Shown piece by piece: positions 1-64,000 of a stretch of DNA of 64,000 nt. A program made the position numbers and the translations under genes. The stretch covers positions 682,001 through 746,000 of the forward strand of contig NZ_BCAG01000006.1 of NCBI RefSeq assembly GCF_001293685.1, read 5' to 3'. How positions within the stretch are numbered: the stretch's first letter is position 1; each line of letters opens with the position of its first letter. Source of the stretch: Desulfatitalea tepidiphila (lineage in GTDB: Bacteria > Desulfobacterota > Desulfobacteria > Desulfobacterales > Desulfosarcinaceae). A model generated the notes under the pieces. The model was given only the letters and a program-made list of their open reading frames with translations. It was not told the origin of the DNA and searched no databases.

Positions 1-2
1 TC

Positions 3-1523
3 ATCCTGGACGGCTGGGGCATCGATGCGCCGGGTGCCGGAAACGCCGTCACCCTGGCCAACACCCCCAACCTGGACAAACTCCTGGCCGAATATCCCCA
101 CACTAAATTGACAACCTGCGGTCGATCGGTGGGACTGCCCGATGGCATCATGGGCAACTCCGAGGTGGGCCATTTGAATATCGGTGCCGGCCGGGTGGTC
201 TATCAGGACCTGCTGCGCATCGACAACGCCATCGCGGACGGTTCCTTTTTCAAAAACGACGCGATCAACCGATGCATGCAGCGTGTCATCGAAAAAGACA
301 GCCGCCTGCATTTGATCGGCCTGATATCGAACGGCGGCGTACACAGCCAGTTGACCCACCTCCTGGCTCTGCTGGATCTCGCCAAGCAAAAGGGTCTGGC
401 CAAGGTCTATGTGCATGCCATTCTAGATGGCCGTGATACCTCCCCGGATGCGGGCATCGGCTATGTTGAACAGGTCCAACGACACATCGAAACCATCGGC
501 AACGGGGCCATTGCTTCCATCTGCGGCCGATATTACGCCATGGATCGTGATACCCGTTGGGAACGTACCGAAAAGGCCTATCGTCTCCTCACCCTGGGCG
601 AAGGGCTGCACCAACGCGATCCCCTGGAAGCCATACGCCAAGCATATGCCCGCGGTGAAACCGATGAATTTGTCAAACCCATCGTGATCGTCGGCCCGGA
701 CGGTCAGCCGCTCTCTTCCGTGCGCGATGAGGATGCCATTCTCTTTTTCAATTTCAGAGCCGATCGCACCCGCCAGCTCACGCGGGCCTTCACCGACGAC
801 GGGTTCAAGGGATTCGAGCGAGCAATCCGTCCCCGACTGAGCGACTATGTCTGCATGACCCTGTATGACGAAAGCTTTGATCTGCCGATAGCCTTTCCCC
901 CCGAGCATCTCGAAGGCATCCTCGGGGCGGTGGTCAGCAAGGCCGGCCTGCGCCAGCTGCGTATTGCCGAAACCGAAAAATACGCCCATGTCACCTATTT
1001 TTTCAATGGGGGTGAAGAGAAGCCGTTTGAGAATGAAGATCGCTGCCTGATCCCCTCGCCCAGGGACGTACCAACCTACGATCACAAACCGGAGATGAGT
1101 GCCGAAGCGGTCACCGCCGAGGTGCTCGACCGCATCGCCTCCGATCGATACGATTTGATCGTGCTCAACTTCGCCAACATGGACATGGTCGGTCACACCG
1201 GCAACATCCCGGCGGCGATCAGGGCCTGTGAAACGGTGGATCGATGTGTGGGACGCATTGTGGCGGCGGTCCAATCCAAAGGGGGGGCCATCCTGATCAC
1301 CGCCGACCACGGCAATGCGGAAACCATGCTCAACAGAGAAGGCAAGATGCACACGGCTCACACCACCAACTTCGTACACATCATCTATATGAACGATCGG
1401 CACAAGCAGGCACCACTCCGGGAAGGGGTTTTGGGTGACATCGCCCCTACCATTCTGAAGCTGCTCAATATCCCGCAGCCAGCCCAAATGACGGGCAAGC
1501 CGTTGATTACCGATACACCTTGA
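3..1523 (+). CDS. gpmI: 2,3-bisphosphoglycerate-independent phosphoglycerate mutase (5' truncated)
   Basis: Interconverts 3- and 2-phosphoglycerate in glycolysis/gluconeogenesis; cytosolic, Mn-dependent, alkaline-phosphatase superfamily. The reading frame is open from base 3, so the true start lies upstream of the window. The first visible residues are ILDGWG, the metal-binding Asp motif at the N-terminus of this family. The catalytic serine motif MGNSEVGHLNIGAGR follows, then NFANMDMVGHTGN, TADHGNAE and HTAHTTN, which carry the remaining metal ligands. About 505 visible residues is close to the usual 510-515, so only a few codons are missing. The stop TGA overlaps a possible ATG of the next gene. 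Assignment is secure. Confidence 0.96.
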   Translation: MLDGWGIDAPGAGNAVTLANTPNLDKLLAEYPHTKLTTCGRSVGLPDGIMGNSEVGHLNIGAGRVVYQDLLRIDNAIADGSFFKNDAINRCMQRVIEKDSRLHLIGLISNGGVHSQLTHLLALLDLAKQKGLAKVYVHAILDGRDTSPDAGIGYVEQVQRHIETIGNGAIASICGRYYAMDRDTRWERTEKAYRLLTLGEGLHQRDPLEAIRQAYARGETDEFVKPIVIVGPDGQPLSSVRDEDAILFFNFRADRTRQLTRAFTDDGFKGFERAIRPRLSDYVCMTLYDESFDLPIAFPPEHLEGILGAVVSKAGLRQLRIAETEKYAHVTYFFNGGEEKPFENEDRCLIPSPRDVPTYDHKPEMSAEAVTAEVLDRIASDRYDLIVLNFANMDMVGHTGNIPAAIRACETVDRCVGRIVAAVQSKGGAILITADHGNAETMLNREGKMHTAHTTNFVHIIYMNDRHKQAPLREGVLGDIAPTILKLLNIPQPAQMTGKPLITDTP

Positions 1524-1567
1524 TGGAAAGGCATTTGAGTATCATGGACAGGACGGAAGAGACCCTC

Positions 1568-2098
1568 ATGGAAGAAACCCTGATCGATCATATCACCGGC
1601 CGTGAAATTCCCGATTCGGGTGCGGAGGCCAATCGTCAGGCGGTGGAACGCCTTCTCTTGGAATCAAAGGGGTATGCCAGGGAAGATATCGAAGTCGATG
1701 CACCCATCGTTCTTAATATGGGTAAAGAAGCGTACCGCTCGTTCGTCGATTTGGTGGTCCACATCGACGGATGGCGATACATGGTCATCAAATGCGCACC
1801 CGGTTCGCTGGCTTCACGTGAACGGGAAGTGATCGCAGCGGCCAGGCTGTTGTGTGATTACCAGATTCCGCTGGCCGTGGCATCGGATGGTCGGACGTCC
1901 ATCGTCTGGGATACGGTCAGCGGAAGAAAAATCGGCGAGGGTCCGGGGGCCATTCCATCAAAGCAGCAGGTAAGAGAGTCATTCGATCCAAACCGCTTAC
2001 TGCCTTTGGCCGAGATCCGCCGTGCGAGACAGCAACTGATCTTTCGATCATACGACATCATGAACGTCAACAAGCGGTTGCCCACATCCGGCCGGTAG
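1568..2098 (+). CDS. HsdR N-terminal-domain protein (type I restriction R-like nuclease fold), stand-alone
   Basis: The protein of about 176 residues resembles the stand-alone HsdR_N (PD-(D/E)XK-fold) proteins found in deltaproteobacteria. The start of the conserved part reads TGREIPDSGAEANRQAVERL, followed by VDLVVHIDGWRYMVIKC, which matches the core beta-strands of the nuclease fold; the classical catalytic Lys/Glu pattern is not clean (V-I-K-C). There are no hsdM, hsdS or helicase domains here, so it is not a restriction system. Three in-frame ATGs exist (1520, 1544, 1568); 1568 is chosen because GGAAGA sits at good distance before it, while 1520 overlaps the gpmI stop. It is probably cotranscribed with gpmI. 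Function unknown. Confidence 0.75.
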   Translation: MEETLIDHITGREIPDSGAEANRQAVERLLLESKGYAREDIEVDAPIVLNMGKEAYRSFVDLVVHIDGWRYMVIKCAPGSLASREREVIAAARLLCDYQIPLAVASDGRTSIVWDTVSGRKIGEGPGAIPSKQQVRESFDPNRLLPLAEIRRARQQLIFRSYDIMNVNKRLPTSGR

Positions 2099-2146
2099 GG
2101 CACGCGCACATTCACGATAAGCTTACCAACGCGTGCCCATACCGTA

Positions 2147-2824
2147 TTACAGTCCGGCGACTTCTCTGCCGCAGTTTTTACATATCTTGGCGCGCTTTTT
2201 GATAATCTCCGCGCAAAACGGGCATTCACGGGTAAAAAAGCGTTCATGTATATGCATCACGGCGGCGTCGATGGCCTCCTGGAGTTTCTGATTGGCCGCC
2301 TTCATGAAACGCAACGGCTCGATGGCGTCCAATTCACCGATATCCCCGATCATCTCCGCGGCTTTGATACGGACACGTATCGGCTCACAGGCGTCGCTCA
2401 GCAATCGGATGATGGTCAAATTGTCTTTGTTCACATAACAATCCGCAAGGATGGAGAACCCTTTTTTGGTCTGCTCTTTGAGCATCTCCTCCTGGGCGAG
2501 GACCTCATCATCGATAATCTGCCCCTGTCCCCCCATGGAACTGAAGACCGGCATGCACTCGAACTGCTCTGTTCCGGGATAGTTGAAACAGCGCATGGAG
2601 GCATGCTGGGCGTAGTTCTCTTCCATATCCTTCCATCCCTGGCTGTAAAGGGGACACTCATCGTTAAAACAGAGAAACAGGTAGGGGACCCCCCATCCCA
2701 GCCCATCCGAAAAGGTGATCGGCGGCACCTCCCACAGCTTCATCTCTTCATTGCAGTAGGGACAACGAGGTTTGGGCATCGCCATCACCCGTTCCATGTA
2801 TTCCTGCCTTGTTTCTATGGCCAT
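2147..2824 (-). CDS. zinc-ribbon protein of unknown function
   Basis: A protein of 225 residues with two treble-clef/zinc-ribbon pairs: CPYCNEEM near residue 20, with a further Cys pair around CFNDEC, and a C-terminal CPFCAEIIKKRAKICKNCG. The C-terminal ribbon resembles the zinc-ribbon tail of many bacterial proteins. The middle (about residues 110-180) is helical, with a segment that reads like a HEAT-type helix pair (LSDACEPIRVRIKAAEMIGDIG). No catalytic motif is recognised. The ATG at 2824 is preferred over an upstream in-frame TTG because GGAG lies six bases upstream. It is transcribed against its neighbours and is monocistronic. A cytosolic adaptor or regulatory role is possible but not shown. 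Confidence 0.7.
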   Translation of the reverse strand: MAIETRQEYMERVMAMPKPRCPYCNEEMKLWEVPPITFSDGLGWGVPYLFLCFNDECPLYSQGWKDMEENYAQHASMRCFNYPGTEQFECMPVFSSMGGQGQIIDDEVLAQEEMLKEQTKKGFSILADCYVNKDNLTIIRLLSDACEPIRVRIKAAEMIGDIGELDAIEPLRFMKAANQKLQEAIDAAVMHIHERFFTRECPFCAEIIKKRAKICKNCGREVAGL

Positions 2825-3131
2825 ACGTCTCTCCAATGTGCTTTATGTTGGATCGTTTTGCCGGTCCCGCACACGATGGATCCGGCAGATCCATTCTCAA
2901 ATTAGCCCGGTACCAGCATACCCCTCAGGCCTGCAAACATTAAGGGGTAATTTAAGTCTTGATGCAGCCGTGTCAAATCCGCACCCTCGCCCTGTGCGCC
3001 TACCGGATACGAGCCCTTCCATCTTGAGGCGCACCATGGTCAATGTTATAGACAAGGACAATAAGAGGACCCATGACACTTGATCTGATCCTTGTCTATT
3101 TGCCGAACCCACGAAGGAACCGATCTCCATT
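2825..3131. other. intergenic region with an 11-bp inverted repeat ahead of recX
   Basis: This divergent intergenic space between the zinc-ribbon gene and recX has no convincing ORF. A perfect 11-bp inverted repeat (ATAGACAAGGA at 3048-3058 and TCCTTGTCTAT at 3089-3099, 30-base spacer) lies just before recX. It could be an operator or an mRNA hairpin in the recX leader. No clear LexA box was found. Confidence 0.4.
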
Positions 3132-3629
3132 ATGAATCGGCACACGGATAAAAGCTGCCTCACGGCCGCATTGCGATTGCTGAGCCGTCGCGACCACAGC
3201 TGCTTCGAGCTTTCACAGAAACTCAAGCAGCGGGGGTTTTCAGGCGATATGATCTCTCCGGTGATCGCCACGTGCATCGAGATGAAATACCTCGATGATA
3301 GGCGCTTTTGTGAAGGCTACGCGGACCGGTTGCGTCGCAAAGGTTATGGTGTGTTGCGCATCGTACAGAAGTTGAAGGCAGCGCGGATCGATGCGACTTA
3401 TATCCAGAGGACCATCGAACGCCAATGCCCGGAGGAATCTCAAATCGAAGATTGCCGAAAGGCTTTTCAAAAGAAGCGGATCTCACAGACGGAACCCGGC
3501 CATCCAGAGATCTTTTGCGAGCGCGACAGATCTCGCATCTTTCGTTTTCTCCAGCAACGTGGTTTTTCCAGTGAAGTGATCCTCAAAGTCATAAACGACG
3601 CGGGAGGTTTCGATCTCGATGGGATCTGA
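3132..3629 (+). CDS. recX: RecX family regulatory protein
   Basis: RecX binds RecA filaments and limits recombinase activity in the cytosol. The 165-residue product shows the three-helix RecX repeats: LRLLSRRDHSCFELSQKLKQRG near the N-terminus (the usual AlxlLsrRdhSraELrxKLxxkG pattern), then LDDRRFCEGYADRLRRKGYG, the hallmark second repeat, and a weaker third repeat ending SRIFRFLQQRGFSSEVI. Length is typical. recA is not adjacent in this window, unlike in many bacteria. An inverted repeat precedes the gene. Confidence is good from the repeat pattern. Confidence 0.88.
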   Translation: MNRHTDKSCLTAALRLLSRRDHSCFELSQKLKQRGFSGDMISPVIATCIEMKYLDDRRFCEGYADRLRRKGYGVLRIVQKLKAARIDATYIQRTIERQCPEESQIEDCRKAFQKKRISQTEPGHPEIFCERDRSRIFRFLQQRGFSSEVILKVINDAGGFDLDGI

Positions 3630-3759
3630 ATATCGGTTGCTGAAAATTTACTTGCGATATCTTCGGAAAACCGGTTGGTCCCATCGCCATTGCGGTCATC
3701 AAATGTTCAAAGGCCGGTTTGCTTCATGAACTCTTTAAGAATAGGATCCCAACACAACG

Positions 3760-3797
3760 AAAAAAGGCAGCCCGTCCCGATAGAGGGCTGCCTTTCG
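3760..3797 (-). terminator. Rho-independent terminator of the HU gene
   Basis: Stem AAAGGCAGCCC (3763-3773) pairs with GGGCTGCCTTT (3785-3795). Read on the minus strand the hairpin is followed by a run of six T, so it ends the HU transcript about 40 bases after its stop. Confidence 0.85.
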
Positions 3798-3834
3798 TAA
3801 AGATTTCTTGGGGCGCAACACCTGAGGTGTAAAA

Positions 3835-4107
3835 CTAGATCGACTCTTTGAGCTTTTTGCCGGGTTTGAACTTAACAACATTGGAGGCCTTGATCTTGAT
3901 TACTTCTCCTGTCTGCGGATTTCTACCCTTTCGGGCTTTGCGGCGCGCCTTCTGAAAAGTGCCGAATCCCACCAAGGTGACCTTGCCGTCTTTTTTCTTC
4001 AGTGCTTTGGTCACACTGTCCACAAAAGATTCCAGCGCGGTCTGGGCCGCTGCTTTTGTGACGCCGGCATCCTTGGCCATTTTCTCAACGATTTCCGCTT
4101 TAGTCAT
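3835..4107 (-). CDS. hup: HU family DNA-binding protein
   Basis: Nucleoid-associated histone-like protein of 90 residues that bends and compacts DNA as a dimer. It opens MTKAEIVEKMAKDAGVTKAA and carries the HU signature GFGTFQKARRKARKGRNPQT with the beta-arm, ending in VVKFKPGKKLKESI. Length is that of a standard HU. A longer in-frame reading exists, but the start at 4107 is fixed by family alignment and by AGGAGG just upstream. A strong terminator follows. The gene stands alone and is expected to be highly expressed. Confidence 0.95.
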   Translation of the reverse strand: MTKAEIVEKMAKDAGVTKAAAQTALESFVDSVTKALKKKDGKVTLVGFGTFQKARRKARKGRNPQTGEVIKIKASNVVKFKPGKKLKESI

Positions 4108-4399
4108 CTGAATTCCTCCTTTTAAAGAATGAAATAACCCGCCAACGCTACTATTATAAGGCATGTACAGCCTGATACCGCCTTTGTCAACACCTAAGTG
4201 CCGATCATTAGTGGATTTTTTCATCTACCCCCCTTGGCAATCAAAGCGGGGCAAGGATCTCCTAAAATTGATCCGGCACAACGCCATATACCCACGGCAC
4301 GTCACGCTCTCAAAAGGGCGGTCAAAACGGTGCCAGATGCATCCAACCCCGGCCGGCTACAGCCGCAGTATTAGGGGCTTTACACGCATAAGACGATCA

Positions 4400-5932
4400 T
4401 CAATCAGCGACGGATCGATCCAGAGCGCGATACTGGATCGCCTCTGCAATATGCTCGCAGGCAATTTCTTCCCGCCCTGCCAGGTCGGCAATGGTGCGGC
4501 CGATTTTTAGAATCCGGTTCAAGGCCCGCGCCGACAACCCCATCTTGTCAATGGCCCTCTCCAGTAGCGCGGAGCTGTCTGGGTCGATGGCGCACCACTT
4601 TTTCAGGTGGCGATTCTGCATTTGAGCATTGCAGAAGATCCGTGAGCGTCTGAATCTGTGCTGCTGAATCGTGCGTGCCGCCACGACGCGTTTGCGGATG
4701 TCTTCGGAAGGTTCCGCGCCCGTTTCTCCCATCAGGTCCTTATATGAGACGGCCGGGACCTCAATATGAATGTCGATGCGATCAAGCAACGGGCCGGACA
4801 GTTTGGAGCGATACCGATGTATCTGCTGGGAGGTGCACCGGCAGGTGTGTTGCGGATCCGAATAATACCCGCAAGGGCAGGGATTCAGAGCCGCCACAAG
4901 CATGACCCGAGCGGGATATGTAATCGTCGAACTGGCGCGGGACAAGGTCACCTCCCCATCTTCGAGCGGTTGCCGCAGTACTTCGAGCACATGCTTTTTG
5001 TATTCAGGCAACTCATCCAGGAAAAGAACCCCGTGATGTGCCAGGCTGACTTCTCCTGGCCTGGGGATCACCCCCCCGCCAATCAGACCGGCATCGGAAA
5101 TGGTGTGGTGCGGCGATCGAAAGCAACGCCGGCTGATCAAGGCCTGGTCACGTCCGAGCAAGCCGGCCACACTGTATATTTTGGTGGTCTCGATGGCTTC
5201 CTCAAAGGTCGGGGGCGGCAGTATGGAAGGAATTCTCCGGGCCAACATGGTCTTGCCTGCTCCGGGCGGACCGACCATCAGGATGTTGTGCCCGCCAGCC
5301 GCTGCGATTTCCAGGGCACGTTTGGCGTGTTCCTGCCCTCTCACCTCTCCAAAATCCTCGCTGGGCGTGCTGTCGCTGACCATCCAGGCCATAGGATCGG
5401 GGGGCTCGATTTCAATTGTCCCTTGCCCCTTTAAGAATTCTATGACCTGGGATAGGTGCCTCGCGGGATAGACATCGATACCTTTTACAACAGCTGCTTC
5501 CTTGCGGTTTTCAAATGGCACCACGATACCCTTGAAGTCTTTTTGCCTGGCTGTCAATGCCATGGATAGAGATCCAAAAACAGCTTTGATGCGGCCATCC
5601 AGACTCAGCTCTCCAAGCACAAGGAATGCATTTGTCGCGTCCTGGGAAATGACGCCGGTGGCTGTCAAAATGCCGACGGCGATTGGCAGATCAAAACCGG
5701 TTCCCTCCTTTTTTCGGTGGGCCGGAGCCAGATTGACGGTGATGCGATCATCTGGAAAGCCGTAACCCGAATTCTTAATGGCGGCCTTTACCCTTTCCTT
5801 GCTCTCTTTCACGGCGGTTTCCGGCAGTCCCACGGTGATAAACGAAGGCAGCCCATTGGATATGTCGATTTCCACTTCCACCGGGTATGCATCCACACCA
5901 TGTATGGCACTGCTCATCACTTTTGCCAGCAC
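4400..5932 (-). CDS. comM: YifB/ComM family Mg-chelatase-like AAA+ ATPase
   Basis: Hexameric AAA+ helicase that in naturally competent species promotes branch migration of incoming DNA. The 510 residues match the family length. Order: N-terminal ChlI-like Lon-protease-fold domain (about 20-140, starting AIHGVDAYPVEVEIDI), linker, AAA+ core with Walker A GPPGAGKTMLARR near residue 215 and Walker B VLFLDELPEY, a zinc-type cluster region NPCPCGYYSDPQHTCRC, and the C-terminal Mg_chelatase_C segment with SARALNRILKIGRTIADL. In a non-competent anaerobe its role is unclear. Start ATG at 5932; no adjacent com genes. Confidence 0.93.
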   Translation of the reverse strand: MLAKVMSSAIHGVDAYPVEVEIDISNGLPSFITVGLPETAVKESKERVKAAIKNSGYGFPDDRITVNLAPAHRKKEGTGFDLPIAVGILTATGVISQDATNAFLVLGELSLDGRIKAVFGSLSMALTARQKDFKGIVVPFENRKEAAVVKGIDVYPARHLSQVIEFLKGQGTIEIEPPDPMAWMVSDSTPSEDFGEVRGQEHAKRALEIAAAGGHNILMVGPPGAGKTMLARRIPSILPPPTFEEAIETTKIYSVAGLLGRDQALISRRCFRSPHHTISDAGLIGGGVIPRPGEVSLAHHGVLFLDELPEYKKHVLEVLRQPLEDGEVTLSRASSTITYPARVMLVAALNPCPCGYYSDPQHTCRCTSQQIHRYRSKLSGPLLDRIDIHIEVPAVSYKDLMGETGAEPSEDIRKRVVAARTIQQHRFRRSRIFCNAQMQNRHLKKWCAIDPDSSALLERAIDKMGLSARALNRILKIGRTIADLAGREEIACEHIAEAIQYRALDRSVAD

Positions 5933-6444
5933 AGCATCTCCTTGTTGAAATGGCGGCTCATATCTGCTGACGAGCGCAAATCGCAGATGTTACAAGAACC
6001 CGGCGTCTTGCCCGCAGCTGGACATGCCGCCATTATTTTGTTGTATAAATGACCCATCTTGGGATAATAAGTGTGTCGTTTTGAGCACATTGCCGCCGGG
6101 GGATGGGCCGCAAGCCCTTCCCCGCAAGCAAAAGAACCCCTTGAAATAAGGAAAAAATTCAAGGCTTGGCGCATATATGATAAGTAGGCACTAACCTTGC
6201 TTGAATCACCCCGATCGCAAAAGCGACCGGATGCGGAAACAGCTGGAAATGATACCGCTATGCCTATGGACCGCCGACGGGAATTGACAATCGCGCAAGC
6301 AGCGGCCAAAAAATGCTGAAACGAAAAAGCGATTCGGCTGGGCCGAGCCCCATAGATGGGGAAAAAGCGTAAAACCCATAAGCCGCTTTGAGATACCGGC
6401 GTACATACCAGTATCCGCACAAGGCGGCAAGGAAATAGACCATC
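5933..6444. other. long intergenic region between comM and lpxC
   Basis: 512 bases without a supportable gene. A GC-rich hairpin (6099-6108 with 6114-6123, one mismatch, loop CGCAA) and a second inverted repeat (CCTTGAA 6139-6145 with TTCAAGG 6158-6164) are visible. The region holds the divergent promoters for comM and lpxC; I cannot assign a known RNA family. Minus-strand ORFs here are shadows. Confidence 0.5.
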
Positions 6445-7356
6445 ATGGATCCTCGATATTTGCAAACCACCATTGCCAAAGAGGTGCACTGCTCGGGCAT
6501 CGGTGTACATTCGGGCAAGCAGGTCAACCTGCATGTCCGACCGGCGCCCGTCAACCACGGCATCAAGTTCGCCCGACTGGATCTGCCCAACTGCCCCAGC
6601 CGTCCCGGCGCGCTTTAACAAAGTGGTGGACACCAGCCTGGCGACCGTGATCGGCATGGATGGCTTTATCGTCTCCACCATCGAGCATATGATGGCCGCC
6701 CTGGCCGGGTTGAGCATCGACAATGCGCTCGTACTGGTGGACAACTACGAGCTGCCCATCATGGACGGCAGTGCGGGACCGTTTGCACGCATGCTTCAAT
6801 CCGCCGGGCGCCAGGTTCAATCCGCCCCGCGTATTTTTTTAGGGTCCAGGAGCCCATCGAGTTGGAAGAAAAAGGGAAATTCGTGGGCGCCTACCCGGCG
6901 CCCCATTTTCGCTTGACGTGCACCATTGCATTCGATCACCCGCTCATACAAACTCAAACCTATGATGCGATCATCCAAGACGGCTGTTTTGCAGAAGAAA
7001 TTGCCGATGCGCGAACTTTCGGCTTTCGGCATGAAGTAGAATACATGAAAAAATACGGCCTGGGCCAGGGCGGCTCCCTCGACACCGCCATTGTCGTCGA
7101 CCATGACAAGATCCTGAACCCCGGCGGGCTGCGCTATCCGGATGAATTCGTACGCCACAAGCTCCTGGATTGTATCGGCGACTTTTCACTGCTGGGCCTG
7201 CCCATCATGGCGCACATCGTCACCCAAAGATCCGGGCATGCTTTCAACCATGCCTTCCTCGAACGATTCTTCCAGCAAAAAGGGGCTTGGCAAACACGCA
7301 CCTTCGATACTGCCCCGACCTGCATCGCAAAACCTGTTAAACAGCTTGCCAATTAG
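6445..7356 (+). pseudogene. lpxC: UDP-3-O-acyl-N-acetylglucosamine deacetylase, reading frame broken twice
   Basis: LpxC is the committed, zinc-dependent step of lipid A synthesis. Translation from ATG 6445 gives the normal N-terminus (TTIAKEVHCSGIGVHSGK) but stops at 6616-6618. Homology continues in the next frame (FNKVVDTSLATVIGMDGF, zinc ligand in TIEHMMAAL) up to about 6834, then returns to the first frame (VQEPIELEEKGKFVG, zinc ligands in VRHKLLDCIGDF, catalytic His in RSGHAFNH). The switches sit at a C4 run (6594-6597, one C too many) and a T7 run (6834-6840, one T too few). Joined, the product is about 303 residues, the usual length. All zinc and catalytic residues survive. Since lpxC is normally essential, two homopolymer sequencing errors are the likeliest cause; a true pseudogene would need another copy elsewhere. 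Confidence 0.85.
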
Positions 7357-7427
7357 CTGGGGTTCCTCTATGATGCCGATTCGGCACAGCGCCAACGATG
7401 CCCCTAACAGGTAAACGAATAAACACA

Positions 7428-7997
7428 ATGAAAACAAAAGCCTGCGCTTTACTGATATGGTTTTTGAGCGGTATGATATGCATGCTGCCGCCCATGAGCC
7501 ATGCCCAGGATGCCAGCCTGACCAACATCATCGTGACCAACACCCGTGATGATTTGCTGTTCTATCTGACGGTCAGAAACGCTTTTCCACCGGAAATCGA
7601 GGAGACGATCCACAGCGGCGTGCCGGCCACCTTCAGCTTTCTGATCAATCTGCAACTCGTGCGTGAGTTTTGGGTGGACAAAGAACTCAACGAAATCACC
7701 GTAACACACACCATCAAATATGACAGCCTCAAGAAAGAGTACATGGTCACTCGATCATGGGACGGTGATCGACCGCACGTGGTGAAATCTTTTGATGAGG
7801 CCAAAAAATTGATGTCAGAAATCGACAGCCTTTCCATCGTTTCTCTGAGCGAACTTGAAAAGGGCCGGCAGTACCAGATTCGGGCCAAGGCTAAGCTGAG
7901 CAAGCTGACCCTTCCGTTTTATTTACATTATATTTTGTTTTTTATGTCCCTGTGGGATTTTGAAACCGATTGGTATACGATCGACTTTATTTATTAA
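7428..7997 (+). CDS. DUF4390 domain-containing exported protein
   Basis: A 189-residue protein with a signal peptide (about residues 1-26, hydrophobic core LLIWFLSGMICMLPP, cut after SHA). The rest reads as a beta-rich periplasmic domain of the DUF4390 type (LTVRNAFPPEIEETIHSGVP, LVREFWVDKELNEITVTHTI). This family commonly precedes ntrY-like kinases in deltaproteobacteria, as here, 30 bases before the sensor. It ends in a hydrophobic segment (YLHYILFFMSLWDFETDWY). It may help the kinase sense an envelope state; that is inference. Start at 7428 gives the signal peptide its usual length. Confidence 0.8.
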   Translation: MKTKACALLIWFLSGMICMLPPMSHAQDASLTNIIVTNTRDDLLFYLTVRNAFPPEIEETIHSGVPATFSFLINLQLVREFWVDKELNEITVTHTIKYDSLKKEYMVTRSWDGDRPHVVKSFDEAKKLMSEIDSLSIVSLSELEKGRQYQIRAKAKLSKLTLPFYLHYILFFMSLWDFETDWYTIDFIY

Positions 7998-8027
7998 TCC
8001 ATCTCGAGACCCATCCAATCGCACCCA

Positions 8028-10268
8028 TTGGCCGCCATGAACCGTTCCGAGCAAATATTGAAAACCAAGCTCCCGGACGAAGAAAAACGGCGCCGTAAAC
8101 GCGAACTCATCCTGATCTTCGCGATTATACCCATTGTTGGACTGCTGGCGTTTATTCTCAATCGCAACATTTACTTTCGAACCGATTTTCCGGTATCCAA
8201 CCAGATTTTGATGTTCATCCTGATCAACATCAACCTGCTGTTGTTGTTGCTCCTCATATTTCTCGTGTTCCGAAATCTGGTCAAACTGCTTTATGATCGC
8301 AAACGCAAAGTCATGGGTGCAAAATTGCGTACCCGCCTGGTCATGGCCTTTATGACCCTGACATTGCTGCCGTCCACGGTGTTGTTTCTTTTTTCAATCA
8401 CCTTCATCACCAGCAGTATCGAGTTTTGGTTTAATGTGCCGGTTGAACAGGCCCTGGCAAACTCACTGCGCGTCGGGCACATGATATATGAGCGGGCCGA
8501 GCAGGAGAGCCGATTTCTGCTTGAACGTGTCGCCTATCAAATCGAAAAGAAGAACCTGTTCGCGGCCGACAAACAGGAAGCGTTGGCCAACTACATCCAG
8601 ATCGTGCAGCGCGAGTTTAACTTGGACGCCATCGAGTCATACGACATGAAAGCCGAACGGTTGGCCTATGCGGTGGCCCCTGCGATAGAGCAAGAACCCT
8701 TCGGGCATATCGGGGCCAGCGATCTGCTTAAGCCCGCCTCAAACGACGGCGTTCAAACCATTTCAACCCAAATCACGCAAGGGGAATTGCTGCGAACGAT
8801 CGGCACCGTTCCCTTCGGCGCGTCGGCCGAAAAAATCTCAGGTTTCGTGGTGATCTCCGTCTATGTCTCGAGCGACATTTCCGAGAGCATGGCATCCATT
8901 CAGCGCGGATTTGAAGAATATCAGCAGATCAGCCTCTTGAAACGCCCGATCCAGACCTTCTACTACATCACGCTGTCCGTGGTGGCGCTGCTCGTCGTGT
9001 TTTGCGCGGTGTGGCTGGGATTTTATATGGCCAAAACCATCACCATCCCCATTTTGCGCCTTGCCGACGGCACCCGCCGGGTGGCCGAAGGGGACTTGAG
9101 TTTTACTCTCGAAGTTCAAGCCGATGATGAAATCGGCAGTCTGGTGACGGCCTTCAATAAGATGACCCGCGATCTGCGTACCGGACGGGAGCAGCTCGAG
9201 CTTTCCGCTCAAATGCTTCGCGAGCAAAATATCGAGATCGAAGCCCGTCGACGCTACATGGAAATCGTGCTGAAGAATGTTTCCGCCGGTGTCATCACTC
9301 TGGACGCCAAGGGAGCGATCATCACCTTCAACACCTCGGCCGAACGCATGCTCGACTTGAAAGCCGGCGAAATACTCAATAAAAATTTCAAGACGCTCCT
9401 CAAAGGGCCGCATCTCAAACTGGCCGAAGAAATTATGGAGAACCTGCCCCAAAGCCAGAAAGAGACCATGGAGATTCCACTCCGCGTAGCCATCGGCGGA
9501 CGCCCGAGGAGTTTTTTGGTCTACATCAATGCACTGAAGGATGAAAGCAACCAGCACGTCGGCATCGTCATGGTGATCGACGATCTCACCGAATTGGAAA
9601 AGGCGCAACGGATGGCCGCTTGGCGGGAGGTGGCCAGGCGAATTGCCCACGAAGTTAAAAACCCGCTCACACCGATCAGCCTGTCGGCGCAGCGGCTGAA
9701 ACGAAAATACTCCGAACGGATTAATGAACCGGTGTTCGATGAGTGCACCCAGATGATCATCAACCACGTGGAGCTGATCCGCAATCTGGTCAATGAATTT
9801 TCAGCCTTCGCCCGTTTTCCGACCGCTGACCCCAAACCGTGTGACTTGGCCCCCCTCATCGAAGAGACGGTCGCGCTTTACAGGGAGGGACATACCAACA
9901 TCGATTTTCAAATCGAGATACAAGATACCTTGCCGCCGATGAATCTCGACCGGCAGCAAATCAAACAGGCCATGATCAATCTGGTCGACAATGCCGTTTC
10001 GGCCATTCGCATCAAGGGGGTCGTGCGCATCATGGTGACCCACGACCCCATACTCAACATGGTGCGTATGGAGGTTACCGATGACGGCATGGGTATATCG
10101 GACGATGATAAAATCCGGCTCTTCGAACCCAATTTTTCGACCAAAAAGACCGGTATGGGATTAGGCCTGACCATCGTTAACAGTATCATCACCGACCATG
10201 GCGGCAGAATCAGCGTTCAGGATAATTTCCCCAAGGGAGCCAAATTCGTCGTTGAAATGCCTGTCTGA
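8028..10268 (+). CDS. ntrY: NtrY-like membrane sensor histidine kinase
   Basis: Membrane kinase of 746 residues. Transmembrane segments lie near residues 27-45, 58-82, 100-125 and 310-332; the stretch between the last two is a periplasmic sensor region. A HAMP domain follows (PILRLADGTRRVAEGDLSF), then a PAS domain, HisKA with phospho-acceptor His541 in RRIAHEVKNPLTPISLSAQR, and HATPase with N (NLVDNAVSAIR), G1 (DDGMGIS) and G2 (GMGLGLTIV) boxes. The extended HEVKNPLTPI motif is characteristic of NtrY. The stop overlaps an in-frame ATG of the response regulator, and the gene shares an operon with it. The signal sensed is not evident; no nitrogen genes are nearby. Confidence 0.9.
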   Translation: MAAMNRSEQILKTKLPDEEKRRRKRELILIFAIIPIVGLLAFILNRNIYFRTDFPVSNQILMFILININLLLLLLLIFLVFRNLVKLLYDRKRKVMGAKLRTRLVMAFMTLTLLPSTVLFLFSITFITSSIEFWFNVPVEQALANSLRVGHMIYERAEQESRFLLERVAYQIEKKNLFAADKQEALANYIQIVQREFNLDAIESYDMKAERLAYAVAPAIEQEPFGHIGASDLLKPASNDGVQTISTQITQGELLRTIGTVPFGASAEKISGFVVISVYVSSDISESMASIQRGFEEYQQISLLKRPIQTFYYITLSVVALLVVFCAVWLGFYMAKTITIPILRLADGTRRVAEGDLSFTLEVQADDEIGSLVTAFNKMTRDLRTGREQLELSAQMLREQNIEIEARRRYMEIVLKNVSAGVITLDAKGAIITFNTSAERMLDLKAGEILNKNFKTLLKGPHLKLAEEIMENLPQSQKETMEIPLRVAIGGRPRSFLVYINALKDESNQHVGIVMVIDDLTELEKAQRMAAWREVARRIAHEVKNPLTPISLSAQRLKRKYSERINEPVFDECTQMIINHVELIRNLVNEFSAFARFPTADPKPCDLAPLIEETVALYREGHTNIDFQIEIQDTLPPMNLDRQQIKQAMINLVDNAVSAIRIKGVVRIMVTHDPILNMVRMEVTDDGMGISDDDKIRLFEPNFSTKKTGMGLGLTIVNSIITDHGGRISVQDNFPKGAKFVVEMPV

Positions 10269-10315
10269 TGGTAAAAAACAGCTCGGATGCAAAAAGCGTA
10301 AAAGGAAAGTGTATC

Positions 10316-11683
10316 ATGTACCCAACCATACTCGTTGTTGATGACGAGCCCTCCATCCTCCAGTCTCTGCAGGGGATCTTGGCGGACGAGGGTTTTGAGG
10401 TAACCACCGCTTCCAACGGATACGAAGCGCTGCAGCAGATCGAAGCGGACGCGCCGGACTTGGTGTTGCTCGACATATGGATGCCCGGCATCGACGGCCT
10501 CGAGACGCTTAAAGAGATCAAAAAGAATCATCCCTATATTCAAGCGATCATGATCACTGGGCATGGCACCATCGAGACGGCGGTTCAGGCCACCAAGCTG
10601 GGTGCCTTTGATTTCATCGAAAAACCGCTGTCCATCGAAAAAGTGATCGTGGCCATCAACAACGCCCTGAACTTCCGGCGCCTGGAAGAAGAAAATCGAT
10701 ACCTGCGCAAAAAGACCATCGACAAGCATGCCATCACCGGAAACAGCGGTCCGATTCAAGCGCTGAAGGCCGCCATCGCCAGGGTCGCGCCCAGCGACAG
10801 CTGGGTCCTCATCAAGGGTGAGAACGGGACGGGGAAGGAGCTCGTGGCCAGAAACATTCATCATATGAGCCAGCGCGCCACCCAACCCCTCATCGCGGTC
10901 AACTGCGCCGCCATACCCGAAGAGCTGATCGAGAGCGAATTGTTCGGGCATGAAAAGGGAGCCTTCACAGGCGCTAACAGCAAGAAAATCGGAAAATTTC
11001 AACTTGCGGACAAAGGCACGCTCTTTCTGGACGAAATCGCCGACATGAGCCTGAAAACCCAGGCCAAAATTTTGCGCGTGCTTCAGGAAAAGCAGTTTCA
11101 ACGTGTAGGCGGCAGCAGGACGCTGAATGTGGACGTACGCGTCATCGCCGCCACCAACAAAAACCTGGAAGAGGAAATCCGGCATGGCACTTTTCGCGAA
11201 GATCTCTACTATCGGCTCAATGTCGTGCCCATCGAGGTGCCGTGCCTTCGGGATCGGGCCGAGGACATCTCCACTTTGGTCGATGTCTTTCTGGCCGAGG
11301 CGGCGCAACAAAGCCGGGAGCCTAAAAAAAGCATGTCAGTGGAAGCGGTAGACCTGTTGAAGCAATACAGTTGGCCGGGTAATGTGAGGGAGTTGAAAAA
11401 CCTCATCGAACGCCTGGTGATCATGAGTACGGATCAACACATTGGCGTGAAGGATCTGCCCAAGCCCTACAATCCCGGGACCGTGTCTCCGGGTTCCGAA
11501 AAAATCGAATCCCTCTTCAACATCCAGGAGTTAAAAGCGGCCAAGCAGCAATTCGAACAACATTTCATCCAGCGCAAACTGGTGGAAAACGAAAACAACA
11601 TCACCCATACGGCCAAATCCATCGGCGTGGAACGCAGCTATTTGCATCGCAGAATCAAAAAGCTGTCCGAAGAAAACGACTAA
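10316..11683 (+). CDS. ntrX: NtrX-like sigma-54-dependent response regulator
   Basis: Cognate regulator of the upstream kinase, 455 residues. Receiver domain with acidic pair D9/D10 and phospho-acceptor D53 (LVLLDIWMPGIDG), AAA+ domain with Walker A GENGTGKE, sigma-54 contact loop GAFTGA, Walker B GTLFLDEIADM and arginine-finger region, and a C-terminal Fis-type helix-turn-helix (HTAKSIGVERSYLHRRIKKL). The intact GAFTGA motif means it can activate sigma-54 RNA polymerase. Start 10316 is preferred over 10268, where an in-frame ATG overlaps the kinase stop. Targets are unknown. Confidence 0.92.
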   Translation: MYPTILVVDDEPSILQSLQGILADEGFEVTTASNGYEALQQIEADAPDLVLLDIWMPGIDGLETLKEIKKNHPYIQAIMITGHGTIETAVQATKLGAFDFIEKPLSIEKVIVAINNALNFRRLEEENRYLRKKTIDKHAITGNSGPIQALKAAIARVAPSDSWVLIKGENGTGKELVARNIHHMSQRATQPLIAVNCAAIPEELIESELFGHEKGAFTGANSKKIGKFQLADKGTLFLDEIADMSLKTQAKILRVLQEKQFQRVGGSRTLNVDVRVIAATNKNLEEEIRHGTFREDLYYRLNVVPIEVPCLRDRAEDISTLVDVFLAEAAQQSREPKKSMSVEAVDLLKQYSWPGNVRELKNLIERLVIMSTDQHIGVKDLPKPYNPGTVSPGSEKIESLFNIQELKAAKQQFEQHFIQRKLVENENNITHTAKSIGVERSYLHRRIKKLSEEND

Positions 11684-11687
11684 CTGC

Positions 11688-12257
11688 ATGCGCATCATCG
11701 GCGGCACATTGCGAGGACGAAAACTGGTATCTTTGAGCGGCAGATCCATCCGCCCCACCTCCGACCGTGTCCGGGAAGCGCTGTTCAATATCCTGGGGTC
11801 CAATCCCGTGGGCGCCACCGTACTGGATCTGTTTGCCGGTACCGGCGCCCTGGGGATCGAAGCCTTGAGTCGCGGCGCGAGGCAGGCCGTCTTCATCGAC
11901 AAGGCATCCGCAACGATTCAAGTCTTGCGCAAAAATATCGCCCTTTGCGGTTTTGAAACCCGCAGCCGGATCATTCAATGGGACATTGTGAAGAACCTGT
12001 CTTGCCTGCGCCCCTATCGCCAGGCCTTTGATCTGGTCTTTTTGGATCCGCCATATCATCAAAACATGGTCCAGCCGGCACTCTTGCATCTGATGCGTGA
12101 AAAGACGCTGGCCGCTGATGCCCGAATCGTTGTCGAGCAGGCTGCCAAAGGGGACGACCTGCCCGTTGTTCCGGAATTGACGTGCGACGATCAGCGACGC
12201 TATGGCGAGACCCTGCTCACCTTTTGGACGGTTGCCGCTGAGATTATTGCATCTTGA
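11688..12257 (+). CDS. rsmD: 16S rRNA (guanine(966)-N(2))-methyltransferase
   Basis: Methylates the N2 of G966 in 16S rRNA during 30S maturation using SAM. 189 residues. It opens MRIIGGTLRGRKL, shows the family's RPTSDRVREALFNIL, SAM motif I LDLFAGTGALGIEALSRGA and the catalytic LDPPY. It begins four bases after ntrX and is followed by coaD, the common rsmD-coaD arrangement. Secure. Confidence 0.94.
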   Translation: MRIIGGTLRGRKLVSLSGRSIRPTSDRVREALFNILGSNPVGATVLDLFAGTGALGIEALSRGARQAVFIDKASATIQVLRKNIALCGFETRSRIIQWDIVKNLSCLRPYRQAFDLVFLDPPYHQNMVQPALLHLMREKTLAADARIVVEQAAKGDDLPVVPELTCDDQRRYGETLLTFWTVAAEIIAS

Positions 12258-12348
12258 AACTTTCCATGCTAGAAGGTGCCCATCCACAGCCGACATCTGC
12301 GGTGATCTATCGCCCTGGTTATTGTATCCGACATGATGGAAGGATAAT

Positions 12349-12837
12349 ATGAAAAAAATCGCGATCTACCCCGGCTCGTTCGACCCCGTGACCTTCGGCC
12401 ATATGGATATCGTTCAAAGAGGAAGAAAAATCTTTGACCACATCATCGTCGCCATCCTTAACAATCCCCAAAAAAAAGCCCTTTTTTCGATTGACGAACG
12501 GTTGGAAATGCTGCGGGAATGCATGAAAGATATCCCTGGCCTGTCGTTTGACAGTTTTGACGGTCTGCTGGTCGATTATGCGAAAACCCACGGTGCCTGT
12601 GCAATACTAAGAGGCATGCGCGCAGTATCCGACTTTGAAAAAGAGTTTCAGCTCGCCTTGATGAACCGCAAACTCAACCGGGAAATCGAAACCGTTTTTT
12701 TAATGACCGGCATGCGATGGTTCTTTACCAGTTCCTCGATCATCAAAGAGGCCGCCATTTTCGGCGGAGACATCACCGACATGGTTCCACCGCTGGTCAA
12801 CGAGCGTGTCAAAGCGAAATACACCAAGACCCGATAG
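12349..12837 (+). CDS. coaD: pantetheine-phosphate adenylyltransferase
   Basis: Penultimate step of coenzyme A synthesis: ATP plus 4'-phosphopantetheine to dephospho-CoA. 162 residues, typical. The nucleotidyltransferase motif GSFDPVTFGHMDIVQR carries the HxGH-like His; the substrate loop KKALFSIDERLEML and the ISSS-like motif WFFTSSSIIKE follow. GGAAGG precedes the ATG. Downstream of rsmD as in many bacteria. Confidence 0.95.
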   Translation: MKKIAIYPGSFDPVTFGHMDIVQRGRKIFDHIIVAILNNPQKKALFSIDERLEMLRECMKDIPGLSFDSFDGLLVDYAKTHGACAILRGMRAVSDFEKEFQLALMNRKLNREIETVFLMTGMRWFFTSSSIIKEAAIFGGDITDMVPPLVNERVKAKYTKTR

Positions 12838-12854
12838 CCGACGTTTGCAACCCA

Positions 12855-13754
12855 ATGGATCTATGGCAGCTTAAGATATTCTGCAAAGTACTCGAGCTGA
12901 AAAGCTTCTCCAAAGCCGGAGAAGCGGTTCACCTGTCGCAGCCGACGGTCAGCAGCCACATCAAGGACCTGGAGACCCATTTCGGCACCCAGCTCATCGA
13001 TCGGTTGGCCCGCAATGCTTCTCCGACCAAAGCCGGCGAACTGCTCTACGATTATGCGCAACGGCTGATCGCCCTTCAACAGGAAACCGAAACCGCCCTG
13101 GCCGAATTTTTAGGAAAAATTAAAGGGCGACTGACCATCGGGGGCAGTACCATACCCGGCGGCTATCTCCTGCCCCAGCTGATCGGCGAGTTTTCCCGCA
13201 CCTACCCTGACGTCCACATCGCCCTTGTCGTGGGCGATACATCGGAGATTCTGGACAAAATCAGCTCCGGAAACATCGAACTTGGCGTGGTCGGCGCCCG
13301 TTGTGACGACAGCCAGCTGGAGCAAACACCGCTGATGGAAGATGTATTGTGCGTGGTGGTGCCCAGCGACCACAAATGGGCCGGTCGTACCAGCGTGATC
13401 ATGGCCGAACTGATCCAAGAGCCGTTTATCATCCGCGAAAGCGGATCCGGGACCCTGCGAGCTATCGAACAGCATCTCCAAAAAGCCAGCCACCATTTGG
13501 ATGGATTCCATGTCGTGGCGGAAATGGGCAGCACCGAGGCCGTCCGCCAAAGTATCAAGAGCCATATCGGCATCTCGATTCTTTCGGCCATTGCCGTTGC
13601 GGCCGATGTGACCGCCGGCACGTTGAAAACCCTCACGGTTGAAGGACTCGACTTCAAACGCCATTTCTACCTCACCCGTCACAAGCACCGCACCCCATCT
13701 CCCCTGTGCAGCGCCTTCATGGCGTTTATCGAAAATCTCCACACTCAACCGTGA
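12855..13754 (+). CDS. LysR family regulator, selenium-metabolism-associated type
   Basis: A 299-residue LysR-type regulator: N-terminal winged helix-turn-helix (LKIFCKVLELKSFSKAGEAV, LSQPTVSSHIKDLE) and a periplasmic-binding-protein-like effector domain from about residue 92 (LTIGGSTIPGGYLLPQLIG). This particular sequence style, with GSTIPGGYLLP and MDLWQLKIFCKV, matches from memory the LysR subgroup annotated as selenium metabolism-associated in sulfate reducers and clostridia. No selenium genes (selA, selB, selD) occur in the window, so the link is by family only. Start ATG 12855, 17 bases after coaD, so it may be cotranscribed. Effector unknown. Confidence 0.82.
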   Translation: MDLWQLKIFCKVLELKSFSKAGEAVHLSQPTVSSHIKDLETHFGTQLIDRLARNASPTKAGELLYDYAQRLIALQQETETALAEFLGKIKGRLTIGGSTIPGGYLLPQLIGEFSRTYPDVHIALVVGDTSEILDKISSGNIELGVVGARCDDSQLEQTPLMEDVLCVVVPSDHKWAGRTSVIMAELIQEPFIIRESGSGTLRAIEQHLQKASHHLDGFHVVAEMGSTEAVRQSIKSHIGISILSAIAVAADVTAGTLKTLTVEGLDFKRHFYLTRHKHRTPSPLCSAFMAFIENLHTQP

Positions 13755-13949
13755 AACGGCGATTGGTTTCCTCGTTCATTCGATTGATCATTCGGGCCAA
13801 GGCACATCTGTTTACTTAAGGCCGGAAAATGGTTATGATTTCAATATAAAAAGAACTGTAATGAATTTTATTCTGCCGCGCACAGGTGGGCGTAAGTAAA
13901 ATCCGGCTTTTTAAACGTCGAAGAAACACACAAGAACGAGCAGGTACAC

Positions 13950-16118
13950 ATGATGAAGATTACCTTTTCACCCAATGCCAGACTCGTTTTGGAAAAGCGC
14001 TATCTGGACAAAGACCCTTCGGGAAAAATCATCGAAACACCGGAAGAAATGATGCGGCGTGTTGCCCGCCATGTGGCCGAGGGAGACCGGGCCTTCGAAT
14101 CTTCCGAGGTGGTAACCCAGTCCGAAGCGTCCTTTTTCGACCTGCTTTCCAAATTATGGTTCGTGCCCAACTCGCCCACCTTGATGAATGCCGGCCGCCG
14201 ATTGGGACAATTGGCAGCCTGTTTCGTATTGCCGGTGGGCGACAGCATCGAGAGTATTTTCGATGCGGTGAAACACACGGCCATCATCCACAAATCGGGT
14301 GGTGGAACGGGATTTTCCTTTTCACATATCCGGCCGGCCAACGATACCGTGTCGAGCACCGCAGGGGTTTCCAGCGGACCGCTATCGTTTATCAACATTT
14401 TCGATACCGCCACCGAAGCGGTGAAACAAGGTGGTACGCGACGCGGTGCCAACATGGGGGTCCTGCGCGTGGATCATCCGGATATCGAATCTTTTATCGC
14501 CGCTAAGGACCATCCCGGTCAACTGACCAATTTCAACTTGTCGGTGGCCATCACCCAAACCTTTCTGGATGCGCTGGCCAGCGGTCAGGAGTACCAACTG
14601 CTCAGTCCGCGCACCGGCAAAACCGTGCGCAGCGTTTCGGCCCAGAAAATATTCGATCGCATCGTGCAATCGGCGTGGGGCAGCGGTGAACCCGGGGTCA
14701 TCTTCATCGACCGCATCAACCAGGACAATGTCACCCCCCACCTCGGTGCCATCGACGCGACCAATCCGTGTGGCGAGCAGCCTTTGCTGCCCTATGAATC
14801 GTGCACCCTGGGCGCCATCAATCTTTCCAAAATGGTGTCATCCAAAGGGGTGATGTTCAACCGGCTGAAACGGAGCGTGCAGTTGGCCGTGCACTTTTTG
14901 GACAATGTGGTCGAAGTCAACCAATACCCCCTGCCTGAAATCGAAAAGGCCACCCAGTTGACGCGGAAAATCGGACTCGGCGTCATGGGATTCGCCGACC
15001 TGCTGATCAAACTCTCCATTCCCTATGATTCAGATGAAGCCGTGGACCAGGCCGAAACCATCATGGCCTTTATCCATCGGGAGGCACGCCGTGCCTCCGA
15101 AGATCTGGGGCGACGCCGGGGCAATTTTCCGGCCTTCAAAGGAAGTGTTTTAGAGGGACGCTATGCTTCCATGAGAAATGCGACGGTAACCACCATCGCA
15201 CCCACTGGGACCATCAGCCTGATCGCTGCCGCTTCGAGCGGCATCGAACCGCTGTTTGCCGTGGCCCATTCGCGCCATGTGCTCGATGACCAAGTCTTGT
15301 CGGAGATGCATCCCATGTTCGTTCAGATCGCAAAAAAAGAGGGGTTTTTCTCCGAAGCCCTGGTTCAATCGGTAGCGGCCAGCGGTTCCGTGCAGGGCAA
15401 TCCGTCCGTGCCCGAAAAGGTCCAGCGCATCTTTCGTACGGCCTACGATATCGCCCCCCAATCGCATGTCAATATTCAGGCCGCCTTTCAAAAGCACACC
15501 GACAATGCGGTTTCCAAAACTGTCAATTTCCCGGCCCATGCCACACCGGAAGAGGTGGCCCAGGTCTTTCTCAATGCCGCCAAAATGGGTTGTAAAGGCA
15601 TCACCATCTATCGCGACGGCAGCCGCCAGCATCAGGTACTCAGCGCCGGTCACTCCCGCGCGGAAAACGATCGCATCGCCCCGCGTCCCAGACCCCAACG
15701 CACCTTCGGACTCACCGAGAGAATCAGCACGGGTTGTGGCAAACTGTATGTGACGATTAATTCCGATGACTTGGGGATGTGTGAAGTGTTTGCCCAGATG
15801 GGCAAAACCGGGGGATGCGCATCTTCTCAGATCGAAGCGGCCGGTCGGCTGATTTCCCTGGCGTTGCGTTCGGGAGTCAAGCCGGAGGCCATTATCAAAC
15901 AGCTCAGCGGGATCCGGTGCCCCTCACCCATCTGGCAAAACGGGAAAATGGTACTCTCCTGCCCCGATGCCATGGCGCAGGTGCTCCAACACGTGACCGC
16001 CAGTGAACCGGCAGAATCTCACCAGCCGGCCGGTATGTGCCCGGATTGCGGTTCACCTCTGGTTCATGGCGAGGGGTGCCTGAACTGCCCGGTTTGCGGC
16101 TATTCCAAGTGCGCCTGA
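13950..16118 (+). CDS. nrdJ: adenosylcobalamin-dependent (class II) ribonucleotide reductase
   Basis: Oxygen-indifferent reductase that makes deoxyribonucleotides using coenzyme B12. 722 residues in one chain. Visible are SPTLMNAGRRLGQLAACFVL with the substrate-site Cys, GGGTGFSFSHIRP, the catalytic region NPCGEQPLLPYESCTLGAIN, and PTGTISLIA. The C-terminal third has the TSCPC-type domain (GCGKLYVTINSDDLGMCEVF, GKTGGCASSQIEA) and a Cys-rich tail (CPDCGSPLVHGEGCLNCPVCG) expected to shuttle reducing equivalents. AGCAGG precedes a double ATG. It fits an anaerobe exposed to occasional oxygen. Confidence 0.95.
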   Translation: MMKITFSPNARLVLEKRYLDKDPSGKIIETPEEMMRRVARHVAEGDRAFESSEVVTQSEASFFDLLSKLWFVPNSPTLMNAGRRLGQLAACFVLPVGDSIESIFDAVKHTAIIHKSGGGTGFSFSHIRPANDTVSSTAGVSSGPLSFINIFDTATEAVKQGGTRRGANMGVLRVDHPDIESFIAAKDHPGQLTNFNLSVAITQTFLDALASGQEYQLLSPRTGKTVRSVSAQKIFDRIVQSAWGSGEPGVIFIDRINQDNVTPHLGAIDATNPCGEQPLLPYESCTLGAINLSKMVSSKGVMFNRLKRSVQLAVHFLDNVVEVNQYPLPEIEKATQLTRKIGLGVMGFADLLIKLSIPYDSDEAVDQAETIMAFIHREARRASEDLGRRRGNFPAFKGSVLEGRYASMRNATVTTIAPTGTISLIAAASSGIEPLFAVAHSRHVLDDQVLSEMHPMFVQIAKKEGFFSEALVQSVAASGSVQGNPSVPEKVQRIFRTAYDIAPQSHVNIQAAFQKHTDNAVSKTVNFPAHATPEEVAQVFLNAAKMGCKGITIYRDGSRQHQVLSAGHSRAENDRIAPRPRPQRTFGLTERISTGCGKLYVTINSDDLGMCEVFAQMGKTGGCASSQIEAAGRLISLALRSGVKPEAIIKQLSGIRCPSPIWQNGKMVLSCPDAMAQVLQHVTASEPAESHQPAGMCPDCGSPLVHGEGCLNCPVCGYSKCA

Positions 16119-16173
16119 TGGTCCGTGTCCGCCCACTTTCCGCATGGACATGGGTTTAAAAGGATCGGCGAAC

Positions 16174-16890
16174 CTACCGCGATTTCTTCTTGCCGCTTTT
16201 CAAGCGTCCCATCACCGCCCCGATCACGGCCTCCACGGCGGCATCCACATTCATGTTGCCGGTGTTGAGGATCATGTCGTAGTGCACGGGATCCACGATG
16301 TCCGCATTGAAAGATTGGCGAATGAAGGCGCGGCGTCTGTTCTCACGGATCAACACACGCTGTTTGGCGACATCGGTGGGAACCCGAAACCGTTTGGACA
16401 CATTTTCGATACGAATCTCGAGAGGCGCCACGACCCGCACCGCAAAACGATCTTTGGGCGGAATGATGAAGTTGGCGCCCCGGCCCACAATCACGGCGTG
16501 CCCGTGCTTTCCAATGGTGCCGACCACTTTCATCAAATGCTCCAAATAGATGCTGGGATGAATGTATTGTTCCTTGATCACCGAGGCGATGAAATCCTGG
16601 ACGCCCGACAGGCGCTCTTTTTCAAGGGAATCCACCACAGTGGTGCTGATGCGGGCGCTTTCGGCGATCCTGTGCACCATATCGCGATGAAAAAAGTCAA
16701 ATCCCAGCCGATTGGCAATTTGTTCACCGATGAGACAGCCACCGGCGCCCGGCTCCATGCACACCGTGATGACCGGGATCTTCGCGGTCTTTTTCTTCTC
16801 GTCCGCCGTATAGAGTTTCTGCCACTTCTTGATCTGCTGATTGACGAACTGCTCAACGGATTGTTCGTCCTGTTGTTCCACCGTTGCCAT
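16174..16890 (-). CDS. cytidylate-kinase-like family protein (paralogue 1)
   Basis: A 238-residue P-loop NTPase of the cytidylate_kin2 type. After an N-terminal helical extension of about 38 residues, the P-loop reads VITVCMEPGAGGCLIGEQIA. Then come FFHRDMVHRIAESARIS, VIVGRGANFIIPPKD and NRRRAFIRQSFNADIVDP, all typical of the family. True CMP kinases (Cmk) are a related but distinct group, so the phosphoryl acceptor is unknown. GAGGTT precedes the ATG. It lies downstream of the Fo genes on the same strand, and two relatives occur at 21.3 and 29.2 kb. Confidence 0.85.
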   Translation of the reverse strand: MATVEQQDEQSVEQFVNQQIKKWQKLYTADEKKKTAKIPVITVCMEPGAGGCLIGEQIANRLGFDFFHRDMVHRIAESARISTTVVDSLEKERLSGVQDFIASVIKEQYIHPSIYLEHLMKVVGTIGKHGHAVIVGRGANFIIPPKDRFAVRVVAPLEIRIENVSKRFRVPTDVAKQRVLIRENRRRAFIRQSFNADIVDPVHYDMILNTGNMNVDAAVEAVIGAVMGRLKSGKKKSR

Positions 16891-17055
16891 AATCGAACCT
16901 CTTTGCTGTTTAATCTTTTTCTTAAGCCCAAATCGGTTAGCAGGCCAAAAAACAAAATAAAACCAAAAGGGTTCATTTAGCCGGAGTCGGTGGACAAGTC
17001 AATCCATTATATCGGGTGAACAGATCGGATTTTCACAGGGCCGGACGGGGGTCGC

Positions 17056-17631
17056 TCAACGCTGGGCAGCCTCCATCCATCTTTGGACCCATCGATCGTG
17101 ATCCTGAAGGGTGACCCGCCGAGGCAGCTTTTCGAGGGCGATTTGGGCGGCCATGTCGATAAGCTCGCCGCGAATGCGAGCGCTGGTGTCTCTGAACATG
17201 GCTTCGATTTTATGCTGGGTGCTTTCTATTAAAACCTCGCTCTCGTTTCTGGCGTCGGCGATCAGCTCGTCTTTTCGTCGCTGACCCTCTGCGATGATTC
17301 TGTCCTTGACCAGCTCCAGGCGCTCCTGGCCCATCGTTAACTCTTTTCGGGTCTCCTCGATCTGAATTTCCATGCCGCGCTTTTTTTCTTCCAGATCATC
17401 GATCGCCCGCCGGACCTCGGCTCGTTTATCCTTGAGAAAACTGATAATCGGTCTGCGCGCATACTTGATGAAAAAGCCGGCCAGGATTGCGAAATTGACA
17501 TACCGCATGATCAGATCGTAGGTGTGCCGTGTAAACTCAAAGGAATCGGATGCCCAGGCGTTGCCGGCGACGGCGCACCACCCAATGACGATTGTCGACA
17601 CGATGCCGATGTAATGCATGTTGCGCCCCAT
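17056..17631 (-). CDS. atpF: F-type ATP synthase subunit b (second b-type copy)
   Basis: Peripheral-stalk subunit linking Fo to F1. 191 residues: an N-terminal hydrophobic, signal-like stretch (about 6-27), a membrane helix around FEFTRHTYDLIMRYVNFAIL, then a long charged coiled coil (DDLEEKKRGMEIQIEETRKE and onward). The motif following the membrane segment, PIISFLKDKRAEVRRAIDD, matches b subunits. The start shares one base with the stop of the preceding b' gene (TAATG). No delta, alpha, gamma, beta or epsilon genes follow, which is unusual. Confidence 0.87.
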   Translation of the reverse strand: MGRNMHYIGIVSTIVIGWCAVAGNAWASDSFEFTRHTYDLIMRYVNFAILAGFFIKYARRPIISFLKDKRAEVRRAIDDLEEKKRGMEIQIEETRKELTMGQERLELVKDRIIAEGQRRKDELIADARNESEVLIESTQHKIEAMFRDTSARIRGELIDMAAQIALEKLPRRVTLQDHDRWVQRWMEAAQR

Positions 17632-18089
17632 TATCGCAGCTCTCCGTTGGGTTCCAGCAAACGGGCGATCATCATTTCCGCAACCGACATCGCCTCATCT
17701 TGCGTCGCGGCCATGGCTGTCTTCAACTTGGCCGCCGTCTCCTGCTGGGCTTTTGATTTCATGGCGTTGATCTCGTCTCTGGTGCGGGCGATCAATTCGG
17801 CGGCGGTCTTCTGTCCGGACGCCTCGATATCATCCTTGATTTTCAGCGCGCTATCCCGCACCTGGTCTTCCTGGCGCTGGATCTGTTTTAACAGCTGTTT
17901 GTATTCATCTCCCGCTTCCGTGATCTCTTCGTTCAATTGATCCAGGAAAAAGTTTCTCTCCTGGATGACTCGATCGAGCGGACGGATCATGATCCGGTGG
18001 ATGATGAACAGAAAAAGCAAAAACGACAACAGCTGAAAGACCAGTGTCGCGTTGATCGTGATCAAAGCGGTGGTTTCAATGACTTCCAT
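17631..18089 (-). CDS. F-type ATP synthase subunit b' (b-like)
   Basis: 152 residues. One N-terminal membrane helix (LVFQLLSFLLFLFIIHRIMI), then RPLDRVIQERNFFLDQLNEE and a coiled coil to the end. This is the b/b' pattern, and with the next gene it gives a heterodimeric peripheral stalk. It lies 24 bases after the single-hairpin c gene. Confidence 0.87.
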   Translation of the reverse strand: MEVIETTALITINATLVFQLLSFLLFLFIIHRIMIRPLDRVIQERNFFLDQLNEEITEAGDEYKQLLKQIQRQEDQVRDSALKIKDDIEASGQKTAAELIARTRDEINAMKSKAQQETAAKLKTAMAATQDEAMSVAEMMIARLLEPNGELR

Positions 18090-18113
18090 AAGCAGGGACC
18101 CGTATGAGGTTGG

Positions 18114-18362
18114 TTAGACGACAAACAGGAGCAACAGCGCGATGACCAGCGAGTAAATGCCCGTCGACTCGGAAACCGCCTGGCCCACCAACATCGTACG
18201 CGTCAACAAGCCGGCCTCCTTGGGGTTTTTGCCTATGGCTTCACACGCTTTGGCCGCCGCCATCCCTTCGCCCACGCCGGGCCCGATGGCGCCCAGCCCC
18301 ATGGACAAACCCGCGCCCAAAAACGCCGCCGCTTTGACAATATCCACGCCTTCGATTGCCAT
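18114..18362 (-). CDS. atpE: F-type ATP synthase subunit c, single hairpin, Na+-type
   Basis: 82-residue proteolipid with two membrane helices. Its numbering aligns without gaps to the Na+-ATPase c subunits I recall from Ilyobacter and Fusobacterium: Glu65 (ion carboxylate), Ser66, Thr67 and Tyr70 in SESTGIYSLV, Val63, and Glu32 in GPGVGEG where Ilyobacter has Gln. A second carboxylate at 32 is the Fusobacterium-type two-carboxylate Na+ motif. The polar loop is KNP rather than RQP. GGAGG precedes the ATG. Na+ specificity is predicted from these residues, not measured. It lies directly after the four-hairpin c gene. Confidence 0.93.
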   Translation of the reverse strand: MAIEGVDIVKAAAFLGAGLSMGLGAIGPGVGEGMAAAKACEAIGKNPKEAGLLTRTMLVGQAVSESTGIYSLVIALLLLFVV

Positions 18363-18411
18363 TGAGATCCTCCCACGTTGTTACGTTGATCCTTGCGGAT
18401 GTTTATCTTGA

Positions 18412-19386
18412 TTAAACCACGAATATCAGCACCAAAGAAATGACCATCGCATAAATGGCCGTGGATTCGGCCACGGCCATGCCCACCAGCATCGTGCGAA
18501 CGATAATTCCCATCTCTTCCGGGTTGCGGGCGATCCAGGTGACGCCGCCGCTCGAGGCAATCCCTTCGCCAATACCGGGGCCGATCCCGCCGGTTCCCAT
18601 GCATATGCCTGCCGCCAACAGGGCCATGGCCGGCGCCAGCGCATCGCTGTCTGCGCCACCCTTGAAGATAAGGATAAAGCCGATCAGCAAGCCGAGAATC
18701 GCCGGAGTCTGGCTGATGGCCTGTCCCAGCAGCATGATATTGGTCACCGGACCGGCGGCCTTGGGATTGCGGGCGATTCCCTCGCAACTGGCCTGGGCCA
18801 CAAATCCGCCGCCAATACCCGAACCGATGGCACTCAGTCCGGTTGACAACCCGGCCCCCATGACCGCCGCCCAGGTCGGGGACAACGGCTTGGTGGCATA
18901 GTCGGTGAAAATCAGGATAAACCCGATAACCAGGGCGAAGATGGAGGGGGTCTGGCACACGGCCGATCCCACCAGCATGTTGGTGGTCAAACGGCCGCTC
19001 ATGGCCGGCTGGCGCCCCATGCCGAGGCAGGCCGCCCCGGCCGGGTACCCGGCCCCGATCCCCGACCCGATGGCGCCCAGCCCCATGGCCAACCCGGCCG
19101 AAAATACGGCCCAGACCATCACAAAAGAGGTGGCGGGGAAGGAAGAAAACAGCAGAATCATGGCGATCACGAGGGCAAAAATCGAGGCCGACTCGGCGAT
19201 GGCCTGGCCCACCAGCATGGACTTGAGAATATCACCCGAAATGGCTGGATTTCTTGAGATCGCCGCATTGGCCTGGGCCGCGGTGTGCCCCTCGCCGATG
19301 GCGGCCCCGATCGCACCCAAACCCATGGCCAATCCGCCGCCGGCATAGGCGCCCACTTTTACCCAAACTGCAATGTCGTCTATCAT
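18412..19386 (-). CDS. atpE: four-hairpin fused ATP synthase subunit c
   Basis: 324 residues comprising four tandem c-type hairpins (eight membrane helices), about residues 5-80, 88-160, 170-241 and 250-324. Each repeat has a glycine-rich first helix (such as LAMGLGAIG) and a second helix with the GQA-type motif. The ion carboxylate is kept only in repeats 1 (Glu65, AESASIF) and 4 (Glu307, AESTAIY); repeats 2 and 3 have Gln145 and Gln226 (CQTPSIF, SQTPAIL). The Glu32-equivalent follows the same split: Glu32, Ala112, Gly193, Glu274. The pattern recalls V-type c subunits, which have fewer ion sites per helix. The gene sits between atpB and the normal c gene, so both products are likely assembled in one ring. 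No frameshift; repeats are diverged, so the fusion is old. Confidence 0.9.
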   Translation of the reverse strand: MIDDIAVWVKVGAYAGGGLAMGLGAIGAAIGEGHTAAQANAAISRNPAISGDILKSMLVGQAIAESASIFALVIAMILLFSSFPATSFVMVWAVFSAGLAMGLGAIGSGIGAGYPAGAACLGMGRQPAMSGRLTTNMLVGSAVCQTPSIFALVIGFILIFTDYATKPLSPTWAAVMGAGLSTGLSAIGSGIGGGFVAQASCEGIARNPKAAGPVTNIMLLGQAISQTPAILGLLIGFILIFKGGADSDALAPAMALLAAGICMGTGGIGPGIGEGIASSGGVTWIARNPEEMGIIVRTMLVGMAVAESTAIYAMVISLVLIFVV

Positions 19387-19398
19387 GGCTATCGGCTA

Positions 19399-20073
19399 CT
19401 ACTTCGCTTGGGTTGAAATATAAACCACGGTCAGCATCGTAAACACGAACGCTTGAATCGCCCCGACAAACAAACCGAAAAATGCATTGAGGAACGGCGG
19501 TAAAATAATGTTGTAAGTCAAATAGGAGACGACCAGGATGATGATCGAGCCGCCCATGATGTTTCCGAAGAGACGAAAGGAAATGGATACGATCTTGGCA
19601 AGCTCGCCGATCAGATTCAGCGGCATCATGAAAAACATGGGTTCGAAATACTCTTTGATGTAAGCCTTGAACCCTTTGGTTTTGATGCCGACGTAGTGCG
19701 CGATGACAAACCCCATGATGCCCAGGCTCAGGGGGGTGTTCAAGTCTTTGGTCGGCTCCTCCAGGTGGGGAATGATGCCGATCCAGTTGCAGAGCACAAG
19801 GAACATGAACAGCGCGACGATCATGGGGGCATAGGTTCTGGCCAATGTTTTTCCCATGGCATCCTCGGTCAGTTCGTAGAGCTTGGACACCAGTAACTCT
19901 CCCACGATTTGAAAACGATTGGGCACAATGGCGCGGCGTGATGCGCAGAGCCAACCAAAAACGATCAGCAGGCCGATGACGATCCACGTCATCAACATGA
20001 CCTCTAAATTCAATGTCAGCTTGTACCCAGCGATCGTAAGAATCAGCTGGTGAATTTTGCCGAGCTCTTGCAT
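19399..20073 (-). CDS. atpB: F-type ATP synthase subunit a
   Basis: Stator channel of Fo, 224 residues with five or six membrane helices. The essential arginine is in ISFRLFGNIMGG; also typical are NWIGIIPHLEEPTKDLN and the C-terminal FVGAIQAFVFTMLTVVYIS. It faces the c ring and would pass ions to its carboxylates. Followed after 12 bases by the four-hairpin c gene. Confidence 0.95.
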   Translation of the reverse strand: MQELGKIHQLILTIAGYKLTLNLEVMLMTWIVIGLLIVFGWLCASRRAIVPNRFQIVGELLVSKLYELTEDAMGKTLARTYAPMIVALFMFLVLCNWIGIIPHLEEPTKDLNTPLSLGIMGFVIAHYVGIKTKGFKAYIKEYFEPMFFMMPLNLIGELAKIVSISFRLFGNIMGGSIIILVVSYLTYNIILPPFLNAFFGLFVGAIQAFVFTMLTVVYISTQAK

Positions 20074-20083
20074 GGCCCCCGTC

Positions 20084-20464
20084 CTATGACTCTTTATTGA
20101 AAATTATCCTGGTGAAATGATCCCCCATAAGCACGCCCTGAACCATGAAAAGGCCTGCCGCGGTGCTGTAGAAATTGATGGTGTCAAGTTTTGCCGAAAT
20201 CAGCAACGGCACCGCCAACACCACGTATCTAAACCCGATGCCGCCCAGGCCGACCAGGAAAGTCTGCCGCCGACCTTTATCGAGGCGCATCGGCAACAGG
20301 GTGGCCATCATGATAAAATTTAGTATGCTGAACAGGGTTCCCAAGACCAGACCCTTGGCCATTGGCTTGGCATCCAGCGCCAGGAAAAGCAAGGCGCCAA
20401 CGATGGCCAGTGCCATGGCGAGCGAGCAATATCTTTTTTGAAGGTCTTGTATGTCACTGGTCAT
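20084..20464 (-). CDS. atpI: ATP synthase subunit I (AtpI-like assembly factor)
   Basis: 126-residue membrane protein with about four helices (SLAMALAIVGALLFLALDA; GLVLGTLFSILNFIMMATLL; a third near LAVPLLISA). This is the UncI/AtpI pattern, which in known systems helps assemble the c ring, including hybrid rings in Acetobacterium. It overlaps the end of the upstream atpZ-like gene by about 11 bases and precedes atpB. Confidence 0.85.
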   Translation of the reverse strand: MTSDIQDLQKRYCSLAMALAIVGALLFLALDAKPMAKGLVLGTLFSILNFIMMATLLPMRLDKGRRQTFLVGLGGIGFRYVVLAVPLLISAKLDTINFYSTAAGLFMVQGVLMGDHFTRIIFNKES

Positions 20465-20699
20465 TGGATCTGTCTTTTTTATCCTTTTCCTCTTTCAGCA
20501 CCTCTTGGATCTGGCGGTAGGCGACATTTGCGCCGCCGATCACGCCCAGGAGCGTGAAAATCGTCAGAAAAACCCCACGGGTGCCCAACCAACGGTCGAT
20601 GTAACGGCCCACAAAGAAGCAGAACACAACACAGCCGGCAAGGGTAAGGCCCAGCTGCATGACAATGTATACCTGCCCCATCCATTCGCTGTGCTTCAT
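20454..20699 (-). CDS. atpZ: AtpZ/AtpI-like small membrane protein
   Basis: 81 residues with two helices (YIVMQLGLTLAGCVVFCFFV and VFLTIFTLLGVIGGANVAYR) and a charged C-terminus. The GRYIDRWLGT motif between the helices is typical of the AtpZ family that heads atp operons. First gene of the Fo operon. The ATG at 20699 (MKHSEW) is preferred; an in-frame start at 20714 is possible. Confidence 0.82.
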   Translation of the reverse strand: MKHSEWMGQVYIVMQLGLTLAGCVVFCFFVGRYIDRWLGTRGVFLTIFTLLGVIGGANVAYRQIQEVLKEEKDKKDRSNDQ

Positions 20700-21337
20700 G
20701 GATCCAGTGTCCAACCGTATCTCCAGGTTACAGTAGTGGGTCGGGCACCCGTTTAAGGCATCTTGTCGGCCACCGTTGCCGGCCGGTTCGCTTTATTCTG
20801 TAAAAAACCGCACGTATCAGCAGGACAACCATCGGTCATCCCAAAAAAACAATTGTTAAAACAAAGCCATCTCAATCTGCAAGTTGAAGAATAGGAGCAG
20901 GACATGAAGCAAGGCACACCATTTCCGGCTTAAAGGTTGGAACCGAGTGATGGAATATGAGTTTTTTCATTCCACACGAGCACTCAACCACTATCAAAAA
21001 TATTTGATGGCTGTCAAGCCGTTGGGGTGATCATAACAAATGAATTTTATACATCCGATGAATCCGGAATTAATATTGACGCCTGATCAATTTTTCACTA
21101 CGTTCAAAATGGCGTCCCAAACGGAAAGCGTTGATAAGACACCTTCGGCGCATGTCCGCCGGACCCGACGTTGCACTCGCCCAGCGACCCCGACCGCTGC
21201 AAACGGGCAATTGTGGTTCAAAACGGCAACACCTGTTTCATCGTTCATTCGACAACCCAACTATCGGGCCTGATGAGTATTTTCGGATTCGGGCGGTGAC
21301 ACCCATACAGCCGGTTGCGAACGCATAGGAGGCACCC
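20700..21337. other. divergent intergenic region, Fo operon versus kinase-like gene
   Basis: About 640 AT-richer bases between the minus-strand atp operon and the plus-strand cytidylate-kinase-like gene. It should hold both promoters. A short inverted repeat (GGAAT ... ATTCC around 20954-20975) is the only structure I could see. Small plus-strand ORFs here (21040-21330) lack family features and ribosome sites and are not called. Confidence 0.5.
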
Positions 21338-21976
21338 ATGGCAGTGTTAACCATTTCCAGACAATTTGGAGCGGGTGGTGCGACATTGGGGAAAAAATTG
21401 GCCGAGCTACTCGGATATATCTTTGTCAACGACGAGATCATCTCCAAGGTGGCTCAAAAGGCCAAGGTCTCTCCCGATTGGGTCAAGTCGGTGGAAAGGG
21501 AGGCCGGCGGCAAACTGCAAAAATTCATCGGCGCGATTGTCCCAAGGAGATTGGTGGATCGCATTCTGGACGATCGCCAGGGCTATATCGACGAAGAAAT
21601 CTATGTCGATCTACTTTCCGAGATCATCAATAAAATCGCAGACGAAGGCAATTGCGTCATCCTCGGTCGGGGCGGACAATACATCCTCAAAGACCGCAAG
21701 GACACGTATCACGTGCTGCTCATTGCCAGCGAAGCGTATCGTGTCCAATTTATGGAAAAACAATACAACCTGTCCCATAACGAGGCGATCCGCGCCATTG
21801 CGGCCGAAGACAAAAGACGCACCAGTTTATATCGCAAAATCGGCCGAGCGGACTATGATCGGCCCGAACACTATCACCTCACCCTCAACATGAGCCGGGT
21901 GAATCTGGATACTGCCACGGGGATCGTTCAAAGCCTGATCCTTGGCAACAGCTCACTCGCCAAAGCCAACCCCTAA
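21338..21976 (+). CDS. cytidylate-kinase-like family protein (paralogue 2)
   Basis: 212 residues. It starts directly with the P-loop region, LTISRQFGAGGATLGKKLAE, then VNDEIISKVAQKAKVSPDWV, NCVILGRGGQYILKD and KRRTSLYRKIGRADYDRPEH. It is close in layout to paralogue 3 at 29.2 kb (same residues after the P-loop, same DKRR and DYD(R/Q)PE motifs) and less close to paralogue 1. AGGAGG precedes the ATG. It ends five bases before the antiporter gene, so the two are cotranscribed. Substrate unknown. Confidence 0.85.
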   Translation: MAVLTISRQFGAGGATLGKKLAELLGYIFVNDEIISKVAQKAKVSPDWVKSVEREAGGKLQKFIGAIVPRRLVDRILDDRQGYIDEEIYVDLLSEIINKIADEGNCVILGRGGQYILKDRKDTYHVLLIASEAYRVQFMEKQYNLSHNEAIRAIAAEDKRRTSLYRKIGRADYDRPEHYHLTLNMSRVNLDTATGIVQSLILGNSSLAKANP

Positions 21977-21980
21977 GATT

Positions 21981-23582
21981 ATGACGGACGCTATGCATCT
22001 AATCCGCCAACTTGTCCGCCGATGTGCCGGACTGGTCATTTTGGTCATCGTCGTCTGCTGCCTATGGTCAGAGGCCGCATACGGCAAGGCCCAGACAGAA
22101 ACGACGCAACCTGCTGCCACCGACGTCGGACCAACCGCGACGGCCCCAGCCGCACCGCACCATGAGGGACAGGACTCGGCTGCAGAGACCCATTCTGCCC
22201 ATGGCCACGAGGATCTCGGGCGGCATCTCCCCTTGTGGAGTTGCCTGCCGTTCGCCGGCATGCTGCTCTCCATTGCCTTCTGGCCCTTGGCCGCGCCGAA
22301 TTTCTGGCACCATCACTTCGGCAAAATCGCCGGCTTCTGGGCCCTGAGTCTGGCCCTGCCGTTCGTTGTGATGTATAAAGGTACGGCCATTTATGAAATC
22401 CTTCACATCATGCTGGCCGACTACGTGCCCTTTATCATTCTCATCTGGTCGCTGTATACGGTTTCGGGGGGCATCCTGCTGCGTGGCACTCTGCGCGGCA
22501 CACCGCTGCTCAATGTAGCCCTTTTGGCCATCGGCGTCCTGCTGGCCTCCTGGATGGGCACCACCGGTGCCGCCATGCTGATGATTCGTCCCTTTCTGCG
22601 CGCCAACAAACATCGCAAAAACCGCACCTTCATGGTGGTCTTTTTTATCTTCCTGGTGGCCAATATCGGCGGCTCTCTTACGCCCCTCGGCGACCCGCCG
22701 CTGTTTTTAGGCTTTTTGCACGGCGTGAGTTTTTTCTGGACCTTTAAAATCCTGCCGCACATGCTGACCATGACCGTTTTACTTCTCGGACTTTACCTGG
22801 CCATGGATGTTTACTTTTACAGGAAAGAACTAGGCCAGACGGATATCAAAGAGCCCCTTCGCGCGTCCATCGCCGCAAATCCCGAGGATCGTGTCCCCTT
22901 GTCTTTGGAAGGCAAACTCAATTTTCTCTTCCTGCTGGGCATCATCGGTGCGGTGTTGTTCAGCGGTATCGCCGATTTGGGCACCATCAACACCTTTGGC
23001 GTCCATCGCGAGATCCAAAGCTGGCTACGCGACCTGCTGCTCGTTGCCCTTGGGCTGCTTTCTCTGGTGACCACCTCGACTACAATCCGTCAGGACAATG
23101 AATTTACCTGGTTTCCCATAATAGAGGTGGCCTATCTGTTCATCGGCATTTTCATCACCATGATCCCATGCCTGCTGATCCTCAAAGCCGGCGCCCAGGG
23201 TGCCCTGGGCTTTATCATCAACCGGGTCTCTGAACCTGTGCATTACTTCTGGGTCAGCGGCATGCTGTCGGCGTTCCTGGATAATGCCCCAACCTACCTG
23301 ACGTTTTTCAATACCGCCTTGGGAAGTTTCTTTGCAGGCTTGAGCGAACCCCAGGCGGTTCCTCTACTCATGACCGAAAAGAGTATTTTTCTGGAAGCGA
23401 TTTCCACCGGTGCCGTCTTTTTCGGCGCATGCAGTTACATCGGAAATGCACCCAATTTCATGGTGCGTGCCATTTCCGAAGAGGCCGGTACGCCGATGCC
23501 CAGCTTTTTCGGTTACATCTTGGGCTATACCTTGGTATTTCTAGTCCCCTGTCTTATTGTGGTGACATGGATCTATTTTTAA
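21981..23582 (+). CDS. sodium:proton antiporter-like membrane protein (CitMHS/NhaD type)
   Basis: 533-residue polytopic inner-membrane protein. A signal-like N-terminal helix is followed by a His-rich linker (HHEGQDSAAETHSAHGHE) and then about 12 membrane segments. The motifs GGSLTPLGDPPLFLGFLHG and SAFLDNAPTYLTFFNTALG are the two re-entrant-loop signatures of the ion-transporter superfamily, in the arrangement of proteins annotated sodium:proton antiporter (putative citrate transport family). Substrate by family only; Na+/H+ exchange would fit the Na+ pumps in this window. The His-rich, probably periplasmic linker could bind metal. Start 21981 is chosen for the signal-like segment. Confidence 0.8.
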   Translation: MTDAMHLIRQLVRRCAGLVILVIVVCCLWSEAAYGKAQTETTQPAATDVGPTATAPAAPHHEGQDSAAETHSAHGHEDLGRHLPLWSCLPFAGMLLSIAFWPLAAPNFWHHHFGKIAGFWALSLALPFVVMYKGTAIYEILHIMLADYVPFIILIWSLYTVSGGILLRGTLRGTPLLNVALLAIGVLLASWMGTTGAAMLMIRPFLRANKHRKNRTFMVVFFIFLVANIGGSLTPLGDPPLFLGFLHGVSFFWTFKILPHMLTMTVLLLGLYLAMDVYFYRKELGQTDIKEPLRASIAANPEDRVPLSLEGKLNFLFLLGIIGAVLFSGIADLGTINTFGVHREIQSWLRDLLLVALGLLSLVTTSTTIRQDNEFTWFPIIEVAYLFIGIFITMIPCLLILKAGAQGALGFIINRVSEPVHYFWVSGMLSAFLDNAPTYLTFFNTALGSFFAGLSEPQAVPLLMTEKSIFLEAISTGAVFFGACSYIGNAPNFMVRAISEEAGTPMPSFFGYILGYTLVFLVPCLIVVTWIYF

Positions 23583-23600
23583 CCGGCAAGGGATAACGGC

Positions 23601-26183
23601 ATGAATGCTCCGGGCACGTTAAAAAATTGCAGCAACGCCAGCAGCGTGATCAAGCGCCTGCGGGGGGCCAATGTCGGCATTGTCGGCGGTGGCCAGTTCT
23701 GCAACATATTGCTGCATTTTTTTCAGGAAGAGGATCGCCATCCGATCAAGCCCCGTATCCTGTGCGTAGTGGACATCGATCGTGAAGCCGAGGGGTCCCG
23801 GTATGCCCGGCAGTGCGGCATTGCCACCAACTCTGATTATGAAACGTTGTACACCCTCCCTGATTTACAGGTGATCTTGGAAATCACCAACGACGCCGAT
23901 CTTGCCCCCGCCATCCAGAAAACGAAACCTGCCCATGTGGAACTCATCGATCATTCTGTAGCCCGCTATCTGTGGGATACGATCCAGGTGGAAAACCTGC
24001 AACTTCAGATCCTCGATGAGCTTGAAACCCATCGCAACGATCCGGATGAACTGGAAGAATTGTTTCAACAGGCCTTCAACTGCTTCAACGAAATCATCAA
24101 GCGCCGCAACGAACGCTACCGCGATAAGGAACTGGCGCTACTGGAGATTCAAAAGACACAGTCCCAAATCATCCAGGGAAGTACGATCCCCACCTTTGTC
24201 ATAAACCGGGACCATATCGTCACACACTGGAATCGTGCGCTGGAAAAAATGTCAGGCGTTCCGGCCGACCAGGTCGTCGGCACCAATCGGCAGTGGGCAC
24301 CGTTTTGGCGACGTGAGCGTCCGACCATGGCCGACGTCATCATCGATCAAATCGATGAAGGCGAAATTGAAAAGCTCTATGGCAGCCAGTGGCGTAAGTC
24401 CGGCATGATCGATGGCGCCTACGAAGCAGAGGTTTTCTTTCCACAGGTGGGTGACGGCGGCAAATGGCTCTGGTTCACGGCGGCACCCATAAAGGCGCCG
24501 GATGGCACCATCGCCGGCGCCATCGAAACGTTGTGGGATAAAACCGAAGACAGGCGCGCCGAGCAGGAAAGAGAACGGCATGCCTCAGAATTGAGCGCGC
24601 TGTGCGCCATTTATACGGCCCTGAGCGCACCCTGGATCGTCGATTTTCGCATCGAAGCAGCATTAAAAGAGATCCAGCATTTTCTAATAGTCGATGACAT
24701 CTCTATTTTTTTGCGTAATAACGGCGATGGTTTTCATCTCAAGTACCACTATGGTCTTACCAGATCCGACCAACCCGTGATTCAGCCGCATGACCGTCTC
24801 ATTAGAGAGGTGGCTCAAAACGACACGCTGACCTTGATCGACAAAATTGATCCCAGACAACAGCCGTTGCTGGCCGACCTTGCCAACAAGGGGTTTCAAT
24901 CACTGGCCTATGTCCCTATCAGCGCCAAGCACAAAAAGACGTTGGGGGTCATGCAGATCGCCAGCCGCACACCCAAAACGTATGACGAGGGGGAGCGCCA
25001 CATTCTGGAGTTGATTGGCAACCGCATCGGCGTAGCGCTTGAAAACGCCGTACTCCAGGAGCAGTACATCAAGTCTGAAGCCAAATATCGCTCCCTCTTC
25101 AACAATGATCCCAATCCGATTTTCATCATCGACCGGCAGTCGCTGAACATTCTGGACATCAACGAGCGGGCTAAAGAGTGCTACGGTTATTCGCGCGAAG
25201 AGTTCAATGGCATGCCGTTCATGCAGTTGGGAGAACCGGAGGATACCGAAGTGCGAGCGGGGCTGACGCATTTGGCCGTCGGCCAATCCGTTCTCTTTTC
25301 CAAACGGCGCCATTTTCGCAAGGGCCGGCGGCCGTTTTATGTCAACATCAACGTCAGTCACGCCCAGAACGATGAAAGCGACGTCCTGATCGCCACGACC
25401 ACCGATATCTCGGAAACCGTCGACAAAGAGACCCAGTTGATCCAGGCCAGTAAAATGACCACCCTGGGATTGATGGCCGCCGGAATGGCCCACGAGATCA
25501 ATCAACCTCTCAACGTAATCCAGATTTGTGCCGACTATCTGCTCAAAATGATCAACAAGCAGCAGCCGATCCCGTCCGAAGACCTGAGCAACATGGCCAA
25601 CGATATCACCGCCAATGTATCGCGGGCTACGGGCATCATTCGGCACGTGCGGGAATTTGCGCGGCAGTCGGAAGTCGTAAAAAACAGGATCAAGATCAAC
25701 GACCCCATACGGGATGTCTTCAAAGTTTTAGGGCACCAGATAAAAGTGCATGAGATAGCCCTTGACCTGAATTTGAACGACGATATACCCTTCATCATGG
25801 CCGACCACAATCGCCTGGAACAAGTCTTCATCAACCTGGTCACCAATGCCATCGACGCAATGGACGAGAAGGCCGAGCAGCCGGAACACCAAGGCATGGC
25901 CAAACGCCTTGTCATCAAAAGCCGCGCTGAAAGAGATAGAGTCATTGTGACGGTGGAGGACAATGGCATCGGCATGAGCCAGGAAGCGAAAAGCAAGCTG
26001 TTCGAGCCCTTTTTCACCACAAAAAAGGTGGGAAAAGGCACCGGATTGGGGGTGAGCATCAGCTATGGCATTGTCAAGGACTATGATGGCACCATCGATG
26101 TTCGAAGCCAAACGGGCGTGGGAACGACCTTTACTTTAACTTTTCCGATATGCAGCGATGCCAACGAATCGTCAAATCCATAA
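23601..26183 (+). CDS. cytosolic sensor histidine kinase with N-terminal Rossmann-like domain (Rossmann-PAS-GAF-PAS-HisKA-HATPase)
   Basis: 860 residues with no membrane helix. Residues about 24-130 read as a dinucleotide-binding fold: VGIVGGGQFCNILLHFFQ (GxGG loop), LCVVDIDREAEG (acidic end of strand 2), then ILEITNDADLAPAIQ, like the NAD-binding half of an amino-acid dehydrogenase. A PAS domain (about 195-325, FVINRDHIVTHWNRALEKMS), a GAF domain (330-480), a second PAS domain (490-605), HisKA with His631 in GMAHEINQPLNVIQICADYL, and HATPase (NLVTNAIDAMD, DNGIGMS, GKGTGLGVSISYGIV) follow. The Rossmann part may sense NAD(P)(H) or be a regulatory relic. Its end overlaps the next gene, a REC-kinase, by 26 bases, suggesting one phosphorelay. 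Confidence 0.85.
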   Translation: MNAPGTLKNCSNASSVIKRLRGANVGIVGGGQFCNILLHFFQEEDRHPIKPRILCVVDIDREAEGSRYARQCGIATNSDYETLYTLPDLQVILEITNDADLAPAIQKTKPAHVELIDHSVARYLWDTIQVENLQLQILDELETHRNDPDELEELFQQAFNCFNEIIKRRNERYRDKELALLEIQKTQSQIIQGSTIPTFVINRDHIVTHWNRALEKMSGVPADQVVGTNRQWAPFWRRERPTMADVIIDQIDEGEIEKLYGSQWRKSGMIDGAYEAEVFFPQVGDGGKWLWFTAAPIKAPDGTIAGAIETLWDKTEDRRAEQERERHASELSALCAIYTALSAPWIVDFRIEAALKEIQHFLIVDDISIFLRNNGDGFHLKYHYGLTRSDQPVIQPHDRLIREVAQNDTLTLIDKIDPRQQPLLADLANKGFQSLAYVPISAKHKKTLGVMQIASRTPKTYDEGERHILELIGNRIGVALENAVLQEQYIKSEAKYRSLFNNDPNPIFIIDRQSLNILDINERAKECYGYSREEFNGMPFMQLGEPEDTEVRAGLTHLAVGQSVLFSKRRHFRKGRRPFYVNINVSHAQNDESDVLIATTTDISETVDKETQLIQASKMTTLGLMAAGMAHEINQPLNVIQICADYLLKMINKQQPIPSEDLSNMANDITANVSRATGIIRHVREFARQSEVVKNRIKINDPIRDVFKVLGHQIKVHEIALDLNLNDDIPFIMADHNRLEQVFINLVTNAIDAMDEKAEQPEHQGMAKRLVIKSRAERDRVIVTVEDNGIGMSQEAKSKLFEPFFTTKKVGKGTGLGVSISYGIVKDYDGTIDVRSQTGVGTTFTLTFPICSDANESSNP

Positions 26184-27711
26184 GATTCTGCTCATCGATG
26201 ATGAACAGGATATTCTGCGTGTGTTATCCATGAGCCTGCGCATCGATGGCTACGAAGTGATAACCGCCAAGAGCGGAGAAGAGGGGCTGCGCCTGTTCAA
26301 AACTCAATCGCCCGATCTGGTCCTGACCGACGTTAAAATGCCGGGCATGGACGGCATCGAAGTACTTCGCAACATCAAATCCCTGGAAGCCGATGCAGAG
26401 GTGATCATCATCACCGGCCATGGCGACATCGACAACGCCATCGAAGCCCTTAAACTGGGGGCGTCGGATTTTATCAACAAACCGGTGCGCGATGAAGTGC
26501 TGGCCGTGGCCATAGGTCGCGCCGAAGAGAAGCTGGCCATCCGCAGTCAACTCAAGGCCCACACCGAGGAGCTGGAAGAGAAAGTGGCCCACGCCACCCA
26601 GGAACTGCGCCGCCAATCCAACTTTCTGTCACGGCTCATCGAAAGCTCCAACGATGCGATCATCGCCACCGACGACCACCTGCGCATCGTGATTTACAAT
26701 CCGGGTGCCGAGCGTATTTTCGGTCATGCCGATGAAGATATGAAAGATAGGTACATCACGGAACTCCTTCCGGACGAGTTGGCCCGTTTTTTTTCTCTTC
26801 TGCCCACATCTAACGGCACAGCCAAGCCAACCGAATGGGTGGAGACGATCGTCACGGCAAATGACGGGGAGCGAATTCCGGTTCGTTTTTATGCCGCTCC
26901 CTTGAAGGAAAAAGGTAAATTGATGGGGTCGGTCTCTTTTTATCAGGACCTGCGCGAAATCAAACGGCTAGAGGCGGAGCTGCTGCACGCCGAGCGACTG
27001 GCCGCCATCGGCCAGACGGTGGCCGGTGTGGCACATGGCGTCAAAAACCTGCTACATGGATTTAAAGGCGGCTCCTATCTGGTCAATCTGGGAATTGCCA
27101 AAAACGACAATGAAAAATTGTTGAAGGGATGGGACATCATTCAGCGCAACATCACGCGTACTTCGGACCTGGTCATGGGCCTGCTCTCCTTCTCCAAAGA
27201 ACGCGATCCGGAATATGTGCCTTGTGAACCCAATGCCATCGTTCAGGAAGTGCGCCAGATGGTTCAAACGACCGCCGATCAGTACAACATTCGCATCGAA
27301 ACCGATCTGGATCCCACCGTCGGCACGGTCTGCATGGATCCTCATATTTTGCACCAATGCTTATCCAATCTGATATCCAATGCGTTGGATGCCTGCCTCT
27401 TCGAGGTGGAATCCGACAAACAATGGCGAGTCACGATTCGAACTCACCGCATGGAAAACGATCAGATCTGCTTCGAAATAATCGATAACGGAAGCGGGAT
27501 GAGCCCGGAAGTTCAAAAAAAATTGTTTTCCCGGTTCTTCAGCACCAAGGGACACCGGGGCACGGGATTGGGGTTGTTGGTCACCCGTAAATTGGTTAAG
27601 GAACATCACGGCACCATCACGGTTCAATCGAAACCAGGGGCCGGCACTACGTTTGCCTTTTGCCTGCCGTTCATGCGACACTGCGCAGCGGCCGCCGGAT
27701 CGAGCACCTGA
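26158..27711 (+). CDS. hybrid receiver-PAS-histidine kinase
   Basis: 517 residues: receiver domain first (acidic D14/D15, phospho-acceptor D58 in LVLTDVKMPGMDG), a short coiled coil, a PAS domain (about 158-280, NDAIIATDDHLRIVIYNPGA), HisKA with His293 in GVAHGVKNLLHGFKGG, and HATPase (NLISNALDACL, DNGSGMS, GTGLGLLVT). The HGVKN motif replaces the more usual HEIKN. The receiver could accept phosphate from the upstream kinase and gate this kinase's output. Start at 26158 lies inside the upstream gene. Confidence 0.88.
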   Translation: MPTNRQIHKILLIDDEQDILRVLSMSLRIDGYEVITAKSGEEGLRLFKTQSPDLVLTDVKMPGMDGIEVLRNIKSLEADAEVIIITGHGDIDNAIEALKLGASDFINKPVRDEVLAVAIGRAEEKLAIRSQLKAHTEELEEKVAHATQELRRQSNFLSRLIESSNDAIIATDDHLRIVIYNPGAERIFGHADEDMKDRYITELLPDELARFFSLLPTSNGTAKPTEWVETIVTANDGERIPVRFYAAPLKEKGKLMGSVSFYQDLREIKRLEAELLHAERLAAIGQTVAGVAHGVKNLLHGFKGGSYLVNLGIAKNDNEKLLKGWDIIQRNITRTSDLVMGLLSFSKERDPEYVPCEPNAIVQEVRQMVQTTADQYNIRIETDLDPTVGTVCMDPHILHQCLSNLISNALDACLFEVESDKQWRVTIRTHRMENDQICFEIIDNGSGMSPEVQKKLFSRFFSTKGHRGTGLGLLVTRKLVKEHHGTITVQSKPGAGTTFAFCLPFMRHCAAAAGSST

Positions 27712-27843
27712 ACCGCGCGGTGACGAAAGCCCATCGCGAATGTTACCCGCGATTTGTCTTTGCATTCAAAAACGGGCTATTGGATTGAGACCAGTGGCAA
27801 AATCGAAATAATACCTTCAATCGGCGCCAAGGAGGAAAATCAT

Positions 27844-28236
27844 ATGGGTAAAAAAGTTCTCGTGGTGGACGACGATCCGGATGTCAGACTCTTCAGCGTC
27901 ACCGTCCTGGAAGAACATGGGTATACACCGCTGGAAGCAACCGACGGAGAACAGGGTTTGGCCATCGTCAAAAGCGAGCAACCCGATCTGGTCATTCTGG
28001 ACGTGTTGATGCCCAAGGAGAGCGGTGTGAGGTTGTTTCGCCACATCAAGACGGACCCGAAACTCCAAAAAATCCCGGTGATCATCTTGTCTGGTATCAC
28101 CCAGAAATCTTTTTTGCGTTCCCAGAAAGCCCTGACCGAATTCGGCGGGGCAGCGGTGCCGGAACCAGAAGCCTATCTGGAAAAGCCGGTTGAGCCCGAG
28201 GAGCTCGCCACGGCCATCCGGAACATATTGCACTAG
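27844..28236 (+). CDS. single-domain response regulator
   Basis: 130-residue stand-alone receiver (CheY-like): D9/D10, phospho-acceptor D53 (LVILDVLMPKESG), conserved Lys in LEKPVEPEEL. There is no output domain, so it probably relays phosphate or binds a partner. Start 27844 follows a good AGGAGG. Between D53 and Lys it has a slightly long insert (QKSFLRSQKALTEFGGAAVP). Fourth gene of the signalling run. Confidence 0.9.
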   Translation: MGKKVLVVDDDPDVRLFSVTVLEEHGYTPLEATDGEQGLAIVKSEQPDLVILDVLMPKESGVRLFRHIKTDPKLQKIPVIILSGITQKSFLRSQKALTEFGGAAVPEPEAYLEKPVEPEELATAIRNILH

Positions 28237-28266
28237 CGGACCGCAAAACAGGAGATCGGCCTGCGC

Positions 28267-29148
28267 ATGAATATCAAAAAACTTCTATTTGTCACTAAGT
28301 TTGACGACTTGAGCTTTGATGCGTTGCAAAGCCTGCTCGTGCTGCGCAAAGCGTCATTGAATCATGTTGTCTTCGTCAATGTCATCGAACGGGAAAAGGT
28401 TTCCATGCATCGCGGCCTTGGATACCAGAAAATAGAAGAGATACGTCTGCGCGAGACCGCCAATATCCGATTCATCGATTGGGCCGAATCCCTTTTCGAA
28501 CAGGGGATGGAGGTGGGCGTCTATATCGTGGTCGGAAACATGGTTCGCCAGGTCTTCGATGCCGCTCGCAAAGAGGAGGCCGACCTCATCGTGGTGGGCC
28601 GCTCGCGAAAGCGTTTCATCGACCAGCTCTATTCCGGCTCCGACGTCACCGAGGTACTACGCCAGGCCTCCATACCCGTATTGGTCTACAAACCCATGCC
28701 CGACAAAATTGAGGTACTTGACCGACCCTTTGAACGGATCCTGCTGGCTACGGATTGGTCGCCGGCCAGTGTCCGGGCGGAAGCCTATTTGAGACCGTTG
28801 AATGGCATCGTGGACCAGGTCCATGTGGTACACGTGGCCCAGGAAAAAGATCTCAAGGGTGATAATTCTATGACGGTTCAAAAAGTTCGTAAAGCGGCAC
28901 GTGAAAAGCTCGAAGAGATTTGTGACCGGTTTGCGGGCGTCGGCATCGATGCGCGCGCCCACGTCTACGTGGGCGATCCGATCAAAGAGATCGAACGGGC
29001 CGCCAAGGACTGCCAGGCCACATTGATTGTGCTGGGGTCGTCCGCGAAACAGGAGTGGGTCGAACGCTTTTTAGGCAGTGTGCCTCAGAATATCGCCGAA
29101 AAATCCGATTACCCGACATTGATCGTTCCACCGCCCAAACCCAGCTGA
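28267..29148 (+). CDS. uspA: tandem universal stress protein
   Basis: 293 residues with two Usp domains (about 1-145 and 150-293). Domain 1 has VVGRSRKRFIDQLYSGSDVT and ends IPVLVYKP; domain 2 has LIVLGSSAKQEWVERFLGSV and ends YPTLIVPP, both close to the ATP-binding G-x2-G-x9-G-S/T pattern, more degenerate in domain 2. Cytosolic; function by family is stress tolerance, often through ATP or partner binding. It sits 30 bases after the lone receiver and 45 before cytidylate-kinase-like paralogue 3, so it is likely part of the same operon. Confidence 0.9.
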   Translation: MNIKKLLFVTKFDDLSFDALQSLLVLRKASLNHVVFVNVIEREKVSMHRGLGYQKIEEIRLRETANIRFIDWAESLFEQGMEVGVYIVVGNMVRQVFDAARKEEADLIVVGRSRKRFIDQLYSGSDVTEVLRQASIPVLVYKPMPDKIEVLDRPFERILLATDWSPASVRAEAYLRPLNGIVDQVHVVHVAQEKDLKGDNSMTVQKVRKAAREKLEEICDRFAGVGIDARAHVYVGDPIKEIERAAKDCQATLIVLGSSAKQEWVERFLGSVPQNIAEKSDYPTLIVPPPKPS

Positions 29149-29193
29149 ACGAGATCATAACAGCTGCCATCGGGGCATAGGAGGAAGAAGAAC

Positions 29194-29811
29194 ATGGCCG
29201 TTATCACCATATCACGCAAATTTGGTGCCGGGGGGAAAACCCTGGGTGAGCGTGTGGCAAAACGATTGGGATACACCTTCGCGGACGAAGACATCGTTCA
29301 AAAGATCGCCGAACTGGCCCGGGTATCTTCCGGATGGGTGGAATCCGTGGAAAAGGAGGCCGGCGGTCGGTTGTCCCGCATTATCAACAAAATGGTATCC
29401 AAACCGCTCGTGGATCGGATCCTTAAAGACGAGCGGGGTTATATTGATGAACAGATTTACCTGGATTACCTGGTGGTGTTGATCTCCCATATGGCCGAAG
29501 AGGGTAACGTGGTGATTCTGGGACGGGGGAGCCAGTATATCCTGAGCGACATGCCCGAAGCCTATCATGTGCTGTTGATCAACAGCTTTGAAAATCGGGT
29601 CCGTTTTATCATGGCGCATTACAACATGACCGAACAGCGTGCCGCCCAATTGGTAAGGGTCAATGACAAACGAAGGGCCAACCTTTATCACAAGTTGAGC
29701 AAACAAGACTATGACCAGCCGGAGTTGTACCACCTGGTCATCAACACCGCCCGCGTGCCGCTGGAGGATGCCGAGCGCCTTGTGGTCCAGATGGTCAATC
29801 CAGAAGCCTGA
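29194..29811 (+). CDS. cytidylate-kinase-like family protein (paralogue 3)
   Basis: 205 residues: P-loop region ITISRKFGAGGKTLGERVAK, then FADEDIVQKIAELARVSSGW, NVVILGRGSQYILSD, KRRANLYHKLSKQDYDQPEL. It aligns along its whole length with paralogue 2, so a duplication is likely; the two bracket the antiporter/kinase/Usp genes. GGAGGAAG precedes the ATG. Substrate unknown. Confidence 0.85.
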   Translation: MAVITISRKFGAGGKTLGERVAKRLGYTFADEDIVQKIAELARVSSGWVESVEKEAGGRLSRIINKMVSKPLVDRILKDERGYIDEQIYLDYLVVLISHMAEEGNVVILGRGSQYILSDMPEAYHVLLINSFENRVRFIMAHYNMTEQRAAQLVRVNDKRRANLYHKLSKQDYDQPELYHLVINTARVPLEDAERLVVQMVNPEA

Positions 29812-30150
29812 GCCCCTACGAAAAGCCCCCCACCTTTCTCTTGGGGGAAAAGCAACGGCGGACCGGACGTCTTGGCGCAACCCCACCGCCAACGCCGAAT
29901 CTCCGTTGACAGGCCATCACACCTTGATATAGTCTGCCGCCGGTCGATTGCAGGCAAACAACCTTCCGGACAGGATGAGGGCGATGCAACGCGCCGTCAT
30001 CTTTCCGTCGTCTATTTGCCGATAGTACGGCTCACCACAAGCCATGTCAAACTTGAACCCAAAAGCTCTTTTGAAATGGCTTGTAAACAATCGATGCGGA
30101 TCACTCCCCCTGCATAAAATGCCTCATTATTATCAAGGAGCGGGTCATAA
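29812..30150. other. intergenic region upstream of metK
   Basis: 339 bases without a supportable gene. It starts with a weak C5/G5 hairpin (about 29825-29848) that may end the upstream transcript, and must contain the metK promoter. I compared it by eye with SAM-I, SAM-II and SAH riboswitch cores and saw no match. Confidence 0.5.
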
Positions 30151-31320
30151 ATGAACAAAGAACACTACTTCTTTACATCAGAATCGGTCACCGAGGGACA
30201 CCCGGACAAGGTCGCCGACGCCATATCCGATGCGGTCCTGGATGCCATCATGGCCCAGGACACCGCCTGCCGGGTGGCATGCGAAACCCTGGTCACCACC
30301 GGACTGGCATTTATCGCCGGCGAAATCACCACGTCCTGCTACGTCAATATCCCCGATATCGTAAGACATACCATTCGCAATATCGGATACGACTCTTCCC
30401 AAATGGGCTTCGACTGGCAGACCTGCTCGGTGATCACCAGCCTCGATCGCCAGTCGTCGGACATTGCCCAGGGTGTCAATGTGGGCGAAGGGCTCTACAA
30501 GGAGCAAGGCGCCGGCGACCAGGGGCTGATGTTCGGATTTGCCACCGATGATACCCCGGAACTGATGCCCATGCCGATCATGTATGCCCATAAACTGACC
30601 CAGCGGCTGGCGCAGGTTCGCAAAATCGGCATCCTGGACTTTCTCAGGCCGGACGGCAAATCCCAGGTGACCATAGAATATGAAAACGGTACCCCGCTGC
30701 GGGTCGACACCATCGTGGTTTCTTCCCAGCACATCCCCGAGGTGGGCTATGACCGGCTCAAAGAGGCGATCGTGGAAGAGGTCATCAAAAAGGTAATCCC
30801 GAGCGACATGATCGATGGTGATACCCGCTATTTCATCAATCCGACCGGCCGTTTTGTGATCGGTGGGCCCATGGGCGACTGCGGCTTGACCGGACGTAAA
30901 ATCATCGTCGACACCTATGGCGGACAAGGCAGTCACGGCGGCGGTTGTTTTTCCGGCAAGGATCCATCGAAGGTCGACCGAAGCGCCAGTTATATGGGCC
31001 GCTACGTGGCCAAGAACCTGGTCGCCGCAGGGCTGGCAAAAAAATGCGAAGTTCAGGTGGCCTATGCCATCGGCGTGGCCCAACCCGTGTCGGTCATGAT
31101 CGATTTCATGGGCACCGGTAACATCGCCGAAAGTCGCGCCCGGCAAATCGTTACGGAGGTGTTTGACTTAAGGCCGGCGGCCATTATCCAACAGCTGGAT
31201 TTATTGAGACCCATCTATGGAAAGACCTCTGCCTACGGTCACTTCGGCCGCAGTGAACCCGAGTTTTCATGGGAAAAGACGGACAAGGTCGATATCCTGA
31301 AGGAAAAAGCGGGACTTTAA
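30151..31320 (+). CDS. metK: S-adenosylmethionine synthetase
   Basis: Makes SAM from methionine and ATP. 389 residues, usual length. Signatures: [20 protein letters not shown] at the N-terminus, [13 protein letters not shown] (the ATP-site hexapeptide region), and [19 protein letters not shown] with [25 protein letters not shown] lies before the ATG. It is followed by ahcY, forming the methyl cycle pair. Confidence 0.97.
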
Positions 31321-31429
31321 GAGATGACATTCTTTTATTAGACCTTAACATCAGGTATATTTTTGCGATCATATCAACCTGATCGACCGCATCACGATGG
31401 GTCGATTCGGGATTACAGGAGGAGTTTGG

Positions 31430-32884
<1,455 letters not shown>

Positions 32885-32903
32885 CAACGACTTGATTTAA
32901 ATT

Positions 32904-32945
32904 AAAAAAGGCGGTTCCCGCATGGGTACCGCCTTTATATTTTCT
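32904..32945. terminator. bidirectional terminator between ahcY and the pseudo-receiver gene
   Basis: AAAGGCGGT (32907-32915) pairs with ACCGCCTTT (32928-32936), with an inner CCC/GGG. On the plus strand it is followed by TATATTTTCTTT, on the minus strand by T6, so it can end both convergent transcripts. Confidence 0.85.
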
Positions 32946-32996
32946 TTCAGGAACAATGAAGCCGCCCAATGATCCCTATCGCATTGACCGCTTGGC

Positions 32997-33398
32997 TCAG
33001 GCCACTTGGGCCTTGGGGTTTTCGACGACAAATCGCTGAACGATGTCAAACAGATCCTGAAGCGCAAACGGAAGCCCCAAAAAAACATCCGCCCCCAGAT
33101 CGATGGCCGCGACTTCATCGGCCGGATTGGCGGAAAGGGCTATAAGATAGATATCTGGATGCGTTCGCTTCAAGTGGCGCAACAACTCAAAGCCGCTCTT
33201 GCCGGGCAGATGGAGCTGGACGAAAATCAGATGAGCCCGGTGTCCCGATTTCAGATAGGCATCCATGGCCGATGCGCTCTCAAAGACGAGAATATCCCGG
33301 TTGACACTGTACATCATCACGTTGACGATGAATTCCCGTGTCAAGCGCTCGTGATCAACAACTGCGATTTGGACATTGTCTATGATGGCGATCCTCAC
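32997..33398 (-). CDS. degenerate receiver-domain protein (pseudo-receiver)
   Basis: 133 residues with the CheY-like alternating fold (IAIIDNVQIAVVDHERLTRE; LIFVQLHLPGKSGFELLRHL; IALSANPADEVAAIDLGAD; LGLPFALQDLFDIV). The phospho-acceptor Asp is replaced by Gln (FVQLHLPG), the acidic pair is reduced to V-D-H-E, and the conserved Lys-Pro reads Leu-Pro. It therefore cannot be phosphorylated in the normal way and is probably a binding module. Its first codons overlap the stop of the preceding gene (ATGA), so the two are translationally coupled. Confidence 0.8.
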   Translation of the reverse strand: MRIAIIDNVQIAVVDHERLTREFIVNVMMYSVNRDILVFESASAMDAYLKSGHRAHLIFVQLHLPGKSGFELLRHLKRTHPDIYLIALSANPADEVAAIDLGADVFLGLPFALQDLFDIVQRFVVENPKAQVA

Positions 33399-33826
33399 GC
33401 AACTTTGAGAATAGGCATATCCGCCAGCTCTGGATTCCCGGCCAGACGACCACAGATATGGCCGATATTGTCTTCCAAAGCCCGCCGCCGGTACCCCTCC
33501 AGCCGATTGCCGGCCGCAAACGAGAGCGCCATGACGGCCAGCAACTGAATGCGCTGATAAAACAGATGGGTGTAAACATCGTTGGTGCGTTTTGCTTTAT
33601 CGGCGGGGATGGTTTCACATCGGTTGGCATGGTGGAGGGCTTGATAGAAAACCATTCGGGCGGTTTCATTCACAGCCGCTTTGCGTCGTTCGCCAAGAGG
33701 ATATCCATTCAGATAAGCTTTGGCCATAACGATCAGCAATTTCAACTGCAAGATGAAAATGTCTTCATCGGTCATGGAACGCATATCTTGCGCTGGTGCC
33801 CCACATCGAATCCCACAGCGACTCAT
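33395..33826 (-). CDS. hypothetical helical protein coupled to the pseudo-receiver
   Basis: 143 residues, not recognised. The sequence reads as mostly alpha-helical (FILQLKLLIVMAKAYLNGY; YQRIQLLAVMALSFAAGN) with many aromatics and no transmembrane helix that is long enough to be certain. The N-terminus has three Cys (SRCGIRCGA). Start 33826 is chosen because AGGAG lies eight bases upstream. It overlaps the downstream pseudo-receiver by four bases, pointing to a stoichiometric partnership. Confidence 0.6.
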   Translation of the reverse strand: MSRCGIRCGAPAQDMRSMTDEDIFILQLKLLIVMAKAYLNGYPLGERRKAAVNETARMVFYQALHHANRCETIPADKAKRTNDVYTHLFYQRIQLLAVMALSFAAGNRLEGYRRRALEDNIGHICGRLAGNPELADMPILKVA

Positions 33827-34084
33827 CGATATCACTCCTGTTCATTCGCGCAACGCAGCTCTGAAAGCACCGCCGACAAGGCTGGATTCCTTTTAAGCGA
33901 TTCGGCTGCGTTTAGTCAAGGAAAAGCCAAATTAGGCTCCTTTCCCAGGAAAGAGATGGATTCCCTCAAATAAATATGTCATTAAAGGCGGGCGCTGTTT
34001 CCATCGACGCCCACGACGCCTTCAGATGAAAATGTTTCGTACGACCCGAATCGGATGATGAGCCGGCAAAGGAACGAATAGCGG

Positions 34085-35152
34085 ATGCACCACCTTCGGT
34101 CTGTGAAAGCCCTTCAGTGGGTTTTTCCATTCACCATCTGGATCGTGATGGTCGTACAGGCAGTCGCAGCGCCCCTCTCTCCGACCGAACCCACCGCCAG
34201 AGGTAAAAACAGTGAACTTCCCTCTAGTGAACGGCCGACCCTTTACCGCAGCATGTCTGAACACCTCGATGCCAGCATCCAACTCAACGCGGGTCTTCGA
34301 TTTGATGAACTGGATTGGTCCATTGCAGGAAACGCCGACGGAACCGATCCAAACGTCCGTTCCGAGCTGAAATGGAAAGACGTGCTGAGTCACCAACTCA
34401 CCCTGAGCGGCCGGCTTCTCGTCCATCGACATTTATATTTACGCGGCCGCGCCGGCATGGCCTGGATTCGAAACGGCGAGGTGCGGGACTCGGATTATGA
34501 CGGTGATAACCGTACCCAGGAGTATTCCCGTTCCATCAGCGATACCGATGACGACGAACTCTACGACTTGAGCGCAGGCGGCGGTTATGCCTTTCACTTC
34601 CTGGAAAATCGGCTTTTTTTCGCACCCATGATCGGCATGTCCCTGCATTATCAGAACTTCCGGATTACCGACGGATACCAGGTGATCAGTGAAAAACCGG
34701 GCTTGACGCCGGACATCGGTCCCCTGGACAGTCGACTGGACAGCACCTATTGCACCCGCTGGATGGGATTGTGGATTGGATGCGACCTGCGCTATACGAT
34801 GGCCGAACGGCCCACCCAGGTGCCACCCATCGAATGGGAGCTGAACCTGGTTTATCACTTTTGGGGGGACTATGAGGCCGATGCCGATTGGAACCTGAGG
34901 CAGGATTTGGCGCATCCGAAGAGTTTCAAGCACGAGGCCGATGCCCGCGGGGGCAGCGTAACGGCCACCTGTCACATCCCCATCCATCCGCTGGTGAGAA
35001 TCAACCTGTCCGCCACCTATACCCGTTGGACCACCGATCAAGGGGACGCCACCATGTACAAAGTCAACCTTCCTCCCCGGACCTCCCGGCTCAACAAAGT
35101 GACCTGGGAATCCCGCAGTATCATGATGGGATTCGATTGCCGCTTCTTTTGA
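34085..35152 (+). CDS. outer-membrane beta-barrel protein candidate
   Basis: 355 residues with a signal peptide (about 1-29, ending AVAA). The body alternates polar and hydrophobic residues in strands (HLDASIQLNAGLRFDELDWS; HQLTLSGRLLVHRHLYLRGR; LRINLSATYTRW-like near 305) with acidic loops (DSDYDGDNRTQ, SDTDDDELYD). It ends FDCRFF, a C-terminal aromatic typical of outer-membrane barrels. A strand/loop plan like omptins is possible, but I see no assured active-site residues. Not recognised as a named family. Neighbours are two lipoproteins. Confidence 0.6.
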   Translation: MHHLRSVKALQWVFPFTIWIVMVVQAVAAPLSPTEPTARGKNSELPSSERPTLYRSMSEHLDASIQLNAGLRFDELDWSIAGNADGTDPNVRSELKWKDVLSHQLTLSGRLLVHRHLYLRGRAGMAWIRNGEVRDSDYDGDNRTQEYSRSISDTDDDELYDLSAGGGYAFHFLENRLFFAPMIGMSLHYQNFRITDGYQVISEKPGLTPDIGPLDSRLDSTYCTRWMGLWIGCDLRYTMAERPTQVPPIEWELNLVYHFWGDYEADADWNLRQDLAHPKSFKHEADARGGSVTATCHIPIHPLVRINLSATYTRWTTDQGDATMYKVNLPPRTSRLNKVTWESRSIMMGFDCRFF

Positions 35153-35257
35153 TCTCCACACCCCTCGCCAATCGAGACCTTTCAAAGCGTCAAACCAGTT
35201 CTTGCTTTTTATCGGCGATGTTTTAAAATTAATATAGTTAACCAATGGACTGCAACG

Positions 35258-35794
35258 ATGAAGCTTCGACATACCGTCATATGTTTTGCCGTGATCATCA
35301 GCGTATATGCCTGCGCCGTCATGCCGCCGGAGGTGACCGACGACGCCATCACCGACCTGCCCTTTCGCACATTGATTCAGGAAGCCGATCAATATCGCGG
35401 GCAAACGGTCATCGTGGGCGGGTACATCGTCGAGGTGTCCAATGAAGCGGATCAAAGCCGGATCGTAGCGGTCCAAACCGAATTGGGCAGCGGCCAGGAA
35501 CCCAAAGCACGGGATTTGTCCCAGGGGCGCTTGATCATCACCTACAGGGGATTCATCGACCCGGAGGTGTACCAGAAAGACCGAAAAATTACGGCTGCAG
35601 GCAAAATCGTCGCCAGCTCACGAACGGAACCGGGCAAATTCCCGTTTCCCTACCTTCACATAGACATGACCCACATTCACCTGTGGCCAGAGCAAAAGGT
35701 GGTGCCGTATGATCCCTACTGGGATTATTGGGGTCCTCCCTACTATTACCGACCATGGGGGTGGGGCTATCCTTACAGGCCCTATTGGTGGTAG
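35258..35794 (+). CDS. Slp family outer-membrane lipoprotein with aromatic tail
   Basis: 178 residues. Lipobox-like VYACAV: lipidation at Cys19 would anchor it in the outer membrane. The Slp fold follows (FRTLIQEADQYRGQTVIVGG; RDLSQGRLIITYRGFIDPEV; ITAAGKIVASS), known from starvation/acid-induced Slp of enterics. The last 28 residues are almost only Tyr, Trp, Pro and Gly, an unusual tail. Followed by a second Slp gene. Confidence 0.85.
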   Translation: MKLRHTVICFAVIISVYACAVMPPEVTDDAITDLPFRTLIQEADQYRGQTVIVGGYIVEVSNEADQSRIVAVQTELGSGQEPKARDLSQGRLIITYRGFIDPEVYQKDRKITAAGKIVASSRTEPGKFPFPYLHIDMTHIHLWPEQKVVPYDPYWDYWGPPYYYRPWGWGYPYRPYWW

Positions 35795-35893
35795 CGGTAG
35801 CACCCCGGTAGCATCCATTGGTTAGAAGTACCTTGAGGGATGGATACAAAATGGGCATGTCGTCAGACCGGCCCCAACGAGCAGGATAAAGCG

Positions 35894-36394
35894 ATGCGAA
35901 AAAGCGTGATGTGGAAACTGCCCATGGTGCTCCTGATGGGGTGGATTGTCGGTTGTGCCGGAGGCATCTCCGAGCAGGCCCGATCGAAGGTGACCTACTC
36001 GGGAGCGTTTCAGGCGCTTCAACAAGCACCGGACAAGGCGGCGGGTGAAATCGTGCTGCTGGGCGGAAAAATCATCGAAGTTCAACCCATGGGCGATCAA
36101 ACCGAACTGACCGTTTTGCAGTTGCCCCTCAACGCCTCGGACCGGCCGACCGACAGCGATCAATCTGAGGGGCGATACATCGTCCGGTCGGAAGATTTTC
36201 TCGATCCGGCCATTTACCCGGCCGGCACCTTGATCACGGTGGTCGGTCAAGTTCAGGGTGGAGAAGAGCGAACCATCGGTAAAATGCCGTATCGCTATCC
36301 GGTAATCGTTCCTGAGGAGATCAAAAAGTGGCCGCCGCAGACGGACAGTGGGCCCCGTTTTCATTTCGGCATTGGGGTCGGCACCACCTTTTAG
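35894..36394 (+). CDS. Slp family outer-membrane lipoprotein (second copy)
   Basis: 166 residues. Signal with lipobox IVGCAG (Cys21). Slp core: FQALQQAPDKAAGEIVLLGG, SEGRYIVRSEDFLDPAIYPA, ITVVGQVQG. Only distantly similar to the preceding copy, and it lacks the Tyr/Trp-rich tail, ending in FHFGIGVGTTF. Start 35894 (MRKSVMWK) gives a proper signal peptide. Likely cotranscribed with the first Slp gene and perhaps flgM 18 bases downstream. Confidence 0.85.
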   Translation: MRKSVMWKLPMVLLMGWIVGCAGGISEQARSKVTYSGAFQALQQAPDKAAGEIVLLGGKIIEVQPMGDQTELTVLQLPLNASDRPTDSDQSEGRYIVRSEDFLDPAIYPAGTLITVVGQVQGGEERTIGKMPYRYPVIVPEEIKKWPPQTDSGPRFHFGIGVGTTF

Positions 36395-36412
36395 CCCATC
36401 AAGGAGTTCTAC

Positions 36413-36712
36413 ATGAAAATATCAAATGAAATGCCGGCGGTTTATGCCAAACAGGGGATCACGGCGGGTTCTGGCCCCCAGAAAACCGGTAACCCACCGC
36501 CGGCCGCTGCGACGGGAACGGACCGCGTGCAGTTGTCTGAAAGGGCAAGGGAGTTGCAGGCCGCACAGCAATTGGTACGCCAGCTGCCCGACGTCGATAT
36601 CGATAAAGTGAACCGAATCAAATCCCAAATCAAGGAAGGCACCTACCAGGTGGACGCCAAGCATGCGGCCGCCAACCTCCTGACAGAATCTCTTCTTAAA
36701 CAGGCCGACTGA
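36413..36712 (+). CDS. flgM: FlgM-type anti-sigma-28 factor
   Basis: Small protein that binds FliA and is exported when the flagellar hook is complete. 99 residues: a disordered N-terminus (PPPAAATGTDRVQLSERAREL) and the conserved C-terminal helices VDIDKVNRIKSQIKEGTYQV followed by KHAAANLLTESLL. AAGGAG precedes the ATG. No other flagellar gene is in the window, which is unusual, as flgM normally sits with flgA or flgN. Confidence 0.87.
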   Translation: MKISNEMPAVYAKQGITAGSGPQKTGNPPPAAATGTDRVQLSERARELQAAQQLVRQLPDVDIDKVNRIKSQIKEGTYQVDAKHAAANLLTESLLKQAD

Positions 36713-36722
36713 GCCGAGAGTC

Positions 36723-36770
36723 AAAAAAACACCGCGCGTTGCCCGGCCGGGCAACGCGCGGTGTATATCC
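36723..36770 (-). terminator. terminator with a perfect 36-bp palindrome
   Basis: Bases 36729-36764 form a perfect palindrome of 18-bp arms without a spacer, centred at 36746/36747. On the minus strand it is followed by seven T, so it ends the glutamate-synthase-like transcript. On the plus strand it may also stop flgM. Confidence 0.85.
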
Positions 36771-36786
36771 ATCCAGCCGAGCCAGG

Positions 36787-38424
36787 TTATCTTGCGAGGA
36801 TCTTCCTGGCGAATTCGTCGTTGACATCCGAACAATGCGCAATTCCGGTCTCGCGAGCCGTTTCGCGGTTGGCCGCAAAAATATCGGTGCGACGAATCTG
36901 GTTCAATGAGAATTTGCGTGCGCCGGCCATCAACTGCTGCAATCCGCAGGAGAGCTTGTCGGCCAGAGTCCAAAAGGCCATGGCACCGTACGGAATCTTT
37001 TTCATTTCGTCCTTGCCGATCTTCTTCTGGATATCGAAGTAGCTGGCAAAAATCTCGTCTGGCGTTGCGCCGATGTCGGTCACGCTCTTTGGCAGGCGAT
37101 CCCAGTTGCCGCTCACCGCGGCCTTGCGTTCCGGATGAAGCGCCCCCTCGATATTGGCCCCCAGATACCCGGGAATCATCACGGCCCGGCCCATGCAGAC
37201 CATCTTGGTATAGGGTGCTCCCAGGGCCAGGGCCTTGAAGATGCTGTCTTCCAGGGCAAATCCGCCGGCAAAGGAGAGATCCACCACCCGCTGACCCTTG
37301 GCCGCCAGGATGCTGGCGTATTCATGGGCCTTTGCATGCAGGAGGATGGAGGGCACGCCCCAGCTCTGCATCATGTTCCAGGGACTCATTCCCGTGCCAC
37401 CGCCCGATCCGTCGATGGTCAGAAGATCCAGTTTGGCGTCGGAGGCGAATTTGATGGCCATGGCCAACTCCTCCATGCCGTAAGATCCGGTCTTCAAGGA
37501 GATCCGTTTAAAACCCAGGCTGCGCAGGTATTCCACCGTTTTCATGAAATCTTCGCGCACCAGATCCACGCTGTCCAGGTTGGTGCCGCCCAGGCGGCTG
37601 TGGCGTGCGAACGAGCGGATGGCTCCCTTTTCAAAGGCCTCTTGCACTTCGGGCAATTCGGGGTTCGGATCGACCACGTAACCGCGCTTTTTCAGGAAAA
37701 GGGCGTAGTCGATGCTGGTGACCTGGATCTCACCGCCGATATCCTTTGCGCCCTGCCCCCATTTGAGTTCGATGATGCACTTGTCACCATACTTTTCGGC
37801 CACATACTCGGCCACGCCGTTGCGGGTGTCCTCCACGTTCATCTGGACAAAAATGCCCCCAAAACCGTCGAAATAGCGCAAGTAGATATCGATGCGCCGA
37901 TCCAGCTCAGGAGCCTTGGAGATCTTTCCTTTCTTGATTTCAGAAGCGCGGTCCACACCGACCACGTTCTCTCCGATGACAATGGGCATTCCCACCAGGG
38001 CACCACCCACGGCAAAGGAATCCCAATACTTGGCCGCGATGAAGGTGGAGCCCAGGGCGCCGGTCATCAAGGGAATTCGCGCCTTCGTCTTGATTTCGTT
38101 GCCGAATTCGGCGGTCAGATCGACATTGGGAAAAATGCAATCATCGGGATCCTTGGACAGGGTGTCTTTGATCCCATGCGCACCGTAGGCATATCCCTGG
38201 ATGCGCAGAGCGTTATAAGAGACGCCCACATGGGTTGTGTTGTTGGCACCCGCCGTGACCAAACCGAAATCCCGGGGGTAGAGCAGCTTGCGGCCCACCA
38301 GGCTGGAGAGCCAGGTTTCGCATTTGCCTTCGCAATCGGCACGGCACAGGGTGCACAAGCCGGATTCGGCCACATTGCCCCGGTTCACGGTCCCGAGCAC
38401 ATCATTTCTTTTGTCAAATCGCAT
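36787..38424 (-). CDS. FMN-binding glutamate synthase family protein
   Basis: 545 residues corresponding to the FMN/Fe-S synthase domain of GltB without amidotransferase or GXGXG domains. N-terminus with a Cys cluster (CTLCRADCEGKCE), then a TIM-barrel: VQMNVEDTRNG, IELKWGQGAKDIGGEI, RHSRLGGTNLDSVDL, and the conserved LLTIDGSGGGTGMSPWNMMQ with FAGGFALEDSIFKALALGA. Archaeal and sulfate-reducer proteins of this type may make glutamate with another ammonia source or serve a different FMN reaction. GAAGGAG precedes the ATG. Monocistronic. Confidence 0.86.
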   Translation of the reverse strand: MRFDKRNDVLGTVNRGNVAESGLCTLCRADCEGKCETWLSSLVGRKLLYPRDFGLVTAGANNTTHVGVSYNALRIQGYAYGAHGIKDTLSKDPDDCIFPNVDLTAEFGNEIKTKARIPLMTGALGSTFIAAKYWDSFAVGGALVGMPIVIGENVVGVDRASEIKKGKISKAPELDRRIDIYLRYFDGFGGIFVQMNVEDTRNGVAEYVAEKYGDKCIIELKWGQGAKDIGGEIQVTSIDYALFLKKRGYVVDPNPELPEVQEAFEKGAIRSFARHSRLGGTNLDSVDLVREDFMKTVEYLRSLGFKRISLKTGSYGMEELAMAIKFASDAKLDLLTIDGSGGGTGMSPWNMMQSWGVPSILLHAKAHEYASILAAKGQRVVDLSFAGGFALEDSIFKALALGAPYTKMVCMGRAVMIPGYLGANIEGALHPERKAAVSGNWDRLPKSVTDIGATPDEIFASYFDIQKKIGKDEMKKIPYGAMAFWTLADKLSCGLQQLMAGARKFSLNQIRRTDIFAANRETARETGIAHCSDVNDEFARKILAR

Positions 38425-38534
38425 GGTTTATTCTCCTTCTCTCTGCAATAATAAATTGTTGATACCTCAAAGCCTTCCGGCTCGAATAACAAGTGGACTG
38501 GAGGATGCCGGTTGGATTCAGCCGCCCAACAGAC

Positions 38535-38590
38535 AAAAAAAGGCATCTGCCTCTCGATACGAGAGCACGCAGACGCCTTTGTCTTTTATT
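38535..38590 (-). terminator. terminator-like hairpin in the leader of the glutamate-synthase-like gene
   Basis: AAAGGCATCTGC/GCAGACGCCTTT with one mismatch encloses a second stem CTCTCG-ATA-CGAGAG. On the minus strand T7 follows, 110 bases before the ATG at 38424. That placement suggests an attenuator or the end of an upstream transcript. Confidence 0.55.
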
Positions 38591-38770
38591 GGTAATTTTT
38601 AGCGCACGCCGATGTGCGGCATCGATCTAATGAAACTGCCGACCGGTCTCCATTGACCGGCCACTAAACAATGTCAGCCATATTTAGTTTCACTTAATTC
38701 GTTAGTCAAGAAAAAAGACCCACGCGGGCCTCGATGGATCGAAATAATAAAAGGGCTTCAAAATCTATCC

Positions 38771-39120
38771 GTTGTGGATGGGCACTAGTCAGGGATTCTA
38801 ACTGAACTCGATTCAGTAGACCCGGCGTGTGTGGGACAGGTGGCCGATGCCACACGCCAAGCGGTCAAGTGCCGGCAAAATGCACGGCGGGCGGCCCAGA
38901 AACTCGCTGTGCACAAACAGTCTGGGCCGCTTGTCCGCCGTTTGCATTTAACTGGCGCTAAGACCGCAGGCTCACGTGGCCCTGGCCACCTGCCCCACCC
39001 ACGCCTGCCATCTCCATTGCCATGCGAATTTTTGTATCAAAAAACTTTGGAAGACGCGCCCTTCAAGGTGAATCGCATTCAGTTAGAACTGCTGGGCAAT
39101 AGTCAGTGTCCGTCCACAAA
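38771..39120. repeat. long imperfect palindrome (MITE-like element A)
   Basis: About 350 bases that fold back on themselves along nearly the full length. The centre has perfect arms GCGGCCCAGA (38891-38900) and TCTGGGCCGC (38921-38930). Outwards, CGGCGG, TGC/GCA, GCGGTC/GACCGC, CAGGTGG/CCACCTG and TTCTAACTGAA/TTCAGTTAGAA pair in order. The outer ends carry TGTGGATGGGCACT (from 38773) and its near-complement AGTGTCCGTCCACA (39105-39118). No ORF with family features. A half copy lies at 45.3 kb. Confidence 0.75.
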
Positions 39121-39250
39121 TAGGCAAATTTGGTCGAGATCAAGGCGCACGAAAAATTTAACCGCAGGCATATAGTTTATTTTCCGAGGATTAAATCTTT
39201 CGTGCAACGCCGATATCGGGCAAATTGGACATTTGTGGATGGACACTGGT
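39105..39250. repeat. second imperfect palindrome (element B) abutting element A
   Basis: Ends CAGTGTCCGTCCACAAAT (39104-39121) and ATTTGTGGATGGACACTG (39231-39248) are inverted. Inside, CACGAAAAATTTAACC pairs with GGATTAAATCTTTCGTG, and CAAATTTG/CAAATTGG-type tracts pair too. It shares its left boundary motif with element A and ends at the stop codon of the GAF-ANTAR gene, so it could also act as a 3' hairpin for it. Confidence 0.7.
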
Positions 39251-39972
39251 TAGGTATCGGTGTTCAGCTCCTCTGACAGCATCACCGCTTCGGCCACCCG
39301 ACGCATGGATTTTCGCGAATCCATACTTTTCTTGCGCAACCAGCGATAGGCCTCGTCCCCCTGTATATTCATACGCTGCATGAGAATCTCTTTGGCGCGT
39401 TCCACCAGTTTGCGGGTTTCGAGCTCCTCCTGGATCACCTGGGTCTTGACCATCAGTTCGGTATTTAAAATGGCCACCGCAGCCTGGTTGGCCACCGCGG
39501 TCAGAAGATTGACTTCGGTCTTGGAAAAATCGTAGGCCTCCATGGTAAAACAGTTGAGCACGCCGATGACCTTGTCGTTTTTGAGCATCAAGGGGACTCC
39601 CACCATGGAGACCAAACCCATTTGCCGCGCCATCTCCTTTTCCTTAAACCGGCGGTTTCGCAGAACGTTTTTGATGATCAGCGGCTTGCGATGGGTGGCC
39701 ACATGGCCAACGACCCCCTCGTCCAGATTGAGACTGCGATCCTTGACATATTCGGGCGCGATGGCCTGGGTGGCTTTCAGGCGGATTTTGGGTGGCGCCA
39801 CCGTTTCATCGATCAGCCACAGGGAACAGATATCCACCCCGGTCACCTTGGCGGTCACCATGACGATAAGCTTGAGCAAGTCCTCGAGATATAGATCCGA
39901 GGTGATGGCATGGCTGATGTCGCTCAATGCCTGTATATAATCATCGTAGGTTTGGCTGAGGATTTTATCCAT
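39250..39972 (-). CDS. GAF-ANTAR regulator
   Basis: 240 residues. Residues about 25-175 form a GAF domain (DLLKLIVMVTAKVTGVDICS; GVVGHVATHRKPLIIKNVLR; MVGVPLMLKNDKVIGVLNCF). The C-terminal 55 residues (LVERAKEILMQRMNIQGDEA, YRWLRKKSMDSRKSMRRVAE) match the ANTAR RNA-binding domain, which acts by antitermination at paired hairpins. No kinase is adjacent, so it probably senses a small ligand through GAF. Its target leaders are not known; none was found beside it with certainty. Confidence 0.85.
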   Translation of the reverse strand: MDKILSQTYDDYIQALSDISHAITSDLYLEDLLKLIVMVTAKVTGVDICSLWLIDETVAPPKIRLKATQAIAPEYVKDRSLNLDEGVVGHVATHRKPLIIKNVLRNRRFKEKEMARQMGLVSMVGVPLMLKNDKVIGVLNCFTMEAYDFSKTEVNLLTAVANQAAVAILNTELMVKTQVIQEELETRKLVERAKEILMQRMNIQGDEAYRWLRKKSMDSRKSMRRVAEAVMLSEELNTDT

Positions 39973-40172
39973 TTATGTGAAAATCGCTTCCATGTCCGTT
40001 GCGGTTATGTCAAAAAGGGTTAAAATAATAGTATCGTTCAAATTTGTTTTAGAAATGCACTATATTCGGAAACAAATATAAAATTCAAGGGGCAAGCCGT
40101 CGTCTTGCCATCGTTCGCCTTGCTCCCTCGAAAGTGCTCCCTAAAATAGATCGTCAGCAAGAGGAAACGACC

Positions 40173-40694
40173 ATGGCCAAACGGGTTTTGATCATCATCG
40201 ACATGCTCAATGATTTCATTCAGAGCGAAGGTGCCCTCTATTGTGGTGCATCGGCCCGGGACATCGTTCCCTTCATCAGGGAACGGCTGGCCGATTATCG
40301 CCGCTCCGACGATCCGGTGATTTACCTTCAAGATGCCCATGCCCCGGACGACAAGGAATTCGAGCGCTTTCCACAACACTGTGTGGCCGGCACCTGGGGC
40401 AGCCGCATTATCGATGAACTGGCCCCCCGGGAGGGTGAGACGATCATTTCCAAAACCCGTTACAGCGGCTTCTATGGTACCGATCTGGACCGCATCTTGT
40501 CGGCGATCCAGCCCGAAAAGGTCGAGGTGGTGGGCGTGTGCACGTCCATCTGTGTCATGGATACCGTCGGTGGACTCGCCAATCGAGACTATGCCGTGCG
40601 GGTTCCGGAGGCGGGTGTGGCCGATTTCGATGCAAACTTCCATGATTTCGCGCTCAATCGCATGAAACAGCTCTACGGAGCCGACATTTCATAA
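40173..40694 (+). CDS. pncA: isochorismatase-family hydrolase, probable nicotinamidase
   Basis: 173 residues: IIIDMLNDFIQ with catalytic Asp, the basic region SKTRYSGFYGTDLD with the catalytic Lys, and VVGVCTSICVMDTVG with the nucleophilic Cys. The next gene, nicotinate phosphoribosyltransferase, starts nine bases later, supporting nicotinamide to nicotinate conversion for NAD salvage. Start 40173 (MAKRVLII) follows GAGGAAA. Confidence 0.85.
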   Translation: MAKRVLIIIDMLNDFIQSEGALYCGASARDIVPFIRERLADYRRSDDPVIYLQDAHAPDDKEFERFPQHCVAGTWGSRIIDELAPREGETIISKTRYSGFYGTDLDRILSAIQPEKVEVVGVCTSICVMDTVGGLANRDYAVRVPEAGVADFDANFHDFALNRMKQLYGADIS

Positions 40695-40703
40695 GAGACC
40701 CCC

Positions 40704-42032
40704 ATGACACCATCGAGCCCGATGCTCACCGATTTGTATGAACTGACCATGTCGGCCGCCTATTTTCAAAGCGGCGTCAAGGGAAAGGGAACCTTTTCCC
40801 TGTTCACGCGCAAGGATCCTCACCGGGGTTTCTATGTGGCTGCGGGTATACAAAACGCCTTGGATTTTCTTGAGAGTCTTCATTTCGAAGATCAGGATAT
40901 CGCCTATCTGTCCGACCTGAAACTCTTTTCAGACGACTTTTTAAATTTCCTGGCCGGCATGCGCTTCAACGGTGAAGTGTGGGCGCTGGCGGAAGGCACA
41001 CCTTTCTTTGCCGATGAACCGATCATGGAGGTAACGGCGCCGATCATAGAGAGCCAACTGGTCGAGACCTATCTGATCAACGCCGTCGGGTTGGCCACCA
41101 TGATCGCCACCAAGGGGGCCCGCTGCGTCCATGTGGCCCAGGGGAGAGGTCTCATCGATTTTTCCCTGCGCCGCACCCAGGGCACGGATGCCGGCATGAC
41201 CGTCGCACGCAGCACTTATCTTTCCGGATTCGATGCGACCAGCAATGTACTCGCTGGTCAGCGATATGGGATTCCGGTGTCCGGCACCATGGCCCACTCG
41301 TTTGTCCAGGCGTTTCCTAACGAAATCGATGCCTTTCGCACATATGCGCGGCTGTTTCCCGAAAAAACCATCCTGCTGATCGACACGTATGACACCGTTC
41401 AGGGGGCCCATCTCGCCGTCGAGGTAGCCCATGAGATGAGAGCGAAAGGGAGCCAACTCAAGGGAGTCCGTCTGGATAGCGGCGATATGATCGATTTGAG
41501 CCGCCAGGTGCGCCGCATTCTCGATGACGGCGGCTGCCGGGAGGTTCAGATTTTTGCCAGCGGTGGGTTCGACGAATTCGGTCTGGCCGAGGCCCTGGCC
41601 CAGGGTGCCCCCATAGACGCTTTCGGCGTGGGAACCAAGGTCGGCGTGTCGGCCGATTCCCCCTACATGGATCTGGTCTACAAGCTGGTTCAAATCGATG
41701 AGCGGCCGGTACGCAAACTGTCCACAGGAAAAGTGACCCTGGCTGGTCAAAAACAGGTCTATCGTCGTTTTTCGAGCGAGACGGGCCAAATGGTCGAGGA
41801 CATTATCGCGAAACGCGGCGAAACCATTGAGGACGCCGAACCCTTGCTGGCGCCCATGATGCGATCGGGTCGCCGTCTTGCGGCCCAACCGAGCCTGTCC
41901 CAGATCCGTGACCGCTTCCAGCGCCAATTCAAGGCAATTCCCGATGCCTTCAAGGCTCTCGAGGCACCGGCGAGATTTCCCGTGCGGGTCAGCAAGCAGC
42001 TGGCCGCTTTGCAACAGCAGATCCATCACTAG
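40704..42032 (+). CDS. pncB: nicotinate phosphoribosyltransferase
   Basis: Forms nicotinate mononucleotide in NAD salvage. 442 residues. Evidence: MLTDLYELTMSAAYFQSG at the N-terminus, FSLRRTQGTDAGM, the catalytic-His region GTMAHSFVQAF, VRLDSGDMIDLSRQVR and GVGTKVGVSAD, the phosphate-binding loop. Operon with the nicotinamidase. Confidence 0.93.
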   Translation: MTPSSPMLTDLYELTMSAAYFQSGVKGKGTFSLFTRKDPHRGFYVAAGIQNALDFLESLHFEDQDIAYLSDLKLFSDDFLNFLAGMRFNGEVWALAEGTPFFADEPIMEVTAPIIESQLVETYLINAVGLATMIATKGARCVHVAQGRGLIDFSLRRTQGTDAGMTVARSTYLSGFDATSNVLAGQRYGIPVSGTMAHSFVQAFPNEIDAFRTYARLFPEKTILLIDTYDTVQGAHLAVEVAHEMRAKGSQLKGVRLDSGDMIDLSRQVRRILDDGGCREVQIFASGGFDEFGLAEALAQGAPIDAFGVGTKVGVSADSPYMDLVYKLVQIDERPVRKLSTGKVTLAGQKQVYRRFSSETGQMVEDIIAKRGETIEDAEPLLAPMMRSGRRLAAQPSLSQIRDRFQRQFKAIPDAFKALEAPARFPVRVSKQLAALQQQIHH

Positions 42033-42037
42033 CGAAT

Positions 42038-42078
42038 AAAAAAATCGGCCGGGGGCTTTTTCAACCCGCCGGCCGAGG
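42038..42078 (-). terminator. terminator of the hsp20 gene
   Basis: TCGGCCGG (42045-42052) pairs with CCGGCCGA (42069-42076), with inner GGG/CCC. On the minus strand T7 follows. It also lies just after the pncB stop. Confidence 0.8.
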
Positions 42079-42121
42079 CATGTTATGCCGCTTATCGCCC
42101 CCCTGTCAGGCCATCAACAGA

Positions 42122-42565
42122 TCAATGAACCGTTATCTGTTTGGGCTTACGGTCTTCAGGCTTGGGTACCTCAATGGTCAGCACGCCATCCTTGAATTGC
42201 GCTTTGACGGATTCAGGATCCACATCCGCAGGCAGTGCAAACGAACGTTCAAACCGCCCGTGCACGCGCTCCTTTCGATAGTAATTTTCCTCTTTCACCT
42301 CGTTTTCCGAGGAACGTTCGCCCTTCAGCGTCAATGTGCGCCCCTGAATATCGACTGCGATCTTATCTTTGTCCACGCCGGGCAATTCGGCTTTCACGAC
42401 GATGGCATCATCGTTTTCATATACATCCACCGCTGGATTCCAGTTCCACAGGCTTTCTCGGCTGGCCGAAGTCGGGCCAGACGCGAAAAATTGATCCCAC
42501 AATGAATTGAAGCGGCTGTAAGCGTTGAACAAATCTATTGTGGGGGTCCATTTCATCAGTTCCAT
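42122..42565 (-). CDS. hsp20: Hsp20-family small heat shock protein
   Basis: ATP-independent holdase of 147 residues with an alpha-crystallin domain: NPAVDVYENDDAIVVKAELP, then DIQGRTLTLKGERSSE and the C-terminal FKDGVLTIEVPK. The start at 42565 (MELMKW) is chosen because AGGAGG lies upstream; an in-frame GTG lies two codons before. No CIRCE element was seen. Single gene with its own terminator. Confidence 0.93.
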   Translation of the reverse strand: MELMKWTPTIDLFNAYSRFNSLWDQFFASGPTSASRESLWNWNPAVDVYENDDAIVVKAELPGVDKDKIAVDIQGRTLTLKGERSSENEVKEENYYRKERVHGRFERSFALPADVDPESVKAQFKDGVLTIEVPKPEDRKPKQITVH

Positions 42566-42740
42566 AAGCACACCTCCTGTTCACCTTAATTAGAAACTCA
42601 CAGGGTCTTTTTTGTCACCCGTTTTACCTAAAAAATAAACAAGAGTAGTGTCATGTCAATAAAATTGCATTACTTTTTTAGTGTAAAAATATTAGTAATG
42701 AACCATTGCCGCCAGTTTACCGGCCACTCCACCAAGAACA

Positions 42741-42775
42741 CAAAACGGCCATCCGGAAACCGGATGGCCGTCGAA
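42741..42775 (-). terminator. terminator of the nfnAB operon
   Basis: ACGGCCATCCGG (42745-42756) and CCGGATGGCCGT (42760-42771) form a perfect 12-bp stem with loop AAA. On the minus strand TTTTG follows, 20 bases past the nfnB stop. Confidence 0.75.
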
Positions 42776-42794
42776 CGCCAGAAATCTCTTAGGA

Positions 42795-44198
42795 CTACCA
42801 CCCCAAGGTCAAATAGCTGTGCATCGAATTGGCGGACGCACGCCCCGCCCCCATGGCCAGGATGACGGTGGCTGCGCCGGTGACGATATCCCCACCGGCC
42901 CAAACGCCTCTTTTCGAGGTCTTGCCAGTCTCCTGTTCGGTGACGATATAGCCCCATTTATTAAGGGCCAGATCGGGTGTGGATTGGGTCAGCAACGGGT
43001 TGGCCCCGGAACCGACCGCCACGATCACCAAATCGGTCTCCATTTCAAATTCCGATCCCTTGATCGGTATGGGCCGACGGCGCCCCGAGTCATCGGGTTC
43101 ACCCAGCTCCATCTTCAGGCAGCGCATTCCCGTAAGACGCCCGCTGGCATCGCCCAGATATTCGACAGGGTTGGTGAGCAGGAAAAATTCGATGCCCTCT
43201 TCTTCGGCATGGTGGATTTCCGCTTTACGGGCCGGCATCTCTTCCCGGGAACGGCGATAGACGATGCGAACCGTATCAGCGCCCAGGCGCATGGCCGTGC
43301 GGGCCGAGTCCATGGCCACATTGCCGGCACCCAGCACGACCACGTTTTTTCCCAGGGGAATCGGTGTGTCCACGTCTGGGAATTTATAGGCCTTCATGAG
43401 GTTGGCCCGGGTTAGGTATTCGTTGGCCGAAAGGATGCCGATCAGGTTTTCACCGGGAATATTCATGAAACGCGGCAGGCCCGCACCGACCCCCAGATAA
43501 ATGGCATCGTAGCCCTGCTCGAACAATTCGTCCAGGGAAACGGTGCGACCGACGACGGTGTCGCATTGCACCTTGACACCCAATCGTTCGAGAAAATTGA
43601 CCTCCTGGGCTACGATGGCCTTGGGGAGCCTGAATTCGGGAATGCCGTAAACCAGCACACCGCCGGGTTTATGAAATGCTTCCATGACGGTGACATCGTG
43701 CCCCTTGAGAATCAAATCACCGGCCACGGTCAATCCTGACGGGCCGGAGCCCACCACGGCGACTCGCTTGCCGGTGGAAGCCGCTTTTGGCGGTAATGCG
43801 CCCGTCCCGTGCTCCCGTTCGTAATCGGCGCAGAAGCGTTCCAGGTTGCCGATGGCGATCGGCTTTCCCTTCTTGGCCATGACGCAATTGCCTTCACATT
43901 GGATCTCCTGGGGACATACTCGTCCACAGACCGCCGGAAGGGCGTTGCGGGTCCAAATATGCCGAATCGCACCGGTCAGGTCACCCTCGGTGATCAAATG
44001 GATGAAACCGGGGATGTCCACCCCTACGGGGCAGCCGGTCACACATCCCGGCTTTTTACATTGAATACATCGGGCCGCCTCTTCCTGGGCCATCTTCACG
44101 GTGTAGCCGGTGGGGACTTCATCAAAATTGCGTTTGCGAATTTCAGGGGCCTGTTCGGGCATGGGTACGCGGCCGGTTTGCTCAGTTTTTTCCGCCAT
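42795..44198 (-). CDS. nfnB: NADPH-dependent glutamate synthase-like / NfnB subunit
   Basis: 467 residues: an N-terminal domain with two 4Fe-4S motifs (CIQCKKPGCVTGCPV; CGRVCPQEIQCEGNC), FAD motif VVGSGPSGLTVAGDLILKGH and NADPH motif VVLGAGNVAMDSARTAMRLG. With the preceding gene this is the NfnAB electron-bifurcating transhydrogenase (NADH-dependent reduced ferredoxin:NADP+ oxidoreductase), also called SudA. It balances NADH, NADPH and ferredoxin in anaerobes. AGGAGG precedes the ATG. Confidence 0.9.
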   Translation of the reverse strand: MAEKTEQTGRVPMPEQAPEIRKRNFDEVPTGYTVKMAQEEAARCIQCKKPGCVTGCPVGVDIPGFIHLITEGDLTGAIRHIWTRNALPAVCGRVCPQEIQCEGNCVMAKKGKPIAIGNLERFCADYEREHGTGALPPKAASTGKRVAVVGSGPSGLTVAGDLILKGHDVTVMEAFHKPGGVLVYGIPEFRLPKAIVAQEVNFLERLGVKVQCDTVVGRTVSLDELFEQGYDAIYLGVGAGLPRFMNIPGENLIGILSANEYLTRANLMKAYKFPDVDTPIPLGKNVVVLGAGNVAMDSARTAMRLGADTVRIVYRRSREEMPARKAEIHHAEEEGIEFFLLTNPVEYLGDASGRLTGMRCLKMELGEPDDSGRRRPIPIKGSEFEMETDLVIVAVGSGANPLLTQSTPDLALNKWGYIVTEQETGKTSKRGVWAGGDIVTGAATVILAMGAGRASANSMHSYLTLGW

Positions 44199-44314
44199 GA
44201 CACCTCCTGTTCGGGAAACATCAGCCTGCAGCTGCAGTTATAAATCGTCGCAAGAGCCGCTGGGATGCCGGCTTTATAAATATCGGCACCGCAGCAACAT
44301 CATCGCTCGCCTGT

Positions 44315-45145
44315 TCAATCCGTGAGTCGGCAGTAATCTTCGTAGCAGTGCTTCTCTTCTTCGCAGTACGCCTTCAGGCGCAGCATCAACTCATCGAAGT
44401 TGACCTGATGGCCGTCAAACTCAGGCCCATCCACACAGGCAAACTTGGTCTTTTGGCCCACCGTGACCCGGCATCCGCCGCACATCCCGGTGCCGTCGAT
44501 CATGATCGGATTGAGGCTGACCAGGGTGGGAACATTAAAAGCCTTGGTGATGTTGCAAACCGCCTTCATCATGGGCACGGGACCGATGGCGACGGCCTGC
44601 TGAACGGTCTCTTTCTTGAGTATCTCCTCGACCACTTGGGTGACAAATCCGTGATGTCCATATGAACCGTCATCGGTGCAGACGTGCAGGGTGGTGGATG
44701 CGGCGCGCATCTCGTCTTCGAGGATCAACAAGTCTTTGTTTCGGGCACCGATCACGCAGGTGACGTGATTCCCAGCCTGCTTCAGAGCCCGCGTGATGGG
44801 ATGGAGAACGGCCACCCCGGTCCCGCCGCCCACGCACAGCACGTTGCCCACCTTTTCGATATGGGTTGGGCGTCCCAGGGGGCCGATGACGTCTTGATAC
44901 CCCTCGCCCTCTTTGAGATCACGGAAAAGCGCCGTGGATTTCCCGACTACCATGTAAATCACCGTTATAGTACCCTTTTTGGGATCGCTATCGGCCATGG
45001 TCAATGGAATCCGCTCTCCGGTTTCATTGGCCTTGAGGATCACAAACTGTCCCGGCTTTGCCTTGTTTGCAATCAAAGGTGCTTCAATTTCATTGAGAAC
45101 TACCGTTCCTTTAGCCATCTCTTGGCGACGCAGGATCTTAAACAT
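44315..45145 (-). CDS. nfnA: NfnA-type ferredoxin-NADP reductase subunit
   Basis: 276 residues: FAD-binding domain (KPGQFVILKANETGERIPLT), NAD-binding domain (VLCVGGGTGVAVLHPITRAL; AIGPVPMMKAV) and a C-terminal 2Fe-2S site (MIDGTGMCGGCRVTVGQKTK, FACVDGPEFDGH). Pairs with nfnB. GGAGGG precedes the ATG at 45145; a copy of a palindromic repeat lies upstream. Confidence 0.9.
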   Translation of the reverse strand: MFKILRRQEMAKGTVVLNEIEAPLIANKAKPGQFVILKANETGERIPLTMADSDPKKGTITVIYMVVGKSTALFRDLKEGEGYQDVIGPLGRPTHIEKVGNVLCVGGGTGVAVLHPITRALKQAGNHVTCVIGARNKDLLILEDEMRAASTTLHVCTDDGSYGHHGFVTQVVEEILKKETVQQAVAIGPVPMMKAVCNITKAFNVPTLVSLNPIMIDGTGMCGGCRVTVGQKTKFACVDGPEFDGHQVNFDELMLRLKAYCEEEKHCYEDYCRLTD

Positions 45146-45254
45146 AATCCCTCCTTTGGTATTACCATCGATTCAAAAATTCCATAGCGCCTTTTAATCA
45201 AAAAGAAAAGCATAGATAAGGGTTTTTAAAGAATAACCGGTACTACCAATTTGG

Positions 45255-45372
45255 GCGGAGTTGAAGAGCGCGCCCGCCAACCACCGGCACTTGACCGCTT
45301 GACTTGTGGCGTCGGCCACCTGCTCCTTCCACGCCGGGTTTAATGAATAGCATTCAGTTCGAATCGCTGAGG
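45255..45372 (-). repeat. half copy of palindromic element A
   Basis: The reverse complement of 45279-45366 aligns with 38795-38874: TTC(T/G)AACTGAA, ACCCGGCGTG, CAGGTGGCCGA(T/C)GCCACA and AAGCGGTCAAGTGCCGG are shared. The second arm is missing. It sits in the divergent nfnA/tatD promoter region. Confidence 0.75.
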
Positions 45373-45467
45373 CTTGACGGAGCAGGTTGATTCAAATCGT
45401 GTTCAATGGTATCCGATGGCGGGTTTGCAGAGAAGAGGCTCACAATTTTAATATCCGTAGAGAAACG

Positions 45468-46253
45468 ATGAAGATATTCGACAGCCACTGCCATTTGGAC
45501 GACAAGAGTTACGACAATGATCTGGACGAGGTGATCCGCCGGGCCCATGCGGCCGAGGTGTGTGCCATGATGCAGGTCGGTATCGACCTGGACACGTCTC
45601 AAAAAGGGGTCTCAATCGCCCACCGGTTCGACAACGTGTACGCTTCGGTTGGTCTGCACCCCCATGATGCGAAAAGCGGCAATGAAGAGAAGATCGCGGC
45701 GTTCGGTGCGCTCGCTGAAGACAAACGGGTCAAGGCTTGGGGGGAAATCGGACTGGACTTCAATCGCATGTATTCCCCTCAAAGTGACCAGGAGTACTGG
45801 TTTGTGCGCCAGATCGAGGCGTCCGAGGCCGCCGGCCTGCCCATGATATTTCACGAACGAGACAGCGAGGGGCGGTTCCTGCAGCTGCTCAAACCCCATT
45901 GGGGACCCCATCGCCAGGGGGTGGTCCATTGCTTCTCCGGCACGGATGACGAACTCGATGCCTATCTCTCAATGGGGCTTTGCATCGGCATCACGGGCAT
46001 ATTGACCGTCAAGACCCGCGGTGAAACCCTGCGCCGCATGGTGCGGCGAATACCGGTAGAACAGCTGCTGGTGGAAACCGATGCCCCCTATCTGACTCCC
46101 ACCCCGGAACGAAACAAGTTTCGCCGTAACGAACCCGCATTTGTTCGCACGGTGCTGTTCAAGCTGGCTGAAATCCGCCAGGTGTCCGCCGAAGAGATGG
46201 CATCGGCGACCTGGACCAATACCTGTCGCCTATTCCATATCCCCGGGGAGTAA
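45468..46253 (+). CDS. tatD: TatD family metal-dependent hydrolase
   Basis: Metal-dependent deoxyribonuclease/hydrolase of 261 residues. Metal ligands are visible in FDSHCHLDD (HxH), GEIGLDF, IFHERDSEG, VVHCFSGT and VETDAPYLTP. The chosen start MKIFDSHCHL at 45468 is the family start. Its last 24 bases overlap the convergent DVU0298-like gene. Confidence 0.93.
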   Translation: MKIFDSHCHLDDKSYDNDLDEVIRRAHAAEVCAMMQVGIDLDTSQKGVSIAHRFDNVYASVGLHPHDAKSGNEEKIAAFGALAEDKRVKAWGEIGLDFNRMYSPQSDQEYWFVRQIEASEAAGLPMIFHERDSEGRFLQLLKPHWGPHRQGVVHCFSGTDDELDAYLSMGLCIGITGILTVKTRGETLRRMVRRIPVEQLLVETDAPYLTPTPERNKFRRNEPAFVRTVLFKLAEIRQVSAEEMASATWTNTCRLFHIPGE

Positions 46254-46910
46254 TTCGGCGGCAAGATCGCCGAGGCGCATGAATATCAATTCGCCATCTT
46301 GAAATATCGCTATCTCGGCCGGGTCGGCACACAAGGGATGCAAAAGACGCCCCACGTCGGGCCTCGGCCTCAGGGCGAGTGACGCCCACAACGCCATGCC
46401 GCGCAGGCGGGGATTGTTCGAAGTGAAATGGATGACGAGCAACTCTCGGGCGTCCTCCACCAGGTCGGGACGAATGCGGGCCAGACGCCCCACGGCCCAG
46501 AGCAATCCCGCCTGTAGACCTTCGTGCTCGAGATGATTGCCGTTTGGATCCAGGTAGGATACGAGAATCGAAGCATACTCCCGGGCCAGCCCGCCGTGGC
46601 GCGCCATGATTTCTCCCATGGCTTCCGGCGATCCCCAGCCGATGCCGCCCGATTCATCGTTGAGATTCCACATCAGGCGTCGCATGATCACACGGGCCGA
46701 TTCCATGTCGCGATCGGCCAGCGCCGACACCACCTCGCCCATGGCCGCCACCGCATACCAGCGCACCCTTGGATCGCCATGGTAAAGGAGTCCGAAAAGC
46801 GGATTGACCACCTGGCGCGCCGGCATCGCCGCGACCGCCTTCATCGCCGTGGCCAGATCTTTGGCCTGGAACAGCCGAAGAACCTCTTGTTTTAATTGGC
46901 GCAGGGCCAT
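46230..46910 (-). CDS. DVU0298-like HEAT-repeat protein
   Basis: 226 residues made of helical HEAT-like repeats (PLFGLLYHGDPRVRWYAVAA; LQAGLLWAVGRLARIRPDLV; RLRGMALWASLALRP). It matches from memory the DVU0298 family of sulfate reducers; function unknown. The C-terminus (EIAIFQDGELIFMRLGDLA) is conserved in that family. It overlaps tatD tail to tail by 24 bases. Confidence 0.78.
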   Translation of the reverse strand: MALRQLKQEVLRLFQAKDLATAMKAVAAMPARQVVNPLFGLLYHGDPRVRWYAVAAMGEVVSALADRDMESARVIMRRLMWNLNDESGGIGWGSPEAMGEIMARHGGLAREYASILVSYLDPNGNHLEHEGLQAGLLWAVGRLARIRPDLVEDARELLVIHFTSNNPRLRGMALWASLALRPRPDVGRLLHPLCADPAEIAIFQDGELIFMRLGDLAAELLPGDME

Positions 46911-46982
46911 TGCAAAAAAAATCGGGACATAAAGAATTGAAGCTGAATGCCCATATCTGGGGACACGGATTCCGGACCGACC

Positions 46983-47330
46983 CTAAAATGTGATCAACTC
47001 ATACCCCTCCTGGCGATAGCGGGCCATGCTCGGATGGCCGTTCATCTCGTCCAGCAGGGTCAACCCCTGATCCTGAGCGGCCTGCAGAGTTCCCATCTTC
47101 AGAGAGCAGGCCTTGCAGACCCCTTCCACCAGACCCGCCTGCTTGACCTTTTCCCAAAGGGCATACAAGGCGTGATCAGGCTTGGCCAATTCACCGATCA
47201 GGCGCGTGGCCGCTCCCTCCACGACGATGCGACCCTCATCACCGCGCGTTTGCATGTCCAGCGCGTTGAGCAGCACATGAATGAAACACATGGGATCGCC
47301 ATTGAAGACGAACAGCACCATTTTTTTCAT
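46983..47330 (-). CDS. DsrE-like small protein
   Basis: 115 residues of the DsrE/F-like fold (MVLFVFNGDPMCFIHVLLNA; RIVVEGAATRLIGELA) with two Cys in GVCKACSLKMG that could carry sulfane sulfur or bind metal. Last gene of the run that contains the ferredoxin and flavoprotein. GGAGTG precedes the ATG. Role inferred only from fold. Confidence 0.72.
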   Translation of the reverse strand: MKKMVLFVFNGDPMCFIHVLLNALDMQTRGDEGRIVVEGAATRLIGELAKPDHALYALWEKVKQAGLVEGVCKACSLKMGTLQAAQDQGLTLLDEMNGHPSMARYRQEGYELITF

Positions 47331-47370
47331 CGTTCACTCCAAGACCGGGATAATGGGTTGAAATTTTGCC

Positions 47371-47562
47371 CTACTCTTCTTCCCAGGAGATGGCATCTTC
47401 CGGGCAGTACTTGGCGCCCTCGTCCACGCAGGCCTGGGGATACACAGTCAGATCGGCCACGGCGATATAACCCGCGTCGTTCAGGCTGAACACTTCCGGG
47501 CAGACCGCCACACACCCCATGCAAAGGGTGCAGGCGGCCATATCCACGACCGGTCGTTTCAT
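47371..47562 (-). CDS. small 4Fe-4S ferredoxin
   Basis: 63 residues. One cluster motif, CTLCMGCVAVCP, with a distant Cys in AKYCPEDAI, the pattern of a Desulfovibrio-type single-cluster ferredoxin. A further Cys occurs in PQACVDEG. Its ATG overlaps the flavoprotein stop (ATGA), so it is translationally coupled and could be a redox partner. Confidence 0.88.
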   Translation of the reverse strand: MKRPVVDMAACTLCMGCVAVCPEVFSLNDAGYIAVADLTVYPQACVDEGAKYCPEDAISWEEE

Positions 47563-48752
47563 GCGGGAACCTGCGCGTTGATACTGCGTCCGATGGCCTG
47601 GCCGAAGGCGTAGCTCTCTTCCAGAGCGGCATCTGAGGGCACATACTGCTGGCGGACCGGCTCGATGATGTCGAACTTCATGGTTTCGAGTTCCTGGGTG
47701 ATGAGTTTGGCGGCTTCACCACTCCATCCGTATGAACCAAAGGCAGCGCCGATTTTTCCCACCGGTTTGAGTCCCTTCATGTAGGTCAGAAAATCGCTGA
47801 CCGTGGGAAAAAGCCCGTTGTTCAGCGTGGGAGAGCCGACGACCACGGCCTTGGCATCCAACACTTCGGTCATGATGTCGCTGCGATGCCACTTGCGAAG
47901 ATACATGGGACGCACCTGTATGCCTTCCGCGCTGAGCCCGGCGGCGATGGCGTCGGCCATTCTTTCGGTGCTGTGCCACATGGTATCGTATACCAGCACG
48001 GCCTTGCGTTTGGGCGTCTGCTTGCTCCACTCCCCATACGCGTCGATGATCTTCTCCGGCGCCGTGCGCCAGATCACGCCATGGTCGGGACAGATCATCT
48101 TGATCTCCAAACCCATCTGGACCACTTTTTCGATGAGTTTGAGAATCAATGGGGCATAGAGGAGCAAAATGTTGGCAAAGTACTTCTTGGCATGCGGCAT
48201 GATCGTATGGCCCACCACGTCGTCGAACTTTTCGAATCCGGCGTAGTGTTGACCAAAACCATCACTCGAGAAGAGGATCTTATCCTCTTTCAAGTAGGTG
48301 AACATGCTGTCGGGCCAGTGCACCATGCGGGTTTCCAGAAAAGAGAGGGTCCTGCGCCCCAGACTCAGCTCCTGACCGTCCGTGACGGGTTGGTAATTGA
48401 GTTTGGGCGCAAAGTGCAGGGCCAGATTCTTGGCGCCCATCCTGGAGCAGTAAACCGGTTTATCTTCTCCGATGCGATGCATCACGCGGGTGAGACTCCC
48501 CGAATGATCCATTTCGGTGTGGTTGCTGATCACATAGTCGATCTTATGCGGGTCCACGATCTGAGCGATGTTGGCGATCAGCTGGTCGGCAAATTCTTTC
48601 TTGACCGTATCGATCAGCGTCACCTTCTCGTCCAGGACCAAAAATGAATTGTAGCTGGTTCCCAAAGGTGTGGAGTACCCGTGGAAGTCATCGATATTCC
48701 AGTCGTTGACGCCGACGTCGTAAATACCACTTGCAATTTCAATGGGTTTCAT
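47559..48752 (-). CDS. A-type flavoprotein, rubredoxin:oxygen oxidoreductase (ROO/FprA)
   Basis: 397-residue flavodiiron protein that reduces O2 to water (or NO) in the cytosol. The metallo-beta-lactamase-like domain has ISNHTEMDHSGSL (diiron ligands HxExD). A flavodoxin domain starts near residue 250 (AVLVYDTMWHSTERMADAIA). Start 48752 is chosen since GAGGG precedes it; a longer start at 48767 exists. Rubredoxin, its usual electron donor, is the gene just upstream. Confidence 0.93.
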   Translation of the reverse strand: MKPIEIASGIYDVGVNDWNIDDFHGYSTPLGTSYNSFLVLDEKVTLIDTVKKEFADQLIANIAQIVDPHKIDYVISNHTEMDHSGSLTRVMHRIGEDKPVYCSRMGAKNLALHFAPKLNYQPVTDGQELSLGRRTLSFLETRMVHWPDSMFTYLKEDKILFSSDGFGQHYAGFEKFDDVVGHTIMPHAKKYFANILLLYAPLILKLIEKVVQMGLEIKMICPDHGVIWRTAPEKIIDAYGEWSKQTPKRKAVLVYDTMWHSTERMADAIAAGLSAEGIQVRPMYLRKWHRSDIMTEVLDAKAVVVGSPTLNNGLFPTVSDFLTYMKGLKPVGKIGAAFGSYGWSGEAAKLITQELETMKFDIIEPVRQQYVPSDAALEESYAFGQAIGRSINAQVPA

Positions 48753-48828
48753 GCTGCTTTCCCTCAAAAAAAGGCGATGCCCTTTTTACGCTGGCAAAAA
48801 GGGCATCCCCAAGACAATCGTTTCGATT

Positions 48829-48990
48829 CTACTCCTCTTTTTCAAACTCATCTTTGGACGCACCGCAAACCGGGCAGACCCAATCACCAGGCACGTCCTT
48901 GAATGGGGTACCGGGCTCCACGCCGTTGTCCGGATCACCCTGTTCTGGATCATAAACATACCCGCAAATCGTGCATACATAACGGTCCAT
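48829..48990 (-). CDS. rub: rubredoxin
   Basis: 53 residues: [20 protein letters not shown] and [14 protein letters not shown] give the single Fe(Cys)4 site. Electron carrier to ROO. The start at 48990 follows GAGGT. A longer in-frame ORF is an artefact. Confidence 0.96.
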
Positions 48991-49082
48991 CGTGCTCAAC
49001 CTCCTTGTTTTAGTCATCCTTGTCGATGTCAATGCCCATCCCCTGCACGAAACAGCCGCCACCCCCGGCCGATTTTACGCGA

Positions 49083-50054
49083 CTATGGAAGGGTATCTAT
49101 AAACCTCTTCACCATCATTTCGATGTCGTCTCTCGTCTGCCGCATCACCTCGATGGATTGCCCGGCCGGGTCGGCCAGATCCCAATCGCGGCGCTCGGCG
49201 CCCGGTACGAACGGGCACTGTTCACCGCATCCCATGGTGATGATGATCTCTGGACGTTGGCCCGCAATGGCGGTTCTCAGCAATTGGGTGGTACAAAAAC
49301 CCATATCCACGCCCTTTTCCTGCATCACCTCGACCATGAGCGGGTTGACCTGAGCGGCCGGTTCGCTTCCGGCGCAAGCCACGTCCAATCGATGACCACC
49401 GTAAAGGCGAGCGAAAGCCGCCGCCATCTGGCTGCGGCATGCATTTTCCCGACAGGCGAAGAGCACCCGCCGGCGCCCGATCAGGTCCTGGGTCAACTCG
49501 CGGACCGCCCGAGCCACGTCCGAATGCAGGTCTGGCTGGTCCTTGATCTGCCCACGGGCTTCGATCCGCCGGTAAGTGAGGCTGCCGGCGAATCGTGCGC
49601 TGATGCCGTCGAAGAAGTATTTGGCCGTTAGGTTCAAACCGTCGAAAAGCTGTTTTCCAGAAGTAGCCCCAACGGAAAGCATGTAGCCACGCCGTATGGC
49701 GTGCCCGGGGTCCTTGAGCTTGAGCATATATTTTCGCGACCAGAGGGTCTGGCAGCGATCGATCAATGCCTTGAGCTGGGCCGTGACGTTGTAGAAAAAA
49801 ATTGGCGATGCCGCCACGATGATATCGGCCTTGCGCAGCAATGCGTAAATTTCACGGCTCATATCATCGTCGATGGGGCAAATACCCTTTTTCTCGCAAA
49901 CCGTAAACTCCTTGCACGGATCGATGTGCCGCCTGCACACATCGATGGTCTGGATCTCGATGCCCAGCTGCGCCAGTTCCTGCATGAAAGCGGCCAACAG
50001 AATGTCGCTGTTACCCTTTTTTCTTGGGCTGCCTTGAAGACCGAGGGCCAGCAT
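49083..50054 (-). CDS. fusion of NADPH-dependent FMN-reductase-like flavoprotein and ArsC-type (low-MW phosphatase) domain
   Basis: 323 residues. N-terminal half (1-190) is a flavodoxin-like reductase (LGLQGSPRKKGNSDILLAAF; IVAASPIFFYNVTAQLKALI). The Fe-S type Cys cluster is incomplete: C47, C53 and C59 with the usual fourth Cys absent. C-terminal half (196-323) is a low-molecular-weight phosphatase/arsenate reductase: loop CRENACRSQM (C201, R207), GSEPAAQVNPLM, and DWDLADPAG with the acid Asp. The order suggests one chain that supplies electrons and acts on arsenate or a phosphate ester. GGAG precedes the ATG. Confidence 0.83.
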   Translation of the reverse strand: MLALGLQGSPRKKGNSDILLAAFMQELAQLGIEIQTIDVCRRHIDPCKEFTVCEKKGICPIDDDMSREIYALLRKADIIVAASPIFFYNVTAQLKALIDRCQTLWSRKYMLKLKDPGHAIRRGYMLSVGATSGKQLFDGLNLTAKYFFDGISARFAGSLTYRRIEARGQIKDQPDLHSDVARAVRELTQDLIGRRRVLFACRENACRSQMAAAFARLYGGHRLDVACAGSEPAAQVNPLMVEVMQEKGVDMGFCTTQLLRTAIAGQRPEIIITMGCGEQCPFVPGAERRDWDLADPAGQSIEVMRQTRDDIEMMVKRFIDTLP

Positions 50055-50060
50055 CCGGTT

Positions 50061-50408
50061 CTACTCCTTCACATGACACTTGTTGCACGTGAGCGGACCG
50101 GTCGGTTTGCCGGCCGTCTTCTCCGCCCTGTGACACTTGATGCACTGCTTGTTCATCACCTGTTTTTTTTGCAGCACGCCCTCGCTTTTAAGCTTCTCGA
50201 TGCCGCCCTTTTCCTGGGGAAACGCCTGGTGGCAGATCAAACAATCCGCCAATCGCGTTTGATGGTCCTGATGTGGAAACGGCACCGGTCCGCTGCTACC
50301 CCCTTCCAGCATAATCTGGGCGGCACCCTTGTTGATCTCCGCCTTTGCAGCGGGCAACATCACTACTGCCCCCCACAAAACCAACAGGATTAAAGCGACA
50401 CGCATCAT
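50061..50408 (-). CDS. multihaem c-type cytochrome (cytochrome c3/c7-like)
   Basis: 115 residues with a signal peptide (VALILLVLWGAVVMLPAAKA) and three CXXCH motifs: CLICH, CIKCH and CNKCH; FPHQDHQ supplies distal His ligands. This fits a three-haem periplasmic cytochrome c7-type protein. Start 50408 (MMRVALIL); an upstream in-frame ATG would spoil the signal peptide. Six bases separate it from the fusion gene. Donor and acceptor unknown. Confidence 0.85.
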   Translation of the reverse strand: MMRVALILLVLWGAVVMLPAAKAEINKGAAQIMLEGGSSGPVPFPHQDHQTRLADCLICHQAFPQEKGGIEKLKSEGVLQKKQVMNKQCIKCHRAEKTAGKPTGPLTCNKCHVKE

Positions 50409-50614
50409 GGATGTCTCTTTTTGAACGGATTCCGGTGGGTCCTTCTGCGGTGATTTTTGCAATCAACACCCCTCCCTGCACCAGGCAGTACTGCACGCTG
50501 CGCCGCATCCGGCCCAACAACGGTCGTGTGCTGCCGTGCAACTTCATAGAAATATAAGCCCAGGTTACCTCAGAATGCCACAGAGAACCCCGGTGCTACC
50601 GAAGCCTCCAAAGA

Positions 50615-50800
50615 TCAGCTGGCGCCTTCCAGTTTGCACTGCGTGAAATCGATGGGTTCACCGCAGCTGTCGCATTTGTGCGGCTTGTGAAACTCATCAG
50701 AAAAAATTTCTTTTGGTGTCCCGCACTTCGGACATTTGCACACAAACGACTTGAGGTTCCGGAAACTTTCAAATCCTGGACAATGTTGAGGTGTGGACAT
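50615..50800 (-). CDS. small zinc-ribbon protein
   Basis: 61 residues with two Cys pairs (CPKCGTPKEIF; CDSCGEPIDF) and another Cys in FVCKCPKC, giving a likely zinc or iron site. GGAGGAAG precedes the ATG. It lies with redox genes. Function unknown. Confidence 0.8.
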   Translation of the reverse strand: MSTPQHCPGFESFRNLKSFVCKCPKCGTPKEIFSDEFHKPHKCDSCGEPIDFTQCKLEGAS

Positions 50801-50836
50801 GACTTCCTCCTTCGTTGTGTGAAGATATGAAATCCC

Positions 50837-50992
50837 CTATTTGATACGAGGGTCCTTACCGCTCACCGCACAATCCGGGGTATAGCAGGTGTTGTCTAAA
50901 AACTCACAAGATTGTTTGCAAGACGGGCATCTTTCCGGTGGCCGTTCGGCTTCCAACTCATACCCGCAATTGCCGCATTTCCACTTGGCCAT
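50837..50992 (-). CDS. rubredoxin-like domain protein
   Basis: 51 residues: WKCGNCGYELEAERPPERCP with CPSCK, the rubredoxin-like Fe(Cys)4 site found at the end of rubrerythrins, then extra Cys in CEFLDNTCYTPDC. Probably an electron carrier or metal-binding protein for the neighbouring superoxide reductase or rubrerythrin. Start from the family pattern; the longer frame upstream is not coding. Its C-terminal Cys trio is unusual. Confidence 0.8.
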   Translation of the reverse strand: MAKWKCGNCGYELEAERPPERCPSCKQSCEFLDNTCYTPDCAVSGKDPRIK

Positions 50993-51019
50993 GCAATCAC
51001 CCCCTCCATTAATTCGTAC

Positions 51020-51055
51020 CCACCCGCAAATGGCCATCTGGCCATTTGCGGGTGG
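51020..51055. terminator. perfect 17-bp inverted repeat between SOR and rubredoxin-like genes
   Basis: CCACCCGCAAATGGCCA (51020-51036) and its complement (51039-51055) with a two-base spacer TC. No T-run on either side, so it is either a processing/stability hairpin or a repeat; intrinsic termination is doubtful. Confidence 0.5.
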
Positions 51056-51153
51056 ACAACTCAAAACCCGCATTTGATTCCGCCGTCCGGGAGACACTGG
51101 CCGATGTCCGACTTGAGTAGTCTGGCCGGATAGCCTGGACCTTATCAGCCCGC

Positions 51154-51528
51154 CTAAGCCTTCCAGAGCCCATGAATATTGCAATATTCACGGGCTTTAA
51201 TGTCAGATGCCGTGACCATGAAGATGGCTTCGGGGGTCTGCCCCGGCTTGAGGAACTGCCGGTATGCCTTTCCATCGGCGATAATTTCGATCCATTCGAT
51301 GTAATGCTTCTCTTCCATGGGATGAGCCACACTGCCCACCTTTACCTTGACGCCGCCATCGATCTTCTCGATAACGGGAACATGTTTTTCCTTGGCCGCG
51401 TCCACGGTGTTTTCCTTCATGCAGACCATGGGCTGACCACAGCACACGAGTTGGCCGGGACCAGCATGCAACACTTCTACAATATTGCCACAAACATTAC
51501 ATTTGTAAACTTCCAACCTTTCGGTCAT
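51154..51528 (-). CDS. dfx: desulfoferrodoxin (superoxide reductase)
   Basis: 124 residues; reduces superoxide to peroxide without making O2. The N-terminal desulforedoxin domain (centre I) has CNVCGNI and LVCCGQPM; the SOR domain (centre II) has H49 (EKHVPVIE), H69 and H75 ([12 protein letters not shown]), C116 and H119 (YCNIHGLW). So it is the two-iron type. A longer frame runs into the rubrerythrin gene, but the start at 51528 is fixed by the family and by GGAG upstream. Confidence 0.96.
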
Positions 51529-51595
51529 TTCCCTTTTCTCCTCTCCTTTGTTGATGGGTGAATGGACGATTGCTGAATGGCTCGATAAAAAAAGC

Positions 51596-52171
51596 TTACC
51601 AGTTTTCGCCCAACAATTCAAAATGGGCTTGAGGATGGGCGCATGCCGGGCACATTTGGGGAGCCTCGTAACCCTCATGCAGGTACCCGCAATTGCGACA
51701 GCGCCACACCACGGCCTGGCTGCGCTTGAAAACCTTGCCGGCCTGAATGTTGGCGGCCAGATCGCGATAACGCTTTTCATGCTGTTTTTCGGCCACGCTG
51801 ATCGCCTCCCAAACCATGGCGATGGCATCGAAACCTTCCTGACGGGCGATTTTTGCAAAACCGGGATACATCTCGATATGCTCATGACGCTCGCCGTCGG
51901 CTGCTGCATTCAGGTTCTCCAGGGTAGAACCGATGATTCCGGCGGGAAACGCACCTGCGATCTCAATCTCTCCGCCCTCCAGAAACTTGAAAAACCGCTT
52001 GGCGTGTTCTTTCTCCTGATTGGCCGTCTCTTCGAAAATATCCGAAATCTGAACAAAGCCATCCTTACGGGCTTTGCTGGCAAAGTAGGTGTAACGAGTC
52101 CTCGCCTGGGACTCCCCCGCGAATGAGATCAGCAGGTTTTTTTCGGTTTGGGATCCTTTTAAAATTGCCAC
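51596..52171 (-). CDS. rbr: rubrerythrin
   Basis: Peroxide-scavenging non-haem diiron protein, 191 residues. Ferritin-like domain with the E-x6-Y and E-x2-H ligand sets ([51 protein letters not shown]) and the C-terminal rubredoxin-like site ([28 protein letters not shown]). The start codon is GTG and shares a base with the previous stop (TAGTG), with AGGAGG upstream. Confidence 0.95.
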
Positions 52172-52512
52172 TACTTGTCCTCCTTTTTGTTGTCCTGTTC
52201 AGATTGAATGGGTGTGATGGATAGTTCGCCATGGTCGCTCGACACCGGGCAGTGCTCGTCCCACCACCCTTTGGCCTGGTGGCGCTTTTTCTCTTCTTCC
52301 GCCATGCGCCATATCTTGTAGGCCGAATCGCGTAGCATCCCATAGAGAATGCCACAGCCCGTATCCTCACGGTCGGCATCACCACGATCGGCCAGACGCA
52401 TCATTTCCTGGGTCAGTGCAATGGTCAGCTTAATGTTGTGATCGCAGGGTTTCACCGGACAGCTTTCGTTGACTGAAAAAATAGGATCTACACGACGTCC
52501 AGAGAATATCAA
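52171..52512 (-). CDS. hypothetical protein upstream of rubrerythrin
   Basis: About 113 residues, unrecognised. It has Cys in NESCPVKPCDHN and in EDTGCGILYG, a central helix MLRDSAYKIWRMAEEEKKRH, and a polar tail. The start is uncertain: the frame begins with a TTG, and an internal Met pair at residues 37-38 is possible. Coupled to rubrerythrin by a one-base overlap, so a role in peroxide defence or its regulation is likely. Confidence 0.6.
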   Translation of the reverse strand: MIFSGRRVDPIFSVNESCPVKPCDHNIKLTIALTQEMMRLADRGDADREDTGCGILYGMLRDSAYKIWRMAEEEKKRHQAKGWWDEHCPVSSDHGELSITPIQSEQDNKKEDK

Positions 52513-53033
52513 AACTTATGCCAATGAAAGATCAAGTCCGTAGAAATGAAGCAATCACATGATTAGCAAGCGTCTAAAGGACCAAGAAACACCGCGACCC
52601 GGTCCCTCGACTGCCTCGCCACCCCTTTCAATTGATACACCCGATGATCGCGACAGCCAAAGTCTGCACGTGCACACCAGCTATCTTATTTAAATCACTT
52701 AAAAAAACCTAAACCACTTCTCGATGCAGATGATACATAAGTGTCTCAAAACAATCGCCGGGAGCAACATCACATGGGTCGGTAGCACCTGCGGTTTTTG
52801 AAAACGGGATCATTCATGAACAGGTCGGATATAAAAAGAACTACAAAAGGCAGGTGAGCGTCAACCCTGCAAGGTGTATTGTGCATCACTCGTAACATAC
52901 AGATACGTTTTAAGCAAGGTGCCGCCTTGTGCCTCAATATTCCCGGTCGGCAGATTGAAAACGGCATAACAATTGCTAAATTTTGAATGCAATTGAGTTT
53001 AGCGAAAAAAATATCCCACGGAAAGGAATACAA
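52513..53033. other. divergent intergenic region between the rubrerythrin operon and DVU0772-like gene
   Basis: 521 AT-rich bases without a supported gene. It contains an inverted repeat CAATTGC (52970-52976) / GCAATTG (52989-52995), 39 bases before the plus-strand ATG, which could be an operator. It should hold the promoter of the oxygen-defence operon; a PerR/Fur site was not identified with certainty. Confidence 0.45.
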
Positions 53034-53393
53034 ATGGAAAATATAGAGAGCCTTAAAAGAAACACCGAATTGCTCAATACCATTGATTGGGAGATGACAC
53101 CCGAAGAAGCGGTCAGGCTCTATCTGGAGTGGGGCAACAATTGGGCCCGCGGCAATTATGTCATTCGTTCAAAAAACGATGAAACGTGCTATTTTTCCGT
53201 GAGCACCTGGAAAGAGCCACCGACCATCTATCTGATCCGGCGCAACTCCGACGGGGCCAAAGAGTTGGCCCACATCAAGATGCCGGAACGGATCCGGAAG
53301 GCTTTCATTAAAGAGCACGGGGAACTCAAGGGTGTGTACGCGGTCGAGGGCATCGTCAAAACGTGGCTGCAGAAAGAACTAGGAGCGGCGTAA
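53034..53393 (+). CDS. DVU0772-like conserved protein
   Basis: 119 residues. The segment WEMTPEEAVRLYLEWGNNWA followed by YVIRSKNDETCYFSVSTW and the C-terminal GVYAVEGIVKTWLQKEL matches from memory a family of sulfate reducers (DVU0772). Function unknown; cytosolic. GAAAGGAA precedes the ATG at 53034. Encoded opposite to the oxygen-defence genes. Confidence 0.78.
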   Translation: MENIESLKRNTELLNTIDWEMTPEEAVRLYLEWGNNWARGNYVIRSKNDETCYFSVSTWKEPPTIYLIRRNSDGAKELAHIKMPERIRKAFIKEHGELKGVYAVEGIVKTWLQKELGAA

Positions 53394-53447
53394 GGTGTTG
53401 TGGGGCTCCGCCCTTAACAGCCTCTTTTAAAATTCGTCGATACCGGA

Positions 53448-53930
53448 TCAGTTCGGGCCGTTTGGATGGGTGAGCAGGTGCTCTGCAAACCTGACGGCCT
53501 CCTCGTTTTGGGAGCATTCCGGGCAGAGGCCTAAAAACTCGAGACGATGCCCCATGATGGTGTACACCGTTGTACCGTAGAGCTTATCTTCAAGGCGATT
53601 GAGCGGTGCAATGGGCGCATCGTCTATGCGGCCGCAATAAACGCAACGGACATGATAGTGGTGCTGCGCGATACCATCGTAACGCTTTTGGCTGCCGGCA
53701 ATTTCGAGGGTTTGGATTTCACCGATGGTGGTGAGAAGCTCTAGATTCCGGTAGATCGTCCCCAGACTCACATGGGGCAGCCGCTTGCGGACCATCTCGT
53801 AAAGTTGATCCGCAGTGGGATGCGTGTTCTCCTTGCGCAACTCCTCAAGGATCACACGCCGCTGTTGGGTCATGCGCAGTTTGTCATTGCTTACCAGGTG
53901 GTTTTTTTTGTCCAGACAATGCATCGTCAT
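53448..53930 (-). CDS. perR: Fur/PerR-type metalloregulator
   Basis: 160 residues. Winged helix (MTQQRRVILEELRKENTHPT; VSLGTIYRNLELLTTIGEIQ), dimerisation domain with HHYHVRCVYCGRIDD, and structural zinc Cys4 (CVYCG and CPEC). Its place beside SOR, rubrerythrin and ROO points to a PerR-like peroxide sensor, but Fur or Zur function cannot be excluded. ATG at 53930 or two codons later. Confidence 0.82.
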   Translation of the reverse strand: MTMHCLDKKNHLVSNDKLRMTQQRRVILEELRKENTHPTADQLYEMVRKRLPHVSLGTIYRNLELLTTIGEIQTLEIAGSQKRYDGIAQHHYHVRCVYCGRIDDAPIAPLNRLEDKLYGTTVYTIMGHRLEFLGLCPECSQNEEAVRFAEHLLTHPNGPN

Positions 53931-53972
53931 TCACTCGGCAGGGACCATCCATGGAATCATCGACGAGACGGA

Positions 53973-55157
53973 TCAGCGTTGATCCAATGGAATGAAACTG
54001 CACTCTTCCGGACCGCAGTATTCCCCCACATATTTGGATTCCGGCCTATAAAGCATGGGTTTCGGGGCAGCCTCTGCGTATTGTTCTTCGATCACATGGG
54101 CCGTCCATCCGGCCACCCTGGATATGGCGAACAGGGGCGAATAAAGATCGACCGGAATGCCCATCGAATAATAAAGCGAAGCGCTGTAGAAATCCACGTT
54201 CACGTAAATATCGGTTCCTTTGCGTTCCTTGAACGCCTTTTTGCCTTCGACCTCTAAAATTCTGGATATCTCATACCATCTGGTGTCGCCGGCCAGTTCG
54301 CCGGCGCGCTTGGACATGGGGGCCAGGATGTGGGCGCGGGGATCGTCGGTCTGATAGACCGCATGCCCCAAGCCCATGATCAGACGGCCTTCGTCAAGGA
54401 CCTTGTTCACATAGGCACTCACCCGGTCCGGGCTGCCGATATCCATCAACATCTGCATCACGCGCACGTTTGCGCCGCCGTGCAACTCGCCGGATAACGA
54501 CCCGATGGCAGCAGACACGGCTGCGTACATATGCGCCCGGGTCGAGGCGACCTCCCGTGCGGCAAAGGTTGACGCATTAAAGGAGTGTTCGGCGTGCAGG
54601 ACCAGAGCCACGTCGAAGAAATGGACCAGATCGGCATTGGGTTTTTGGCCGAAAAGCATGTAGAGAAAGTTTTCGGCGTGCCCCATGCCCGCATCCGGCG
54701 AGACCGGCGCTTTTCCAGTACGAATCCGCTCCCAAGCGGCCAATATGGTGGGCAGCTTTGCGATCAGTCGGATCGCCTTGCGCAGGGCGGCTTCCTTGTT
54801 GGCATCGGCCGCTTCGGCATCGTGATTGGCCAGCATCGATACGGCGGCCTGGAGAATGTCCATGGGCAGGGCATCGGCCGGCCGCGTCTCCAACGCCCGG
54901 ATCAATGCGTCGGGAATCTCACGCTCGGCCGCCAGTTTCTTTTTCAAAACAGCGAGTTCGTCTTTATTGGGAAGACGCTCGTATAGCAGCAAATGGACGA
55001 TCTCTTCGAAGGTTGCCCTGGCAGCCAGGTCCTGCACCAGGTAGCCCCTGTAGATCAGTTTGCCCTCTTTGCCGATCACGTCGCTGATTTTGGTGCTGGC
55101 GACGGTGACACCGCGTAGACCGGTATTGATCGTCGGTTTGCATTCCTCTTCCATCAT
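53973..55157 (-). CDS. gltA: citrate synthase
   Basis: Condenses acetyl-CoA and oxaloacetate. 394 residues, the short (non-allosteric) type, which may also take propionyl-CoA. Catalytic residues are in LHAEHSFNASTFAAREVAST (His), GLGHAVYQTDDPRA (His) and VDFYSASLYYSMGI (Asp). C-terminus GPEECSFIPLDQR. AAAGGAGG precedes the ATG. Monocistronic, divergent from nqr. Confidence 0.95.
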   Translation of the reverse strand: MMEEECKPTINTGLRGVTVASTKISDVIGKEGKLIYRGYLVQDLAARATFEEIVHLLLYERLPNKDELAVLKKKLAAEREIPDALIRALETRPADALPMDILQAAVSMLANHDAEAADANKEAALRKAIRLIAKLPTILAAWERIRTGKAPVSPDAGMGHAENFLYMLFGQKPNADLVHFFDVALVLHAEHSFNASTFAAREVASTRAHMYAAVSAAIGSLSGELHGGANVRVMQMLMDIGSPDRVSAYVNKVLDEGRLIMGLGHAVYQTDDPRAHILAPMSKRAGELAGDTRWYEISRILEVEGKKAFKERKGTDIYVNVDFYSASLYYSMGIPVDLYSPLFAISRVAGWTAHVIEEQYAEAAPKPMLYRPESKYVGEYCGPEECSFIPLDQR

Positions 55158-55402
55158 CGCCTCCTTTAATCTTCGACGTCACGGGAAACCGGCTTTTCGG
55201 CCGGATTAGGAATCGTTATCATGTGTGTATTGAAAATAAAACCTTAAAATGCTAATGGTCAAGAGGCATCCACATCGAAATTCCGGTTATCCTTAAACTG
55301 CCAATGACACCAACGCATCGACCGGTTGTTCCAAGCGTCCAAGCGCGTATGGCGCACCTTCACAGCCGGCCGACCGAAGAATACCATCAGGGCTGACAGG
55401 CT

Positions 55403-56761
55403 ATGCAAAAGCTGACCATTAAAAAGGGATACCGGTTCCGCATGGCCGGAGCACCGGCCGATGACCTGATCGTCCTGCCGGCACCGGCCCGCGTAGCGGT
55501 GCTGCCCGAGCGCGTTCCCCACATCAAACCCCGCCTCCTCGTCAAAAAGGGCGATCAGGTCCAAATCGGATCACCGCTGTTTGAAGACAAACGCAATCCA
55601 CGGTTCAAGTTTCTATCTCCGGGAGGCGGGACGATCCACGACATCTCGTTCGGACCGCGCCGCGTGATTCAAGCGATTGTCATCGACCGGAAGGAGACTC
55701 CTGAACCCGAAACCCGGTTTCAGGCGGTCACCGAAAACCAACTGGCGCAAATCGAACGGCAAGAGCTGGTGGACCGCATTCTGGACGGCGGCATGTGGTG
55801 GGCCTTCCGCGAACTGCCTTTTCGGGACCTGCCCGCGCCGGATGGAGAACCTCCTTTTATTCTGATCTCGCTCAACGCCAAAGAGCCATTTCAGCCGTCG
55901 CCGGCCGTTTACCTGAAAGATCAGGAACAATTGCTGGCCTATGGCCTGAAGGCCCTGAACGTATTGGCCCCGGGCAAAGTGCGGGTCTTTGCCGATGCCA
56001 GCGAAAGCAGTGTGATTGAGAAAGCCGGGCAGTGGCTCACACACGTCGTCAGCGGAAACTATCCGTGTGACGACCCGGCAACCGTGCTCTATCGCATCAA
56101 ATCCGACGCCTCTCAAAACCGCGCCTGGTTTGTGGCCGGCCAGGACCTGCTCGCACTGGCCCACCTGCTGCGCGAAGGGCGCTATCCGATCCGCCGGGTG
56201 GTGGCCGTGGCCGGCAGCGCGGCGCCCGATCGGCGCCACTGCCACATCCGGTTGGGCGCGCCTCTATCCCAAATGGTAGAGGACGCACGGTTGCACGGTG
56301 GCGAACGTTTCGTCGTCGGCGGCCTCTTCAGGGGCTACAGCAGTGATTCCGATGGATACGTGGGGTTTTACGAAACCGCGGTCAACGTGGTGCCCGAGGG
56401 CGGTGAACCCGAATTCCTGGCATTGTTCAACCCAGGCGTCAGCCGCCCGAGCTATTCACGCACCTTTTTATCCCGGCTCAACCCCAAGGCCCTGGTATAC
56501 AACTGCAATATGCATGGCGATCTGCGCGCCTGTATCGCCTGCATGCATTGTGCGGATGTGTGCCCTGTGGATCTGCTGCCGCAAATGATCTACAAGTCCA
56601 TCCTCGCCGAAGAGGTCGAGGAGTATCTCGAGTTGGGACTGCTCGATTGCGTCGAGTGCGGCTTGTGCAGCTATGTCTGCCCCTCCAAAATCGAGCTCAG
56701 CAGAACATTTATCGCCACCAAGGCGGCCTATGCCAAAGAACAAGCCGTTAAACCCGATTAA
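55403..56761 (+). CDS. nqrA: NqrA-like subunit with two RnfC-type 4Fe-4S motifs
   Basis: 452 residues. Residues 1-360 follow NqrA: LTIKKGYRFRMAGAP, PLFEDKRNPRFKFLSP, GMWWAFRELPFRDLPAP. The RnfC flavin/NADH motif GGAGFPT is absent. Yet the C-terminus has two complete cluster motifs, CIACMHCADVCP (C377, C380, C383, C387) and CVECGLCSYVCP (C416, C419, C422, C426), which Vibrio NqrA as I recall it has lost. The protein is thus NqrA in plan with the clusters of RnfC kept. First gene of nqrABCDEF. It may add an electron exit or entry, for example to ferredoxin or menaquinone. Confidence 0.85.
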   Translation: MQKLTIKKGYRFRMAGAPADDLIVLPAPARVAVLPERVPHIKPRLLVKKGDQVQIGSPLFEDKRNPRFKFLSPGGGTIHDISFGPRRVIQAIVIDRKETPEPETRFQAVTENQLAQIERQELVDRILDGGMWWAFRELPFRDLPAPDGEPPFILISLNAKEPFQPSPAVYLKDQEQLLAYGLKALNVLAPGKVRVFADASESSVIEKAGQWLTHVVSGNYPCDDPATVLYRIKSDASQNRAWFVAGQDLLALAHLLREGRYPIRRVVAVAGSAAPDRRHCHIRLGAPLSQMVEDARLHGGERFVVGGLFRGYSSDSDGYVGFYETAVNVVPEGGEPEFLALFNPGVSRPSYSRTFLSRLNPKALVYNCNMHGDLRACIACMHCADVCPVDLLPQMIYKSILAEEVEEYLELGLLDCVECGLCSYVCPSKIELSRTFIATKAAYAKEQAVKPD

Positions 56762-56824
56762 CGCCCAGAACATCAGAGCGTCGGGAACAATTCAGCGACC
56801 CCGAACGTACGGTGCCATGCGACG

Positions 56825-58009
56825 ATGAAAGCGATTCGCCAATTTTTCGAAAATCAACGCCGGCATTTTGAAGGCAACGGACCGCTGGCGCCCCTCGAAC
56901 CCTTTTATGAAGCCATGGAACGCGTCTTTTTCGGCACCGGACAGGTGACCGGTCAAGCGCCCCACGCCCGTGACAGCCTCACGGTGCAACGCTACATGAT
57001 GCTGGTCATCGTCATGCTCCTGCCATGCCTGTTTTTCGGCATGTATAACGTGGGACTGCAGTCGTTCAAGGCCGCCGGCCACCCCCTGGACTTCTGGCCC
57101 ATGATGGTGTTCGGGGCCAAAATCGTTCTGCCGCTGGTGATCATCTCCTACCTGTTCGGCTTTGGTTGGGAAATCGTCTTCTCCGCCATCCGAAAGCATC
57201 CGATCAGCGAAGGCGTCTTTGTCACCGCCATGCTCTTTCCCCTCACCCTGCCGCCCACGACGCCCTGGTGGCAAGCGGCTTTGGGCATCTCTTTCGGGGT
57301 CGTACTCGGAAAAGAGGTGTTCGGCGGCACGGGCCGCAACTTTCTCAACCCGGCCCTGACCGGACGCGCCTTTCTCTATTTTGCCTATCCCATCCAGATG
57401 TCCGGGGATGCCGTCTGGACGGCGGTCTATAACCATGGCGCCCAAGCCGTGGATGCGGTTACGGCCGCAACCCCCCTGGCGCTGGCCACCACGGCACCGG
57501 CCTCGCAAACGGTCGAACAGACCCTGGCCGCCGCCGGGTATGATTTCAGCACCCTGTTTCTCGGATTTTATCCAGACAGCATCGGCGCCTCTTCGGCCCT
57601 GCTGTGTCTGATCGGCGCCGTGGTCCTCATGATCATCGGAGTGGCCAGCTACCGCATCATCCTGGGGGATATCATCGGTGTGCTCGCCCTCGGTTATGTG
57701 CTCAATCTGTTTGCCGGCGAAGGCTCGGCGCCCTATCTGGGCATGAACCCTTTCTACCACCTGATCATCGGCGGCACCGCTTTCGGCATCGCTTTCATGA
57801 CCACCGACCCCGTATCGGCACCCGACACCCATGCCGCCCGTTGGATCTATGGCTTTTTTATCGGCGCCCTGACCGTGTTGATACGGGTCTTCAACCCAGC
57901 CTTTCCCGAGGGCATCATGCTCGCTATTTTGTTTATGAATGTATTCGCACCATTGCTGGACCACCTGGTGATCCGGTTGAGAATTCGCAAACGAATACCC
58001 AATATTTAG
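56825..58009 (+). CDS. nqrB: Na+-translocating NADH:quinone reductase subunit B
   Basis: Main membrane subunit, 394 residues with about ten helices. Covalent FMN attachment is expected at Thr216 in the TAATPLA motif. Others: RYMMLVIVMLLPCLFFGMYN, GRNFLNPALTGRAFLYFAYP, GTAFGIAFMTTDPVSAP. It contains an N-terminal cytosolic stretch with PFYEAMERVFFG, as in NqrB. 63 bases after nqrA. Confidence 0.94.
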   Translation: MKAIRQFFENQRRHFEGNGPLAPLEPFYEAMERVFFGTGQVTGQAPHARDSLTVQRYMMLVIVMLLPCLFFGMYNVGLQSFKAAGHPLDFWPMMVFGAKIVLPLVIISYLFGFGWEIVFSAIRKHPISEGVFVTAMLFPLTLPPTTPWWQAALGISFGVVLGKEVFGGTGRNFLNPALTGRAFLYFAYPIQMSGDAVWTAVYNHGAQAVDAVTAATPLALATTAPASQTVEQTLAAAGYDFSTLFLGFYPDSIGASSALLCLIGAVVLMIIGVASYRIILGDIIGVLALGYVLNLFAGEGSAPYLGMNPFYHLIIGGTAFGIAFMTTDPVSAPDTHAARWIYGFFIGALTVLIRVFNPAFPEGIMLAILFMNVFAPLLDHLVIRLRIRKRIPNI

Positions 58010-58052
58010 TCGGACGCAAGGTCAGGTCCGCAGCGACCCGATGGGTGATCAA

Positions 58053-58766
58053 ATGCCAAACGCCATAAAATCACTGCTGTTCGCAACGATACTCTGTGTG
58101 GTCTGCAGCGTGCTGCTCACGGCGGCCAGCACCGGGCTGCAGTCGTTTCAGCAGAAAAACGCCGAAGTGGACCGCCAGAAAAACATCCTGCTGGCCTTCG
58201 GCATCCTATCGGAAGGAGAAACGACCAGCGCCGATCGAATCCAGGAGATGTATCGGAACTATGTCAAAAGCTTTGTGGTGGATGACAGCGGCCGCATCCT
58301 GCACAAGGAAAGCCGCGGTACCAATGATCTGCAGCTGTATGCCTATATGAAGAATGATGAACTACAGGCCTATGTCGTGCCTATCGATTCCAAGGGGCTG
58401 TGGGGAAAAATTCACGGTTATCTGGCCATCGAAAACGACGGCGCCACCATTCGGGGATTCACGGTCTACAAACACCAGGAAACCCCGGGGTTGGGCGGCG
58501 AGATCGAAAGCCGATGGTTTCGGAAGAATTTCGAAGGTAAAAAAATCGTGAACCAAAACGGCGAGTTCGTTTCCATTAAAATTGCCAAGGGCAGCGCCGA
58601 GGATCAGATCGCCGCCGAAAAGCGTATCAATTATGTGGACGGCATCAGCGGCGCGACCATGACCGGCAAGTTTCTGACCGAAGGCATGAAGGAGATTCTG
58701 AAAGAGTACGAACCGGTGGCCGTTCAATTTCGGCAGAAGAACAAGCGCTACCTGAGAACCGATTAA
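58053..58766 (+). CDS. nqrC: Na+-translocating NADH:quinone reductase subunit C
   Basis: 237 residues: one N-terminal membrane helix (SLLFATILCVVCSVLLTAAS), a periplasmic FMN-binding domain with GYLAIENDGATIRGFTVYKH and QETPGLGGEIES, and the FMN-Thr motif DGISGATMTG (Thr202). ATG 58041 in frame is an alternative start. Between nqrB and nqrD. Confidence 0.93.
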   Translation: MPNAIKSLLFATILCVVCSVLLTAASTGLQSFQQKNAEVDRQKNILLAFGILSEGETTSADRIQEMYRNYVKSFVVDDSGRILHKESRGTNDLQLYAYMKNDELQAYVVPIDSKGLWGKIHGYLAIENDGATIRGFTVYKHQETPGLGGEIESRWFRKNFEGKKIVNQNGEFVSIKIAKGSAEDQIAAEKRINYVDGISGATMTGKFLTEGMKEILKEYEPVAVQFRQKNKRYLRTD

Positions 58767-58786
58767 CTCCAAAAGGCTGTGGAAAA

Positions 58787-59410
58787 ATGCCCAAACTATC
58801 CAAGAGCCCGACCTATAAAGCCATCGCCGAGGCGTTGTGGCAGTCCAACCCCATTTCCAAACAGATCCTGGGAATCTGCTCCGCGCTGGCCGTCACCGTA
58901 CAGCTGAAAACCGCCTTGGTCATGGGTCTGGCGCTCACCTTCGTGGTCGCCTTCTCCAACCTGGTCATCTCATCGCTGCGCCGTCAAATCCCCAGAAACA
59001 TTCGCATCATCGTGGAGGTGGCGGTCATCGCCACGCTGGTGATCCTGGCCGACGAATGTCTAAAGGCCTTCATGTACGACATCAGCAAGCAGCTGTCGGT
59101 TTTCGTGGGACTGATCATCACCAACTGCATCGTCATGGGCCGGGCCGAGACCTTTGCCATGGGCAATCCGCCCTGGCGCAGCTTCGTGGACGGCCTGGCC
59201 AACGGGATCGGTTATGCTTCGATCCTGGTCGGCGTGGCCTTTTTCCGGGAGTTGCTCGGATCAGGCAAATTGTTTGGATTTCAAATCGTCCCGGAAAGCT
59301 TTTACGCAGCCGGATACCACAATATGGGGTTGATGCTCCTGGCGCCCGGCGCATTCATCATGATCGGCCTGTTTGTCTGGCTGGAGCACACCCTGTTGAA
59401 GGACAAATGA
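58787..59410 (+). CDS. nqrD: Na+-translocating NADH:quinone reductase subunit D
   Basis: 207 residues with six membrane helices. The two Cys thought to bind the intramembrane iron centre with NqrE are present: Cys31 (LGICSALAV) and Cys114 ([10 protein letters not shown]). [11 protein letters not shown] is a family motif. Its TGA overlaps the nqrE start. Confidence 0.95.
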
Positions 59411-60018
59411 TGGAAAACCTGATCAGCATATTCGTCAATTCCGTCTTTGTGGGAAACATCCTGTTGGCCTATTTTCTGGGGATGTGCTCCTATCTCTCGG
59501 TCTCGAAAAATCTTCAGACCAGCCTGGGGTTGGGTCTGGCGGTCACCTTCGTCATGACCATCACCACGCCGGCCAACTGGTTGCTTTACCACTATCTGTT
59601 GGCGCCTGGCGCCCTATCCTGGGCCGGCCTGCCCGATGTCAACCTGGGTTTTTTAAAATTGGTTCTCTTTATTGCAACGATCGCCGGCATCGTGCAAATC
59701 GTCGAAATGGTCATCGATCGCTACTCCCAGGGGCTTTACAATGCCTTGGGGGTATTTTTGCCCTTGATTACGGTCAATTGTGCTATTCTGGGGGCCGCGC
59801 TTTTCATGGTCGAACGGCGTTACACGTTCGCCGAAACCATGGTCTACGGATTCGGTTCCGGCCTGGGCTGGCTGCTGGCCATCGTGGCCATGGCCACGAT
59901 CATGCAGAAGTTGCGTTATGCCGACGTACCCGAAGGCCTGCAGGGCTTCGGGATTCGCATGATCGTCACCGGTCTGATGGCCATGGCGTTTATGCTTTTC
60001 TCGGGAATTACCCTATAG
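59410..60018 (+). CDS. nqrE: Na+-translocating NADH:quinone reductase subunit E
   Basis: 202 residues with six membrane helices, inverted to NqrD. Intramembrane iron ligands Cys26 ([10 protein letters not shown]) and Cys124 (TVNCAILG) are present. [17 protein letters not shown] and [16 protein letters not shown] are typical of NqrE. An ATG at 59407 directly before is equally possible. Confidence 0.95.
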
Positions 60019-60083
60019 AGCGCCCTGCAGAACGCCCTATACAAAGTAGATCGCGTTCATCGTCAAAAGGAAACGACCTCAAT

Positions 60084-61310
60084 ATGTCTGGAATCTATTT
60101 GATAAGCCTGGCGGTCTTTCTAGGCGTCATTCTCTTGCTGGTTGGCCTCCTGCTGGTGGTGGAATCTCAACTCACGGTCAAGGGTGATCGGCGCATCGTC
60201 ATCAACGGTGACGAAAGCAAGAGCGTTACCACCCCCGGCGGCAAAACCCTGCTCAGCGCCTTGATCGAAAACAAGATCTACCTGCCCAGCGCATGCGGCG
60301 GCAAGGGCACCTGCGGTACCTGTAAGTGCAAGGTGCTCGAAGGCGGCGGAGATATCCTGCCCACCGAGTTGTCCCTGGTCAGCCGCAAGGAGCGCATCGA
60401 GCACGTCCGTCTGGCCTGCCAGGTCAAGGTCAAGCAGGACATGTCCATCCAGATTCCCGATGAAATCTTCAACATTCAAAAATACACCGCCACGGTGGTC
60501 TCCAACGACAATGTGGCCACCTTCATCAAGGAACTGGTGCTCAAACTGGACGAAGGACAGACGATCCAGTTCAAGGCCGGGGCCTACATGCAGATCGACA
60601 TTCCGGAATACGAAGCCGAATTCAAAGACTTCAGCGTGGCCGAAAAATACAAGGCCGCCTGGAAACAATACAACCTGCTGACGCTCAAGGCCAAGTCTGA
60701 CGAACCAGCCAACAGGGCCTACTCACTGGCCAATCCGCCCGTCGAAACCGACCTGCTCAAGTTCACCATCCGCATCGCCACCCCGCCGCCGGGCAAAGAG
60801 GATCTGCCGCCTGGCGTGGGCAGCTCCTACGTCTTCAACCTCAAGCCGGGCGATCGGGTAACGATCAGCGGCCCCTACGGCGATTTTTTCGCCAAGCAGA
60901 CCGAACGGGAGATGTGTTTTATCGGAGGCGGCGCTGGCATGGCCCCGTTGCGCAGCCACATCCGTCAGCTGCTGCTGGGCGTAGAGTCCAAACGACGTAT
61001 CACCTTCTGGTATGGAGCGCGATCGCGGCAGGAGATGTTTTACGACGAGGAGTTCAAGGAACTCGAAGCGCGTTTTTCCAACTTCAGTTACCACGTGGCC
61101 CTGTCCGATCCGCAACCCGAGGACAAGTGGCATGGACCCACCGGGTTCATCCACCAGGTGGCACTAAAACAGTACCTGGGCGACCACCCTGACCCGACCG
61201 AAATCGAGTATTACCTGTGCGGTCCGCCGCCCATGGTGGCTGCCGTTGAGAAGATGTTATACGATTTGGGCGTTGAAAACGACATGATCGCTTACGACAA
61301 ATTCGGATAG
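60084..61310 (+). CDS. nqrF: Na+-translocating NADH:quinone reductase subunit F
   Basis: NADH-oxidising entry subunit, 408 residues: N-terminal membrane helix (5-27), 2Fe-2S domain with C71, C77, C80 and C112 (CGGKGTCGTCKC; RLACQV), FAD domain (RAYSLANPPVETD), and NADH domain (FIGGGAGMAPLRSHIRQLLL; YYLCGPPPMVAAVEKML). This identifies the operon as NQR rather than RNF, which would have RnfB here. AAAGGAAA precedes the ATG. Confidence 0.96.
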   Translation: MSGIYLISLAVFLGVILLLVGLLLVVESQLTVKGDRRIVINGDESKSVTTPGGKTLLSALIENKIYLPSACGGKGTCGTCKCKVLEGGGDILPTELSLVSRKERIEHVRLACQVKVKQDMSIQIPDEIFNIQKYTATVVSNDNVATFIKELVLKLDEGQTIQFKAGAYMQIDIPEYEAEFKDFSVAEKYKAAWKQYNLLTLKAKSDEPANRAYSLANPPVETDLLKFTIRIATPPPGKEDLPPGVGSSYVFNLKPGDRVTISGPYGDFFAKQTEREMCFIGGGAGMAPLRSHIRQLLLGVESKRRITFWYGARSRQEMFYDEEFKELEARFSNFSYHVALSDPQPEDKWHGPTGFIHQVALKQYLGDHPDPTEIEYYLCGPPPMVAAVEKMLYDLGVENDMIAYDKFG

Positions 61311-61624
61311 TCACAATTCGCTCGCACCTCACTTGCTCGGCCGATCGACCTGCGCTTGATTACACCTAACGACCCCATTACAGCTGTCTTGAATGTCTGA
61401 GACACAGGTGTCTCACAAACAGAAACGGACGAACCATACGGGTGTTCAGTCACCACCGGAAGCTCAATATCTATATGATATTAAACCATTACTTTTTTAG
61501 CAGGGCGATTTTTGAGCCTGGCACAGTTCTTGATGAACCAACGGACGAGCCCATAACGGCGACCGTCCATATGATGAGAAGACAGAGATCAACACCTAAA
61601 CCCATAACACGCAAGGGGGATCCC
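61311..61624. other. intergenic region after nqrF with a candidate sigma-54 promoter
   Basis: 314 bases. It contains a hairpin TGAGACA/TGTCTCA (61398-61404, 61409-61415) that may slow or end the nqr transcript, and a -24/-12-like sequence downstream. No gene called. Confidence 0.45.
61519..61534 (+). promoter_or_regulatory. candidate sigma-54 (-24/-12) promoter
   Basis: TGGCAC-AGTTC-TTGAT fits TGGCAC-N5-TTGC(A/T) except for the -12 C. It lies about 90 bases before the 61-residue ORF. An NtrX-type sigma-54 activator is encoded in the same window. Confidence 0.3.
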
Positions 61625-61810
61625 ATGAAAATCAAGGTAGATAAAAACATTGTCGAATTTGTGCCTGAAAACACGCTCGAAACCGCCGATCTCGAAAAGC
61701 TGTGGAATACGATCGTTGACTGCGTCAAGTTCAATAAAAAGCTGGTTCCCATTGGTGAGTTTGTGCCCCAAAGATCCAATCTGGCACGATTCACCATCGA
61801 GGATAAGTAG
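61625..61810 (+). CDS. small conserved-looking hypothetical protein
   Basis: 61 residues, start ATG 61625 after AAGGGGGA. Contents: MKIKVDKNIVEFVPENTLET, then LEKLWNTIVDCVKFNKKLVP and a polar end. One Cys, no membrane helix. Codon use looks like its neighbours and the ribosome site is good, so it is probably a real gene. Not recognised. It lies 61 bases ahead of flavodoxin and may share its transcript. Confidence 0.6.
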   Translation: MKIKVDKNIVEFVPENTLETADLEKLWNTIVDCVKFNKKLVPIGEFVPQRSNLARFTIEDK

Positions 61811-61871
61811 GTGTTCCCATTTAATCAACCCAGGGCTTTAACAAGTAATCGTTCATAAGGAGGAGGCAGGC

Positions 61872-62315
61872 ATGCACAAGGTATTGATCGCGTATATCAG
61901 CAGGACAGGGATGACCGAGAAGATGGCCAACTTTATCGCCGAGGGGGTGCGCATGGCCGGACAAGAGGCCGTGGTGCGCAAGGTCGCTGAAATATCGAGC
62001 GAAAAGGATCTGGAAGGCTACGCCGGATATATTTTCGGCTGCCCGACCTATCATCGCGATATGACCAATGGAATGAAGACGTTTCTATTTCTGGCCCAGA
62101 AGGCCAACTTGACCGGTAAGATGGGAGGGGCATTCTGCTCGTATACCCACAGCGGTGAGTCGGGTCCCATGGTTTTTGATACCATGCAACATGTGTATAA
62201 AATGGATATGGTGGATTTGGGTGCGCTGAATCTGAAAGAGCACGTCATCGGGACCCAAGACGGCACGAAAGCCTGCCAGGACTATGGTCGAGCGGTTGCC
62301 GGCAAGCTGTCCTAA
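61872..62315 (+). CDS. flavodoxin-family protein
   Basis: 147 residues. FMN phosphate loop YISRTGMTEKMANFIAEGV, then IFGCPTYHRDMTNGMK and FCSYTHSGESGPM around the isoalloxazine. Electron carrier, possibly low-potential. AGGAGGAGG precedes the ATG. Preceded by the 61-residue protein. Confidence 0.9.
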   Translation: MHKVLIAYISRTGMTEKMANFIAEGVRMAGQEAVVRKVAEISSEKDLEGYAGYIFGCPTYHRDMTNGMKTFLFLAQKANLTGKMGGAFCSYTHSGESGPMVFDTMQHVYKMDMVDLGALNLKEHVIGTQDGTKACQDYGRAVAGKLS

Positions 62316-62393
62316 GGTCTGTTTGCGTCGATTCACCATCGGATGCGGCCCAAGGTGAGTCGACGCAACCTCCGATGGATGAACATGCGGGGA

Positions 62394-62726
62394 CTAAAAT
62401 CCCATCTTCTCGGGCGGCCGCCGTTCAGGAACGTAGTCGTGGGGAATGGTTTCGTCGTTCCAGGCTTTGGAGACATACAGATTGCAATAGCAGCTGCCAA
62501 ACTCCTTGACATCCGGTTCGCGGTAAACGCAGGGGCAGACGATATCCTTGTCCGCTTCCCGATTGCCTGATGCCAGCCGGCAGGGACAGGCCATATAGCC
62601 GTACCGATCCTTGTTCTTCAACAAGGCGTCCAGCAATTCAAACACGCGTGCTTTATCCTTATTGAAATAATATCCCTTGGCCTCTTGAATCTTTTTCAGA
62701 TTTTCGTAAAGTTGCTGGGTATCCAT
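62394..62726 (-). CDS. ferredoxin-thioredoxin reductase catalytic-chain-like protein
   Basis: 110 residues. Cys pattern CPC (47, 49) - CPC (64, 66) - CYC (79, 81), as in the catalytic chain of ferredoxin:thioredoxin reductase, which uses a 4Fe-4S cluster beside a disulfide. Spacing (14 and 12) differs somewhat from plant FTR as I recall it. No variable chain is encoded here. It overlaps the upstream glutaredoxin-like gene by one base (TAATG), suggesting that the latter is its target or partner. Confidence 0.88.
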   Translation of the reverse strand: MDTQQLYENLKKIQEAKGYYFNKDKARVFELLDALLKNKDRYGYMACPCRLASGNREADKDIVCPCVYREPDVKEFGSCYCNLYVSKAWNDETIPHDYVPERRPPEKMGF

Positions 62727-62980
62727 TATATGCCCAATGCCTCCTTGATTTCGGCCTCCTTATAACCGACGATCACCTTGTCACCGATAATGATGGTCGG
62801 AAACGAGCATTTGGGGTTGAATTTCTTGACGTCTTCCAGGATTGCCTTTCGCTCGTCTCCTTCCAGAAGATCCACATCCACGAACTCATATTTAACGGTG
62901 CATTCATTCAGCAGCTTCTTGGTGGATTTGCAGTGGCTGCAGGTGCTCAAACTGAATATTTTGACAGGTTCTTGGGCCAT
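62726..62980 (-). CDS. glutaredoxin-like protein
   Basis: 84 residues with thioredoxin fold and redox motif C14-S-H-C17 (IFSLSTCSHCKSTKKLL), conserved cis-Pro in CSFPTIIIGDKVIVGY. Start 62980; a longer frame is not needed. It is encoded just before the FTR-like gene and probably receives electrons from it. Confidence 0.9.
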   Translation of the reverse strand: MAQEPVKIFSLSTCSHCKSTKKLLNECTVKYEFVDVDLLEGDERKAILEDVKKFNPKCSFPTIIIGDKVIVGYKEAEIKEALGI

Positions 62981-63396
62981 GACATCTTTCCTTTCATTGT
63001 ATCGAGAGGGTTGGCATATGAAAAATCGAATGCACAGGTATATGATCGTTCTTTGCTCTACCGCCGGGCACCCGATACTTCGTTTTCCTTTAGTACAACT
63101 CCTGTCAGAATGCAAATGGCAGGCATCCTGAGAAATCAAGGAAAATATTCATTCCTATTGAATCTGTGCTTGACATCCCATCCTAAACCAGTTTAGAAAA
63201 ATAGTAATTATTCCTATTAAGCTATAGTATGTGCCAAGGCTGATGGAATGGTAAGAATCAGCGTCGTCAAATCTCATCGGAAGGCGGAATATCCGACACC
63301 CCGTGGAAATCCCGAAAGCATACCGCGACAGGAACGTTGGAAAAGAACATCGGAATAAGGCCATCCAAACATAATCTTTCCAAGAAGGGAGACAAT
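62981..63396. other. divergent intergenic region upstream of CO dehydrogenase
   Basis: 416 AT-rich bases. A TTGACA at 63170-63175 could be a -35 element; the -10 is poor (TTAGAA at 17 bases). No ORF with family features. It holds the cooS promoter and that of the glutaredoxin pair. Confidence 0.45.
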
Positions 63397-64000
63397 ATGG
63401 ACATCAAGGAAAAAGTGGAAAAGGTCGCCAAAGAGGCCAAGCAGGTACCCGTGCAGGATTTGACCATCTGTGATGCAACCCAGAAAATGATCATCAAGGG
63501 ACGCACCGATGGTGTGGAAACCGCCTTCGACCGGGCGGCAAACATGAAGGCTTGCCCGATCGGTGCAGATTCGGCCTGCTGCAAGCACTGCTTCATGGGA
63601 CCATGCCGCCTCAATGCCAAAGACCCTTACGGCAAAGTCGGTGTGTGTGGTGCCACCATCGATACCATCATGGCGCGGAACTTTGCCCGCATGGTGGCCT
63701 CTGGCTGTGCGGCTCACACCGACCATGGCATGAGCATGGTGGATGTGTTCCGTGGCGTGGTCAACGGCAAAATCAAGGACTACGAAATCAAGGATGTTGA
63801 AAAACTGGAAGCCGTCGCCCAATCCATCGGTATTGAAACCGAGGGACGCACGGTCAAGGAAATCGCCACCGATCTATACGAAGAGCTGGAAAGGACTTAC
63901 ACCCAGGTCGAAGGCGAAATCCCCTTTGCCAAACGGGTGCCGCCCAAGACTCTCGAGACTTGGCGCAAGCTCGGCATCGTGCCACGCGGTGCCATGCGCG
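63397..64000 (+). CDS. cooS: anaerobic carbon monoxide dehydrogenase catalytic subunit (3' truncated)
   Basis: Ni-Fe enzyme interconverting CO and CO2, in the Wood-Ljungdahl pathway or CO oxidation. The first 201 residues are in the window. The N-terminal B/D-cluster region is clear (CPIGADSACCKHCFMGPCRL; GKVGVCGATIDTIMARNFAR), then DHGMSMVDVFRGVVNG and VPPKTLETWRKLGIVPRGAM. The rest lies beyond the end. AAGGGA precedes the ATG. Whether an ACS gene (acsB) follows cannot be seen. Confidence 0.95.
   Translation, partial: MDIKEKVEKVAKEAKQVPVQDLTICDATQKMIIKGRTDGVETAFDRAANMKACPIGADSACCKHCFMGPCRLNAKDPYGKVGVCGATIDTIMARNFARMVASGCAAHTDHGMSMVDVFRGVVNGKIKDYEIKDVEKLEAVAQSIGIETEGRTVKEIATDLYEELERTYTQVEGEIPFAKRVPPKTLETWRKLGIVPRGAMR

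Follow-up and report, generated by a model that had tools for sequence, protein, structure and literature searches.

The window analysed here, a stretch of 64,000 nucleotides of Desulfatitalea tepidiphila DNA, carries a minus-strand operon (20714 -> 17056) that encodes AtpZ, AtpI, a, c4, c, b, and b', the membrane half (Fo) of an F-type ATP synthase (Table 1). The genes neighbouring c4, those of a, b, b', AtpI, and AtpZ, belong to F-type families, and the Arg in the SFRLFGN motif of the window's a subunit is kept in 79 of 79 a subunits that adjoin a multi-hairpin c. Neither a V/A-type a/I subunit nor V/A-type stalk subunits lie beside the multi-hairpin c at the window locus. No F1 genes are found in the operon, of which b' is the last gene. 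The first-pass annotation had spoken of a bacterial F-type operon; its assignment to the F-type families is borne out, but the operon turns out to encode Fo only, with the F1 genes absent. The arrangement is also not that of an N-ATPase, in which alpha and beta accompany a and c and delta is lacking; an N-ATPase-like locus lies separately on contig C4.

Table 1 Features of the Fo operon in the window, in the order of transcription.
Feature	Position	Strand	Remarks
AtpZ-like subunit	20454..20714	-	First gene of the operon; PF09527
AtpI	20084..20464	-	PF03899
Fo subunit a	19399..20073	-	224 aa; PF00119
c4, four-hairpin c	18412..19386	-	324 aa; E-Q-Q-E at position 65, E-A-G-E at position 32
c4 hairpin 1	19147..19365	-	Active (E32, E65)
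c4 hairpin 2	18907..19125	-	Silent (A112, Q145, QTP motif)
c4 hairpin 3	18664..18879	-	Silent (G193, Q226, QTP motif)
c4 hairpin 4	18421..18636	-	Active (E274, E307)
Strong ribosome site GGGAGG before c	18369..18374	-	Duplex energy -9.9 kcal/mol
c, single hairpin	18114..18362	-	82 aa; two-carboxylate Na+ motif
b-type peripheral stalk subunit	17631..18089	-	152 aa; PF00430
b'-type peripheral stalk subunit	17056..17631	-	191 aa; PF00430

Genes resembling cytidylate kinase (PF13189) stand on both sides of the Fo operon, at 16174-16890 and 21338-21976 of the window, and similar genes occur in several fetched loci. A CitMHS_2-family ion transporter (PF16980, 21942-23582) is encoded divergently beside the operon; it was seen in 3 fetched loci (the window, L057, and L083), most fetched loci having short flanks.

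The first-pass annotation had described a 324-residue c of four hairpins adjoining an 82-residue c, with Glu at residues 65 and 307 and Gln at residues 145 and 226 of the longer protein. Both genes are present on the minus strand, the ATP-synt_C family of Pfam matches c4 four times (E 1.9e-54) and the 82-residue c once, and the ion-site residues of c4 are indeed E65, Q145, Q226, and E307. The place of the second Na+ carboxylate is occupied by E32, A112, G193, and E274 in hairpins 1 to 4. Since Q145 and Q226 replace the first carboxylate and A112 and G193 the second, hairpins 2 and 3 of c4 are devoid of both. The single c of the window has E32, V63, E65, S66, T67, and Tyr at place 70 (Y70), and hairpin 4 of c4 carries the same full Na+ ligand set. 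Hairpin 1 retains E32, E65, and S66, but has A67 and F70. Judged from these residues, the Na+ ligand set is present in the single c and in the active hairpins of c4, in hairpin 1 partly so. The predicted structure of c4 consists of four hairpins with a mean pLDDT of 89, obtained from an alignment of four sequences. Its best match by both sequence and fold is c1 of the Acetobacterium woodii ring (PDB 4BEM), and V-type c chains come next in the fold search.

The search suggested in the first-pass annotation, for how common a four-hairpin c is, found matches to c4 in 167 of the 389 genomes sampled within the order, covering 93 of 150 genera (E<=1e-40), and in 43 of the 395 sampled across the phylum (E<=1e-30). 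A second assembly, that of Desulfatitalea sp. UBA4791, encodes c4 at 98% identity. With this protein and the matches throughout the order, chance or an assembly error is a very unlikely origin of c4. A survey of named genome contigs gave only three loci, and a plasmid search gave no match. The hairpins were read in 80 distinct multi-hairpin c proteins rather than in all 167 genomes; distinct here means non-identical, with near-copies included, and the sample consists of best-scoring matches and hand-picked regions and is not random. Four hairpins were found in 63 of these proteins, three in 6, five in 5, six in 4, and two in 2, and c forms of 2 to 6 hairpins occur across the phylum. At 79 of the 80 distinct genes the cluster also contains a single-hairpin c, and the 80th locus (L054) ends at a contig edge. 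Among 44 laid-out stretches the gene order is usually a, multi-hairpin c, c; c precedes the multi-hairpin c in L116, and a lies between them in L079. One genome (G166) has two four-hairpin c loci (L081 and L082), one of them with a truncated a gene.

The residues at position 65 of successive hairpins follow a narrow set of patterns: EQQE in 38 of the 80 proteins, EQQQ in 19, EQEE in 6, EQQQE and EQQ in 5 each, EQQQQQ in 4, and EQE, EQ, and EE in 1 each. Hairpin 1 is active, with both carboxylates, in all 80 proteins. Every silent hairpin has Gln at position 65 (186/186), and the two carboxylates are lost together. Among the 323 hairpins, 136 combine Glu65 with Glu32, 186 have Gln65 and lack Glu32, and none has Gln65 with Glu32; a single hairpin (E/L) keeps Glu65 without Glu32. 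Glu32 is thus absent from 186 of 186 silent hairpins and present in 136 of 137 active ones. A QTP motif, specific to silent hairpins, occurs in 119 of the 186. Wherever a protein has two or more silent hairpins, these are adjacent (71/71). The absence of the pattern EQEQ, found in 0 of the 63 four-hairpin proteins, is too weak an indicator for use.

For the 37 EQQE proteins that have a c next to them, the mean identities of hairpins 1 to 4 are 0.72, 0.72, 0.69, and 0.69, and that of the single c is 0.89. The single c beside a multi-hairpin c is the most conserved part, with a mean identity of 0.88 (n = 62). Since the silent hairpins are as conserved as the active ones and always carry Gln, decay of these hairpins is ruled out. 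In our reading, the entire site of a silent hairpin has been turned off and is maintained in that state. The best tree for the adjoining a subunits, many forks of which are without support, takes 12 changes for the four-hairpin pattern, with 5 changes for hairpin 3 and 7 for hairpin 4. In an independent-pairs test restricted to well-supported branches of this tree, the losses of Glu65 and Glu32 agree in 3 of 3 pairs for hairpin 3 and in 2 or 3 of 3 for hairpin 4, significance being out of reach with three pairs each. A tree of the hairpins themselves, built from 18 chosen loci with few columns and low support, suggests three groups, namely the first hairpins, the inner silent hairpins, and the last hairpins together with the single c. 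In six EQEE proteins (L032, L059, L072, L079, L086, and L089), hairpin 3 has both carboxylates. Since the hairpin tree places the third hairpins of L032 and L072 among the silent third hairpins, both carboxylates of hairpin 3 may have been regained together in the EQEE proteins.

The two kinds of c gene differ in their ribosome sites. Of 79 pairs, 73 have the stronger duplex energy on c, 3 have it on the multi-hairpin c, and 3 show no difference, with medians of -10.0 kcal/mol for c and -4.6 kcal/mol for multi-hairpin c, in a comparison that takes start codons by a script rule and ignores kinship. For 20 regular c genes, the median is -10.0 and the mean -8.5. In the window, c4 starts 12 bases past the stop codon of a and has almost no site (-0.7 kcal/mol), compared with the strong site of c. 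This contrast in ribosome sites is not a measure of protein, and it fits few copies of c4 and many of c.

The assembly of D. tepidiphila (5.6 Mb, 7 contigs) contains three c loci, three a genes, and two gamma genes. Besides the window operon, the c loci are a regular AtpZ-AtpI-a-c set on contig C3 and the N-ATPase-like locus on contig C4 (L016), which has its own alpha, beta, gamma, a, and c and is taken as an N-ATPase. The high-scoring gamma gene lies in a stand-alone F1 cluster on C3, apart from both Fo, and the low-scoring one lies on C4. The window a shares 28% identity with the regular F-type a of D. tepidiphila, and a branch with support 100 separates the a subunits associated with multi-hairpin c from regular a.

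A similar count recurs in other genomes. Among 35 genomes picked for few contigs or for interest, with matches taken at E<=0.001, the number of a genes minus that of gamma genes is 1 in 28 of the 30 with multi-hairpin c and 0 in all 5 without. The exceptions are G071, in which gamma was not found, and G166, in which the truncated a is extra; at the family cut-off only, G166 fits the rule and G611 departs from it, its second gamma being a short weak match. Of 44 fetched stretches, duplicates included, 10 have F1 genes inside the multi-hairpin c cluster, one of these (L103) showing delta only before the contig ends. In seven genomes (G409, G420, G481, G516, G589, G631, and G651), the sole high-scoring gamma sits in the multi-hairpin c cluster and a further high-scoring a lies elsewhere; the regular Fo is therefore without an F1 of its own in these seven. 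Four of them additionally have a closely spaced pair of low-scoring gamma and a genes, taken as N-type. A single gamma of the high-scoring main type is found in 12 of the 30 multi-hairpin c genomes. Since the operon encodes Fo only and a exceeds gamma by one, a single F1 is probably common to two membrane motors, as far as the a and gamma genes can tell.

The regular c subunits differ from the single c of the window in the residues of the ion site. Without filtering, Leu occupies place 67 of the c that adjoins a regular a at all such loci (28/28); an EST motif is confined to the three multi-hairpin c loci of the set. Alignment of 20 distinct regular c, left after removal of the EST-motif rows, rows with two domain hits, and duplicates, gave Q32 in 19 and M63 in 19. 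Since the regular c has Leu67, Q32, and M63, the regular Fo resembles a Na+ motor less closely. RnfC (TIGR01945 above the cut-off) was found in 25 of 43 multi-hairpin c genomes and in 76 of 352 others (Fisher p 1.4e-6), with two draws of 395 treated as the same genomes. We do not lean on this comparison, as it ignores kinship and as the Rnf2 of Desulfobacteraceae is reported to differ in RnfB and RnfC (PMC11887813). D. tepidiphila has two RnfC genes, on contigs C1 and C3.

We consider that the operon encodes a second, Na+-coupled Fo with a hybrid c4/c rotor and a lowered Na+/ATP ratio, which docks on the main F1, and we give this reading a probability of about 0.7. Docked on the main F1, the Fo of the window would replace the regular Fo, and its ring would consist of few c4 (most simply one) and several single c. 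Each c4 would occupy four places in the ring and supply two Na+ sites, and no more than two, since hairpins 2 and 3 appear permanently neutral, with Gln for Glu65 and a small residue for Glu32. A ring of N hairpins that contains one c4 would move N-2 Na+ per turn and (N-2)/3 per ATP. For N = 11, the ring size of Fusobacterium nucleatum (PMC3692424), this would give 9 sites and 3.0 Na+/ATP instead of 3.67. By our own arithmetic, with 50 kJ/mol assumed for ATP, the Na+ force for synthesis would rise from ~141 to ~173 mV; in the pumping direction, the gradient sustainable by ATP would rise alike. A lower ratio would thus give a steeper Na+ gradient from ATP, but would call for a larger gradient for synthesis. 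A lowered ratio presupposes that c4 is part of the ring. The sequence is compatible with synthesis or with ATP-driven Na+ pumping, and the direction cannot be told from it. A mixed ring in which hairpins outnumber ion sites, as proposed in the first-pass annotation, remains the best reading of the residue patterns, the pairing of the two genes in the operon, the ribosome sites, and 4BEM; the joint ring of c4 and c, its stoichiometry, the use of Na+, the sharing of F1, and the physiological direction are what we infer rather than observe.

Silent hairpins are not harmless in every ring, since one E56Q hairpin abolished ATP synthesis in an engineered c10 ring (Mitome 2004, told in PMC8809890). 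In engineered fused c10 rings, two E56D sites were least harmful when adjacent (PMC8809890). The six-hairpin EQQQQQ proteins (L074, L076, L105, and L107), with the first hairpin alone active and five silent ones in a row, present a mechanical puzzle; so long a silent run would give the ring an arc that could be driven only with difficulty.

The rotor could be composed differently. V-type ATPases have rings built from fused-hairpin c, and V-type c chains match c4 by fold, so c4 might form a ring alone, for example of three copies with 12 hairpins and 6 sites, and c alone might build a separate ring, the two being chosen by expression. We consider this unlikely, since the single c is in the same cluster at all 79 loci with an available neighbourhood and has the stronger ribosome site in 73 of the 79 pairs, and since the six-hairpin forms alone would make rings with very few sites (one in six for EQQQQQ). 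It is also unlikely that c4 acts as a template for assembly or sets the size of the ring, to be dropped or to stay inert afterwards. The QTP motif that 119 of the 186 silent hairpins have of their own would suit such a role, as would the start of the window's c4 right after a with almost no ribosome site. However, the presence of both carboxylates in hairpin 1 of all 80 proteins and the tracking of Glu65 by Glu32 speak for a working ion site in a ring, and c1 of A. woodii is present in the solved ring 4BEM.

The partner of this Fo could likewise be another than the main F1. The operon is without F1 genes and D. tepidiphila also has an N-ATPase-like F1 on contig C4, and the window Fo might therefore work with that F1, or without any F1 as a Na+ channel or gated leak. 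This is rather improbable in view of the F1 genes in the same cluster in 10 of the 44 fetched stretches (delta only in L103) and of the 12 genomes among 30 whose single gamma is of the main type. Furthermore, the operon encodes b and b', which are the usual partners of delta. N-ATPases, in contrast, are described as lacking delta (PMC4154653). The same paper contains a hint that Desulfococcus oleovorans received its duplicated a and c by transfer from Thermotogae, which would agree with an extra Fo left over from gene transfer and of little function. Conservation across the phylum, intact reading frames, and the linked residue pattern make a relic very improbable, as does the adjoining single c, the most conserved part of all.

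The preferred reading, a hybrid Na+ Fo on the main F1, can be extended to a natural gearbox, in which one F1 of many Desulfobacterota would be coupled in turn to the regular Fo with its plain ring and to the Na+ Fo, the ratio of the latter would evolve by the addition of hairpins and by the switching on or off of sites, both carboxylates at a time, and the cell would pick its ratio by picking the Fo; to this extension we give even odds. The ion sites per ring set the ion cost of ATP, and many sulfate-reducing bacteria live on small energy yields. If F1 is indeed shared, such cells could alter both the coupling ion and the gear ratio of a single ATP synthase. If the gearbox exists, fused c with 0, 1, 2, 3, and 5 silent hairpins would constitute a ready-made series of gear ratios. 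Non-working ring sites have been studied via engineered rings, and the natural series here runs from 0 to 5 silent hairpins in a row.

The duplicated Fo of D. oleovorans is, we presume, probably the same system as the Fo of the window. It has been described as a duplicated, ectopic ATPF0, a second full Fo set in a delta-proteobacterium (PMC4154653); the accessible part of that report treats it as a case of one species and has no mention of hairpin number, silent sites, or F1 sharing. Two copies, one of them split, are reported for Desulfotignum phosphitoxidans (PMC4046663), and several atpE copies for Desulfatiglandales genomes (PMC13343851). The first-pass annotation had held a four-hairpin c beside a normal c to be little or not described. 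For the hairpin number this agrees with our search, since no bacterial F-type c with at least three hairpins is named in literature titles and the starts of abstracts among the matches listed, an earlier sighting in papers on hybrid rotors being possible; the hybrid-rotor kind itself, however, is already known from A. woodii. In the accessible text of the related ATP synthase literature compared, there is no mention of a bacterial F-type c with at least three hairpins, of silent runs, or of F1 sharing. The Fo-only operon, the one Fo more than F1, the joint loss of the carboxylates, and the forms of 2 to 6 hairpins go beyond the earlier annotation.

Fused hairpins and the fold match liken c4 to the V/A-type c of Enterococcus hirae (2BL2) and to the archaeal multi-hairpin c. 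In V-type c, the Na+ ligands are often lost in one hairpin, and archaeal c has three hairpins in Methanocaldococcus and 13 in Methanopyrus, whose protein keeps all sites (PMC2359735). Unlike the multi-hairpin c of the V/A enzymes, c4 of the window has the F-type neighbours a, b, b', and AtpI. The ring of Fusobacterium nucleatum (3ZK1/3ZK2) is a two-carboxylate Na+ c-ring, a plain c11 of one kind of c (PMC3692424). By its residues, the single c of the window resembles that subunit in Glu32, Val63, Glu65, Ser66, Thr67, and Tyr70, whereas here two kinds of c are encoded.

The closest likeness is to the hybrid rotors, known from A. woodii (c1 with nine c2/c3) and Clostridium aceticum (PMC7911925). 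The A. woodii ring has 10 sites and 3.3 Na+/ATP (PMC7793690), and its structure 4BEM contains one c1 chain and nine c2 chains. As in A. woodii, a multi-hairpin c silenced by Gln and a single-hairpin Na+ c are encoded in one operon. A. woodii c1 has two hairpins and one site, whereas c4 of the window has four hairpins and two sites, and its relatives have 2 to 6 hairpins with up to five silent in a row. A. woodii has Gln32; here, Glu32 is used and is lost along with Glu65. Finally, the operon of A. woodii encodes a complete F1Fo, whereas that of the window is Fo-only, with one F1 apparently common to two Fo.
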